In this document: in pieces, positions 1-64,000 of the stretch
Layout: each line of letters opens with the position of its first letter
How positions within the stretch are numbered: the stretch's first letter is position 1
Assembly (NCBI GenBank): GCA_036023115.1
Contig: JAYKKT010000040.1
Span: 4,620,501 to 4,684,500, forward strand
Origin: Brasenia schreberi
Lineage: Eukaryota > Streptophyta > Magnoliopsida > Nymphaeales > Cabombaceae
Direction: 5' to 3'
Length of the DNA: 64,000 nt
Position numbers and translations under genes: made by a program
Notes under the pieces: model-generated
The model's input: only the letters and a program-made list of their open reading frames with translations
Database searches by the model: none
What the model was told of the DNA's origin: nothing

Positions 1-2473
1 GACAGCACTTTCCTGTTGAGCTGGATATTCTCTTTCATCAAACCATGTATGAAAGTACTGTAGTTAACCTGGATATGAAATACAGCAGTTAAAAATATGA
101 ATGAAAAAGCGCCCACACAGATCTGCATGCCCATGCACACACACACAGAGTCAGGACCAGCCGAAGAAACATTGACCTCACATCTCTGCAGCAGGGATTG
201 GACAAAGATTGAATAAAAGCTGAAAGAAAGAAAACCCATCTTGAACTTACCAGAAGCTAACTAGGAGGCGTATACATTGATATTTTTGGAGTATATACTT
301 AATGCAAAACTGAAACTCTTAAAAGATGATTATTCAAATGAGACATGCTTTGATCATGATACTGAAACAAACAAACTAAGAAGTTCGGAGAATGACAAAA
401 CACTTCATTTTGATCAGCAACCACATGCAATTTTTTGCTGTTGGAATGCCTCCATCAAGGACCAGAGCCTTAAAATCAATTAGATGCCTTTGTAATGACA
501 TTGGAAAAGGAACACTAACACACATGCACACCTACACACGCGCACAAGCAGACATGGATTCTGTATTTCTAATTGTTTTACTCATGTAGCCATAAATACA
601 AGCCTTTGGATTGTGAAGTAGCTCGGTTGCCTATCTGAGTACAATCTGAATCGATACTGGCAAAGCAATAACCAAACTTATTGGATTTAACATTGTGAAT
701 AGAAGAACTTTATAAGCTTTACATGCGTGTTCATGATGACCGTAATACAGTCCAGTGCACCATACATTCAAACAAATATTGAACATCGTGACAGTGTCTG
801 TGCCGCATTTGTGAGCTTTCCTAAAGATCTCCGCATCTTAACTTAATTGCAAGCTTTCTTTTATTTGCAAATTCAGGTTGGGCAGACCTCTACGACATGT
901 GTACACTCCTAGGTATTGAACTTGTGACCAGCTAGAAGATTCTTTATAAGAAAACCTCTTATCCAGGAGAGATGCTCCTCCTTGTGCAATTGATGTTTCC
1001 ATGCATGGCCTTAACTGCATCTTAGTAAACTATTGTGCCCTAGTTTCCTAGTCCATAATTGGGAGATGAGGAGCCAGTAAAACCGATAAACTTAGATGCG
1101 TGTACCAGAATATTGCACCAGATAACATTGAGCTAAAGTTTGTTGATTTGAACTATGGCCTTGATGCCTAATACATAACATCCAACAAATTTAGCATAAC
1201 AAGTAATTTGGACTAGTTGCTAGACTACACAAATCTCTAAAGAGTGATCATTTTGTAAACACCGACATTCCTTCAGATTACAGGTTAATGGATTAAATGC
1301 ATAATCTTGATTTCTTCAGAGCACAAAGACCTCAAAACCTTATGATATATGGCCTTAAAAGTATCAGACTCAATGAAAGAAAGATGGTCACCTGATTGGA
1401 GATGCGCAGGAAAGGCCTAGTAGGTTGTTCTAACATGCATCTCAGTAAGTCCAAGTTTTAAACTATTTATAAAGGGAGAAGCAATTCATTTAGATTTTGG
1501 AGTTACACAAAGCATGACAATGGTATGTGTTTGTGGCCGTGTGCAATCAGGTATCATACTGGGCTCCAACAAAGCATGTAACTCAACGGAAAGAAACTAA
1601 TGGTTCATCGTTGGACAAAAGCTCATGGATTTGTATTCAATAAAATTTTATCCTTCCACAATTCACATACGATTCGTGGGTACTGGCCTTCCAATGCGCC
1701 TTAAAAGTGGAATATTACCAAATATACTATTTTCCTATTAACTAACCGAATTTGATAAAGTTCGATAAGCTCTTGCTTTTTGCTTCCTCCAACATAACAT
1801 CTCCAACTCCTCGAACCAATTAACACCAACCAAGGCTGACTCGGAATATGCAGAGGTGTACTCACTACCATTGATAATTTGGAAGGGGCCAGAATCCCCA
1901 CAACTTCTCAAGAAAAACAACCAATAGCCAATCCGTAAGGAATGCAATACATAAAACTAGTATGACCAAAAAAACAACTATGGGTACCACTATAAAGATA
2001 AATAACACAAAATTTTAAGTATTCAATTAATCAGATTTTCCACCAAGAGATTTGAAATTCCTTAACACAGCCACAACACTTCCATCAAAACCTATCCGAA
2101 GCTCACCCAAAAGGTTAAAGCACAAATAAAAAATAAAAGATACCAACATATAAAATAGATACCGCACGCAAAGGTTATATAAGAATGAGAAACTGACGAT
2201 GGTAGCCAAGAGTTAGATGAGAGATTGGTCATACAGATAATTTATAAAAAGAAAATGAATAAATGAGAAGATGGTGATGCCTAATACCCCATGTAGGCGT
2301 GTTCCGGCATTGATCCGCTCTATCCAGAGGGACCTCATATCCCTCTTCTTGTTCCTTCGGTCTCTGTACGAATACTGGAGCGCCTTCTCCACTCGCTCCC
2401 TAGCTATTCGTATACAATTCTTGGCCCTCCCTCTGAACCCCTTTGCTAGCTTGAAGATCTTGTCCTTGTTCAT
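1..2473 (-). CDS. RPL20: Ribosomal protein L20 (bL20), nuclear gene for an organellar, probably mitochondrial, ribosome; partial
   Basis: This encodes a bL20-family protein of the large ribosomal subunit, which binds 23S-type rRNA early in assembly. Exon 1 (2473-2288, 62 codons) starts [20 protein letters not shown] and continues with a basic helical stretch typical of bL20. It ends HG followed by a GT donor in phase 0. Exon 2 (68-1) opens [20 protein letters not shown], the next bL20 segment, and runs off the left edge. The start is the Met at 2471-2473; an upstream in-frame TTG is not needed. Introns, strand and neighbours show that it is nuclear. From memory it matches the plant nuclear L20 that serves mitochondria; a separate targeting peptide is not visible. 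No stop or frameshift is seen in the part present. The C-terminal third lies outside the window. Confidence 0.9.
69..2287 (-). other. Intron 1 of the L20 gene
   Basis: A 2.2-kb intron with a GT donor at 2287-2286 and an AG acceptor just above 68. It is AT-rich and holds no coding stretch or transposon end that I recognise. The short open frames in it show no family motif. Confidence 0.6.
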
Positions 2474-2743
2474 CTCTCTCTCTCTCCAATGAGCAAAGGC
2501 AAGGAGGGAGAAAACCCCAACCAAAACCCCAAAACGAAGGCCACCTGAGGATGATTTTTAAATGGATCGGGTCCGGAATTGGTTTACATAAAGACCGAGT
2601 CCACTTGTGGGAGCTCGGGTCAAATAGGGACTTGACCCACACCACATAACCCGGAGTAGGATTAACATTAAGCTACTCGAGCCTTTTATCTAAAGCCGAT
2701 TCCTATTGCTCTATCATTCAGGGGATGTTTGATTACGAGATTG
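2474..2743 (-). promoter_or_regulatory. 5' flank of L20 left between its start and a copia LTR
   Basis: Only 270 bp separate the L20 start codon from the edge of the copia LTR at 2744. A short GA tract (gene sense) lies directly upstream of the ATG. The core promoter and leader must fit here, or the LTR must contribute. No clear TATA box was found. Confidence 0.4.
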
Positions 2744-3039
2744 TGATGTGCTTACTCGTGGAGGATCTTCGCCAAGAGTCCTTATATCATAAGAGTAGGA
2801 GGGGTTGAAGGAATGCAACTTTTATTAGAGTCTGGTTTCATTTTCCGAGTCTTATCATTATGGACTTTTCGTTACAAGCCTTATGATTATCCGTGAGAGA
2901 TTTAACGTATGTGTTTTAAGAAAAAAGTTAACAGATTTTATTTTGAAATTGTTAACACATCCATGAAATCCAAGAAGATGGCGTGTCTTCTCTTATTCCA
3001 TTGATTCCTTACTGAAAATGGCTAAATAATTACATTACA
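2744..3039 (-). repeat. 3' LTR of the copia element
   Basis: About 296 bp. It aligns over its length with 7968-8403 but lacks roughly 120 bp found in that copy. The purine-rich AAATGAGAGA (minus strand) directly inside it fits a polypurine tract. Confidence 0.75.
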
Positions 3040-5453
3040 TCTCTCATTTGACTACTTGAGCTAAACTATTATAACATTCTGGTATTATTCCCCCACTTTT
3101 TGTGGGTTTTTCCAAGTTGTGCTTGCTATGATTTCAAGTGTAATTGCAATCTATACATGCATGGTTTTTCGTATACATCATGTTCTTTCCTACACAACAA
3201 TCATCGTGTAATTTAATACATTTTAAACAAATCTCAAACTCATGTTTACAACATACTTTGAGAAAAGATTCTTTGTTACACCTTTGATCAATGAGTCAGC
3301 CAACATATCATTAGTTGGCGTATATGATATAGATATCTCATTTTTTTAAAACATATTATGAACATAGTGGTACTTAACCATTATATGTTCGCTTCTGGAG
3401 CTATCTGCTCCACTCTTAATCAAAGTAATTGTTGTATTGTTTTTACAATAAATGACAATGGACTCATTGCCTATATCAAACTTCAAATCACGTATGAAGC
3501 GAATTATCCAAACGGTACTCATTGCAGTCATACAACAAGCAACATACTCAACTTTTTATATATGCAATACACAAATATGTTTCTTGAAAGCCCAAGAAAT
3601 ATTACCACCTCCAAATAAAAATATTTGTCTATAGGTTAATTTATTGTCATCTTTGCTCCCCATAATATCAGTAACATCCGAGTATCCTACCACTTTTAGT
3701 TCATATACTTGAAAATATTGTTTCAAGTCTTTTGTTCCTTTAAAATATCTTATAATCATTTTCACAATTATCCAATGTTCTCAACTACTTTATATCTATT
3801 TACAAGACGAACAACGAAACTGATATCAAGTCTTGTATGCCAACAGCTTGCACATAAAGAATATTAGGCTTCTTTTCTCTCTCACTTGAACAATCAGCCT
3901 TGCTCAATTTTACTACTTTTGCATCGAGTATAGTTGCAAGCTTTCACTAACCCATTTTAAATTTGTTAAGGATATAGTCTATACATATCTCTTGACTTAA
4001 GTATAAAAGTTTAGATTATGTATCATGAGAAATCTTTATTTCCAGAATATAAGATGTCTCTCCCATATCCTTTATTTCGAACCTTGAGTATAACTATAAT
4101 ATGGTTTTAACAATCATTTTATTATCATTTTCAGTTAATAATATGTTATCTACATAAATGACAAAGTAACTCCCACTGTTTCAAATACATACATAGTGAT
4201 CAAGTTCATTAACCACAAGCTCAAATTAAATTATAACATTTTAAAAAGTTAAATACCATTGACGAGGTAATTACTTAAGATCATATAGGGATTTTTTTTA
4301 ACCTATATATTTTATCCTCTTAGCCTTTAACAATATATCCTTCCGGTTGTTGCATATATATGATTTCATCTAAATCTTTATTTAGAAAAATAATTTTTAT
4401 ATCTAACTTATATAAATCCAAATCATAATATGCTAAAATTACCAGAATTATTCTTATGAATGCAAATTTCGTAATAAGAAAATATATCTCAACAAAATAT
4501 ATCTCCTCATTTTGCGAAAATCCTTCTACAACCAACTTTGCCTTAAACTTGTTGATAGATCCATCGACTTTATATTTCTTTTTCAAAACTCATTTACAAC
4601 TTATTGCTTTAATTCCTTTTGCAAATCAATCAATTCACAAACTTGGTTTTCTTGATGGATTCAATTTTCTCATCTATGACCTTTTTTCAATTTGAAGATT
4701 TAAATGAGTCAATAACCTACTCATATGTCAAGTTAACAGGTAGCTCATCTAAATCAACCAAATTACACACTTTTTGTGATAATCCTCTAAGTAGAATGTT
4801 ATGACCCTAGGTCTTTTATTATGTCTACTTAAAGTTTTAGTTTGTTTAGGATGATCATCATTATTCATGGATTCAAAGAATGATTGATCTAGATCTACTA
4901 CATCATTAACATATTTATCATCATTTTCAATGATATCATTCTTAGTATTTTCTAATAATTTAATATCCCTTCTTTCTATTAATTCATGGTTCTTCTCAAA
5001 AAACTGATATCCTTTAAAACATTTAGGATATCCAATGAAAACACATCTCAAGGATATGCTTTCAAGATCCTCACCTCCTAAGATGACCTATATTTGGTTT
5101 TCTTTCAATCTACATCTTGTATGGTGTAGATAATATAATCTTACAAAATAATATATTTAGTATATGCACGACTATACTTACTGCTTCTCTACAAAATATC
5201 TTTGGTAAAGAAGCATCTATTAACATAGATCTCATCATATTCAATAAGATCATGTTGTATTTTTCTGCTATACCATTTTGTTGAGGTGTATTGGGCATTA
5301 TAATTTATTTTGAAATATCAAAGTTTTTATAATATTCTAAAAATTTTGTAGAAGTGTATTCTCTACCTCGATCAGACCTTAAGATTTATGTGGACCATTT
5401 CTGCTACACCTTATATTCTTTGAATACTTTAATTGTCATATATTTATGTATTA

Positions 5454-5508
<55 letters not shown>
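5454..5508. repeat. (TA)n microsatellite inside the copia element
   Basis: An uninterrupted TA tract of about 55 bp between the integrase and pre-integrase regions. It arose after the element decayed. Confidence 0.9.
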
Positions 5509-5515
<7 letters not shown>

Positions 5516-7967
5516 CTCAAATAATTATCGATAAAGATTACAAAAAAAAACCTTACCTTGATGCAATCTCACTCTAAATGGTCCACATAAATAAGTGTGA
5601 ATGATCTCTAATATGGATGTTATCCTAGTTATGCTTTTAAAAAATAATTTTCTTGTTAGTTTTCCTTTTATATAGGTTTCAAACTTACTAAAAGTATTTT
5701 CCTAAAATCTAGGTAGCAAGTCAAAGTTGGATAATTTTTTTAACTTTTCAGACTTATATGGCCTAGGCATTTATGCTATATATTCACATAGACATTAAAG
5801 ACACAATCTATATAAGTAGAAGAACCATCATTTTCATTAATGTTTCATTTAAACAATTCACGTTTAACATTAAATAGTCCTCAAAAATCTATCATTTTGT
5901 GCTTTCCCATGGTTACCTTGCCAAGGACAAATATAACTTCAAAACCTTTATTAACTAAGGTAGAGACCAAAACTAAATTATGCTTGATAGATAACATAAT
6001 TAGTACATCAATTAATACTACTAGTGTGCCTTATATATCCTAAAGAATTCAACCCGAAGGACATCTGAGAAAGTGTTATTTCTTATATATACATGATATT
6101 CATTTGGTTTATATTTCTTTAAGTTCATATCCCCTGTTTTGCTCATAGAGATATGTCTCTTTGCCCCTTAATCAATCTACAAACCAGTTACTAGGAGGTT
6201 TATATAGAGGAATTCTAAAATCAGGCAAACTATATCATGTTTCTCTGTTTGATTGTGTTGTTGAGTGTTTCTACCATTAGTCTTTTTGTTGTGATAATCT
6301 TTCTTATAGTATTCTATTTTTCCACAATTGAAACACTTGACCTGAGAAGATGTTTTCTACATTTTCTTAAAAAAATGACGACCTTTCTTTTTATTTTTAC
6401 CAAACTTTTTGTTTGGTTTATTCTTTTTTTGGTTGGTTTTTTAGTTTGACCATATCTCATCTTGAACTACTAAATTTTTTCTTCACTTTTTTATTTGTAT
6501 GCTCTTATTAAATTGCTAGTTTAAGAGATAATTGAGAAAGATTTGTTTTAACCCCTAATCTAAGAACAGTGACAATCATATTTCATGATGGGGAAGACTA
6601 TTCAGAATAGTTGATATTTGCATAGCTTCAGGGATGATATATTTTGCTACAACTAAGTTTTTTATCATTACTAACATTTGGTTCACATGTTCTATTACAT
6701 TATCTCATTCTTTTATTTTGTAAGAGTTGTATTTTTGTAGTAATAGTTGGACATGTAATTTGGTTTTAGTGTCATATTTGGCTATTATTGAGTCAAACAA
6801 CTTCTTAACGGTCTCAAATTCCTCAAAAAACCTAATTAGGTTATCTTTCATTACGTTAGCATTATGATTTTAGCTATTGTATTATCTTTAAGAAATATTT
6901 TATATATTTTCTTTTCTTCTTTAGTTGCATTGGGAGTGTAGGTAAAACTGTTTCCCTGAGTACATAATATTTATGCCTTTCAGTGTAAGGCCTAACAAGA
7001 TACATCTTTTTTACGTTTAGAAGTTTAGAACGTTTAATTTTTTTGTTTTTGCTAATTAAGATATACAAATTTTGTAAGTCATTTTTATTTGTTTGGCAAA
7101 AATATCAGTAAGACGGTGTAAATGAAAATATTTAACATGCAACATATAACAAATAAGATGACTAATAGCCAACCAATAAAAGACAATTTGCTAAATATTC
7201 ATGTATTGAATTGTAAATAATTCCAAATACCAAAAAGCAACTTCTCATATAGCCTATATACTATTTTGGGACAAATCTATACTTTTCCCCCTTATTACCT
7301 GCCACTCTAATTACCTTAATATTAGAAGGGTATACCAATAATTTTGTCTCCAAAAGGACCAAGGACAAAACATTTTTTTTGTTCAGTAGCAGACCTACGA
7401 ATGTCATGTATGCTCAGGGACAACTGCATAATTCAATTGGTTGGTTTTTGGTAATTTTAACAAACTACTAGAAGATAAAAATGTCTTTTTATCTATTTAA
7501 GAGCAACATAGTCTTTTAACTTTTAAAATATCTGGATTTTTTTTTATACTTTTGTCTTGTGGCAATCGTTATTTTAAAAATATATTGAGGGCAAAACAAA
7601 CTTTTTATAATGACAAATGAGAGAGAGAAAGCCGAAAGAGGGAGACAAAATGTGAAGAGAGAGGGAGAGGTGGGAGGGTGAGGCGACGGATGACCTTTGG
7701 CCTTTGATCCGCGTCAAAGGGTAGAGCTTTTATTAGAGGTTGCTGGATTTTTTCCTTTATCGGTTTTTTGTATCGACCTTTTTTGCAGTCTTAGGCCACT
7801 CGAGTTGGTGGCTTCTGATTGTCTACCCTTTTTGAGAGAGTATTTCCTCTTTTTCTATTATTTATTTGTCTTTGTTAACTATGAATAGATAACGATTGAG
7901 GGTTAATCCTTGTTCTCTATTGCCTTTTGATTTTTATAGGTTTCGATCAACCTCGCTCTGATACCAC

Positions 7968-8403
7968 TGATAATGTTTATTGGTACAAGATCCTCGTCGA
8001 AGTCCTTAGATCATATGCATAATGGAGAGTGAGAGGGGTTGAAGGAAGACCTCAGAGTATAGCAGAAGGAGGAAGAGGAAAGAGATAATTAAATAAAGAT
8101 TTTCAAGGAAGAAGTGTTTCTCTTTTTTCACATTTTTTACACATTGTCTTTCTTTTGTTATTGTTATATTTATAATAAAAAAACTTTAATTACAATCCAA
8201 CTTCGTCTTCCTAGTCTTATTATTTTGGGCTTTCTGTTACAAGCCTTATCGTTATCCGTAAGAGGTATAACATATGCGTTTTAAGAAAATAATTAATGAA
8301 TTTTATTTTGAAATGATTAACGCATCTATGAAATATAAGAAGATGGTCTATCTTTCCGTATTCCATAAATTCATTACAAAAAATGATCAAATATTATATT
8401 ACA
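7968..8403 (-). repeat. 5' LTR of the copia element
   Basis: About 436 bp, adjoining the tRNA primer-binding site at 7955-7966. Many substitutions relative to the other LTR point to an old insertion. Confidence 0.75.
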
Positions 8404-8951
8404 GACTAACCTACATATCAGTCACTATAAGGCTAGTTTCAATGGTCGAGTTCATAACCAAGTAAAAAATAGAGTTATATGACTGCATTTGAACACCAAA
8501 ACTTATATTTAATTAAAAGATGAACTAGGTCTACAACTCCAATTCCATAGGCCCAACCCTCTCCAAAGGAGTTTGTCCTACATGGAGGAGCTCCCGCTCA
8601 TACAAGTCGGTGCTCAATCTTTGTCGGTGCTACTCTAAATCAACCTGATGCCAAGCATATATTCATGAAGGCGATCCGTTTAGTTACTGTTGTATTTTGA
8701 GTTGTTCCAACTCCTTGAAAGGTGGTTTCTTTAAACTTTAAAGTTATAAACAAAATGATTATATCAACAAAAAATCATCTATCTTCAAGTTGGACCTAAG
8801 CTTGATTAAATGGATCTAAATACAAAAGTTGAGTTTAAGATAGAGATTGATTTTGAGGCATGACCAACCCAAACGAGTTTGTGTCAAAACATACAGAAGA
8901 GATTAGGGTTAGTAGAGCAAAGAACAGGGTCTAGCAGTTGGTCTTGTTCGG

Positions 8952-9011
<60 letters not shown>

Positions 9012-10467
9012 TATATTGAAGGGTGGATTCCATTCCAGTGGTCCATTTCCTCGTTCTTGAGCCTAAGCCTACTACAAGCCTTGTGGAACATCCGTGCCGT
9101 GGAGTCCTAATAATGGTTGAACAAACAAGATGTTTTTTTTATCTCTTTTCAAGCACAAACAAGATGCACTTAATAAGAACATTGAGGTGAAGACAAACCC
9201 CTGTTGGATTTGCACTAGGGATTGAACTCCTAACATGTGATCAGGTCCGACAGACTAATCGTCTCTCTCTCTCACGATCAGATTTAAAGATAATTTGAAC
9301 TTCTGTTCATCAACCTTTGAGCGTGTCGTATGAACTGCTTATTTTTATACTTTCAGGAACTTGTACAAGCATCAAAATCCTCATGTAGACATGAACCCGA
9401 TAAGAAAGATCCAAATTAACTCAAATGCAATGCTTCACCGCCTTTTCTTCTTTGTATTTGTTTTATGTTTAGGGATGATAATTTTGTGTTTCATAACATG
9501 TTCTTATCATGTTATCTCGTGTTTTCAGGTAGACCTGAACCTGATAAGTTCTTTTCATGTTTTCTTAGGATGAAATGAAGGGTCTTTTGAGTCATGTCTT
9601 TGCTTTTCGTCGTTAGGTGTTTATTGACAACAAATTCATGATTATCGACCTGTTTAAGTTAATTCATGTTTATGTGATGTGTAAGTCATGTCAACGTGAC
9701 TAGTATTGTCAATATTGTAGATCCTACCTAAGATTTAGGATCATATGATTGATTGTACATGTCGTAAAACATGACAACACAATTTCAATGACACTTACAA
9801 TAACTTATTTTTTTGGCGTCAATAGTATATCTGTAATTGACTTTTTAATCTTAAAGTAAAATCATAAATTTCAACATATAAGTCGTAACCGTATCACATA
9901 ACTTTCAGTTATATATATAAATGGTTTTATAATCTATTTAGGTTCTTTAAGAAATTTTGATAGTAACAATGATAGTTTTGATTGATGGAAGATTGTTTTG
10001 AAAAACGATAGAATGGTCGAAGTTGGTGAAGGTTGATGGTGGATGGTTGAAACAAGTGAACCATTATATAAGATTATATATAGAGAGAATTATTGAATCT
10101 TGTTCACTAATGATGATCTTTACTCATGTTTTATTACTACTTTTTATGACATGAGTGTAATAATATCATTTTTTATTCTTTTTTAGAAACCTTAATTTTT
10201 TAAAATAAATTACAGCACATGGATGAGTTTGAATGAATATATGTTAGAAGGAGTGATTGGATCTGTTTATCATTCACACTAGCCACTTATGCATGATCAT
10301 CACTTTTGAAGATATAAGTTGCTTTTATATTTTTTTAGAAATTTAAAAAAAATTTAAATTACAATAATATCACCAAAAAAAATCATGAATCAATGTGAGT
10401 AGATTTGTCGATGATGAAAAAGATAGTAGATATATATCACAGTTCGGGACATTGTATAGGCAAGATT

Positions 10468-10536
<69 letters not shown>

Positions 10537-10810
10537 GTATTCCCACTCAAACCCTATGTATAGAGTATTTCCACTCCATTCGGGTCGGTACAGGTTGGGG
10601 TTGCTCGGGTTAGCTCAATATTGCCATCACTAGCTAAAAGTGTCAGCCAACGAGTTACCTGTTACATACACTCATATTGTAATGGAACATTCGCAGGGTC
10701 TAAGCAACTAAGAGAAAAGCTGAAAAAAGAGGTTTACTATTCACACCTTTATATTATTTATATATTCTTTTTCTTAAATACTGAAATTATTTTTTCATAA
10801 CTTTCTCTTT
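8404..10810. other. AT-rich spacer with microsatellites, no gene seen
   Basis: No coding exon is recognised. It contains a compound (CT)n(TA)n tract at about 8956-9003 and (AT)n(AG)n at about 10471-10530. Around 9200-9250 the minus strand has a B-box-like GGAGTTCAATCCC, perhaps a SINE relic. A 25-bp stretch at 10600-10625 recurs with one mismatch at about 11200-11225, in the loop between the two LINE fragments that follow. Confidence 0.5.
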
Positions 10811-11186
10811 CTGACTTAGTAGAACAAAGATAAATGATATGGAATGTAAGTTTGATCATTTGGTTACTTCAAAGGATATAGAAATTAAAATTGGCACTCA
10901 TTGCATCCCCCAAAAGGAAAGTTTTAAATACCTAGGGTTAATTTTTCAAAGTGATGAAAGAATTGGTGGAGATGTTATGCATAGAATTAACGCTGGTTGG
11001 TTAAAATGGAGAGGAGCATCAGGTATTCTTTGTGATAAGAAGATACCATTAAAGTTAAAAGGTAAATATTATAGAGCAGCAATTAGGCCTGCCATGTTTC
11101 ATGGTTCTAAGTGTTGGGCAGTTAATCATCAACATGTACAAAAGATGTCTGTAACAGAAATGAAGATGTTGCGATAGATGAGTGGT
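10811..11186 (+). mobile_element. RTE-type LINE fragment, region after the reverse transcriptase
   Basis: It encodes the conserved RTE tail of ORF2, starting MECKFDHLVTSKDIEIKIG, with [25 protein letters not shown] and [14 protein letters not shown]. The same segment occurs at about 29650-30030 in the full-length copy. Both the RT core and the TTG-rich 3' tail are missing. It breaks off at a junction sharing a few bases with the antisense copy that follows. Confidence 0.85.
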
Positions 11187-11230
11187 GCCACTCCTAATTG
11201 CTCAGGTTAGCTCAATATTGCCATGTTTCA

Positions 11231-12016
11231 TGCCATCTTAAATGATACTCTCTCATTTTATCCTCTATTGGTGCCACTCCTAATTTGTTTCTCATAACCT
11301 CATTATGTATATGGTCTTTTCTTGTATGACCACTCATCCATCTCAATATCTTTGTTTCTATCACAAACATCTTTTATACATATTGATGATTAACTGCCCA
11401 ACACTCAAAACCATAAAATATGGCAGGTCTAATTGCTGCTCTATAATATTTACCTTTTAACTATAATAGTTTCTTCTTATCACAAAGAATACTTGATGCT
11501 CCTTTCCATTTTAACTAACCAACGTTAATTCTATGCATAACATCTCAATCAATTCTTTTCACTCTGAAAAATTGACCCTAGGTATTTAAAACTTTTCTTT
11601 TGGGGGACACAATGTGTGCCAATTTTAATTTCTATATCCTCTGAAGTAATTAAATGATCAAACTTACATTCCATATATTTTGTCTTTGTTCTACTAAGTC
11701 GGAAGCCTTTACTTTCTAATGTTTCTCCCTATAGTTCCAATTTTCTATTAACTTTTTCCTTAGACTCTTTCACTAACACAATGTCATTTGCAAATAACAT
11801 ACACCAAGGTACTTCATCTTTAATATGTTTTGTTAACTCATCAATCACCATTATAAATAAGTATGAACTTAAAGTTGATCCTTGATGTAACCCAATATTA
11901 AGTTCAAAGAAGTATGTCATTCTTTCACGAGTCCTCACACATGTTTTTGCACCATCGTACATATCTCTTATAAGGTTTATGTATGTCAATGTGATACCCC
12001 TTTTTTTCCAAAGCTT
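11231..12016 (-). mobile_element. RTE-type LINE fragment with reverse transcriptase motifs, antisense to its neighbour
   Basis: Read on the minus strand from about 12016 it gives [33 protein letters not shown] and [11 protein letters not shown], that is RT motifs up to the catalytic box, then the same post-RT segment as 10811-11186 in inverted orientation. The catalytic box reads FAND where FADD is expected. The 3' tail is absent. The junction with copia sequence is at about 12016-12020. Confidence 0.85.
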
Positions 12017-12775
12017 ATAGCAAATCAGCAAGTTCTAAGACTTGGTTTTTCTCAATGGATTAAAGTTCTTCATCCATGGCCCTTTCCCAGTATGAAGATC
12101 AAGATGAGTTAATAGCTTCCTAATATATCAAGTTATTAGTCAACTCATCTAAATCTATTGAATTACACACTTTCTTTACAAGGTAAGTGTGATAATACTT
12201 TAAGTAGGACGGTGTGACCCTAGGTCTTTTGTGTCCACTTAAAGTTTCAGATTGATCTAAAAGATCATCTATAGGTTCAAATAATGATCGATCTAGATCT
12301 ACTAGATCATTAACATACTCATCACCATTTGCAAGAATATCATTCTTAGTGTCCTATAAGAATTCAACATCATTTCTTTCTATGAATACATGATCCTTAT
12401 GATAAAGCCGATATCCTTTAGATCCTTTAGGATATCCAATAAATATACATCCCAAGGACCTACTACTTAACTTGTCTCTAGACTGATTAAGGATTTCACA
12501 TGAGTGATAGATTTCCACCTCTTGAGATTACCTAGGTTTGATTTTCTTCCAAACCACATCTCATATGGTATAGAGAATACAACTTTATATGGTACTTTGT
12601 ATAATATATACACAGTTATACTTAACACTTCTCCCCAAAAATACCCTTGCAGAGAAGAATCTATTAGCATAGACCTTGTCATATTCAATAACATCTTATT
12701 ATATATTTTCATTACACCATTCTGTTGAGGTATCCTCGGTATTATATTTTGCTTACTTAATATCCTGATATTTAT
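12017..12775 (-). mobile_element. Second Ty1-copia fragment (integrase region)
   Basis: The minus strand carries an integrase-like stretch at 12712-12467 (KMLLNMTRSMLIDSSL, then PYEMWFGRKSNLGNLKRW). Between about 12020 and 12480 it parallels 4620-5060 of the first element. No LTR was found, so it is a fragment. Its left end is cut by the LINE fragment. Confidence 0.8.
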
Positions 12776-13075
12776 TGTGACTAGGGATCACTTACAGAAA
12801 TGCTTCTGTTTCGTCAATTTATTTTTTCATGTTGCCTGTGTATCCGTTTACCGTCTCATGATATTTCAAAATTCAAATAATAGTGCACCCTGGGTTCACA
12901 AGAGAAAAGGGAAACCAGAAGGAAAGGGGTACTGTGGAAGCTCAAGATTATTACCAAATGATGCTCATCACAATTACAATGAAAGTTTTCAAATTATTGA
13001 TGTGTATGGTAGGGGCAGCTGAGATTTTGCCACACGGATTTGTCCATTTCAAAAAGTGGGGAAAAAAGCTTGGAT

Positions 13076-13445
13076 CAGTATTATATGTATCGTGTCATAG
13101 ACTACTACATTTGGGCGGAACTGATGATACGTATGGAATGGTATCGGTTATATTGCATTTTTTAAAATAAAAACAAAGAACTCTGATGAGAAACAAAATA
13201 TTTTCACATACCCTATATCAGCTTTATCGTGTGACCACCGATACATCCTGTATCACAGGATACATGCTGATATAGGGGTATGCAGATGTTGTATCAATCT
13301 TTATCTTATGATACAGCTGATACACCGATATGGCCGATACACCAGTGTCGTATGATACAAGTCGATATAGGGCCTATTTGTGATACAGGTCATTTATCAT
13401 ATTACTTTTTCAATTGATATGATACATATTGCACGATAGACACTG
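13076..13445. mobile_element. Short non-autonomous hAT-like element with GATAC-rich ends
   Basis: 370 bp. The left end starts CAGTATTATATGTATCG and the right end, reverse-complemented, starts CAGTGTCTATCGTG. The flanking 8-mers GCTTGGAT (13068-13075) and GTTTGGAT (13446-13453) match at 7 of 8 positions, the duplication length of hAT insertions. The interior is full of GATAC/GTATC words, as in the larger copies at 42.2, 52.8 and 54.4 kb. It has no coding capacity. Confidence 0.7.
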
Positions 13446-13568
13446 GTTTGGATGCCTTAGCCCAGTGAAAGACTGAAAGTGGGTTTTAATAGCATTTCTT
13501 TTGCATCATCATTGCTTAAACTTTGGTAATGATTTATTATCACTAATTTCTGATCGACCTTGTTACAG

Positions 13569-13757
13569 GGAAGGAAATGCACGGCATACCCAGCCGTAAA
13601 GCTCAATGTGGTCCTCGCAGGAGCTGCATGGTTAGTGCCTGATCCTATACACCGGTCTTTCATGGACTCTAATTTGGTAACTGCAGCTGCTTGGCCCGGT
13701 CATCCGGAGTTCATTTCTAAGTCCATGGAATTGCTGGGAATAAAAGTGAGCTTCTAA
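13569..13757 (+). pseudogene. Orphan last exon of a DJ-1/PfpI-family gene (DJ1D-like)
   Basis: An AG acceptor at 13567-13568 precedes 63 codons ending in TAA. They begin GRKCTAYPAVKLNVVLAGA, then WLVPDPIHRSFMDSNL, AAWPGHPEFISK and a final LGIKVSF. This is the C-terminal end of plant DJ-1 proteins with two glutamine-amidotransferase-like domains (DJ1D type), which act as glyoxalases or stress-related hydrolases. The reading frame is intact. No upstream exon with the nucleophile-elbow cysteine (ICHG) was found; the 5' side is occupied by the hAT element, copia and LINE debris. It is therefore either a stranded fragment of a gene broken by transposons or the end of a gene with a very long intron. 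I favour a fragment. Confidence 0.75.
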
Positions 13758-15879
13758 TGTGGAAAACTATTTGTTGTTTACTATTTGTAGTTTGTGCCTC
13801 TCACTTGGTACATATGAGGATGGATGCCTGTCTTTCTAGTGCCATAAATGTCGTCAAGACGAGTACATTAAAGTAAGGAAGAAGTTTCTTCAATGTATAG
13901 ACTTTACAGTAATCATGTGGTAGACGTTGACACTGCTTTGTGCATTACCTCCCGTCTGGCCACCAGCCGGAATGAATAAAAGGAAGGTCTGCCACCCAGT
14001 GAAGGACTTGCTCATGGGTGGCTGCAGAGTCGTCTGAAATCTGAGAAAATCAGAAGAAATCTACACAGGCGTTCCGAATTTTTTGCAGAGATGGATTTTC
14101 ATGCCTGAATTTCTATGCTCGCCACCAATTCTTGCATTTCATCTCCGCATTTACCTTCATTTGTGTGTAGGTATGAATCATTTTCTCATGCTTTCTGTGA
14201 TTCATTTCATGAGCTTACCATCCACGTCCATGGCTCAAATAAAACCTTCGAAAGTTCAGTTTGTATAGAGGCTATGCCCACCCAAAAGAACACAGTTAAA
14301 ACATCAGAGTCTTTGGGTTGACCTGACAAGAACACGGAATAACTCAACTGAACTGGAACACAACCTAAAACACGAAATTTCACCTGAGTGACAACACATT
14401 TAACACCAAAACCCCATAAGGGCACGAAATAAAAAATCCATGTATATGTCAGGGATATATGTGTCTTATGACAATGTTCATCTTCCCCCAGTGTAACACA
14501 ACACGAACACGAATAACAAAACTACCTTCCCTGTCGATGTTGCCGGCCCCATTATCACACAACGTTCATGCAGGATGAGATGCAGAAAGATCATATCAAT
14601 GGCCTCCAGACTAGGCTATCCTAGCCATCCAGCTGAAGGCTAGGATTTTCATGGGTCGTGGCTGTTCCAGCTGAAGCCATCCAGCAAACATGAGAGGGTC
14701 GGAACGGCTTCGATGGGTTTGGCCAGGATGATTTATATTAGATAACAAAATCAGTTTGTAAGATCGGTTTGGTGAGGATGACTGTCATTATATATTAGAT
14801 GACAAAATCAATTCGAGACATGGATACATGAGTTGCAGATACAATACGAAGAGCTTGTGAATAATATTGTAGAGGTTCAACTTCCACTTTTTTTACTCTA
14901 TGGTTTATACCGTTGTGACACTAAGGTCAACAGGTAACACATTTTTTTTTGACATACTGATGTAGCAGCATATCATTATTTTTAGGTGTTCTAAATCAAT
15001 GTGCGAGGCATACAATCGATGTGACATTTGACACGCTGAAAAAACTCAAATGATGTTAGCATTTAGTTTCTACATAGCGATACAAATCATAAAAGAGCAC
15101 AAATGAGACTACCCAAAAACAAAATATGTTGGGGGTCATTGTAGGGGCTCTTGTGTCATAAAATTCTAAGGGTCTTGATTGCTTTCTATACAATGGGAAT
15201 GCCGAAGCCTCTTCATGACCTCACTTGTGAGTCAACTCTCTAGGCAGGTGAGGTATTGCTCTTTGTGCAAGAGAAGACAAGTTTGTCAAACAACGCATAT
15301 ATTTTGAAAAACTTCTCAAGAAAAGGAAATCGTTTAGTTGAGAGGATTCGCATGTAATCTCCATGATCATTGTTATACTTGTTTAAAGGAGAATTGGATT
15401 CCCTCGAGTCAAGAGAATTCACTCAATTCTCCTTAGTGATGCTGAAGCCGATATGAATAAGCCAATCAGTTTCTCATGTTTGCTTTGGCTTAGATATTAA
15501 TTTGATTTGGATTCTCTCAAATCAAAAACCATATTGGATCAAATACTGTGGCGAATCTAGAAAATCTTTTTAGAGCGAAGCCAATAACTTATGACATCTC
15601 TTGGTGTGGGATGAAAAATGTATTGTTCGTTTTTGGAATTGACATGATAAATTTACTATCTTATAACAGCAATAACAATAATAAAAAGTCCCCGTTGTGT
15701 TCTTTCATTTTTGACATTTACGTGAAAATACTGATTCCAATTTAACTCCTGATCGCTCTTTATTTCCTCTCTTTCAGGAGCTAAACCCTCTCTTCTCTTT
15801 TAAGATCCTTTTTTTAACGTTAAAGAAGCCCCCTCTCTTCCTCCTTTCCCTTGCTTTGCCTCGCTATCTGAAAAGAACG
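13758..15879. other. Spacer between the DJ-1 exon and adenylate kinase
   Basis: No gene recognised. The last 100 bp before 15880 are pyrimidine-rich (CTCTTCCTCC type), as expected of a plant leader. Around 15552 a GTGGCGAATCTAG word resembles a hAT MITE end, but no partner end was found. Confidence 0.45.
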
Positions 15880-18800
15880 ATGGCGGCCCTCCGGCGCGCG
15901 CTCCGTCCGCTTATTCTCCGGTATGGCGTTGGAGGGCGACGTCGGACAGGACGTTACTGTTCCCCTGAAACCTCACCGAGAGTCGCGCAGGGAGCAGCAT
16001 GAGCGCAACGTACAGTGGGTGTTCCTCGGCTGCCTCGGCGTCGGAAAAGGCACCTAAGCCAGCCGTTTGTCTCAGATTCTCGGAATTCCTCACATTGCCA
16101 CAGGCGATCTCGTCCGCGACGAGCTTGCTCAGGCTGGGCCGCTCTCTCGTCAGGTCCCTTCCCGTTCTTCTTGGGGTTGAAATTCGATTGGTTTTGCTTT
16201 GCGGAACTTTGGTGTCTCTCAGTTTGTCGCTTCATGAAGTTTCCGTGGTACCCATTTCTTGTTGTGGCGTTTATTTTGCTAAATAATTTGATTAGATGGA
16301 GCTCGTGATAGCGGTGTTGCAGAATGAAGGAAATTAGATTCACCCTTGTTTGAATCTTAAGTCGTTTTTTTTTGTCCCGCGGGGTTGATAGTCCGTCTAT
16401 TCATGTAACTAGAAGGAACTACAAATACCCTTGTTGTGAAAATGATGAAAGAAAAGCCTTTCTTTTGCTAGACCTACAATGAGTGTTGATTTTGAAGGGC
16501 TTTCCATGCTACCCTTTTCTATTGGCGGCATATATTGGTAAGGACGGAAATGGAGATTTGACATTATTATGATCTCTTCAAGTTGTAGAAAATATGGGTT
16601 TTGAAGCAATAACATAATCATGATACCTTTTTCTTGATGTTTGCTTTGTCTTGTCTCCCTTTTGGTTCTTATGGTGTTCTTAATTTACACTAGGCATGTT
16701 GATGTTCAAAACGTGGTGCTGACTACTCATGGACGTTATTCTGGGTCGTAAAAGAATTTTGAAGTCAGTGTAGGATTTGTCACCTTCCTGAAGGCTCCTT
16801 CCAACTTGCAGCTAGAAAGCATTGTCAATCAAGGACAGCTGGTTCCCGATGAATTTATTATAAGCCTTCTGTCCAAACGTCTTGAGAATGGGCAAGCACA
16901 GGGTGAATCAGGATTCATCCTCGATGGTTTCCCAAGAACAATAAGACAAGCTGTGAGTAGATAGTGGATATGAACCACTTGCTTTATAGTTTATTATCGT
17001 ACTTTTATGGGTTCTTTGTACATGACATGCTAGTTCTTGGTAATTATTATGGATGCCCGAGCTTTTCTGAATGAATGCTTCTTATAGACCTTGGAGCATT
17101 TCCACGATCATGTTTTCTATTCATTTTATGGTTGCTTCTTTTTTATTATCAGAAGTGAGCCCAATTACCTCTGTGGACACCACTTATGGTCAGCCTCACA
17201 GCTGGGTGCTGCATAAGCTTTTACTTTTGCATATAGGTGCTTCCTTGCTTTGTTTCTAAACTGTATCCTTCAACCTTATCTATTTGTTCTATGGAGCCTT
17301 CATAGATTAGCTATTTTCAGTTATGAAATTTTATGAAACAAGTTGAGTTTCGAATTAGAATTCAAGTTCATTTGTTTCACAACAGGCTGCTGCTCATCAC
17401 CACCCATTGCTGCGACTACTCTCTAGTACCCCTACCGGTGGTCATCACTACCACTTGCTGTCATGTCCCACTACTTCTCCCTGCTGTTTCTCATCACCAA
17501 TATCATCGCCCACTTATCATCACCATTACCATTCACCAACACACATCAAACTCTGCTGCCACCATTACTACTATTGGTCGTCACCTGGTACCACCACCAC
17601 CATCAACAAACTTCACCACCACTATGACCATACTAGGTCTCTGCCTTCACCACCACCATCTTCATGATTGCCATCTCATGCCACCTTTGTTTCTGCTACT
17701 AGATGCTGTCTTCACTTGTATCATCTCAATCCGTCATTACCACTCTATGCATCAGCCCTATCACCATCATCTGCTGCTTCCTGCCAACACCGCCACTTAT
17801 GGGTTTATGGTTTTCCAGCATTGCTACCATCCAAAAATTTTGCCCATTCTTCACTTCCCATATTCCTTTACCACCAATATTACTATAACCACGGCTGTCC
17901 TTCATTACAACCTAAAAATAAGTTCATCCAAACACTGAAACACCTTTTTCCTTTTTGTTCTAAAACAAATATCCATTTTAATATTATAGTACCCTTTTAT
18001 GGCTGGAGACAATGATCATAAACTGGCAACATGAATGTACCTTACCAAGATCTTCATATCATTAATTCTGCAGTCAACAGAACAGAGTTACTATTTCTTT
18101 TCGGATGCCCTATGTTTGCTGATGTACTATTTGGGTCCAAATGTTTGTGTGCGAATTCCTGGTTGTCATTATGGTTGTGGTTGTTTTACACTTATTCCTT
18201 GTTCTTTCCTTTGTAGTTTGTGAGCTAACCTGTCAACTTATTCATACACTATATTTTTCAACTTTCAATGAGGTTATGTTTCTGTTAACATGTCCTGAGA
18301 ATATTCCTCACCCCTATGATTTGCAGATGCAGTTTCTCGCAAAATTCCTGTCTAATAATATCTTGATGTTTTAAAACTTTAGAGTGTAATGTCTCTGATT
18401 TGTCAACTTAATTGAAGAACCGTTCAATATGATGTGATGTTCTTCATATTCTACCATTACTGAGTTATTCTGTTCTTTAATGCCATGCAGGAAATTTTGG
18501 AGGGAGTAACTGAGATTGACCTGGTGATAAACCTGAAACTTAGAGAAGATGTATTGATTGCAAAATGTCTTGGGAGAAGGATTTGCAGTCAGTGCAAAGC
18601 CAACTTTAATGTGGCATCCATCAATGTTGAGGGGGAGGATGGCAAACCAGGAATGTGTATGGCTCCTCTTCTGCCTCCCCCACACTGTGCAACAAAGCTC
18701 ATCACTCGTGCGGATGATACTGAGGAAGTAGTCAAGGAACGGCTTCGTGTCTATGACAACATGGTAGTGTACAAGAGCCTATTAAGCTTTTCACGTTCTT

Positions 18801-19747
18801 GTGAAGTTTAAGTAAAGCTATGGCAGTTTGGGTTTTAGTGTCTCAATTGGAGAAACAAAAGTAATACTTGAATCAAGTCGGTAAGATGCGTAAAAAAATC
18901 ATAATTTTGAAAATAGACATGTAAAGGTTTTATAATGTCAAAAAAGTAAAATACTCTTCACAAGTAGCACGCTAACTCATGTTTGCATAAATATGGAACC
19001 TTCCCTCACCCTAATTATAAAACTGAAAGGTCAAGCACTATATTTGCCGAAGTTAGTAAATAATGCCCATAAAAGATGACTTTATGCAATCAATTTAAAT
19101 GTAAGTAAGCACAATTGAAGTCATAGAAGCAGTTAATTTGTTTTTTCTTCAAGAGAGGAGTGTATCATATCAAGTTATGTCATAGTGCATCTACTTTTTC
19201 TTATTATGCAATAAGGTACTTATGGCCATGACTAAATATAAGTTTAGTGTATAACTGCTCTCTTGATACTCATAATTCTTTAACTGTTCTTAAATTCAAT
19301 GCAGCAAAATTTGTTACTTATGATGCCATTTTGTAGTGTTTTCATGATTCGATTATGAGTTTTTCTAGTGACTTGATGGTTCAATAACTCCTTATCCTTG
19401 AAAGGATGACTTTATATCAACATAAGGAAATGCAATCTAGAATTTATGTCTTGTGATTTTCATGATCCCTGAAATCCTAACCTTTTCTAGTTATATTTGG
19501 TACGTCAAGTTCTCCTAAAACTTTTGGCTACCGAAAGTGCTCTTGTTGAAATTTCTGATATTTTGTGGGATGACATTCAACATCGATGGTTTCCTGTGTG
19601 CAGAGTCAGCCCGTGGAAGATTTCTATCGTTCTAGAGGGAAACTGCTCGAGTTCGATTTACCAGGTGGTATCCAAGAGAGTTGGCCAAAGTTGCTGGAAG
19701 TACTCAATCTTGAGGACCATGATGACAATCTGAGTATTGCAGCATAA
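15880..19747 (+). pseudogene. Organellar adenylate kinase gene, broken in exon 1
   Basis: Adenylate kinase converts ATP and AMP to two ADP; this form belongs to the plant plastid/mitochondrial type (At2g37250-like). There are four exons: 15880-16153, 16812-16952 (LESIVNQGQLVPDE, GFILDGFPRT), 18491-18763 (LGRRICSQCKANFNV, KLITRADDTEEVVKERL) and 19604-19747 (FDLPGGIQESWPKLLEVLN, then TAA). All introns are GT-AG and phase 0. Exon 1 is damaged. A transit-peptide-like start at 15880 (MAALRRALRPLILRYG) is in a different frame from the kinase (QWVFLGCLGVGKGT), and TAA at 16055-16057 stands where relatives have Tyr after the P-loop. The P-loop also reads GCLG where GCPG is usual. Exons 2-4 are clean, so the loss looks recent or reflects a sequence error. 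A start at 15923 is in the kinase frame but still meets the stop. Confidence 0.85.
17385..17800 (+). repeat. Low-complexity CAC/ATC-rich tract in adenylate kinase intron 2
   Basis: About 400 bp of imperfect CAC, ACC and ATC triplets with almost no guanine runs. It holds open a long but meaningless frame (His, Thr, Ser and Leu rich) inside the 1.5-kb intron. It is a decayed microsatellite, not an exon: the flanking exons join in phase without it. Confidence 0.7.
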
Positions 19748-20902
19748 ACATTGGTGGGAATAAGCTGCCAATTCGCTCAAAGTAAGTCCAAGAAAACAGC
19801 AGACATTGGGATTTTGGAGCTGGTTAGAGGAGCTACATTTAATGGATCTTGGCATCTTGCTGCATGGCATCATAAGGTGTGCAGGTGAACAAAACCTGAC
19901 CTAGGATATTAATTTATGCTTGAGGATGGATCAGAGAACTTTTTGTCATTCATTTTGGAATGTAACCATCCAAAATTTTTGACAATATTTAGATGTGGTT
20001 TTATTTGATGTGCTTTGTATTCAAGTACATTGTTGTTGAATGATAATGAGACCGACATGCTTGAGGATCACCTTCAACTTGTCTAAACTTAATGCTACAT
20101 GAGCTGCTCTTCTACAAAGGAATTTGTTGATTATTTGATGTGCATTTTAATTTCTGCCAGTAGATTGGAGGAGCTGTTCATCTTCATCCATTGCTAGTTC
20201 TCTTCAACTCTTTACCGTTTCCATTGTGTAGTTCATTTGATTGTTTTGTGAGTACAGAAATTACGAGCTGGGAAAGTAGTGGATTTGATTTCTTTGCAAG
20301 GAAACGTCAGTTTTAACGTGTAATCTCTCCAGATAATCATGTGGTTTACTTATACTTGTATTTGACCTTTACCAATGAATTAGTCTTAATCCTCTTCTTA
20401 TTTTCCACAAGGATCCATGCTGCAGAGTTTATTATAATACCTAGTGAACTAACTAAAGATTATAAACCAATTTAGCTTGTGCTTGGTTTTGATAAATAAT
20501 ACCTGACTCAGTATATTAGTTGGGTCTGATCGGTCTGACCCGAATAGGTAGCTGAATCTATTCTTCTTTACCAACCCAATATTCTATCAAACAAATGTGG
20601 GGTGCATGGGGATCAGGTAAGTTGATACCCTTAAAGTTATGGGTGAAATCATAAAGAATACCGTCATAAGGATGGATCTGGTCGTATTGAGCTACTAGAA
20701 CCAGTAGAACATGGTTATTCTTACAGAAATGCCAAAACATAAACAAGCTAGCAGAGGTCCTATTGAGCATTACTAGATTCAGTAGAGCATAGTTATTCTT
20801 ACAGAAAAGACAAAACCTAAACAAGCTAAGCAGAAAGCCAAAATAGACTCCTAGTTGCTCGGTTCCTTCCATGGTCTAAAGGTAGGAAAAAGATCCTCTA
20901 AA
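19748..20902. other. Spacer between adenylate kinase and the defensin cluster
   Basis: AT-rich. It probably holds the 3' UTR of the kinase gene and, at its right end, that of the convergent defensin gene. No exon or transposon recognised. Confidence 0.45.
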
Positions 20903-22885
20903 CTAATCTTCAGTTGTACATGCCTTCAGACACATGCATTTCCTCACAATGCCCTGACAATCACCACCAAAGAAGCCTTCGGTTTGACATATGTTTGCGC
21001 AATTTTTGTCACTGAGACACAGCCCACTAAACTTCTTGCTTTCTGATGAACACGTCCTGATTTGAAGATCTTTCTCTGCCCACCCTGTTCAATGGTTGCG
21101 ACAAGCATTATATGTCAGCATAAAACCAGCGAATGTGGACTAAATTACTGTAGAGTCAGGTTTACAAACTCTTCATGTCGGTATCATGGTTTGTTTAACA
21201 TGGTATCAGAGGCACAAGTCTCTACTTTCGTCTAAAAAAGATTGATTGAAGCATCTAAAGTTCCAAAACCTATTATTCAGGTAGAGATGGACAGCCTGAA
21301 CACCGTTCAGTATTGGATGGGAGGATATTGAGGTACGACGGACATGTGAATACCATTCAGTTATTCAATAAGGATAACCCTTATTCATTTCCCAACAGCG
21401 ATTTACTTTCAAGGATTCAGGAGATGCGAACCCAGGCCTCGTGAATCAGATTTGTCTTCTGTAACAGGGAGGGGAACAGAGTAGCGGATAAAGTATTGAT
21501 GCTTGCAGTACATCAGACCACAATTCAGTGAGGGGTGATGCAACAGGGACAGGAATTCTGAGCACCGATGATCTGTAAAGGGCCGTTAGCCTTCTCCTAT
21601 TAGATAAAAAAAGGTTCCAGAACCTACTCACCATGAGCGATGGCCTCTCTGCTCATAAGATTATCTTCATCATCGTCATCATCAACAACCATATTTGCAG
21701 CTACTGTGGACTCTGCAGGACAATAAATTACAACTCAAGCCTCGTCCAGTTAGGTTAGATCATAATAACATGTTTTGAGCAGTCCATTGATCCTGTCCTG
21801 AACAGTGAAGACTTGATGATATAAGTCGGTGCCCTTTTTTGGGTGAAATACACTACCAGTATCCATAAGTCTCAATTAGAGATGCAGAATATTGAGTAGA
21901 TAACTAGCTCACAAGTTGAAATACGGATAATCTATGAGTTCGTAATTCAAGTTCTTCATGACGCTTTGGTGCGTCGATGGCTTCAAGAGGCTTATTGCTC
22001 CCTTTTAATCAGAGTTCACTCACCGGCAGCAGTTATCTGTTTGCCATCATCATCATTATCACCTTCGTCATCAGAAGCTTTAAAAGCTGCAGCCTCTGTC
22101 AGACAACCAAGTGAATTTTGAACTTAATCATGGTTACCAAGATACAAAATGGACACCAACTATGATACTAAATAGCAGAAATGAGTGTTGAAAAAATGTA
22201 AATCAATTTATAGTTGCTGGAATGTGAATTAATACTCATGAAGCAGATTTAAGGCAAAATTATAAATATAAGAGGGACAGCGAGCTTGCATGCACCTATA
22301 TTTGAAATCATTCCTCAAGTTAGAAGACAAGAAGTGAGTTTTCTAGCATTCAAACGGTACTCCCATATCGTCAAATACAAGGTTATGAAACGTAGAATCT
22401 GCCCTTCTTAGGGGAGTCATTATCACCAAGTAGCATAGAAACATCAAGGTGTCCCCGTTGCCTCTGGGTGCTTGCTGCTTTGGCCTTACGGCAGGGAATG
22501 CAACCATGCTAAGATGGATTTACTTCCTTCATCCCCTAACTAGAGTCCGTCGAGTTCATATATAGACCAGTTCTCTGTGTAGCTAGCCTAAAAAGATCAT
22601 ATCGGCTTGCATTCATGAATGCTTCTAAGGGAGAGGTGTTGTTCGAAAGGCACGGGTGTGAACGAAGGCATTGTAAGCAGAAGATGAGGATGTATGAAAC
22701 AATTCTTTTATCCTCGGACTGGAAAATCAGTGTCTAAGATGCTCCAGGATATTAGTTGGAAAATGGACCTCAGTTGAGAGAGAGAGAGAGAGAGAGAGAA
22801 AATCACCAATGGCTGCTAGCAGCAAGAAGAGTATAACGAGGGCATGGAAAAGGGTCTTAGTGTTTCTGGAGGCCATTGATTTCAT
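20903..22885 (-). CDS. Plant defensin with an acidic N-terminal propeptide (four-exon model)
   Basis: Predicted secreted cysteine-knot peptide of 137 residues. Exon 1 (22885-22807) encodes a signal peptide (KTLFHALVILFLLLAAI). Exon 2 (22095-22024, 24 codons) and exon 3 (21712-21632, 27 codons) are acidic: 17 Asp/Glu against 3 Lys/Arg, with a five-Asp run at residues 61-65. Exon 4 (21084-20903) encodes the defensin domain, with eight Cys at 89, 100, 106, 110, 120, 127, 129 and 133 (C-x10-C-x5-C-x3-C-x9-C-x6-C-x-C-x3-C), the canonical plant pattern. All three introns are phase 1 with strong sites (ctgacag|, ctgcag|, gaacag| acceptors; GTGATT, GTGAGT, GTGAGT donors). Plain plant defensins have only a signal exon and a defensin exon, as at 34.6 kb. 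If exons 2 and 3 are skipped, the reading frame is kept. A second in-frame Met lies at 22874-22876. Splicing of the acidic exons is inferred. Confidence 0.75.
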
Positions 22886-24508
22886 GAAACACTGACTGAC
22901 TTCCTTTACTTATAAAGGAAGATGAGAACCTTGAGTGGGCAGGCTGGTTATTCACAAATAAAAGAGAATGAAGACGGCGTCTTCGTTCGAACAATTATTT
23001 CAGGACAACCGGGCTCCATAATTCATCATTATAGCAACATGAAGTTCACATGTTCGTGCTGACTTCTTGGATGCTTTCTGTCCTTGTACACATACAGAAT
23101 CCCGTACTTTATGCAGATAACGTATTGCATGATTAGTCCAAACATTAGTAAGCATGTGAACCACCTAATTTTCCAACGTTCATTACCTTTTTTCTTTTTT
23201 GATATGCATCTTCTGTTAGACCAATACATACCAGATGCACAGCCAAGTATTAGGTGTCTTTGAAGTGCAGAAAAGCGAGGAAATCAGAACGGCAAAATTC
23301 AAATGGTGGGAATACATAAAGAGAAGAAGGATAAAAAAAGAGTGCATTAAATATTTGACAGCATCAAGCAGCTCCTACATCCACAACTAAAAGAAGATTT
23401 TCTTGTCATTACAAAAGGTAGCAGCAGCAGCATAAACGAAAGACCAACTCTCTATCACGTTCTCAATCTAAAATCCTGACCAAAACGCATTTTAATTATA
23501 TCCTAGACATTAAAACCTTTACATCCGTTAGCTTTCTTAATGAATAAGTTAAACATACAGAGATATTATTTGTTTGGAGTAATCCAAATGCCGATGTTTC
23601 GAGCCACAGACTAACATGAGAGATGACCCCTTAAGCCATTGTCTTATGTCCTTTGGGGCAGACAATGAAGGATGTTTTATATTCAACAAGTAAAAATGAA
23701 TATGGCAACTTGTAGATACATTATACTATTACATCCTCATCATGGTTAAATGAGCCGCAACTCATAAAACTGGTCTTTGATAATATAAAGCAAGTTTTGA
23801 TCAAATAAATTCCTCAAACCTTGATCAACCAACTGCAGAAGGAATGACATTGGGAAATGATATAAGAGGTCCGCATCTTTTTCAGGTGCACTAGTTTTTA
23901 CATGGTGTCACGCTGTTCATAAATTCATACCTTTTACCACAAGGGGTTGAGTGATACAGCTATTAATGTACTGTAACTAGGACTGTATTCGTCCTGATCT
24001 TTTGGTTCTGTACCCCACGGAGGAGCTTGGATACAAGCGTTTGCTGAAACTTCAGTGAACGTTCTGCTCATTGCCAACCACTACCGAAAAGGAGACAGAC
24101 AGGTTCTGAGATGCATTCCCTCCCGTGACATAAGAGCTATGTCACAAGCATGTGCGACTGAACCCAGCACGGTGAAAATAATGTTGTAGAGACACGGCAA
24201 CACACACACACACAATATTTTGTATAATTGATAATATATCATGGAACTAGAAGGAAAACTCGGTTTCCAAAACTGATTATTTACTAATAAAGTATTAATT
24301 GGTCAATATTTCACAAAATATTTCTTCACGTGGCACTATCTTTTAGTTAAAGTTTTAATCAGAAGTAGTCAAAAATAGTTGGTACTGACTGGGACATAGG
24401 AGAATTATGGGTATCAAGCGTCGAACGTGAGTGCCGCACCCAGAAGGAGCATCCTTGTGACCTTGTGACATAGTATAAAAGAGGAAGGAGCCACCGCACA
24501 CACGCGTG

Positions 24509-24579
<71 letters not shown>

Positions 24580-24614
24580 AAAGGCTGGTATATACTAGTA
24601 CTCTTAGGTCTAAA

Positions 24615-24695
<81 letters not shown>

Positions 24696-25927
24696 AAAGG
24701 CTGGTATATACTAGTACTCTTAGGTCTAAATAAATCTCAATCATTTATCTATGGTGATGATATTGAGATTTGAATATAAAAACAAAAAAAATTTAAAACC
24801 TCAACTATCCTCTACCAAAGAGAAGGATTGAGATTTGTTTGAATTTTATAGTATATATATAAAGAGAAAGAAAGAGAGAGCAGTCACGTCAATTATTTGT
24901 CTTAAGGGTCAATCATACTGAAAATGGTCGCAAATGTAGTGGACCGGTACCCGTGATCCAATGTTGTGGAGCAGGAGGAGATCAATTTTATACGGTTGCT
25001 GATGCTCTCTCCATGTATTGGAGTGAAGGAATCACGCAGCTTCAAACAAGGACAATCATGCTTCTGATTTACCATGGTAAATACTAACGTTGTTAACACA
25101 ACAGTTGTCGAACTGAATCAGTTTCGAAGAGGACCAAATGATCAACGTCGGGAAAGTTAATTCAAAAATATCTGGAAATATACAAAAGTAAAAGTTTATG
25201 CTTGAGAAAAATCAAATGTGACTGATACACTAGTACTCACTTAAAGTCATGAAGCTAACATGAACGAGCGGGTTATAATAATCTGAGCCAACTAATCTTG
25301 GAGTTTTGGTTAATCCGACCAGTATATAACCGTGATCTCATTAACTTAAGTAACTCGAGTTCAAAGGTTTAATCAAAATTGTGTGAAAGGCTGGAAAATT
25401 TAACTTGTCAATAACTTAGAAGTTTTCCTGTTTGTCTCAATCTTCCATGTTGTGTTTGATGGGAACATGGGGATTGTAGGGCTTGGTCCTCCTCTCGATG
25501 ATGAGGTGAAACCGAGGTTCGAGCCTCCTTGTATCGATTAGTTTGAACGCTTCTGCAATAAATTGATTGATTTTATGATATCGTTCTATTTTACGAATAC
25601 TATTCATTTATCTTATAACAAGCCAATCTACATGCAACTTGATTGTTTGGAGTGCGTTTTATATAAGATTGTAGGGAAGATTACAAACTCAAGAAACCCA
25701 AACATTAATACAACTCGCGAATTAACCACAAAAGATTAAATTCTTAAAACCATGATTACATGCCCATGAAAGTTTGGTTATAGTTAGGGCTTGGTACCAT
25801 AAATCAAACACACCGTTTGTAACCCTAATTGTCTCAAGCATATGAAGCTGATCGAGACCCATCACGCAGGTGAAACCAACAATTGCAAACCACACACGGA
25901 ATGATATGCGCACAGCTGAAACACTCC
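22886..25927. other. Spacer within the defensin cluster
   Basis: No gene recognised. A TATA-like TTTATAAG (minus strand, 22909-22916) lies only about 25 bp above the first ATG of the neighbouring defensin gene, close for a leader. Segment 24085-24150 resembles 32745-32835, evidence of local duplication. A B-box-like word near 25510-25525 (GAGGTTCGAGCCTCC) may mark a SINE relic. Confidence 0.45.
24497..24730. repeat. Compound (CA)n(TA)n tract with a duplicated 39-bp flank
   Basis: CA runs into TA. A 39-bp unit beginning ATTGAAAGGCTGGTATATAC occurs at 24576-24614 and again at 24692-24730, with TA repeats before each. The 116-bp period suggests unequal exchange or slippage through the TA tract. 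Confidence 0.85.
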
Positions 25928-26166
25928 CTAAGGGTTGAAGCAACTGCACCGCCTCTTGAAGAGCCAGCAGTGGCAGCAATCGGTCGAAAAGCCTTCTTCA
26001 TGGCAGATGGTTTTGCAGTCGCTTTCCTCTGCTTTCCTCAGCCCCCTGTTTCTGTTTCATGGTTTCATACAAAATCATGAGAGAGAGAGAGAGATGTTTA
26101 ATTATCAGAGAACAAGGCCCGCGCGAGCACAGGGGGAACACTTCTCAGTTCTCCTAAAGAAGTCAT
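25928..26166 (-). pseudogene. Defensin pseudogene
   Basis: Exon-2 remnant 26045-25928 reads CKTICHEEGF, then a cysteine-rich stretch ending KRRCSCFNP and a stop. The part that would carry the first two cysteines is deleted, the deletion shifts the frame, and the last conserved Cys is gone. The exon-1 remnant (26166-26106) aligns with exon 1 of the copy at 34.6 kb, but its donor GT is now AT (GATAATTAA against GGTAATTAA) and the signal sequence is scrambled. A short CT tract follows the dead donor, as in two of the other copies. A LINE nest begins at 26251, about 85 bp upstream of the old start. Confidence 0.8.
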
Positions 26167-26956
26167 TATTGTTTGGAAGGAGAGCTCACTCTAACGCCGT
26201 CCCTATTTACAAGGAAATGGCTAACAACTAATGGGAAATCTAACTAATAGCTACAACAACAACAACTAAGCCTTTTCTAGTACTGGATGCGGTCGGCTAC
26301 ATACATTGGTTGTTTCCACATACTACTATCATGTGTCATGCTAGCACCGTATAAACTAGATCATTCTTTATTTTTTTTTCAAAACTTTTGTAGTCATCCA
26401 CTTCCTCTAACATTTTCACAATCTAGTTTTTCATATTTTCTTATGAGTGTCTTTGGGTCGTATTTCTTTATGTTCAAACCATCTGAAACAATTTTCTCTC
26501 ATTTTATCCTATATTTGTGCTACTCTCAATTGGTTTCTAATAACCTTGTTAATATACGGTCTTTCATTGTCTGATCAAACATTAATCTCGACATCTTTAT
26601 TTATGTTACAGACATCTTTTGCACATGTTGATGATTAACTATCCAACACTCAAAACCATAAAACATAACACATCTAATTGCTTATCTATAATATTTACCT
26701 TTTAACTTAAATGATATCTTCTTATTGCATAGAATACCTTATGCCCCTTTCCATTTTAACCAACCGATATTAATTCTATGCGTAACATCTCCATCAATTT
26801 TTCCATCACTTTGAAAAATTGACCCTAGGTTTTAAAACTTTTTTTTGTAAGAGATGCAATGTGTACCAATCTTAAATTCTATACCTTAAAGTACCTAAAT
26901 GATCGAACTTATATTTCATATATTCTTTTTTTGTTCTACTAAGTTGGAAGCCTTTA

Positions 26957-29900
26957 AACTCCGTCCATGTAAGAGATCACCCTTACATTATCGGTCTCAA
27001 GCTCGGATAAAGGATGAGGGTTGTGTTAGGCTTCTGACAGTCAGCGTAAAACTTTATCGGATTTTTATACCATGGATTACACAAATTATGAGCATTGCTT
27101 TGGGACGTGTCCGCCTAACGACACATTGTAAAGCCCGAATGCAATGATAAGTAAGCAAGGCCACTACATTTTTGATCGAATTTAGTGAATCAATTGTAGA
27201 GAGGGTTCCCACATCATGGACGGGTGTGGGTAAAGAAGTTACTCCCGTTATATTGTCGCCCGAATGTAGTGAATAATTTACAGAGAGGGTCTCCGTATTT
27301 TCAATATGGACAGATGCGGGGGGTAAGGAAGGTAGTCCTAGATAATAAGATTTGTATTGGTTTTTTGAATATCAGAACATTATCCGGTAAGCTAATGGAG
27401 GTGGTAGATACTATGATTTGAAGGAAGATTGATATTCTATGTTTAAAAGAGACAAAGTGGGTTGGAAAAAAAGTAAAGGAGATAGAGGATAAAAGTTTTA
27501 AATTATGATACTTAGGTAAGGAAAATGCTCGAAACGGAGTTAGTATTATCATAAATAAAGATTTAAAGGATAGCGTACTAGATATACAATGATATAGTGA
27601 CCGAATTATGACATTGAAATTAGTATTAGGAGCAGAGGTTTGGAATATAGTTTGTGCTTACGCACACTAAGTAGGACTAGAAGATAGTATAAAGATAACT
27701 TTTTGGGAAGAGTTAGATAAGATAATTCAAAGGATTCCACAAAGGGAGATGATTTGTTTAGGAGGAGACTTAAATGGACATGTCAGTAAAGAGGCATTAG
27801 GATATCAAGATATTTACGAAAACTTTGGTTTTTGTGATATAAATGAGGAAGGTAAGTAGATTTTAAATTTTTCTATAGCATTTGATCTCTTTATAGAATG
27901 ATCTAGCTTATTGGGAGTTAACTGCTAACATGGCACACGATAGAGATCTGTGGAAACAAAGAATCCATGTAGCCGACCCCGTCTAGTATGGGAAAAGGCT
28001 TAGTTGTTGTTGTTGTTGTTGTATTTGATCTCTTTATAGTCAATACAATCTTCAAAAAATGAGATGAACATTTATTTACTTATAAGAGTAGCTTATCACA
28101 AACACAAATTGATCACTTTATTTGTAGAAAAAAAGATAGAGCGTGTTGTAAAGATTGCAAGGTAATTTAAAAAGAAAGCTTAACCATCTAACATCGACTT
28201 TTAATTATATATTTACAAATAAAAAATAGACAAAGAAGAAAAGAGTGCATCAACCTATTCAGACTAAATGGTGGAACTTCAAAAGCGAGAAAGAAGATAT
28301 ATTTAAACAAAAAATCCTTCAAGGAGATGTTTGAAATTATGTTAGTATACCTTGTGATATGTGAAACAATATGGCTATACATATTAAGAAAGTGGTGAAA
28401 GATGTGTTAGGTATATCTAAGAGAGGTGTACTAGCACAAAAAGAAGCTTGGTGGTGGAGTGAAGTAGTGCAAAATAAAATCAAGGTAAAGAGAGCATGTT
28501 ATAAATTATATTATGATAAGAAAACAAGTGAAACTTTAGAGGCTTATAAAAAAATAAAGAAGGAAGCAAAAAAGGCCGTCAGTGAACCAAAAGCTAAAAT
28601 TTGGGAGGATTTATATAAAAAGTTTAACTCAAAAGAGGGTAAAAGAGATATTTTTAGGATAGCTAGGGCTAGAGATAAGAAAACTAAAGATCTTAATTAT
28701 GTTAGATGCATCAAAGACGAGGATGAAAAATTTTTAGTAGTAAATGATGATATAAGAAATAGATGAAAAAACTATTTTTATAAACTTTTTAATGAAAATA
28801 AAGATGTTAGTATTAGCTTAGGAGAGTTAGCCAAATCAAAAAAGTATATAAACCACAATTTCTACAGGCGTATTCAAAAGAATGAAGTCAAAGAGGCTCT
28901 TAAACGTATGAAGGGTGGTAAATTGGTAGGACCTGATAATATTCCTATAGAAGTTTGGAAAATACTAAGAGAAATAGGAATCACTTGGCTCACAAGACTA
29001 TTTAATGAAATGTGGAAAAACCAAAATATGCCCGAGGAATGGAGAGCAAGTACACTTATACTCATATATAAGAACTAGAGAGACATTCAGAATTATGCAA
29101 ATTATCAAGGTATCAAGTTAATGAGTCATATTATGAAATTGTGGGAAAGAATTATCGAACGTAGATTAGGACAAATATCAAGTACAACAAAGAACCAATT
29201 TGGATTCATGTGAGACAGATCATCTGTTGAAGCGATTCACCTTTTGAGATGTCTTATGAAACATTTTACAGCAAAAAAAAAGACCTTCACATAATATTTA
29301 TTGATCTAGAAAAAGCTTACGATAGGGTACCGAAGAAGGTTCTTTGTAGAACCTTGGAAAAAAGAGGTATCCCATTGACATACATTAACCTGATAAGAGA
29401 CATGTATGATGGTGAAAAAACATGTGTGAGGACTCATGAAGGAATGAGACTTCTTTGAAGTTAATATTGGATTACATCAAGGATCAACTTTAAGTCCATA
29501 CTTATTTATAATGGTGATTGATGAGTTAACAAAACATATTAAAGATGAAGTACCTTGGTGTATGTTATTTGCAAATGACATTGTGTTAGTGAAATAGTCT
29601 AAGGAAAAAGTTAATAGAAAATTGAAACTATAGAGAGAAACATTAGAAAGTAAAGGCTTCCAACTTAGTAGAACAAAGACAGAATATATGGAATGTAAAT
29701 TTGATTATTTGGTTACCTTAGAAGACATAGAAATTAAAATTGACACACATTGCATCCCCAAAAGGAAAGTTTTAAATAGAGTCAATTTTTCAGAGTGATG
29801 GAAGAATTGATGGAGATGTTACACATAGAATTAATGATGGTTGGTTAAAATGGAGAGGAGCATCAGGTATTCTTTGTGATAAGAAGATACCATTAAAGTT

Positions 29901-30362
29901 AAATGGTAAATATTATAGAGCAGCAACTACACCTGCTATGTTTCATGGTTCTGAGTGTTGGGCAGTTAATCATCAACATGTACAAAAGATGTTTATGACA
30001 AAAATGAAGATGTTGATATGGATGAGTGGTCATACAAGAAAGACCGTATACATAATGAGGTTATTATAAACAAATTAGGAGTGACACCAATAAAGGATAA
30101 AATGAGAGAATATCATTTAAGATGGTTTGAACATATATAAAGAATATCAAAAGAAGAACCTTTAAGAAGGTATGAAAAACTAAATTTGGAAAGTATTAAA
30201 AGGGGTAGAGGAGGACTACAATAGTGTTGGAAAGAAACAATAAAGAATAATCTGGCTTATTGTGAGTTAACTGCTAACATGACACATGATAGAGCTCTGT
30301 GAAAATAAATAATCCATGTAGCCGACCCCGTCTAGTATGGGAAAAGGCTTAGTTGTTGTTGT
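26957..30362 (+). mobile_element. RTE-type LINE B, near full length, inactive
   Basis: About 3.4 kb (3.26 kb without the inner insertion), with a perfect 16-bp target duplication. Order: a 5' leader; an apurinic-type endonuclease (IGFLNIRTLSGKL at 27350, ILCLKETKWVG near 27440, broken by stops); a linker (28371-28766); reverse transcriptase with [33 protein letters not shown] and FANDIVLV near 29570; the post-RT region; and the 3' end ATGTAGCCGACCCCGTCTAG with a TTG tail. Several stops and frameshifts make it non-coding. RTE LINEs insert by target-primed reverse transcription, which the duplication and tail support. Confidence 0.92.
27897..28022 (+). mobile_element. LINE C: 126-bp 3'-end insertion inside LINE B
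   Basis: Consists only of the last ~100 bp of the RTE family plus a TTG tail. It is flanked by a perfect 17-bp duplication, ATTTGATCTCTTTATAG (27880-27896 and 28023-28039), and interrupts the endonuclease frame of LINE B. An extreme 5'-truncated copy, in effect a SINE-sized insertion. Confidence 0.93.
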
Positions 30363-30792
30363 AAGTTGGAAGCCTTTACTTTCTCTAATATTTTTGTCCA
30401 TAGTTCCAATTTTCTTTTATTTTTTTCCTTAGACTCATCGGCTAAGACATTGGCCTATGCAAATAACATCACCAAGGTACTTCATCTTGAATAACTTATC
30501 ATTGACCAATATAAAAATATGTATTTAAAGTTATATTTGGAAAAAAAATTCTTTCATGAGAAATTTTAGGTGTGCTTAAAGGTCCTAGACCAGGTTTTAT
30601 GCAGAGTAGCTCCAGCTCTATGGCTCCCAAATGTGGCTTGAAGGTGGATGAATAGGAATCATCTTAGAAAGAAGTTGGTCTTTTTCTTCTCTATTATTAA
30701 GATGACCGCAATCAAGGGTTTCCTAAATAGTTTTCAGGTTCATTGGCATCTCATATTTTTCCTTCTTTCATCTTCTAGGATGATGGTCTTCA

Positions 30793-30800
30793 TATAAATA
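30793..30800 (+). promoter_or_regulatory. TATA box of the six-cysteine defensin gene
   Basis: TATAAATA, 35-42 bp upstream of the ATG at 30835. The same word stands at a similar distance before the defensin gene at 35.0 kb. Confidence 0.65.
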
Positions 30801-30834
30801 GGGCTACAGGGGAGTATCCACCAAACCATTACTA

Positions 30835-31890
30835 ATGGCGTCCTTCAAGAGAAGCCTCTTCTGTGTGCTACTCTTGCTCATTTCGCTCTTACGTTTGGTG
30901 ATTTTACTGCTCTTTCTTTCGGTTTCTTTGTCATCTATCTATCTATCTATCTATAAACATGCCCGTTTCCATGTAAATCGGTTCAAGTCACTCAAAATTG
31001 TGACTGAATCAGTCAGTGGATGGTTCCAGATTTGGTTTTAATTTTACAACAGCTTGGGATCTGATTCTGATTTTACAACGGTTTTATATCTGGTTCTAAT
31101 TTTATGACGGTTCTAGATCCGGTTTGACCCAAAACCGGTGTTTAAAATATGGGCATAACAACCGGTTGTAATGTTCCTGTATTCGGGCAACACATGAAGC
31201 CAAAAATTTGCCAGGGCCGCCGGGAAGTCAGCTGCCGGCACCCGGGTATAAGGGCGGGACAGCGGTCGCCACAGGGCACCCAGGTAAAGGGGCATGACAA
31301 CTGGCTGTCAATGTCCCTATATTATATATAACATAACATAATATATATATATATATATCATAATGAAAGAGAGTGCCACGCAGTTCTCTCTGTTTTAAAT
31401 ATACATTTTAGTTGCCGTTTCGGGTCGAAATCGGACTTAGAACCGACAAATTTTAGATTACGGATCTGAACCAACAATCCAGATCTGAAACCGACTCGAT
31501 GGGTCGAACTCCTATTAGTGCTTTAGATTAGATTGTAAAACCGAACCAAACCGATAAACCAATTTTTTATAATAATATAAACCAAACCCGAACAAATTTT
31601 AAGTAAAATCGAAACCGAAATTTATCCGAATAAAGCGCACTCCTATTAGTGCTTTAGATTAGATTGTTCCTATGGGTTCTTAATAATGTAATCTCTTTCT
31701 CTCTCACACATTATTTTCGGAAACCATGAAACGGGACGTAGCGAATGCACAGGCACAGAACCTGTGCAAGTCTTCAAGCAAGAGGTTCAGTGACAGAAAT
31801 TACAATATCTTCTGCAAGGCAGAAGGCGCCGTCCACGGTGAATGTGATGGCTTTGTCCGGAGGCGATGCATATGCTACTCCTCTTGCTAG
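30835..31890 (+). CDS. Defensin-like secreted peptide lacking two conserved cysteines
   Basis: Two exons, 30835-30892 and 31742-31890, joined in phase 1, give 68 residues. A signal peptide (MASFKRSLFCVLLLLISLL) is followed by PNAQA, a good signal-peptidase site before QNLC. The mature part keeps Cys 28, 44, 54, 62, 64 and 68, matching C1, C4, C5, C6, C7 and C8 of plant defensins. C2 is removed by a deletion of about five residues after KRF, and C3 is Tyr 40. The bonds C1-C8 and C4-C7 can still form; C5 and C6 lose their usual partners. The arginine-rich gamma-core (GECDGFVRRRCIC) is kept. The frame is open and a TATA box is present, so it may be expressed; it could also be an early pseudogene. 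The acceptor (GACGTAG|CG) was chosen because it alone fits phase and signal cleavage. Confidence 0.72.
31508..31667. repeat. 29-bp direct repeat flanking 102 bp, inside the defensin intron
   Basis: An identical 29-bp sequence starting ACTCCTATTAGTGCTTTAG lies at 31508-31536 and 31639-31667. The segment between is rich in AAACCGAACC words. It ends about 75 bp before the exon-2 acceptor. It is too long for an ordinary target duplication; a local duplication is likelier. Confidence 0.8.
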
Positions 31891-35008
<3,118 letters not shown>

Positions 35009-35046
35009 TGGGTTATTTGATGGAGATCTCACTTCCCCAGGGCCCC

Positions 35047-35054
35047 TATTTATA
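35047..35054 (-). promoter_or_regulatory. TATA box of the canonical defensin gene
   Basis: TATAAATA on the minus strand, 39-46 bp upstream of the start codon at 35006-35008. Confidence 0.65.
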
Positions 35055-35487
35055 GGAAAATGGCCATGGCCCAATGGGTAAAATCAAGATATATTTTGTA
35101 AGTAAAAGAGGAACCAATAAAGTAAATAATTACTTGAGTTACAGGAAGAGACCATAAAAAACATTATTTAACAAGTGATCTTGGATCGATCTTGCACTAG
35201 AAACACATGATATTCATTGAAATAGTCACGTCCTTTGGGCATCTCCAAATTACATGAATGGCGTGCTCTGATGTCACATCTATGGCTTGACCTGCTCGTA
35301 CGAAGACGACATGCATATTGCAGCCACATCACGGTCATTATACGGTTACATACCATTTGAGAGTATGCAAGACTATACGTTCACTACATTCTTCGTGGAT
35401 ATTTCTCGAATATCCTTTGTTCTTGCATACTGCACTCTGCCATCTTCAAACTTTTCCTTTTCCAAGAGGACAAAACAGCATTATTAG

Positions 35488-35599
<112 letters not shown>

Positions 35600-36441
35600 T
35601 CATACTTTAAAAGTATTAGCATATTTTAGTAAATTTCAATCATAAATGAATAATTGCGATTTGAAATTTTAAAAAAACAAAAAAATATGTATGTAATTTT
35701 TGTTTTTTAATTTACATTTAAATTAGTTATTTTTAAATGCATTAACAAATATCATTTTCTCTCTCTCTTTTTCTCTATATACAAATAATTGGATTTCGTT
35801 TTCTTATGATTTTTTAAAAGGTTTTTAAAATTATGCTTATGTCACTGAAAAGTATTAAGTGAGCATACGAATGTTAAGAAGTGAACAGGATCTGATTTTT
35901 CATATATATATAAACACGAAATATTACGATCTATGTGTATCATCTGAGTTGATGATGACAGAACTGCACCGTGCCACATGACCACTGTACAAGCTTGCAG
36001 GGAGGTTCCAGTTGAATGAAAAACTGAGCTGCCAGACCGGGCTCTTCTCGATCCACTCGTGACTGTGCAAAGTAAATTTTGTTGCTGCTAGCATGTATGT
36101 CTATGATTTATCGGTTCGGTTCTTATGTGACTTGTGTAACTAGGCGGATATAATATACCATGCACGTATGCTACAAAAACATGAAGATGGTTTCTGCTTA
36201 GGCTTTCATGTTTTGTGAAAACACACACTGGAACCTGTAAAGATCAGACAAGTCAACCAATCTTTATTTTTCGAAAAATTTATACCACCTGAATCCAATT
36301 GAACTTGCCTGACCTCAACAAACTTTTCTACACCAGCCACTGCCGGTAATTGAGTAAATCAATGAGGGAGCCCATCTGGCCAACTGCTTGCGGAAATTAT
36401 GCTCCAAGCAATCCAAAAGAAGACCAACAAACAAAGCTTTG

Positions 36442-36476
<35 letters not shown>

Positions 36477-38564
36477 GTATGTATGTGGAGAGAGGCCTGC
36501 AGTATTTGACTCTCTCTGTCTCTGCCACCACGTAAAACATATCAGTTCAGTAAATAGCAAGTCATTGCATCAGCGACTTTGTTGTATTATTACGAACCGC
36601 ATCTCGATGTCCTATCATCTCTTTGCCCACTTTCTCTCACGATGATGCCACATGTATAAAACAATTGTAGCCGTCAACTTTGGCTGGTTCTTCATATCTG
36701 ACGAAACATTGAGGTTCGGAGTTAAATCCCATCAGACACTTAAAAACATGAAAAGCCAAACAGCAGAAGAGCTATCGTGAACAATCGGGTTAGGATAGAC
36801 ATGATCGATTAGGAACCGGTTTAGATTTCAATCAAAACCGAACTGGGTTAAAAACCAGTCGAATCCATAATTGGTGAAATCTTATCTAAAAGAGAAATCA
36901 CCCGATTCGGTTTTGGTTTTATCATGTACAGACTGGAGTTGGTTCAAAATCACGGGTTTTATATTTTTAAATTTCAAAATTCTAATAAAATTTTCAGTTC
37001 TAAGTAATCTAAGACTCAAACCAAGACGACAATCGCCAATTCCGAACAAAAACAGAAAACAAACTGATAATATTTATGCTAAAACACACGATTGTGGTGG
37101 ATAGAAGCTGGGACCTTTAGCTAATATTTTAAGAGGAAAAAGGAAATTCTCAAGGGCTCGATGAACGACATGAAATCAGGGAGCGTGTCATCGAGTCACG
37201 CCATATAACATGGACGTGACTCATTATGACGACATGCATGGCTGGACCTAGAACTTGCTCAGTCTGAACATCCTCCACTATCAAGAAAGATGAACGGTTC
37301 CTTTCGTGTTTTCCTCTTTTTTCTGCGTTTCTTAATGGAAAAGCGATCAATGTGCATGGTCACCGAAATCAAAAGCTGAAAAGGCGGAAACGAACAGATT
37401 AATTTGATAATATACAACGTGAGCATCTGTGCCTGAAATAAATGTGAAAGCAAACAACCATCTCCTTGCTGTTGGTGGGGAGTTCGATTCCCTGGGATGG
37501 GGTTCAAAGATCATATGGAACAAGTACAGCAACCAAAGCCATTGACAGGGATGGATAGCATTTGAACCTAGACATCAGCCACTTCTGGTTGAACCGAACC
37601 ATTGATTCGAAAATCGCCAAATTGTAATTAGATCATCCCCTCTTTGGTTTAGGTTATGATTCTCGTTCTGACAATTTCGGTATTTCATAAGGGTGTGTTT
37701 GATACAAGGTTTTAAGAGAACAGGATTTTAAATTTTGGTGCTCCAAGCTGAATCAATCACTGTCATGAAAATGTGGTTCCATAAGCAGAATTTAAAATAA
37801 AAGCTTCGTCATCAAGAGATAAGTGAACCTAACTTGAGGGTTTCACACAAAAACACAAGCATCTCTTTTTATCTCATTTTGCTTCTCTTTACACAAAAAC
37901 CTAGTCATCAATATCACATACAAATCAAACTGATGATTATAACCCCATGTACGTGTAGGCCTACTAATAAAGACCTCTCACCACGAATCAAACACACCCT
38001 AAAGTTCCTCTTCTACAATGGTTTTAGTTTGGTTTAAGTTACTCTAACAGTATGATTTTGGTTCTAGTTCAGATTATGCTTTTAGAACATACGTTAAAGT
38101 GCTTGTGCTTCAAATTGGCCAAAAACCACAGGTTGAACCGCCCACCGGTGGTTGAGATCAATGATTTTGTACTTGGGTTTCGGTTCTGGTTTCCAAAAGG
38201 TGGAGCTGTAACCAAGTCATGGAGTCTTCGGTTCCTGTTCTGGGCAATTCATGAGATGGTTCAGCTCTGGGTCTGTTCAAAAAATGCATGTCTATCTTAA
38301 ACCATATTTAATTCTTCTTTTCCTTTCCTCAAGGGAGATATGCTTGAAAAGTTCTTAAGATGGCCGACAATGCCATGATCAAAGTGCCTTTGCCTACTTC
38401 TACATATTTTCAGTAAACTTTATGCATGTTGTTCACATACATTAATGTCATAAAGAGGGTTGGTGAGATCGGGTGTGAAGTCAATATTGTAGAAGTAGCA
38501 CAATGATTTTCAACATACTAATAATTAACATTGTGATCACAGTGAACTTGAAACTTAAAAAGCT

Positions 38565-38700
38565 GGCACAACGGGCAATAGCTTACCTGGCTAATAGTCA
38601 CCTCACAAGGTGAGTCACGAGTTCGATACCCTCAAGACGTGCATCTGGATTTGGCCTCCCCATTGTACCAAAAAAAAACTTGAAAAGCCTTTTAAAAAAA
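38565..38700 (+). mobile_element. tRNA-derived SINE with target duplication
   Basis: 136 bp. It has an A-box-like region (TAGCTTACCTGGCTAATAG), a B-box (GAGTTCGATACC) and A-rich 3' sequence. The flanks GAAACTTAAAAAGCT (38550-38564) and GAAACTTAAAAGGCT (38701-38715) differ at one position. The size and promoter boxes fit a Pol III SINE. Confidence 0.75.
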
Positions 38701-39411
38701 GAAACTTAAAAGGCTCTGTGAATCGCATTATAGTTTCTTGTTTTTTCTTATGTCTCTTGCTATAAGGCTAGTACCGTCTCTCTCTCACACACACACACAC
38801 AACGTGCCATTCCATGAATAAAGAACCAACAAAGCCCCCTTTTATCCAAAGAATGATAAAGGATCTTGCTAGGATGATTAGAATTTCAGTGTGGGTCTAA
38901 AGAACAATATCTTAGTTCTAGTTGCCACAAATACTGCCCAGACAGGAGACCCTTAATCCTAGCCGTTCAGATATATGTATATAGACGGTTTGATTAGCTG
39001 TAGAATATAAATCAAATGTCAAGTGACAGAATCACTCCTTTGTTCTGCTGTCACAGTGCTGCTGATCGTCCCCCTATTGGTCTTTCAGAATTTGTATTAA
39101 TGAAAAGCTAGTCAAGTGGGCCTTTTACGATAACTATTCTTCACTTGCATTCATAGGAAGAAACTGCTTGCCTTCCCTGTGAATGACTCATCGACTTAGG
39201 ACGGTTTATGAAAGCCAATCTGAATCACAGATCACAAACAAAATTAATGTGTGGTCTTTCAATGTAATTAGTTTTGTTAGTTCATTGATTTCCTTGTATT
39301 AGGTTCATGAAAAGGATGGAACTTACTCGGTAGTGCTGTTCAAAACCTTTGTGACAGAATGGTGGGTTCTTCTTTCATAGGAGATATTCAAATCTGTACA
39401 ATGGCTCCCTT

Positions 39412-39575
39412 CAGTGGCGGACCTAAAATTTTTTGTGGGATGGAGCCAACAACCTATTCCACCATTTAGCATGGCAGGAAGTATGTATGATAGCTAGTAA
39501 TTCAATCATGCCCTATAAATTTTTCATTTGTTTTTCAAATTTCAGGCACCTCTCTTCAATGTAGATCCGCCATTG
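39412..39575. mobile_element. hAT-type MITE (CARTGGCGGA ends)
   Basis: 164 bp with inverted ends CAGTGGCGGACCTA and CAATGGCGGATCTA. The flanking 8-mers GCTCCCTT and ACTCTCTT match at 6 of 8 positions with two transitions. The end sequence is that of a common plant hAT MITE type and differs from the GATACG family. Confidence 0.8.
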
Positions 39576-41456
39576 ACTCTCTTTGTTAAGCGAGATGACT
39601 GTCTTAAAAAAGAGAGAAAATATCTTCACACTCATGCTCAAAGAATTATTTCAAGGGACACACCTTGTGCTGCAGTCAAGCACAATAGTAGCAAAATATA
39701 GGAAAAAAACAAGAACTGGTTTTGGCTACAGTTTACTGGGATACCCTTCTACTGCCAGATGAGCCAACTCTTTTGAGTATGTCTTGCCCCTTGAGTAAAA
39801 CACATGTCTGGCTTGCTCTTCTACTTGAATCGCCTCCTAATTTTTAGCATCAGATTCAAATTGTGATGGTGTCACTGAGGCTTTTAACGTGAGGAAGTTC
39901 TTTCCAACACGGTGGCTGCCGGATGAAGGAAGTTGAAGTATGATGCAGCCGGCGAGTGATGCCGGTTGTGAAGTAATTAGAGGTCAAAGTGGATGGATGG
40001 TGGCTTGGTGGGTTCATACAAACGTCGGTGATCGCAATTCAGCTCAGGCTGAGGCATGGGGCGTATCATCAGATTGAAGTTGACATGACCAAAAGGCTTT
40101 CCGCAAATTATCATCGAAACCAACTCCTTGAATATGGTTAGCTGGCCGAAAGGATAATCCCCAACAGCAAGCTTCTTCGACACTTGAGCGCAACATATTA
40201 GCTTGTTGCTGAGGAAAGATTAAGATATGACTATTTATCATAAATACAGAAGAAAAGTGATCGTTGACAAATTGGCAAACGTCAGTTCAAGTCACACACA
40301 ACAGGCATACATATTTGATCTGATGGGCTACCCTTTTGGATGTAGTTACTTGCATATCTACCCTCTTTGAAGCTACTTTCTTTTTGGGGGGTTAAAGGGG
40401 AGACCCAAGATTAACACACGCACACACGCAAGCGCACCCCCGCGGCAGTTGAAATCCCCAGCAGCAGCAAGGGCATCAGATCGACCTGCCAATTGATATA
40501 AACACTCTGGGTGCTGTTCATAGCATTTAACAACTAGCTTTCAATATATGATCCCATCACAAAAATTCTTTTTCATGTACACCTCTAGCCGCATTTTGAC
40601 CAATGTACCAGCTATATATATAAAGGATTTGCTAAATGGAATATATGCAGAGGATTTGTTTTCGGCAGGGTCTATGTGCGAAGCAAGTTTTTAGAGGTAT
40701 GTAAATACAAATCTACTTCCACCAGGGGTATCCATGCAAGTGGCACTTTGGATGGGGCTTCAAGATCGTTGAATCTCTAACTTCACTCCAAAGATATGTA
40801 TAAGGTGGATGTCAAGTACACTATTCTTCTTTCGGCAGTCTTTGGCAAGTAGAGGCTAAGGGGATCTCAAGTCCAGAATTATTGGTTAAAGGACATGAAT
40901 AGGAAAAGAAACAGCAGAATAAATTTCGCCGAACCGACAAACTCAGCCACAATCTATCCTCTCATCATCCATTGAAACTTAGTAGCGGTGAGCCAAGTAG
41001 AAACAACAGCTTGGCAAAGAAATGTGAAACTACTTAATCTTTAGATGTTGGTGGGCAACAGAAAGACTTCATTTACCGTAGTTGGTACACAAGCGTCCTA
41101 TACAATTTGGAACACAACCAATCCGTGTCATATGTGCACTTCATGACCTATCAACCTGCCCCAGATCATCTACTGTCAAGGTTCATCGGATTGGAGACCA
41201 TGACTTTACCGATACTTTGAGCTGCACCAATGTAATAGAACATCAGACGACCTGCAATATCAACCAAGTAAATAAACGATGAACTTATTGCTTTGCCTAG
41301 CACCTTTTATTCGGGTAAAACTTTTAATAGCAGTTTTCCTTTCTGTCAGGGTAGGTTCATTGCAAAACATAAGGAGATAAGCCAAATACATATCTTTTTA
41401 ATAGAATTTTCATGGTCACGAGTCAGATATAAGTACAAAATAAATTTATGGTATAC

Positions 41457-44400
41457 CTAAGAACAACAAGTTCCAGATTTGGGTTGATCTGCCGTTATGT
41501 CAACAAGAACCATTCCTGGCAGATTCTGTGCAGATTGGGCCCGTGGCAGTCTCTTTGCTGCATGTGAAAGAAACGAGGTGACCTTGTCATTTATACATGA
41601 GGGTCAGAATAGGACACTTTCCAACATGCAGCATACAAAATTTTTCTCTTCCAGCCCCTAGTCATACAAATCGGGAAGGAGTAGGTCTTACTTTTCTGAC
41701 TGAAAACAACTGACCAATATTACACCTACGTATGCCATTAAAATGAAACTAACCAGGGCAGGGAGTGAAACATCAAACTAAAAGTAAATAGTTGAATTGA
41801 CTTCTGCAAACTACTCACTCATCATTAATCTGCACTTGAATCCAACACTAGAGCTTGCAAATGAATGTGGACTCAGGGCATTCTTCTCTGACTACTTCAA
41901 TCTCTCCTCCAATTACTACAATCCAAAGTTCAGCTCTCTTCTTTCTTTCTCGGGCTTTTGAAACTGGCGATTGATCTAATTACCCACCTTCTCTTAGTGA
42001 TTTTTATATTTGAGTCTCGTTGTATTTAGTGGTAATACGATTGCCATCCAGGATTCTTGATATCATTTTGTTCACTTGATTCTGCACATGTTTCTTAGTA
42101 TTTATCGGTAATCTATAATAGAGCCACTTATAGTTAAAAGTACAATCCAATAATATGTAAAGCTTTTAAAGTCATTAAAAGAGAATGAAACCCATTCTTT
42201 CAATGAAACACGTAACGACCCAACTTGGTGTGTTTTTGTTATCTGTATGCACCGTATCGTACAATACAGTACGATACGTATCGTATAATATGGATAAGAC
42301 AAAGGATAAGACACGATATGATATGGGCGATACACCCCAAAAAAAATCGAAATCTTTTTTTTCAATTTTTTTTTTTCAAGTTTCTGGCCTCTCTTCACTT
42401 CTCTCAAAGGCATCCTCCGATATGCTTGTTTGAGAATACAAGTTGTGTATATAACATGTAAATTCGGTTTTATAATTTTATTTATTGAATAAGAATAATT
42501 TATGAACAAATAAAAATTATGACAAAATCATTTTCCTTTTTGTTGGCAACTTTTAGGTATATTTCTGCTACCAGTTTCTAATTTCATGAAATCGCAAACA
42601 ATGAAGAACAATTTGGTTGTCTCGGTTCATTAAGTGGGCATTTCACAACTTTACTATTTTAGGGTTTAGCTTACATGACTTCCATTGAGTTGAACATGAT
42701 GAACATGTATGAGGCTTAACTCATGATCAACATGTATGAGGCTTAACTCGGCCTGTGAAGTGAGAAATGAAGCTCAGGATTAGTTAAAAAGCTAGTCTCC
42801 AGTAAAAGAAAAAGGAGATATCATCAAGTAACAATATCATATCATTGAGGTGTCATAGACTCAATAATCAAAGAAATGGAGCTCATCGTTTTGTTCACAT
42901 ATGAAAATTAGCAAATATGACAACTACATGTACAAAGATAGCAATTTGTTAATTTTGATATATTAAATGAGTGGATTATGGAAGATAACGAAGAAAATAC
43001 ACTCCTAAACGAAAAAGACATTGCATGAATTAATTTGAAAGGAGTGTAACAACACATGAATTAATTTGAAAGGAGTGTAACAACATCATAAAGGAGATAA
43101 TATTTTGATTTTAAAGCAGAAGGTGATGAGAAACTTTAAATCTTCATCAAGGAGAAGATGAAGATTATTTAGTTAATGATCCTGAAACAAATTTACAATA
43201 TGTAAAATGTAAATGTATTTCATTTTTTTGCTTCAAAATATGTAAATTTGGATGCAATTGTTCAATGTTGAACGCTCAATATGTACTAAACTTTGCATTA
43301 TATGAATTCAAAGCAATTACCAGATTTTTCCTAATTTTTCTTGATTTTTTTTTCAGATTTTTACTGATTTATCCTGATTTTTTTTTAAATATTTTTTCTA
43401 TTTTTTTAATATTAAAGTACGATACGATACGCCCATATCGTGGAGCCCAGCGATACAATACACGTCAGACAACACTGGCTCTAGTAGTTTAGCCACAAAA
43501 CCTCACCAATCATCTTAGGAGAAATCATTCCAACCTAAACGATATGGTCACAGAGACCAATAACAAGTAGGCAATAGCATTTCCCAGTGCAGCCGAACCA
43601 TGTTTCTTGCATCATTAAATTTTCAACTATTTAGAAATGAAAATCCTGCCTTACCTATCTCATAAAAAATTTCATTCACATGAATTGCAGTCTTTGCAGA
43701 TGTTTCTGTGAAAAAAAGCCCATTATCCTCAGCATATGCTCGACCTTCCTGCAGATCAATAAATAGTTTCAGACACCATCAGCTACATCAATAAAAAAGG
43801 AAGCAAAATATTCTAATGCAGCACATCAAGTTTTGAAACAATGCAGGGAAAGCAAACATCATGAAGTAAATAGAAAAGCGACCAAGTTTTATAGAGAAGA
43901 AAAGAATAAAATCAAGTGGAAGCAATTGGCAGAACAAAAAAGTATAAAGCGATCGAAGAAAGAAATAAACAACTTGACAGAATAGTAGAAATCCAATACT
44001 TGCTGTGGAAATAAATTTTAAAAAATTATCACCACAGTTGAGTACAACACAGTTGGTAATAAATTTCATTTCTAAGGACATTTATGCTTGTCCAATACAA
44101 CACGTGAGTACTTTGCAAACTAAGCTGGCCCTTATTCTGAACAAGTAGGCAACCGTGTTCACTGTTTAATAGTGACATATAATGATGTACCAATATTGAC
44201 TAATCTAGACTGATGATTCTTCATCATGCATAATAAACATACAACATTAAGTTCTGCGTAATCCTCAGGAGGCTAACTCTAAATGAATTGAGACTCGAGA
44301 GAGAATAGAATATAGTTAGCGTAGTTGCTCACTAAAAGCCAGTCATAATTGACAAATCTAAAGGGCCTCCTTTTTAAAGAAAAAAGAATGCTAAAGGACC

Positions 44401-45537
44401 AAATGTAGGCATTTATCGAAATCACTATTCTAAATCTCTTAAAAGAGAGTTTCAAGATCACTGCTTCTACATATTGTAGTTTTCGATTTACAGCCAACCA
44501 ACCATCACAAACATGAATAGTGGGAAACTACAATAGAAAGTCAGTTCAGTCACAGCAGAAGAGAAGTAACACTTGCCTCAGGTGTCACTTTTCTTCTCTC
44601 AGACAAATCCACTTTATTTCCAGCAAGTGCCGTCACCATGTTAGGGTTACCTATAAAAGAGCAAGAGCAAGTTAAATATTTTGTTCAAGTTGAGAAGTAG
44701 CTTGATTATAAATTCAAACACACACAGAGTATCAAACACAATCGGTACCATATAGGAGGAAGAATCAACGTGACAAACAAGAAGTTGTAAGGGAAGAAAG
44801 AAGATACACCAACTTTTCAAAATACCAAATTTGTCCTAGGAAGAAAGAAAATACACTAACTTAAGAAAATATCAAAGTGAGTCAATGTTATATAGGAGGA
44901 AAATATCCTTCCTGCTGACCAATGGCTTGCCAACTCTTATTTACTCTCCTGCTCGATGATCCTTTTTCCTTATTTGACCTCAACATTTTCCTCTTCCAAA
45001 AACCTTCTACTTTGTTAGTTGAGGTGCAAAATTCAGTTTCTGTTTGGGTTCTCAGTCAGGAAACAGAAAATATATAGGAGGAAAAATATAAGCTTCAGAT
45101 CATACGGCAACACAAACCTTGCTTCTGCAGCTCCTGTACCCACTTCTTTGCCCGTGAAAAAGAATCCTGGTAAGTTAGCATGTTAGAACCATCAAATACA
45201 AAAGCAGAAAACAGGCACAATAACAAACTGGAGAAAAGATCGCAATACCAAATAAAAGGATATCGAATAAATCAGGCAAGAGTAAATGGGCACCAGTTGC
45301 TAGTCATGGTCAGGTACCTCTTTAAAAAATCTTAGCAACAAAAGCAAACATATGATTCTTTGCAGTGTTTGCAAACACTAGACGCTTACAAAGCATTTAC
45401 CAAATGTGTTGGTTGCTAAGCACTGCCCCCGTGATCACATAAGCCGTATACGTCCAAATGTGCACTTCAAGAAGAACTAGCGCAGCTTAATTCTCACATA
45501 CATATTTCCCCTAACCTCCTCCTGCGAACCCCAGAAA

Positions 45538-45617
<80 letters not shown>

Positions 45618-46426
45618 GCCCATAACCAAAACTAAGTTAAATGAATAAGAGCAAAGCGTTCTGAAAACGATAGCCAATCCTTTCACCGTCGCATGCATGA
45701 TGCGCAAATTGATGCACCCGGCACGACATTTTATAATCTTGTTCATATTAAACACCAAGAAAATAAGGGATCTTAAAACTCAACTAGATTTCAGCAAGAT
45801 GAAATTTAGATGACGAAAAACCACATACCAAAACAGCCAAACAATCATGAAAATGAGGCCTAACTCACAAAGTATACCATGAAAAAAAAGGATAGGAACA
45901 AAAAGATGGAGGCGAAAGGTTGGCCACCGGATTCGTTATGTCATAAACGATAATGGCGGCAGCCGCTCCCCGATAATACATGGGAGCCAGACTATGGTAT
46001 CTCTCCTGCCCAGCAGTATCCCATATCTCGAATTTGATTGTTCTATCGTTTACCGACAACGTTTGGGAGAAGAAGGCCGCCCCGATCGTCGATTCCTGCT
46101 CAATTTCCATCAACCCGAATCAACAGGCTCAACCAAGTCAACAAAACGTTTCCAAAGTCAAGAAAAAGAGAAGAAACAGATATGCAGATCGAAATTCCCA
46201 CCTGGAACTCGAGGTATTGGCCCTTGACAAATCTGAGAACAAGGCTCGATTTACCCGCTCCCATATCCCCGAGAAGAACCTAAGGTAATAGGTCTCACCG
46301 CAAATAAACAATTTCACAGAATCTTTACTTCAAAAAGTCGGAATAAATATTAACAATACAAGCACAATTTGGGAATTGGGGAATTACGAGCTTAGCATTA
46401 ACGCTATTGTTGCCGATCGTCGCCAT
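41457..46426 (-). CDS. RABF2: Rab5-type small GTPase (RabF2, RHA1/ARA7-like)
   Basis: Endosomal Rab controlling early and late endosome and vacuolar traffic. Seven exons: 46426-46388, 46279-46202, 46095-45928, 45166-45118, 44650-44577, 43748-43655 and 41557-41457. They total 603 bp, 200 residues, with no break. Visible motifs: P-loop GDMGAGKS (17-24), switch [10 protein letters not shown] (40-48), [12 protein letters not shown] (64-75), GNKVD (122-126), ETSAK (151-155), and a C-terminal TCCS for double geranylgeranylation. It has no N-terminal myristoylation signal, so it is the conventional RabF2 class and not ARA6/RabF1. Intron 5 starts with GC (GAG|GCAAGT), a minor but known donor; every other intron is GT-AG. 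Intron 6 is 2.1 kb and holds a hAT-like element. The length equals that of Arabidopsis RHA1. Confidence 0.95.
42234..43477. mobile_element. Non-autonomous hAT-like element (GATACG family) in Rab intron 6
   Basis: About 1.24 kb. The right end is CAACACTG (reverse complement CAGTGTTGTC); the left end is eroded (TTTTTGTTATCTGTATGCACC against CAGTGTTATCCGTATCGCACC in the 52.8-kb copy). GATACG/GTATCG words cluster at both ends, and the interior (GGCATCCTCC and neighbours) parallels the 52.8-kb copy throughout. The flanking 8-mers do not match, so the left boundary is approximate. No transposase frame. Confidence 0.75.
45541..45617. repeat. (CA)n(TA)n microsatellite in Rab intron 3
   Basis: 60 bp of CA followed by about 17 bp of TA. 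Confidence 0.95.
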
Positions 46427-47437
46427 GATCGGTTGATCGTTAGAGTCGTTTCAACAGAGAGAAAAATAATAATTGTTTTCCCGACGCGGCGGAAGAAAGA
46501 AACGAAGATCTCTTCCTCCACTCTCGCTCTTTCTCTTGCGTGCGACTGCCGCCACACGCAAAAACAAGTCGGATCTATTTATTGCATGAGTTACGAGATG
46601 CAAATGGATTGGATCACGTCTCCATCACAAGTTCACAACCATGTGAATCAAGGATTTGGATTAGTGTTGCAGACGGCCGGATCTGTCTTCAATCCGAATA
46701 TGTTTGCCGGGCCTACTTAGTGATGCCAGTACCAGACCTCGAACCGAGTCCAAACCCAGATTTTATCTGAAAAATCAAGCTTTTTTTTCAAAATTTTCAG
46801 ATTATCAAAATAGAAACGGGGTTTGGGTAAAAACTTTTCAATAAACTGCTGAAAGCTTGAGTTTCGAAAACCCTGCATATAGAACTCATGACCCGATTCC
46901 GAATCATGGCTTTTGAAAAAAAACCTTTATGAATCGATTTGTGGTTCTACACCAAGTTTCAGCATTGGCTTCCTCCCACTTGGTCATGGTGTTTCGTACC
47001 CGAAATGCAGTTACTGGGACAACATTGGACCGGATTCAAATCCAAATTCCAAAACAAAAAGAAAGACTTGATTGAATTACTTATCAATTCAGTTTTCCCT
47101 TTTAGATACGAGTCCGAATTTGATTCGAGATGTGCAAGATGTCCAGACCTTATTATCATTCATTCACAGTTGGATGCAACACCGAATTCTTTGGTCCTGA
47201 GTCCAAATTCAAACCTAGACAGGGCTAAGAATCAACATTGGTAACCCTATCTTGCTGGGAAACTGGTCGGTTTTGAAATATGAATCACAGAATGCAAGTC
47301 GAGATCAAATCGGACGCTGTAATGCTTGGATCCAATCTGAGTTCCACCAGTTTACTCCTCTAAAAGCATTAGTGCATTAAAGTGAAATTAGTGATTGATC
47401 AAACTTGTGTAAGCAAACACTGCAACCATAAAGACGC

Positions 47438-47475
<38 letters not shown>

Positions 47476-47952
47476 GCAACCCACAAGCACATTTTAGAGT
47501 GCTTTTTCTGGACAAAGGTAACCATAAAGATGTGATCTTCGAGACAAACAAAGCTTCCAATCTACTCCTTTAGATCAGGGATAATTGAGCTTAGCTTCTT
47601 TGTCTTCCAGCATCCAAGTCCATGCATAAAAGGGAGACGTGATAGCGAAACCATCAAAACTGTTGGTAGTACACCATGAATCTAATAACAAGAAATAGAA
47701 ACAGATTTCTAGAAAACAGTAATTTCATAATCATTTGATAGGAAAAGCATTGCATTTTCAGAGAGTTTCTCTAAAAGATTATATACATCAAGTAGACAGT
47801 GAACCTACTGTTTTAACAGCCAGCGTATAGATCTAAATTAAGGCCATAGTAGGCTCCGAGGAGTTACCAAGAAAGCATGAAATGGGGAATTCATGTCAGC
47901 TCCTCACATTTTGGGGCTAAAAGAGCAACAAACTGGCAGCTAACCGACCTTT
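46427..47952. other. Rab promoter region and spacer to the UBX gene
   Basis: The first 150 bp upstream of the Rab start should hold its leader and promoter; no convincing TATA box is seen. The rest is AT-rich, with a (GT)n(GA)n tract near 47440-47476. The right end should hold the 3' UTR of the UBX gene. Confidence 0.45.
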
Positions 47953-50900
47953 TCATTCCCATCTAAGAGAAACCATTGAATTTGAAAGACCGGCCTCTGC
48001 AAAGCTTAGGTTGCTATTGTAGTCTAGCTGTTTGGATGCACCTGGTATTGCTTGCGTCAAGAGAAATGGTCGTGATTCAGCTTCTTCTGAAATGGAGCCG
48101 CAGAAGGACCATAGCAGCTGTATTCAAAATTCAAAAACCAGTTTACATAAGATCTCCAAGCACGGCAGATCAGTAGTAACAACATTTTCCTGTGAAAAAT
48201 TCGAATATATGATGACATAAAGCAACTGTGCTCTCAGCAATGAATAATGTAACATCAAGATACTGATCAGAATAATGCCACTAAAACCAAAACAAAATCA
48301 AGCATTATCCCACGCAAAGTGTAGTCAGCCACATGGATTCTTAGTTCCCATCATGCTCTTCGATCTTATGTCTTTAATAGGCCTTTCAGAAAAAATACCA
48401 TATGACCAAAGTAGGGGGATGTACCTTTATTGGATCTGTTAGAAGGAAGTTCCTACGATGCCTTTGCCCATCAGGGAGACGAACCAAGACTTTGCACAGA
48501 AGGCTGTTGTCACACTTTGGCTCATCGGGTAGTGGAGGGTACGTAGAAGCCTTGGTGTAATTAGGAACTTCAGGCTCAGGATCCTTCCGTTTGCGTTGTT
48601 CGTCTTCATCTGATATCACTGCAGGTTGTTTCACATCCTCGAGAGATGCAGCTATAGCCTTTAAAACATCCTCATCTTCTTCGTTGGGATCAGCAGCTAC
48701 TGATGATGCCTCTGGAAATGCAGCATGAAGTGCAGAGAAATATTGAAGGTACATACATGATAATGAACCATAAAACCTAATACCGGCTGATACACCAATT
48801 GAACTCTAGGGTTGTTTCGGTAGCCAAGACAACAAGCAGGACAGAAACAGATTCAACAAGGATGTTGCTTTGAATGATGGCAAAACAAACAAGTCAAATC
48901 AGATAATTATAAATAATCAAGAGTTGCTCAATAATTAACAGAAATTTTAATAAATTGAGAGCAGAATGCAGTGCCACGAATCAGTTATTTAATCATTAGA
49001 AAAGGTCATCCAATTGATCACCATCCCTCTACTTCAATCACCACGCATCTTTGGTTCACACACTGTTCAGGGATTCGGAGGGTGTATACAACCAGTTAAA
49101 CAAGGTAAGGCCGTGTTAAAGATCTGGAGATGTGGCCCATCAACTTAAAGATAACCTACTTAAACCAGAGCAACCAAATTCAACGAGCATCAGGCTTGAC
49201 CAAAACCATGACCTGTATCAACCTCTTATGGTGGCCTTGAGTTGAAACTCTAAACAAACTCTTGAAAGACAACAAAAATTAGAATTCCCATTATAACCAA
49301 CTCAACCACAAATCACCAGAAGAAACTCGGCTGCTTCTGGCAGTTGACATTGGGCGGCCTGTCTGAAAGAGCCCTGCATAATATGATTGACCACATTTGA
49401 GAATCAGCAGTTGATCTGTCTCAGGACCACCGGAGTCATTTCCTTTCAGTATGCAACAGGAGATAATATCTTGTACGAATTGATGCATGCACTGACGTAG
49501 AAGACGAGCTCCAAGAAACAAAAAGAAAAAAATAAGAGGGAACAAGGGGGTTTGTGGACTTTGGAGGAGAAAAGTTGCACGCTAGGGAGTGGAAAACCCT
49601 TCAGATCACAGTTGTTTCAAACAGCAAAGCAACTTGCAATTCTTTCAAATGAATAGGATGTTTTTTTCTCATCATAAAAAGTTGACAATAGACTACACAA
49701 CGTACAGTACAAAGATATCGGTTACCCATGAAAATTCAGGCCTCAGACTGGACATCATCACAAATTACCCAGACGATAGGAAGAACATAATTGGCCCAAA
49801 TACCTGACTTTTGTTGGCCATTTTCAGCATTCTCTCTCATACGCTTGGAAGGATGAGATGTATGGTGATCCATAGGACCCTTATCCATGTATGGAAGAAG
49901 ATCCTACATTTGCATATTTCATGAAAAAGTTAAAAGAGCATAAATTAGCAAACAACTGAATCCAGAATATGATGAGAACATCTTTAGTTTGATAGTATAA
50001 CAAGGCCTATAAAAATATGAACGCATTAGTGTTAGTACCTCCAGCATACGCTCTGGTCCAACCATGCCGCACCATGAACGCATTTTTTGCCCAGTGATGG
50101 GATCAATGACCAGAACAACAGGAATACTTACCAGTTTATAGTAAGTACAGACCTTTTTGCCTTCAGACGTATCATCATATATCTGAAACAAAATCAGGCT
50201 TTTAAATTGGCACTTGAACAACGCAGAAGTACAAGAGTTATGATGAGTAATCTCAACTCGGCTCAGTGACACAATTATCTAATACAGCAAGTGGATGATT
50301 TTATTAGTTTACTTGACTGCTTGTAAGTGAAGCCTCTCATGAAAGGCTTATGTAATCTTATCACGCACTTAATTTGTTTTTGCTAGATCACAGAGAGTGG
50401 AGAACTGGAGATATTGCAATACCTTATGTTACCAAAAAGCTGCAGCAGCGGCACCTAGATGCCCGTCTGTATATATATTTCTTTTAAAGTTCCTTCTTGA
50501 TTATACTGGTAAAGAATGAAAATTGTTTAAATTTTTTTATATCATGAAATATATGTATGTAAGTTTCTTCTTCTTTTTTTGTACCTTTATCTGTATATTT
50601 TACATTTCTTTTATTAATTCTCACTAGACTGCATAGGCTCGTTCATACCTCTTCCAGAAGTCTGGCAACCTAGGCCATGGCTAGGGATTTTGAGAAAATT
50701 GCAAGAATCGCGTACACCATACTCTATTTGAAATGCCTGAAGGTCTTGCTACAGGATTGAAATCCATGATTATGTACCCCACTAAGAAACCTTAGGGGGC
50801 AAGGAAGGTTATCCTTTCTTCTTCTCTTTCATTTTATCTAATTTTCTTAGGTTTCATCATATTTGATACACGAAATGTGTGTATTGTATATGTCATATAA

Positions 50901-53900
50901 GGGAAATTTGCCATGTAATGACATCTATCAAATACTTCTCAACCCAAGCCACTTTAGAACTACAACAATATAATGCGCCTGTATGTCTTACCTGCCAGAA
51001 GATGAAACAACCGCTGATTGTTTGTGCAACAGCTTCATTGGACCAAGTATCTCTGTTCAACTACATTGATCCAAATAATTATAAGTTGAGCTGCTACCTT
51101 CCAAAATTCTCAAATTATGAATAAATATAAGAAGCAGGAAATATCTTACCATATGAGAGCTGAATTCCTTTGTAGATTGCACATTCACGATAAGCCACTT
51201 GTCCATCTTAGAAGCTTCTACCTTTGCCTGTAATGTACAAAAACTAACATAAGAACCAAGAAAAGAACTCATATGTGAAAGCTTTAGCTTCCTCCCTCCG
51301 ATGCTCTGTTTTGTGTTTGTGCATCTAATGCATACATGTGTGCGTCTGTGAAGCTTCTATCTTTGCCTGAAATCACCAAAGAGAACGTGCACACACACAC
51401 ACACACCTCCCAGGCCCTTGGATATGAACACTATCCCATGAGATGAAGTCCCTAGATTGCTGCCATTCAGCATTCACAGAGGCTGCCAAATCCCGAGAGA
51501 TAGAACACCAATAAATCCTAAGACCAGTAGCTGCAGTGAAAATGACACTGCAATTTATCATCTGACTTCATATGAATTTTCTAATTCACATATGTACCAT
51601 GAAACCTCACACACTCACAGAGGGAGAGGGAGAGGAAGGCAACGGAAATAGGTACATCTCATTCAAGCAACAGAACTGGATATCCTAAACTACCTGCTCA
51701 AAAGTTCCCTGGTACATCAATGCAAATGGGGGTCGATACAGAGAAGCAAGATTATCTCGAGAACCATCAGCTGTAGAGGTAACAGCACCATTAGAATCCC
51801 AAACATCAGCAGCATGCTTAGCCTCATCCGCAAAATCTCGAAATGCAACAACTGAATTTGGCTGGTGCGAAGGATAGGCTGCTCGGTTTCTATAACCAAA
51901 GAAAGAAGCTGGTGAAAATTGAAAGTGCACTCCACAAAGAAGTAAGACAAATATAAGCACAACACAAGAAAACCCATGTTCATTTTGTTGAAAATAAATT
52001 CTCAAGCACTTCCACAAGTTGGCCAATTCCTACGTTGTCATAGTGCATCTTTACAAGCATTTATACATAGCATATCATATAATAAAGTTCTGCCTTTTTC
52101 AAAATTGAAAAAGTTAATATAGAGAATTAGGAATACATATTACATGATAAACTAATACAAATATCCATATCCATTCAACAAGTCAAATAATATCACATGC
52201 TAAACTTGTATAAGTAACATGGCAAAATAGCTCCCTACCCTGATGAAGCACAAGAAACATTGATCAAAAGTTAGACGCTAGAATGGTCATTATGTCCCTC
52301 ATGGCAAGATACAAAGTCGGTTAATTAAAACCTTAAAAAGAGAATCATGGTTACTCGGCCTTTAAAAATAGAGTAAATTTGAATGAAACTTCATAATGTA
52401 ACCAAAGGAGCCCTACTAGACTCAAAATTACAGTAGAATTTTCATCTACTATGTCAATCATCAGCAACCCAGCAACATTAGCCCAAGTTTAGAAGAACAT
52501 TTACATGACATTCTGTTCCTAGATGGTATAATATACAGCTCAACTACATTTTAAACCAACATACAGAAAACATATACTTGGAGAAACCACCAAATATAAC
52601 ATAGTCATAATTATGAGATGTATAATTAGGAAAGAATTTTTTAAAAATTGAGTAACCATGTACCCTGTTGGAAAGAAACAATAAAATGATCTAGCTTATT
52701 GTGAGTTAACTGCTAACATGGCACACGATAGGGATCTGTGCAAACAAAGAATCCATGTAGCCCAGTGTTATCCGTATCGCACCGTATCGTACGATACGGT
52801 GCGATACGTATCGTATCGTACGATACGGTGCGATACGTATCGTATCGTGGGAAGCCACGATACGATACGGTAACCTGTATCGTAAGATACAGGTTATCGT
52901 GCCGTATCGTACGATACGGGCGATACGCCTAAAATTTTTTTTTTTTCAAAATTTTTTTTTTTCAAAATTTTTTTTTTCAAAAAAATTTTTTTTTTCAAAT
53001 TTTTTTTGCATGTTTCTGCCCTCTCTTTCCCTCTCTTCACTTCCCTTAAAGGCATCCTCCAATATGCTTATAATTTGGGTTTATAATTTTATTTATTTAA
53101 TAAAAATAATGTATAAAAAAAATTTTATGACAAAATCATTTCCCTTTCTGTTACAACTTTTAGGTATATTTTTGCTAACAGTTTCTAATTTCATAAGATC
53201 GTAAACAATTAAAAACATTTAATTCTCTCGGTTCATTGAGTAGGGATTTCACAACTTCACTATTTTAAGGTTCACGTTACATGACTTCCATTGAGTTGAA
53301 CATGATCAATGTGTGTGAGGCTTAACTCAGTCTGTGAAGTGAGAAATGAAGCTCATGCATTAGTTAAAAAGCTAGTCTCCAATAAGAGAAAAAGGGGACA
53401 TTATCAAGTAATAATATAACATCATTAAGGTGTCATAGACTCAATAATCAAAGAAATGGAGCTCTTTGTTTTACTCACATATGAAAATTAGCAAATATGA
53501 CTACATGTACAAAGATAGCAGTTTGTTAATTTTGATATATTACATGAGTGAATTATGGAAGATAACGAAGAAAATGCACTCCTAAGTCCTAACTGAAGAA
53601 GACATTGCATGAATTAATTTGAAGTACAACAACATCATCAAGGAGAAGATGAAGATTATTTAGTTAATGATCCTTATACAAATTTACAATATGTAAAATA
53701 TAAATGTATTTCATTTTTTGATTCAAAATATATAATTTTGGATGCAATTGTTCAATATTAAATGTTCAATTTGTGCTAAACTTTGCATTATATGAATTTA
53801 AAGCAATTACCAGATTTTTTCAAAATTTTCCAGAATTTTCTTGATTTTTTTCGGATTTTTACTAATTTTATTGATTTTTTAAATAATTTTTATAGTTTTT

Positions 53901-56258
53901 TAATATTAAAGTACGATACGATACGATACGATACGATACGATACGCCCGTATCGTGGAGCCCAGCGATACGCGATACGATACGCGTCGGACAACACTGAT
54001 GTAGCCGACCCCGTCTAGTATGGGAAAAGGCTTAGTAGTAGTAGTTAGTAGTGAGTAACCATGTACCCATAAAGAAATGAATCTGCATAAAGAGCTTCAC
54101 GTTTCACGGGCAGAGGTGGTCGTATATCTTCATCCTCATCTCTGATATCTTTAAGCCTACAGTAACATTGAAGAAATTCATCAATTATGATGATCTATTT
54201 ATTGTACAAATCAACATGTATGACATACTTGGAACTTTCAGGAGGCATCGCACTAGATGTTTCTGACAATGGGGCACCAGATGATGCAGCTCTGCCGCCA
54301 TCATTTCCGACATAGAATAATTGAATAGCACCTTCAAGCGCCCAATTAGTCACCTAGAAACAGAAGCACAGATCGTCACTTAATAGCAATGTTGTAAATA
54401 GCGTATGGGACGCCATATCGCATGGGCATCGATATGCCTCTATCGTACCATATCTGTACCATACGATATATATGTGTGTGATTTCTAAATTATTTTTTTT
54501 AAATCATTAAAAATGTATAAAAACATGAAAAAAATTCTGCAACATGCATCATACCAAGAGACAATGGACTCAACATCAAAACAAACTAAATCACATGTAT
54601 ACATCGCTCTTGGGATTTATTTTCAAACTTAGGATTGATGACTATTAACGAATGTCGAATACATATGATATTTTAGAGAGAAAGGAATTGGTCTTGAGGA
54701 GAAGAAGGATAGACATGCAAGAGGATCCAAAGAAGCAGACCTAGAGGGAGTCTAAACACATTTAAACTGTGCTTTTTAAAAATAAGAATTTGAAACTTAC
54801 ACCGTATCGTATGATATGGTGCCTGTATCATCGCAGCATATCATAGGATACGTCCTGATGCAGTGCAATAAATACATTTTGTAATAGAGGTACCTGAATC
54901 GTATCAGTTCAAGTACCGATACACCCGTATCGCATATCATATCATATGATAAGATATGATTTTTATAACATTGTTTAATAGTACGTTAAAGCTTGACCTA
55001 TAAGGCTAGAACCCTGGTACCCTAAGTAAGGAAATACGAGTACTTATCTTACAAAGATGTGGAAACAGCACAAAAGTTCAAGACAAAAAGATAAACTGGA
55101 AACCCCTCTAGAATGTATGATTCAATGTTACAGAAGTCGCATGCACCTGTATCACAAAACACCATTTATTGCACCATATTGAAGCATATCATATCATACA
55201 CTATGATATGGGTACTGTATCGTACAATACATATTTTGAAAACCAGGTATGTTTAAAACCCCTCTAGGCTAGCTTCTTGGGCCACCTCTTGGATGTTTAC
55301 TCCTTGCTCTCTAAAATACCCAAATCTACTCTACATCCATTAATAGTTGCCAATCATAAATTTAAAAACAAGGCCTAGAGTGAGGCATGCACATGATTTG
55401 GCTTGTTATGATGTTAAATTCATTGTCTCTATTGTCTCTTGGTGTAGTGCATGTTATAGAATTTTTTTTAGGATTTTTAAAATTCTTACATTTCTTATGA
55501 AGTTTTAAAAAATAATTCAAAAATCACCAGTATCATACCATACAGGTTTTTAAAACGGCAGCCCATGTGGTACAGTATCCAAGATGATATTTACAAAATT
55601 GGTCTGGCAAATTCTTAGTTTGACATTCAAATCCAAGCTTTTTAATTTGATTCTCTATTCCGACTCACGATCTCCATTGTGATTTCTTCTGGGTAATACC
55701 CACATATAACTCCAAAAATGTGAAAAAAATCCTAGTTGGACTAGCCACCAATAATGCTTTCGAGATGGAGGTAGAACATCGTGTTCCATCCATGACAAGC
55801 ATGGCAAGAAGTCGTTAAAATAGAAACCTCTTTCTTTACGAATAATTAGCTCCTGATAAATAATACAGACAGAATCTTTATTTCCAGGTACTAGAATTCA
55901 CACAAGCAAATTTTCTAGAACAAGAAAACATATATTCCCACATTTCAGTCCCGTGGTTCCCCCCGTTGTACTCGACAATGCAAAACCTAATTTCTAACAA
56001 AGCAGACAAAATAAAGAATCTAAAAAGGTCAATAGTAGGTAATTTAGAACCTAATTTTGGCAATGCAAACAAAGCAAACAATCTAAAAAAAGAAATAGTA
56101 CTCATTTTAATTCCACTAAATATACTCACGCACAAGAAAGAGATAGAGGTAAGAGAGACCTGAAGGAACTGGCGAGCCTTGTCAGGAGAATCACAGGCAG
56201 TAATCTCCATGAAGGAAACCAGCATGTTCTGATGATCTTCGCTCAATCCTGATTCCAT
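47953..56258 (-). CDS. PUX7: UBX-domain protein of UBA-UAS-UIM-UBX type (PUX7/UBXN7-like)
   Basis: Adaptor linking the AAA-ATPase CDC48/p97 to ubiquitylated substrates. Ten exons: 56258-56160, 54353-54229, 54156-54067, 51889-51694, 51227-51150, 51060-50992, 50182-50039, 49903-49804, 48711-48425 and 48117-47953. They total 1353 bp, 450 residues, no disruption. Domains: UBA-like helices (5-48, SEDHQNMLVSFMEI, NWALEGAIQLFY); a linker with DIRPPLPVKREALY; a thioredoxin-fold UAS domain (about 140-270, MDKWLIVNVQ, CFIFWQIYDD, SIPVVLVIDPITGQ); a UIM-like EDEDVLKAIAASLED (about 312-326); and a C-terminal UBX domain (KVLVRLPDGQRHRRNF to VSLRWE). An FPR motif is not seen in the UBX loop, which reads TQAIPGASK. 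Introns 1 and 3 carry transposons; one insertion abuts the exon-3 donor. Length is close to the 468 residues I recall for Arabidopsis PUX7. Confidence 0.93.
52666..54051 (+). mobile_element. 5'-truncated RTE LINE in UBX-gene intron 3, split by a hAT element
   Basis: Only about 140 bp are LINE: 52666-52762 (GGAAAGAAACAATAAAATGA onward) and 54007-54051 (GACCCCGTCTAGTATGGG plus a TAG-repeat tail). It is flanked by a perfect 17-bp duplication, TGAGTAACCATGTACCC (52649-52665 and 54052-54068). The right copy spans the exon-3/intron-3 junction of the UBX gene. A 1236-bp hAT-like element sits within it. Confidence 0.93.
52763..53998. mobile_element. Non-autonomous hAT-like element (GATACG family), best-preserved copy
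   Basis: 1236 bp. The terminal inverted repeats are CAGTGTTATCCG and CAGTGTTGTCCG. The 8-bp duplication ATGTAGCC (52755-52762 and 53999-54006) is perfect and falls in the LINE 3' end, so the insertion postdates the LINE. The first 165 bp are a dense array of CGTATCG/CGATACG, including repeated perfect palindromes such as CCGTATCGTACGATACGG; the last 90 bp are similar. The centre is AT-rich and has no transposase. The 8-bp duplication and CAGTG ends point to hAT; transposition must be in trans. Confidence 0.88.
54387..54973. mobile_element. Non-autonomous hAT-like element (GATACG family), diverged copy in UBX-gene intron 1
   Basis: 587 bp with inverted ends CAATGTTGTAAAT and CAATGTTATAAAA. 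The flanking 8-mers CTTAATAG (54379-54386) and TTTAATAG (54974-54981) match at 7 of 8 positions. Both ends hold GTATCG/ATATCG words more decayed than in the 52.8-kb copy. It begins 33 bp upstream of exon 2 in gene sense, inside the acceptor region. Confidence 0.8.
55124..55250. repeat. Relic of the GATACG repeat family
   Basis: CAATGTTACAG at the left, then TGTATCAC, CATATCATATCATAC and CTGTATCGTACAATAC words. No partner end or target duplication could be fixed. A further similar patch lies near 55530-55600. Confidence 0.45.
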
Positions 56259-57617
56259 AATAGGGTCGATGAATAAAAACGAACTTTGAGGGAAAACCTG
56301 GAGAGGAAAAGCTTAAGATAAACACAGAAAGATGGGAATCGATTATAAGGTTAGGGTTTGGCGATCAAAGGAAGCAATGAGGTCGAAAGGGTTAACATAT
56401 AGAAGAGAGATAGGGAGACAAAGGGAAGCGGTAAAGAGAGAGTCAGCGGCTGGGACGGAGATCGGGGACTCTGCCTCTGCAGGATTTTACACTTTTCCTC
56501 CCCCTTTCTTATTCATATTTAGCCCCTCTCTCTCTCTCTCTCTCAGAGTCGGATTCAGAGACAGATCCAATTTTATTTACCAAATCTCGGATCTGCATGT
56601 TTAACTTAGAAACAAATATTTCGGTTTTATTATGAATCAAGAAGTAATAACGATGGACTGTACAAAAAAAAGTAATAATGAGGGACCTCCAGAAAAAGTA
56701 AAAATGAGGAATGAGACAAGAAGGGAGTTGGTCTGTAAAAATAAAAAAGAAGAAGAAAGAAATTGGTAGTTCGAGATGTCAATGGGTCGGGATAGATCCA
56801 AACGGAGCTGAATGTAAATCCAATATTCAAGGTGAGTAAAGGAAGGTCCTGGCTGTTGTTGGAATTCGGTTTCATGCGTGCACTCAAACGCTATGAATTA
56901 TTTATTTGGAAAGGAAATGGTCGATATGTCTCCCTTTCTTGGTAGACATGTTCGATTTTGGGTTACTTGCCGAACCACTCTAAAAGTTATTACCGTGTTG
57001 GTTTTAGAACTATCGGTTTTGAGACGCTTTCGGTTTTCAGTTTCAAAATCAGTTAAAAAATAATTTTTTTAAATGGACTTTCATGAGAGTAAAACTCCCA
57101 CTTGGCAATCACGACTCAATATATATATATATATATTATTAACAAACGATCCAAAATCACTAGTTTTGGTTTCAATTTTGGACCGATTTCTAAAAATTAT
57201 AAACCATAATCAAATCGAAAGGTCCTCGATTCTGGTTACCGACAATTCCAAAGCCGATTTCGTTATGATTCAAACTGTCGAACCAGTTTCAAACAGACCA
57301 TGTTTATCCCTCTCCGTTCACTTTTTCTCTCTCCCTCTCTTTATATATATAATATGATTAGATTTACCATTATTGATATGGTATCCTTATACTCAAATAT
57401 TGTTTTTTAGAGTATCATAAGTGTAATAAGATTGCCATTTATGATTTTTCAAATACTCTCACAACCTCATGGATTTGAAAAGTAATAATCGGACAATATT
57501 CACTTGTCATTAAGGTTTTGAAAAGTACAAAGAATATTATTATTATTATTATGATCATAAAAAAAAAATGGATAAACATCAGTAAACAGTATCAGTCATA
57601 GTCATAAGGAGATCCAA

Positions 57618-57694
<77 letters not shown>

Positions 57695-58907
57695 TTATTT
57701 GCATGAGTACCTCTACTGAAAGCCGATTGGAGTACCTCTTAAAGTCCCATCCTACATATACTCTTCTTCTATATTTTTCTGCACTTCCCCTTTCGTCGAC
57801 ACCGTATGCTGATTTGCTTGGTCATGTTTTTCTTTAAATAAATAATTTGCGTAGTCATGATAATTAGTTCTTCAATTAATTTCTTAACAGTATATCTGAC
57901 CTCAAGAGTAATGAAATCTAGATAAACAAATTAATGGACTAAACCTTGATGGAAGGATACAGCAGAAAAGGACTTCGTTTTCCTGTTTTGGTTAGAATGA
58001 GGAGGCTGAAGACTCTCAGTGCAGGAGAAAATGATTTATTATTGCAAAATTTAGGTGTAGTATATAAACAAAGTGGTTTCTAGCAAGGGTATCTTATCAA
58101 ATAACAGCCCGAATATCATATTTTACCCACAATTTCAGCTTAGTTTGAAGTTTTGGCCTCAGATATAATATTTTATTAAGTTCCTAGACACGAAAGAACT
58201 TAAAAAAAGAAGTGAGACATGTGCTTTTCACTTTAAAAAATGACAAATAAAATATCTATAGTTAAAAAATAAAGATGAGATGGATATACATGACATATAA
58301 GCGAAAAGGTCAACATTGTTAAAGAAAAAAATTGATGTGATCAAAAAATGATGAAAGATAGAGGTTTGTAGTAAACTTTTCAAGAAGGAAAACTATTTAC
58401 TGATAAACTAATACTCTGCAACTCCTGCACTCTTGATTTATACAAAGCTAAATTGAAGAAGGAAAGCCCGATGGATGATCTGAATCACGTTTATAGCATA
58501 GTCCGTCCGTCGTTTCAATGCATTAAAGTTGACTCCAAGTTTAATTATCTAGGAAGTTTGAGGCAATCATTTGGATTATTGACGGCATTATTGCTGCTAT
58601 GAACTGCATGTTAGTTTCATAGCCTGAATTTAAAATTTTAGTCAACGTTTTAGATCGTCTTTTAATTTTTTTTAAGGGCAGGGCACTACAAACAACATAA
58701 CTTTTTTTAATGCTAAACCTTTGTTAACAGCCTACATAACAAAATATAACTGTTGTCGTCGAGAGGAACGACTCAATTTGAGTGGTACTCCTGTGATCCC
58801 GTTGAACGGTGTATGTGAAGTGTGAGACATGTGGAGATTGCCTTCATTGGGTTCATCGGAATTTGTGCAGAGATATTTCAAAACTTTCGACACTATGAGC
58901 TCGAATA

Positions 58908-59129
58908 AACCCCACTGTTGGGTGCATTGGATGCTACTCTTTTCGGCAGAAGAAAGAAAAGAATGAAAGTAAATAACTGACATTGATATTATCGATCAGT
59001 TTCTACCCTTTTGGGTCTACTCTTTTTCATTTATAGAACTCTTGCGACTGAAATAGATAAGTTCTTCCTTTGTTCTTGTTGACACGCTCGCAAGCTTAAC
59101 CCCACTGTTGGGTGCATTGGATGCTACTC
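58908..59129. repeat. 32-bp direct repeat
   Basis: An identical 32-bp sequence beginning AACCCCACTGTTGGGTGCAT lies at 58908-58939 and 59098-59129, with 158 bp between. Origin unknown. Confidence 0.85.
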
Positions 59130-59178
59130 ATGTTGCCTCGACTTTTGACACGATACTTCAACCTAGGCCTTGTCTAGA

Positions 59179-59495
59179 TCGTGAACTAAAAGTTGAAGGT
59201 CATGAGTTCGGTACTTCAACCTCCCAAAACAGTAACAGCAGACGACCAGTTGATTTTATCAGAAAGGCAACTGAGCTACTGATACTGATAGAACTTAAAT
59301 CAGAGGTGCAAGAGAGAGAGTATAAAGAGATCGTGGACTAAAAGTTGAAGGTCATGAGTTCGATACCTCTGAGGTGTGTATGTAGCTTCAACCTCCCAAA
59401 ACAGTAACAGCAGACGACCAGATGATATTATCGGAAAGGCAACTGAGTTACTGATACTGATAGAACTTAAACCAGAGGTAAGAGAGAGAGAGAGA
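59179..59495. repeat. Tandem duplication of a ~160-bp unit with a B-box-like motif
   Basis: Two diverged units (about 59179-59329 and 59330-59495) share ACTAAAAGTTGAAGGTCATG, then CCTCCCAAAACAGTAACAGC and GGCAACTGAG, and both end in GA repeats. Each has GAGTTCG(A/G)TAC, resembling a Pol III B-box, so the unit may descend from a SINE related to that at 38.6 kb. Confidence 0.75.
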
Positions 59496-60151
59496 GAGTT
59501 TAAGATTGGAACTGTCGTCGCTAATGTCAATCAAGGAACGATAGTCAAGACTTGGGGAACCCCCGAAGAATTGGCATGAATTCTTGATGGCTCGCTATCA
59601 GAAGATGGCAGATGCGGCCTCAGAGCCTCGAATTTGGAGAAGCCATAGAACTAAGGCCTCAGCATCTTGCAGGCAAAACCAGATTCTCTAGAGTTGCAGA
59701 TAGCTCTTAGCCAACAGAGAGAAGATTTATCCATCTTTGAGAGCATGGTTAATGATTGCAGGGAGCTCGCCACTGGTTTTTGCTCAATCAATTGAGCTTA
59801 CGTGAAAAGATCAAGGGAACGTATTGTTGCCCACCTACTATCTAGAGTGGCCGTTTCATGTGACATATGTTACAGATTCAGAAGTATCAATAGATAGGGT
59901 ACGTTCATATAGTTGGAATATGATTTTGATCGCTTACCCGTTCAAGGTTTGGCTTGCAGCTGCAGATAAACCTGCACTTGGACGCGCGCATGCTTGCATT
60001 CACACACGCACATGCAAGCATCTGTTAGTTCTTAATGAAGGACCCTCATAGTTCAATTTTGTATACAACCTTTTTTTTGTTCTATCATCCACATCCACAT
60101 GCAAGTACGCATCACAGACACACACGGAGGGAGCGACGATAGACAATTCAC

Positions 60152-61488
60152 TCATCTATACAAACAGCCCCTGTAAGTTGGTGTCCAGCAGTCAACGCCT
60201 GTACTCTCTCGATATACTTGAGGAGTGCATGAAATTGGAACAAGGCACAATCCCCTACTCTTTAAGTCCAATTTGCTTTCAGATGCCTTCTTCTCAGTTC
60301 CTCCTCCCCATGATTGGCTATAATCCTGAGCCACAATTCAACATCCATAAGCTATTCATGATGGGGTTCCCAATATTAGAATAGATATGTAAAAAAACTT
60401 GTAAAACATATAGGATCTAATCCATACTCTATACTCATTCATCACATGGTTCTTTTTTCTCATAGTTTTACCATTTAAACTATCGACCGCCACCTTCCAC
60501 TGCTTATCCACTATTTGGAACCATCTTTTATTAATCAAAACGGTTGCTTTCAACAAGAAAGTCACCTAAGAGAAAGTTTATTTAGGTTTTTTTAGGTAAT
60601 TTTCGTAGTGATTGTGACAGTTTTGACCAAGTGGTTTTGGGAGCAGTAGATGAATAATAAAAGGTAGCAATCGGTAGTTGAAACGCTGAATCATACAAAA
60701 TGAACTATTGAGGACAATTGAGTATTGAGTATGGATTACATCTCTCTCTATGTGTGTGCACGTGCACGTGTGCGTGCATGGGTGTGTAGTGTTAGTGACG
60801 GTAACAGGCTTTATATGGCTCTTGTAATTCATTAAATGCATCGAATTAAGTTCTTACATAAGTTTTGGATGCGGGATTATTTTTGATAGTTTGAGTTCAC
60901 CAAACCTGCTAACCGTTTAACCCGAGATTTTTTTACTGGTTTTTAGGCCTTGATTTCTTACCCTTTGCTTTGCTTGATTGGGCTTCACATATGGATGATT
61001 TACAAGTAGCTGCAAACAGAATATAGCACAATCATTAGTCAAATTTGCATCAGAGATGAGCTCCTAACCCAGATTAGATCAGGTGATCTGGAATATCATG
61101 ATCTGCGGTGAATAGAATGTCGCTCAAGTCATCTCAACACAAACACGAACGTCGAGACAATAAGGATGACGTGCTTTGGTGCCAGATCGTAATCTCTGAG
61201 ATCATTTGAACCTTGGCCATCATGACATTGTAAAATCTTTGATTAATGAAATGAAGATTTAGGCGTTTACCGTCACTTGCTCCTGCATACATTTGATATA
61301 GATGATTGCTTCTAGCAGCACTGATGCAGTATCCGTCTGCAGTAAGTCATGAAGATGGTTAATATATTCTCAACATGAAACACAGTGAGCTTGCTGTGTC
61401 CAGCCAGTTTCCAAGTGAGAGCAGTAACGGATCGGGAGAAGTTGTTGGCACACTGTGCTCATTCATGTTTAGCTAATTCCAGTATTAT

Positions 61489-61571
<83 letters not shown>

Positions 61572-63932
61572 GTAGACATACATTTGCATATATCTATGCT
61601 TGTGTGCACGAGTTTGTGTTACAAAACCATGCTTGCGCATCTAGTTGGATGTGAACGCGGGCAGGCAAATGATCAGGAGTTTCAATTAATTTTACCATAA
61701 AAATTGTACACGAAACTTAAGTATTCATTTTTTTTCTAACAAAAAGATATACAATCAGTTAGGTTTCGAACTTAAGCAAGCAAAGACACGTATCGAGCAC
61801 AATCGTACGCTATCAATAAAGCTCTTGCTCCATTACTTTACAGTTGACGTGTTTTTGTTGCTTTTATTTGTGGTGTTAAACGGATGCAAGGCCCATTCCA
61901 TATCTTTATCGTCCGGGTGAGAGGCCCAATTCATAGCCCCAAGAAAGTGATGTGGAGGACATCTTGCATTAAAGTTTTTCGCCTCCCCAAGTTAATTCTC
62001 GCATGCAACAAGAAATGACAGGTCCACCTCATTTAGAAGGAGACTAACCTTTGTCTCGATATTAGTTAAGTATATAAAGTTTTTGAGGGGACAATATTAG
62101 TTAATATAGTCATTCATTCAATAAAGTATCCTTATCTTGAAATCTTGCTGAATCCAACTTATTAACACATTACTGGTGTGTGAGAGAAAGAGAGAAAGCT
62201 TCTTTACCTTTCCAAAAGGTGCCACAATCTGTTGCAAAGCTGTGATTCTATCTCCAAGTTTCAGTTTTGACACCTGCAACTGTACATGTTTTAACTCATT
62301 ACTGAGTTGTTTCATTCCAGTTCTACCATGATCCTGGTTGTAAAAGATATTTGAAGATTAAGAACGTTTCACAAGATTTATAACCTTAGATTGATGCAAA
62401 ATTACTCCCACATTTCCGGCCCTCAACTTTCATTACCTTAGATGAAGGTATAGAGGACCCCTCTTGCTTCCGCTTTTTGAAGACTACATTGGGTTCATCT
62501 TCCAACAACTTCTTTCCTTCATTAGAATTACCACATTTCTCCTTCGCAACGTCTCTGCTCTGTATTCATCAACCCGTACATTAATTAAAGAGGCCACCTT
62601 TGTCGCCATGCTCGCATGGTGTGGCTTCATTAGATCAATCAGTATGTCGATTGTCGACAGTTGATTGATCTTAATTTTACTAACTAAAAACAGAATTTGT
62701 TGTCACAAAATCATGAATGTAACAGAAGAATAATTCTAATAAGTTTACATTGTCATTGGAACTGATCTTTCCTCATGTTTAGCTTGATTGCATGCACTCT
62801 AATCTCTCTTTTGTATTGTATTTTATGAAAGGAAAGTGGGAAAAATTGAGATATTTCTTACCAATAGGGATGTCTCTGGGAAATATTTTCCGTAATCCTG
62901 AAAATCAGCATCCTTCATATGCGTCTTTGAAACTTGAAAATCGAGCAACGGTTTGTTTAGCCCCCCTCCGAAATGAATAAAGTCTGCAACATTTCTAATG
63001 CTATGCAAGTTGTTCCTATCTCCTGTTTGAGTAAAGATAGGACTATTAGGAGTTTCAACCAGCATCCCTTCCCTCAAATTATGCGTAAAACACTGGATAA
63101 AACTGGCGGGACTCATGGCCGTTCTCATCACACTACTGCCATCTGAATAGAAAGATGAACTGGGACTATTCTGTTCAATTTCTGTTCTTGGGCCAATTTG
63201 AGTGAGATTACTCTGTTGGCGAAGAAAGAGCGACGAACTCATATTGGTGCATGACGGTGACGCCGACTTGTCGGCGAGATTTTGTTGGAGTTGATTCTCG
63301 GAAGAAGCAATCGAACATCTGTTAACAAGATAATTCAATTTGTCATGATCATATCCCCCATTGAAATTTGAGAATTCCCAGTTTTCTGGACTTTTCATTT
63401 GATCGCTAGCAGCCTCGAACATTTCGGCTCTCAGAGACTTATAAGACAGTGCTCCGAGCAATTTACTATCATCATCCAGATTACTGGCCAATTTCCCGTT
63501 GCTACCGTCTCCACTGAAAATCCAAGAACAGGGTAATAAACTAATTAATTTCCTAGAAGTTTACCTAGTAAATTTTTATATTAGCATACGCGCATGCCCC
63601 AACGTGTATCTCTGCGTGTGACATGAAATAAACCTTCAAAAACATGCAACTCTATTAGCGAAAGGAAGATCTCATGGTAGTTAGGCTCCCGTCAAGTTAT
63701 CTACAACACTTAATTGCATTTAACAGAAAAAAGTCACTCCTGCATCTAGTTTGGCTTGTTCATAAAATCTCAATAACAGGAAAAACGAAAAGATTATGTG
63801 CGTAGCCGTTGTAATTTGTGACCTTTGGAGCATGTATTGTATAGCTGATTCAACGGGCGCCTTTGGATTATCATATTGTTTAGTTTGTTGGAGATTATAG
63901 TTTTGAGAATATATAACGTAGTAGCCAAACAT
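60152..63932 (-). CDS. Atypical bHLH transcription factor (bHLH110/112/123 group), 5' end uncertain
   Basis: Exons, in gene order: 63513-62862 (217 codons plus one base), 62559-62437, 62273-62208, 61336-61271, 61009-60962 and 60325-60152, all joined in phase, giving about 375 C-terminal residues. Exon 62559-62437 ends in a basic stretch (VVFKKRKQEGSSIPSSK). The next two give the bHLH helices: VSKLKLGDRITALQQIVAPF and TDTASVLLEAIIYIKCMQEQ. The tail carries the subgroup signature LKSRGLCLVPISCT with WTPTYRG before the stop. The basic region lacks the His-Glu-Arg set used for E-box contact. Exon 63513 enters in phase 2; a possible upstream exon ending at 63823 (AAAG|GTCACA, with AIQYMLQ) fits that phase and could start at the Met at 63930-63932, but I do not recognise its sequence. 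Nuclear regulator; target genes unknown. Confidence 0.82.
61495..61570. repeat. (CA)n(TA)n microsatellite between bHLH exons and surrounding intron
   Basis: About 40 bp CA followed by about 35 bp TA, in the intron between 61337 and 62207. Confidence 0.95.
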
Positions 63933-64000
63933 CTTGCCTAAACTTTTATAACCAACATCACCAAGATGGATCAAACCGGCACGATCAGAAAATAGATATT

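Follow-up and report, generated by a model that had tools for sequence, protein, structure and literature searches.

A plant defensin gene of Brasenia schreberi with two frame-neutral, exon-like segments that may encode an acidic N-terminal propeptide

The defensin gene D1, located on the minus strand of the 64,000-nucleotide stretch of Brasenia schreberi DNA analysed here (the window), probably encodes a precursor in which two frame-neutral exons, cassettes A and B, add an acidic, low-complexity propeptide of 51 residues on the N-terminal side of the defensin domain. Its parts, in the order of transcription, are:

exon 1 (e1): 22807..22876, minus strand, signal peptide MASRNTKTLFHALVILFLLLAAI and the first base of a phase-1 split codon
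cassette A: 22024..22095, minus strand, 72 nt, phase 1-1, encoding EAAAFKASDDEGDNDDDGKQITAA
possible shorter form of A: 22063..22095, minus strand, phase 1-1, using an inner donor (score 2.93, the third best of the intron) and encoding EAAAFKASDDE
cassette B: 21632..21712, minus strand, 81 nt, phase 1-1, encoding ESTVAANMVVDDDDDEDNLMSREAIAH
exon 4 (e4): 20903..21084, minus strand, linker WAEKDLQI followed by the mature eight-cysteine defensin RTCSS...KACTTED and the stop
likely 3' UTR: 20680..20834, minus strand, a tandem 78-bp unit in two copies, 86% alike, behind the stop

D1 is an intact eight-cysteine plant defensin gene with a phase-1 host intron of 1,722 nt. The start ATG at 22876 was chosen by homology, a second in-frame ATG being present upstream at 22885, and the hydrophobic signal peptide can be aligned with those of Nymphaeales defensins. 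The domain matches PF00304 with 61.5 bits (cut-off 25.1; E = 9e-17), and its eight cysteines follow the plant-defensin spacing. When the mature domain was compared with PDB sequences, the best match was 7c2p (E = 5.1e-15), among solved plant defensins. The fold predicted with AF2 (mean pLDDT 77.7) is β-α-β-β and shows the CS-αβ arrangement, and a Foldseek search with this model likewise ranked 7c2p first (E = 1.3e-5) and matched plant defensins. The first-pass annotation had called the locus a plant defensin gene, and the family match, the cysteine pattern and the predicted fold all bear this out. The γ-core of D1 reads GIVRKC in place of GFRRRC.

In the four-exon model, six of six junction dinucleotides are GT or AG. 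Neither cassette contains a stop in the carried-over frame, both lengths are multiples of three, and the reading frame is open in every splice form, yielding 134 residues with A and B, 107 with A, 110 with B and 83 with neither. The rebuilt model thus agrees with the earlier description of two open phase 1-1 segments at 22095-22024 and 21712-21632 with lengths divisible by three. The accompanying statement that they can be included or skipped freely holds for the reading frame only, as the splice-site scores favour inclusion. A class I layout, in which the domain directly follows the signal peptide, arises in D1 only when A and B are both skipped, and even that form has no small residue at the usual place before its domain.

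Splice sites were scored with generic, untrained plant matrices. Among the 82 GTs of the intron, the donors of A and B rank first and second (scores 5.53 and 4.66), while among its 95 AGs the acceptor of B is the best (5.12) and the acceptor of A comes sixth (2.25), so that the splice sites of both cassettes can be called strong, as had been claimed, on the scale of these generic matrices. The host sites, scored as a control, rank only 7 of 82 (e1 donor, 0.68) and 14 of 95 (e4 acceptor, 0.80), which means that these matrices cannot by themselves tell real sites from others. Since both host sites score below those of A and B, inclusion of the cassettes is the simplest prediction. Scores as high as that of the B donor are found at 0.65% of the 6,586 GTs on the two strands of the whole window, and scores as high as that of the A acceptor at 4.7% of the 7,593 AGs.

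We also scanned for phase-1 open cassettes of 30-200 nt, with thresholds set just below the A and B values and chosen after these had been seen. Four such cassettes were present on the two strands of the window, A and B included, and these two were the only ones among the four with at least 25% acidic residues. First-order Markov resampling of the intron (3,000 sequences) gave 30 with at least one cassette, 2 with an acidic one and 0 with two, numbers that are somewhat favourable because the thresholds were fitted to the observed values. At looser thresholds, the phase-1 open cassettes within the intron were still only A, the shorter A and B, and the only other acidic ones in the window were the shorter A and an (ER)n repeat at 10.5 kb.

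In class I defensins, signal peptidase cuts directly before the mature domain, usually between A-E-A and R. The residues that precede the mature domain of D1 are L-Q-I, with leucine at -3, isoleucine at -1 and no small residue. A search with a seven-row alignment scored 7,986 candidates and returned 146 matches at E ≤ 10, and 117 of the best 120 of these 146 served as the comparison set, after removal of three with deviating cysteine patterns. The -1 position is occupied by alanine in 93 of the 117, glycine in 16, threonine, aspartate and glutamate in two each, and lysine and valine in one each; the residue there is therefore small in 111 of 117 database defensins among the matches listed, and isoleucine in none. 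Alanine also occupies this position in the neighbouring paralogue D3 and in eight of the nine Nymphaeales proteins retrieved, the ninth (P0082) having aspartate. With leucine and isoleucine at -3 and -1, the usual class I cut looks unavailable in D1. A signal peptide that no longer ends at the domain would be expected if a pro-segment lies between the two, and in this respect the sequence supports the propeptide. As the form without A and B could still be cut between G-W-A and E, the missing small residue is support and not proof.

The 51 residues of A and B include 17 Asp or Glu, 3 Lys or Arg and 1 His, and this recount agrees with the 51 added residues, 17 of them acidic and 3 basic, that had been given before. 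The net charge is -6 for A, -8 for B and -14 for the two together; that of the mature D1 domain is +1, a low value for the database set, in which charges run from 0 to 11 with a mean of +5.9. Net acidity per 20 residues before the domain is 3 or less in 117 of 117 database defensins listed and reaches 8 in the long form of D1. The first-pass annotation had likened the segment to the anionic pro-segments of animal defensins, which neutralise or chaperone the mature peptide. Neutralisation by matched charge is not supported by these values (-14 against +1), which disfavours a pure neutralisation model. Because -14 far exceeds +1, masking, solubility or sorting is the likely role and would fit the acidic segment better than one-to-one neutralisation.

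We envisage a precursor whose mRNA would normally include both A and B, and whose signal peptide would be removed by signal peptidase near the junction of A-A-I-E-A-A-A and F, or between I-E-A and A. As an N-terminal propeptide, the acidic segment would then accompany the defensin along the secretory pathway until it is cleaved off, perhaps by a vacuolar or apoplastic protease that recognises Asn or Asp. Judged by protease preferences, candidate cuts lie after D-E-D-N or after A-E-K-D.

D1 belongs to a defensin cluster that also contains:

D3: 34599..35008, minus strand, intact class I paralogue of 81 aa with AEA before the domain; PF00304 64.8 bits
D4: 30835..31890, plus strand, decayed defensin copy; PF00304 27.8 bits
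D2: 25928..26166, minus strand, decayed defensin copy; PF00304 18.0 bits, below the cut-off of 25.1

The intron of D3 (34941-34778) measures 164 nt, and the cassette scans found no acidic exons in D3 or in D4. Two cysteines have been lost from D4, one in a short deletion and one by replacement; in D2 the first two cysteines are gone and the donor GT, as judged by eye, is replaced. The D1 domain has been kept intact with its eight cysteines in a cluster where two copies decayed. For D1 and D3, pairwise dN/dS over 135 bases was 0.24/1.47 by NG86 and 0.35/0.48 by YN00, and this dependence on the method means that purifying selection is not firmly shown for the pair. LINE-like reverse-transcriptase remnants (assigned to LINEs by eye, with no family match) lie within the cluster at about 26.3-30.3 kb. 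Elsewhere in the window, 18464-18808 on the plus strand weakly resembles adenylate kinase (PF00406, 22.5 bits against a cut-off of 26.8) in a frame that points towards D1, and 48386-48805 on the minus strand probably encodes part of a UBX-domain protein (PF00789, 19.6 bits, slightly short of the cut-off of 21), for which more exons up to 52 kb are suspected by eye only.

A protein database search with D3 matched seven of eight candidates, four of them from Nymphaeales; these four best relatives, one from Victoria cruziana, two from Nymphaea thermarum and one from Nymphaea colorata, indicate that the plant most likely belongs to the Nymphaeales. None of 82 candidates matched the 134-residue form of D1 at E ≤ 0.001 in a search that uses a word filter, and the acidic block was present in none of the nine Nymphaeales proteins retrieved. 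Missing relatives may mean lineage restriction, annotation gaps, an effect of the word filter or unreal exons; given the word filter and the short genes that annotation may miss, they amount to weak negative evidence. One Nymphaea thermarum protein of 97 aa (P0012) was considered as a relative and rejected, since its extra N-terminal part is not acidic and comes without a signal peptide; it is probably a wrong gene model. A tree calculated from 20 domain sequences, with 1 of 17 inner branches strongly supported, did not resolve D1, D3, D4 and all but one of the nine Nymphaeales proteins and so points to no orthologue of D1. The database proteins included a plant-defensin-like sequence (P0023) deposited under the name of Staphylococcus aureus, on a contig of 343 bases, which is probably a contamination, and a Vigna mungo precursor (P0009) with two defensin-like halves, the first of which breaks off after the fifth cysteine.

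An origin of the two cassettes by exon duplication had been suggested, on the strength of a shared E-x-x-x-A-A motif and an Asp run. The motif is literally present in B (ESTVAA) and absent from A (EAAAFK), and the acidic runs of both are built on GAT-like codon runs, to which their likeness is confined. By shuffling and resampling, this likeness is not clearly beyond chance, and exon duplication is not supported: Markov resampling reached the local DNA score 63 times in 2,000 and codon shuffling 220 times in 2,000, and 365 of 5,000 shuffles reached the global protein score. The flanking introns are unlike, with the observed scores reached in 497 and 308 of 500 resamplings. Growth of a GAT repeat, or an old and blurred duplication, is a possible origin. 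Neither cassette matched Pfam at E ≤ 0.1, and a PDB match to 7ue2 (RPB_PLP3_R6, E = 0.092) was taken as chance. A search for further copies in the window returned only the cassettes themselves, apart from two tblastn matches of B (E = 1.1 and 6.3), and the region 20600-23400 contains no inverted repeats of at least 16 bases.

Three other explanations of the locus have to be weighed. Splicing of A and B might be regulated, so that a short, class I-like form of 83 aa and long acidic forms meet two different fates. The frame is kept in all combinations, the e1 donor and e4 acceptor are modest, and a third, inner donor offers a shorter variant of A; the strong internal sites argue for constitutive inclusion, however, and the short form would lack the usual small residue before its domain, and we regard regulation of this kind as unlikely. 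The missing residue at the usual signal-peptide cut also speaks against A and B being cryptic, exon-like segments of a long intron in a gene whose product is an ordinary class I defensin only, as do the finding of two such cassettes in 0 of 3,000 resampled introns and the fact that the A and B donors are the best two of this intron. That explanation can draw on the ordinary structure of D3, on the nine Nymphaeales proteins and the database searches, in which no relative with an acidic block appeared, and on the GAT repeats from which the acidic runs could have arisen, and yet it seems to us rather improbable.

A further possibility is that the acidic segment is retained, giving a secreted protein of two parts whose acidic N-terminal tail would serve, for example, in metal or cell-wall binding. 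The low charge of the mature domain (+1) and the altered γ-core would suggest a non-classical role, but the acidic segments of the NaD1 (PMC3922462) and Ib-AMP (PMC10136942) precursors are removed, according to the accessible parts of these papers, and retention in D1 appears very improbable. The explanation that we favour is still that of a removable propeptide contributed by A and B, on which the lack of a relative of the long form, together with the lack of an acidic N-terminal part in the Nymphaeales proteins, is the main restraint.

Plant defensins are divided into class I, with a signal peptide and the domain, and class II, with an acidic C-terminal propeptide; the layout of D1 had been claimed to be unlike either, which agrees with the descriptions in the accessible parts of PMC7432377, PMC6329339 and PMC3922462. 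D1 resembles class I in its PF00304 domain, eight-cysteine pattern, secretory signal and phase-1 host intron after the signal peptide, as in D3, and differs from it in the acidic 51-residue segment encoded before the domain and in having no small residue directly before it. As in class II, the precursor would bear an acidic segment that can presumably be removed, whereas the D1 segment lies on the N-terminal side, is encoded by two cassette exons and has a charge that does not correspond to that of the mature peptide. The acidic C-terminal propeptide of class II (~33 residues) has no counterpart in D1, which stops four residues after the last cysteine (TTED-stop).

Negative N-terminal prodomains are named for insect and vertebrate defensins, and not for plant ones, in the accessible part of PMC7432377. 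The order of signal, acidic pro-segment and cysteine-rich domain in animal prodefensins would also be that of D1 if the encoded pro-segment is included in the mRNA, as predicted. In animal prodefensins the charge of the pro-segment about balances that of the mature peptide, in contrast to the -14 and +1 of D1. Animal defensins also differ from D1 in gene family and exon layout, and any likeness between them would be convergent. Among plant peptides, the Ib-AMP precursor of Impatiens has acidic propeptides of 16-35 residues between its mature peptides; these are likewise N-terminal to plant cysteine-rich peptides, but in a multi-peptide precursor of another peptide family, as far as described in the accessible part of PMC10136942. 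N-terminal propeptides occur in cyclotides as well (PMC11258990, in part accessible). In the accessible part of a durum wheat survey, 24 of 28 defensin genes have two exons and one intron, the gene models of wheat orthologues have three and four exons, and N-terminal segments of more than 70 residues are present in two of the protein models (PMC12024934); extra exons and long N-terminal parts are thus not unheard of in plant defensin gene models, although, compared by description, the extra part is not called acidic or a propeptide there. The literature searched, to which subscription papers mostly do not belong, yielded no plant defensin with an N-terminal acidic propeptide in the parts that were accessible.

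The D1 domain is thus, to judge by its sequence, an ordinary family member, and its precursor layout would be new, if expressed. It is conceivable, though doubtful, that D1 represents a third class of plant defensin precursor in an early-diverging angiosperm lineage, with an acidic N-terminal prodomain made of two splice-removable exons. Alternative splicing could then decide whether the one defensin is secreted directly or is masked or re-sorted, and the arrangement would be convergent with that of animal prodefensins. If the proposed propeptide is real, D1 would set a third precursor layout beside classes I and II, point to the insertion of exons into a host intron as a way of gaining a prodomain, and make it possible to ask, in a natural system, whether an acidic segment can act from both ends of the defensin domain.
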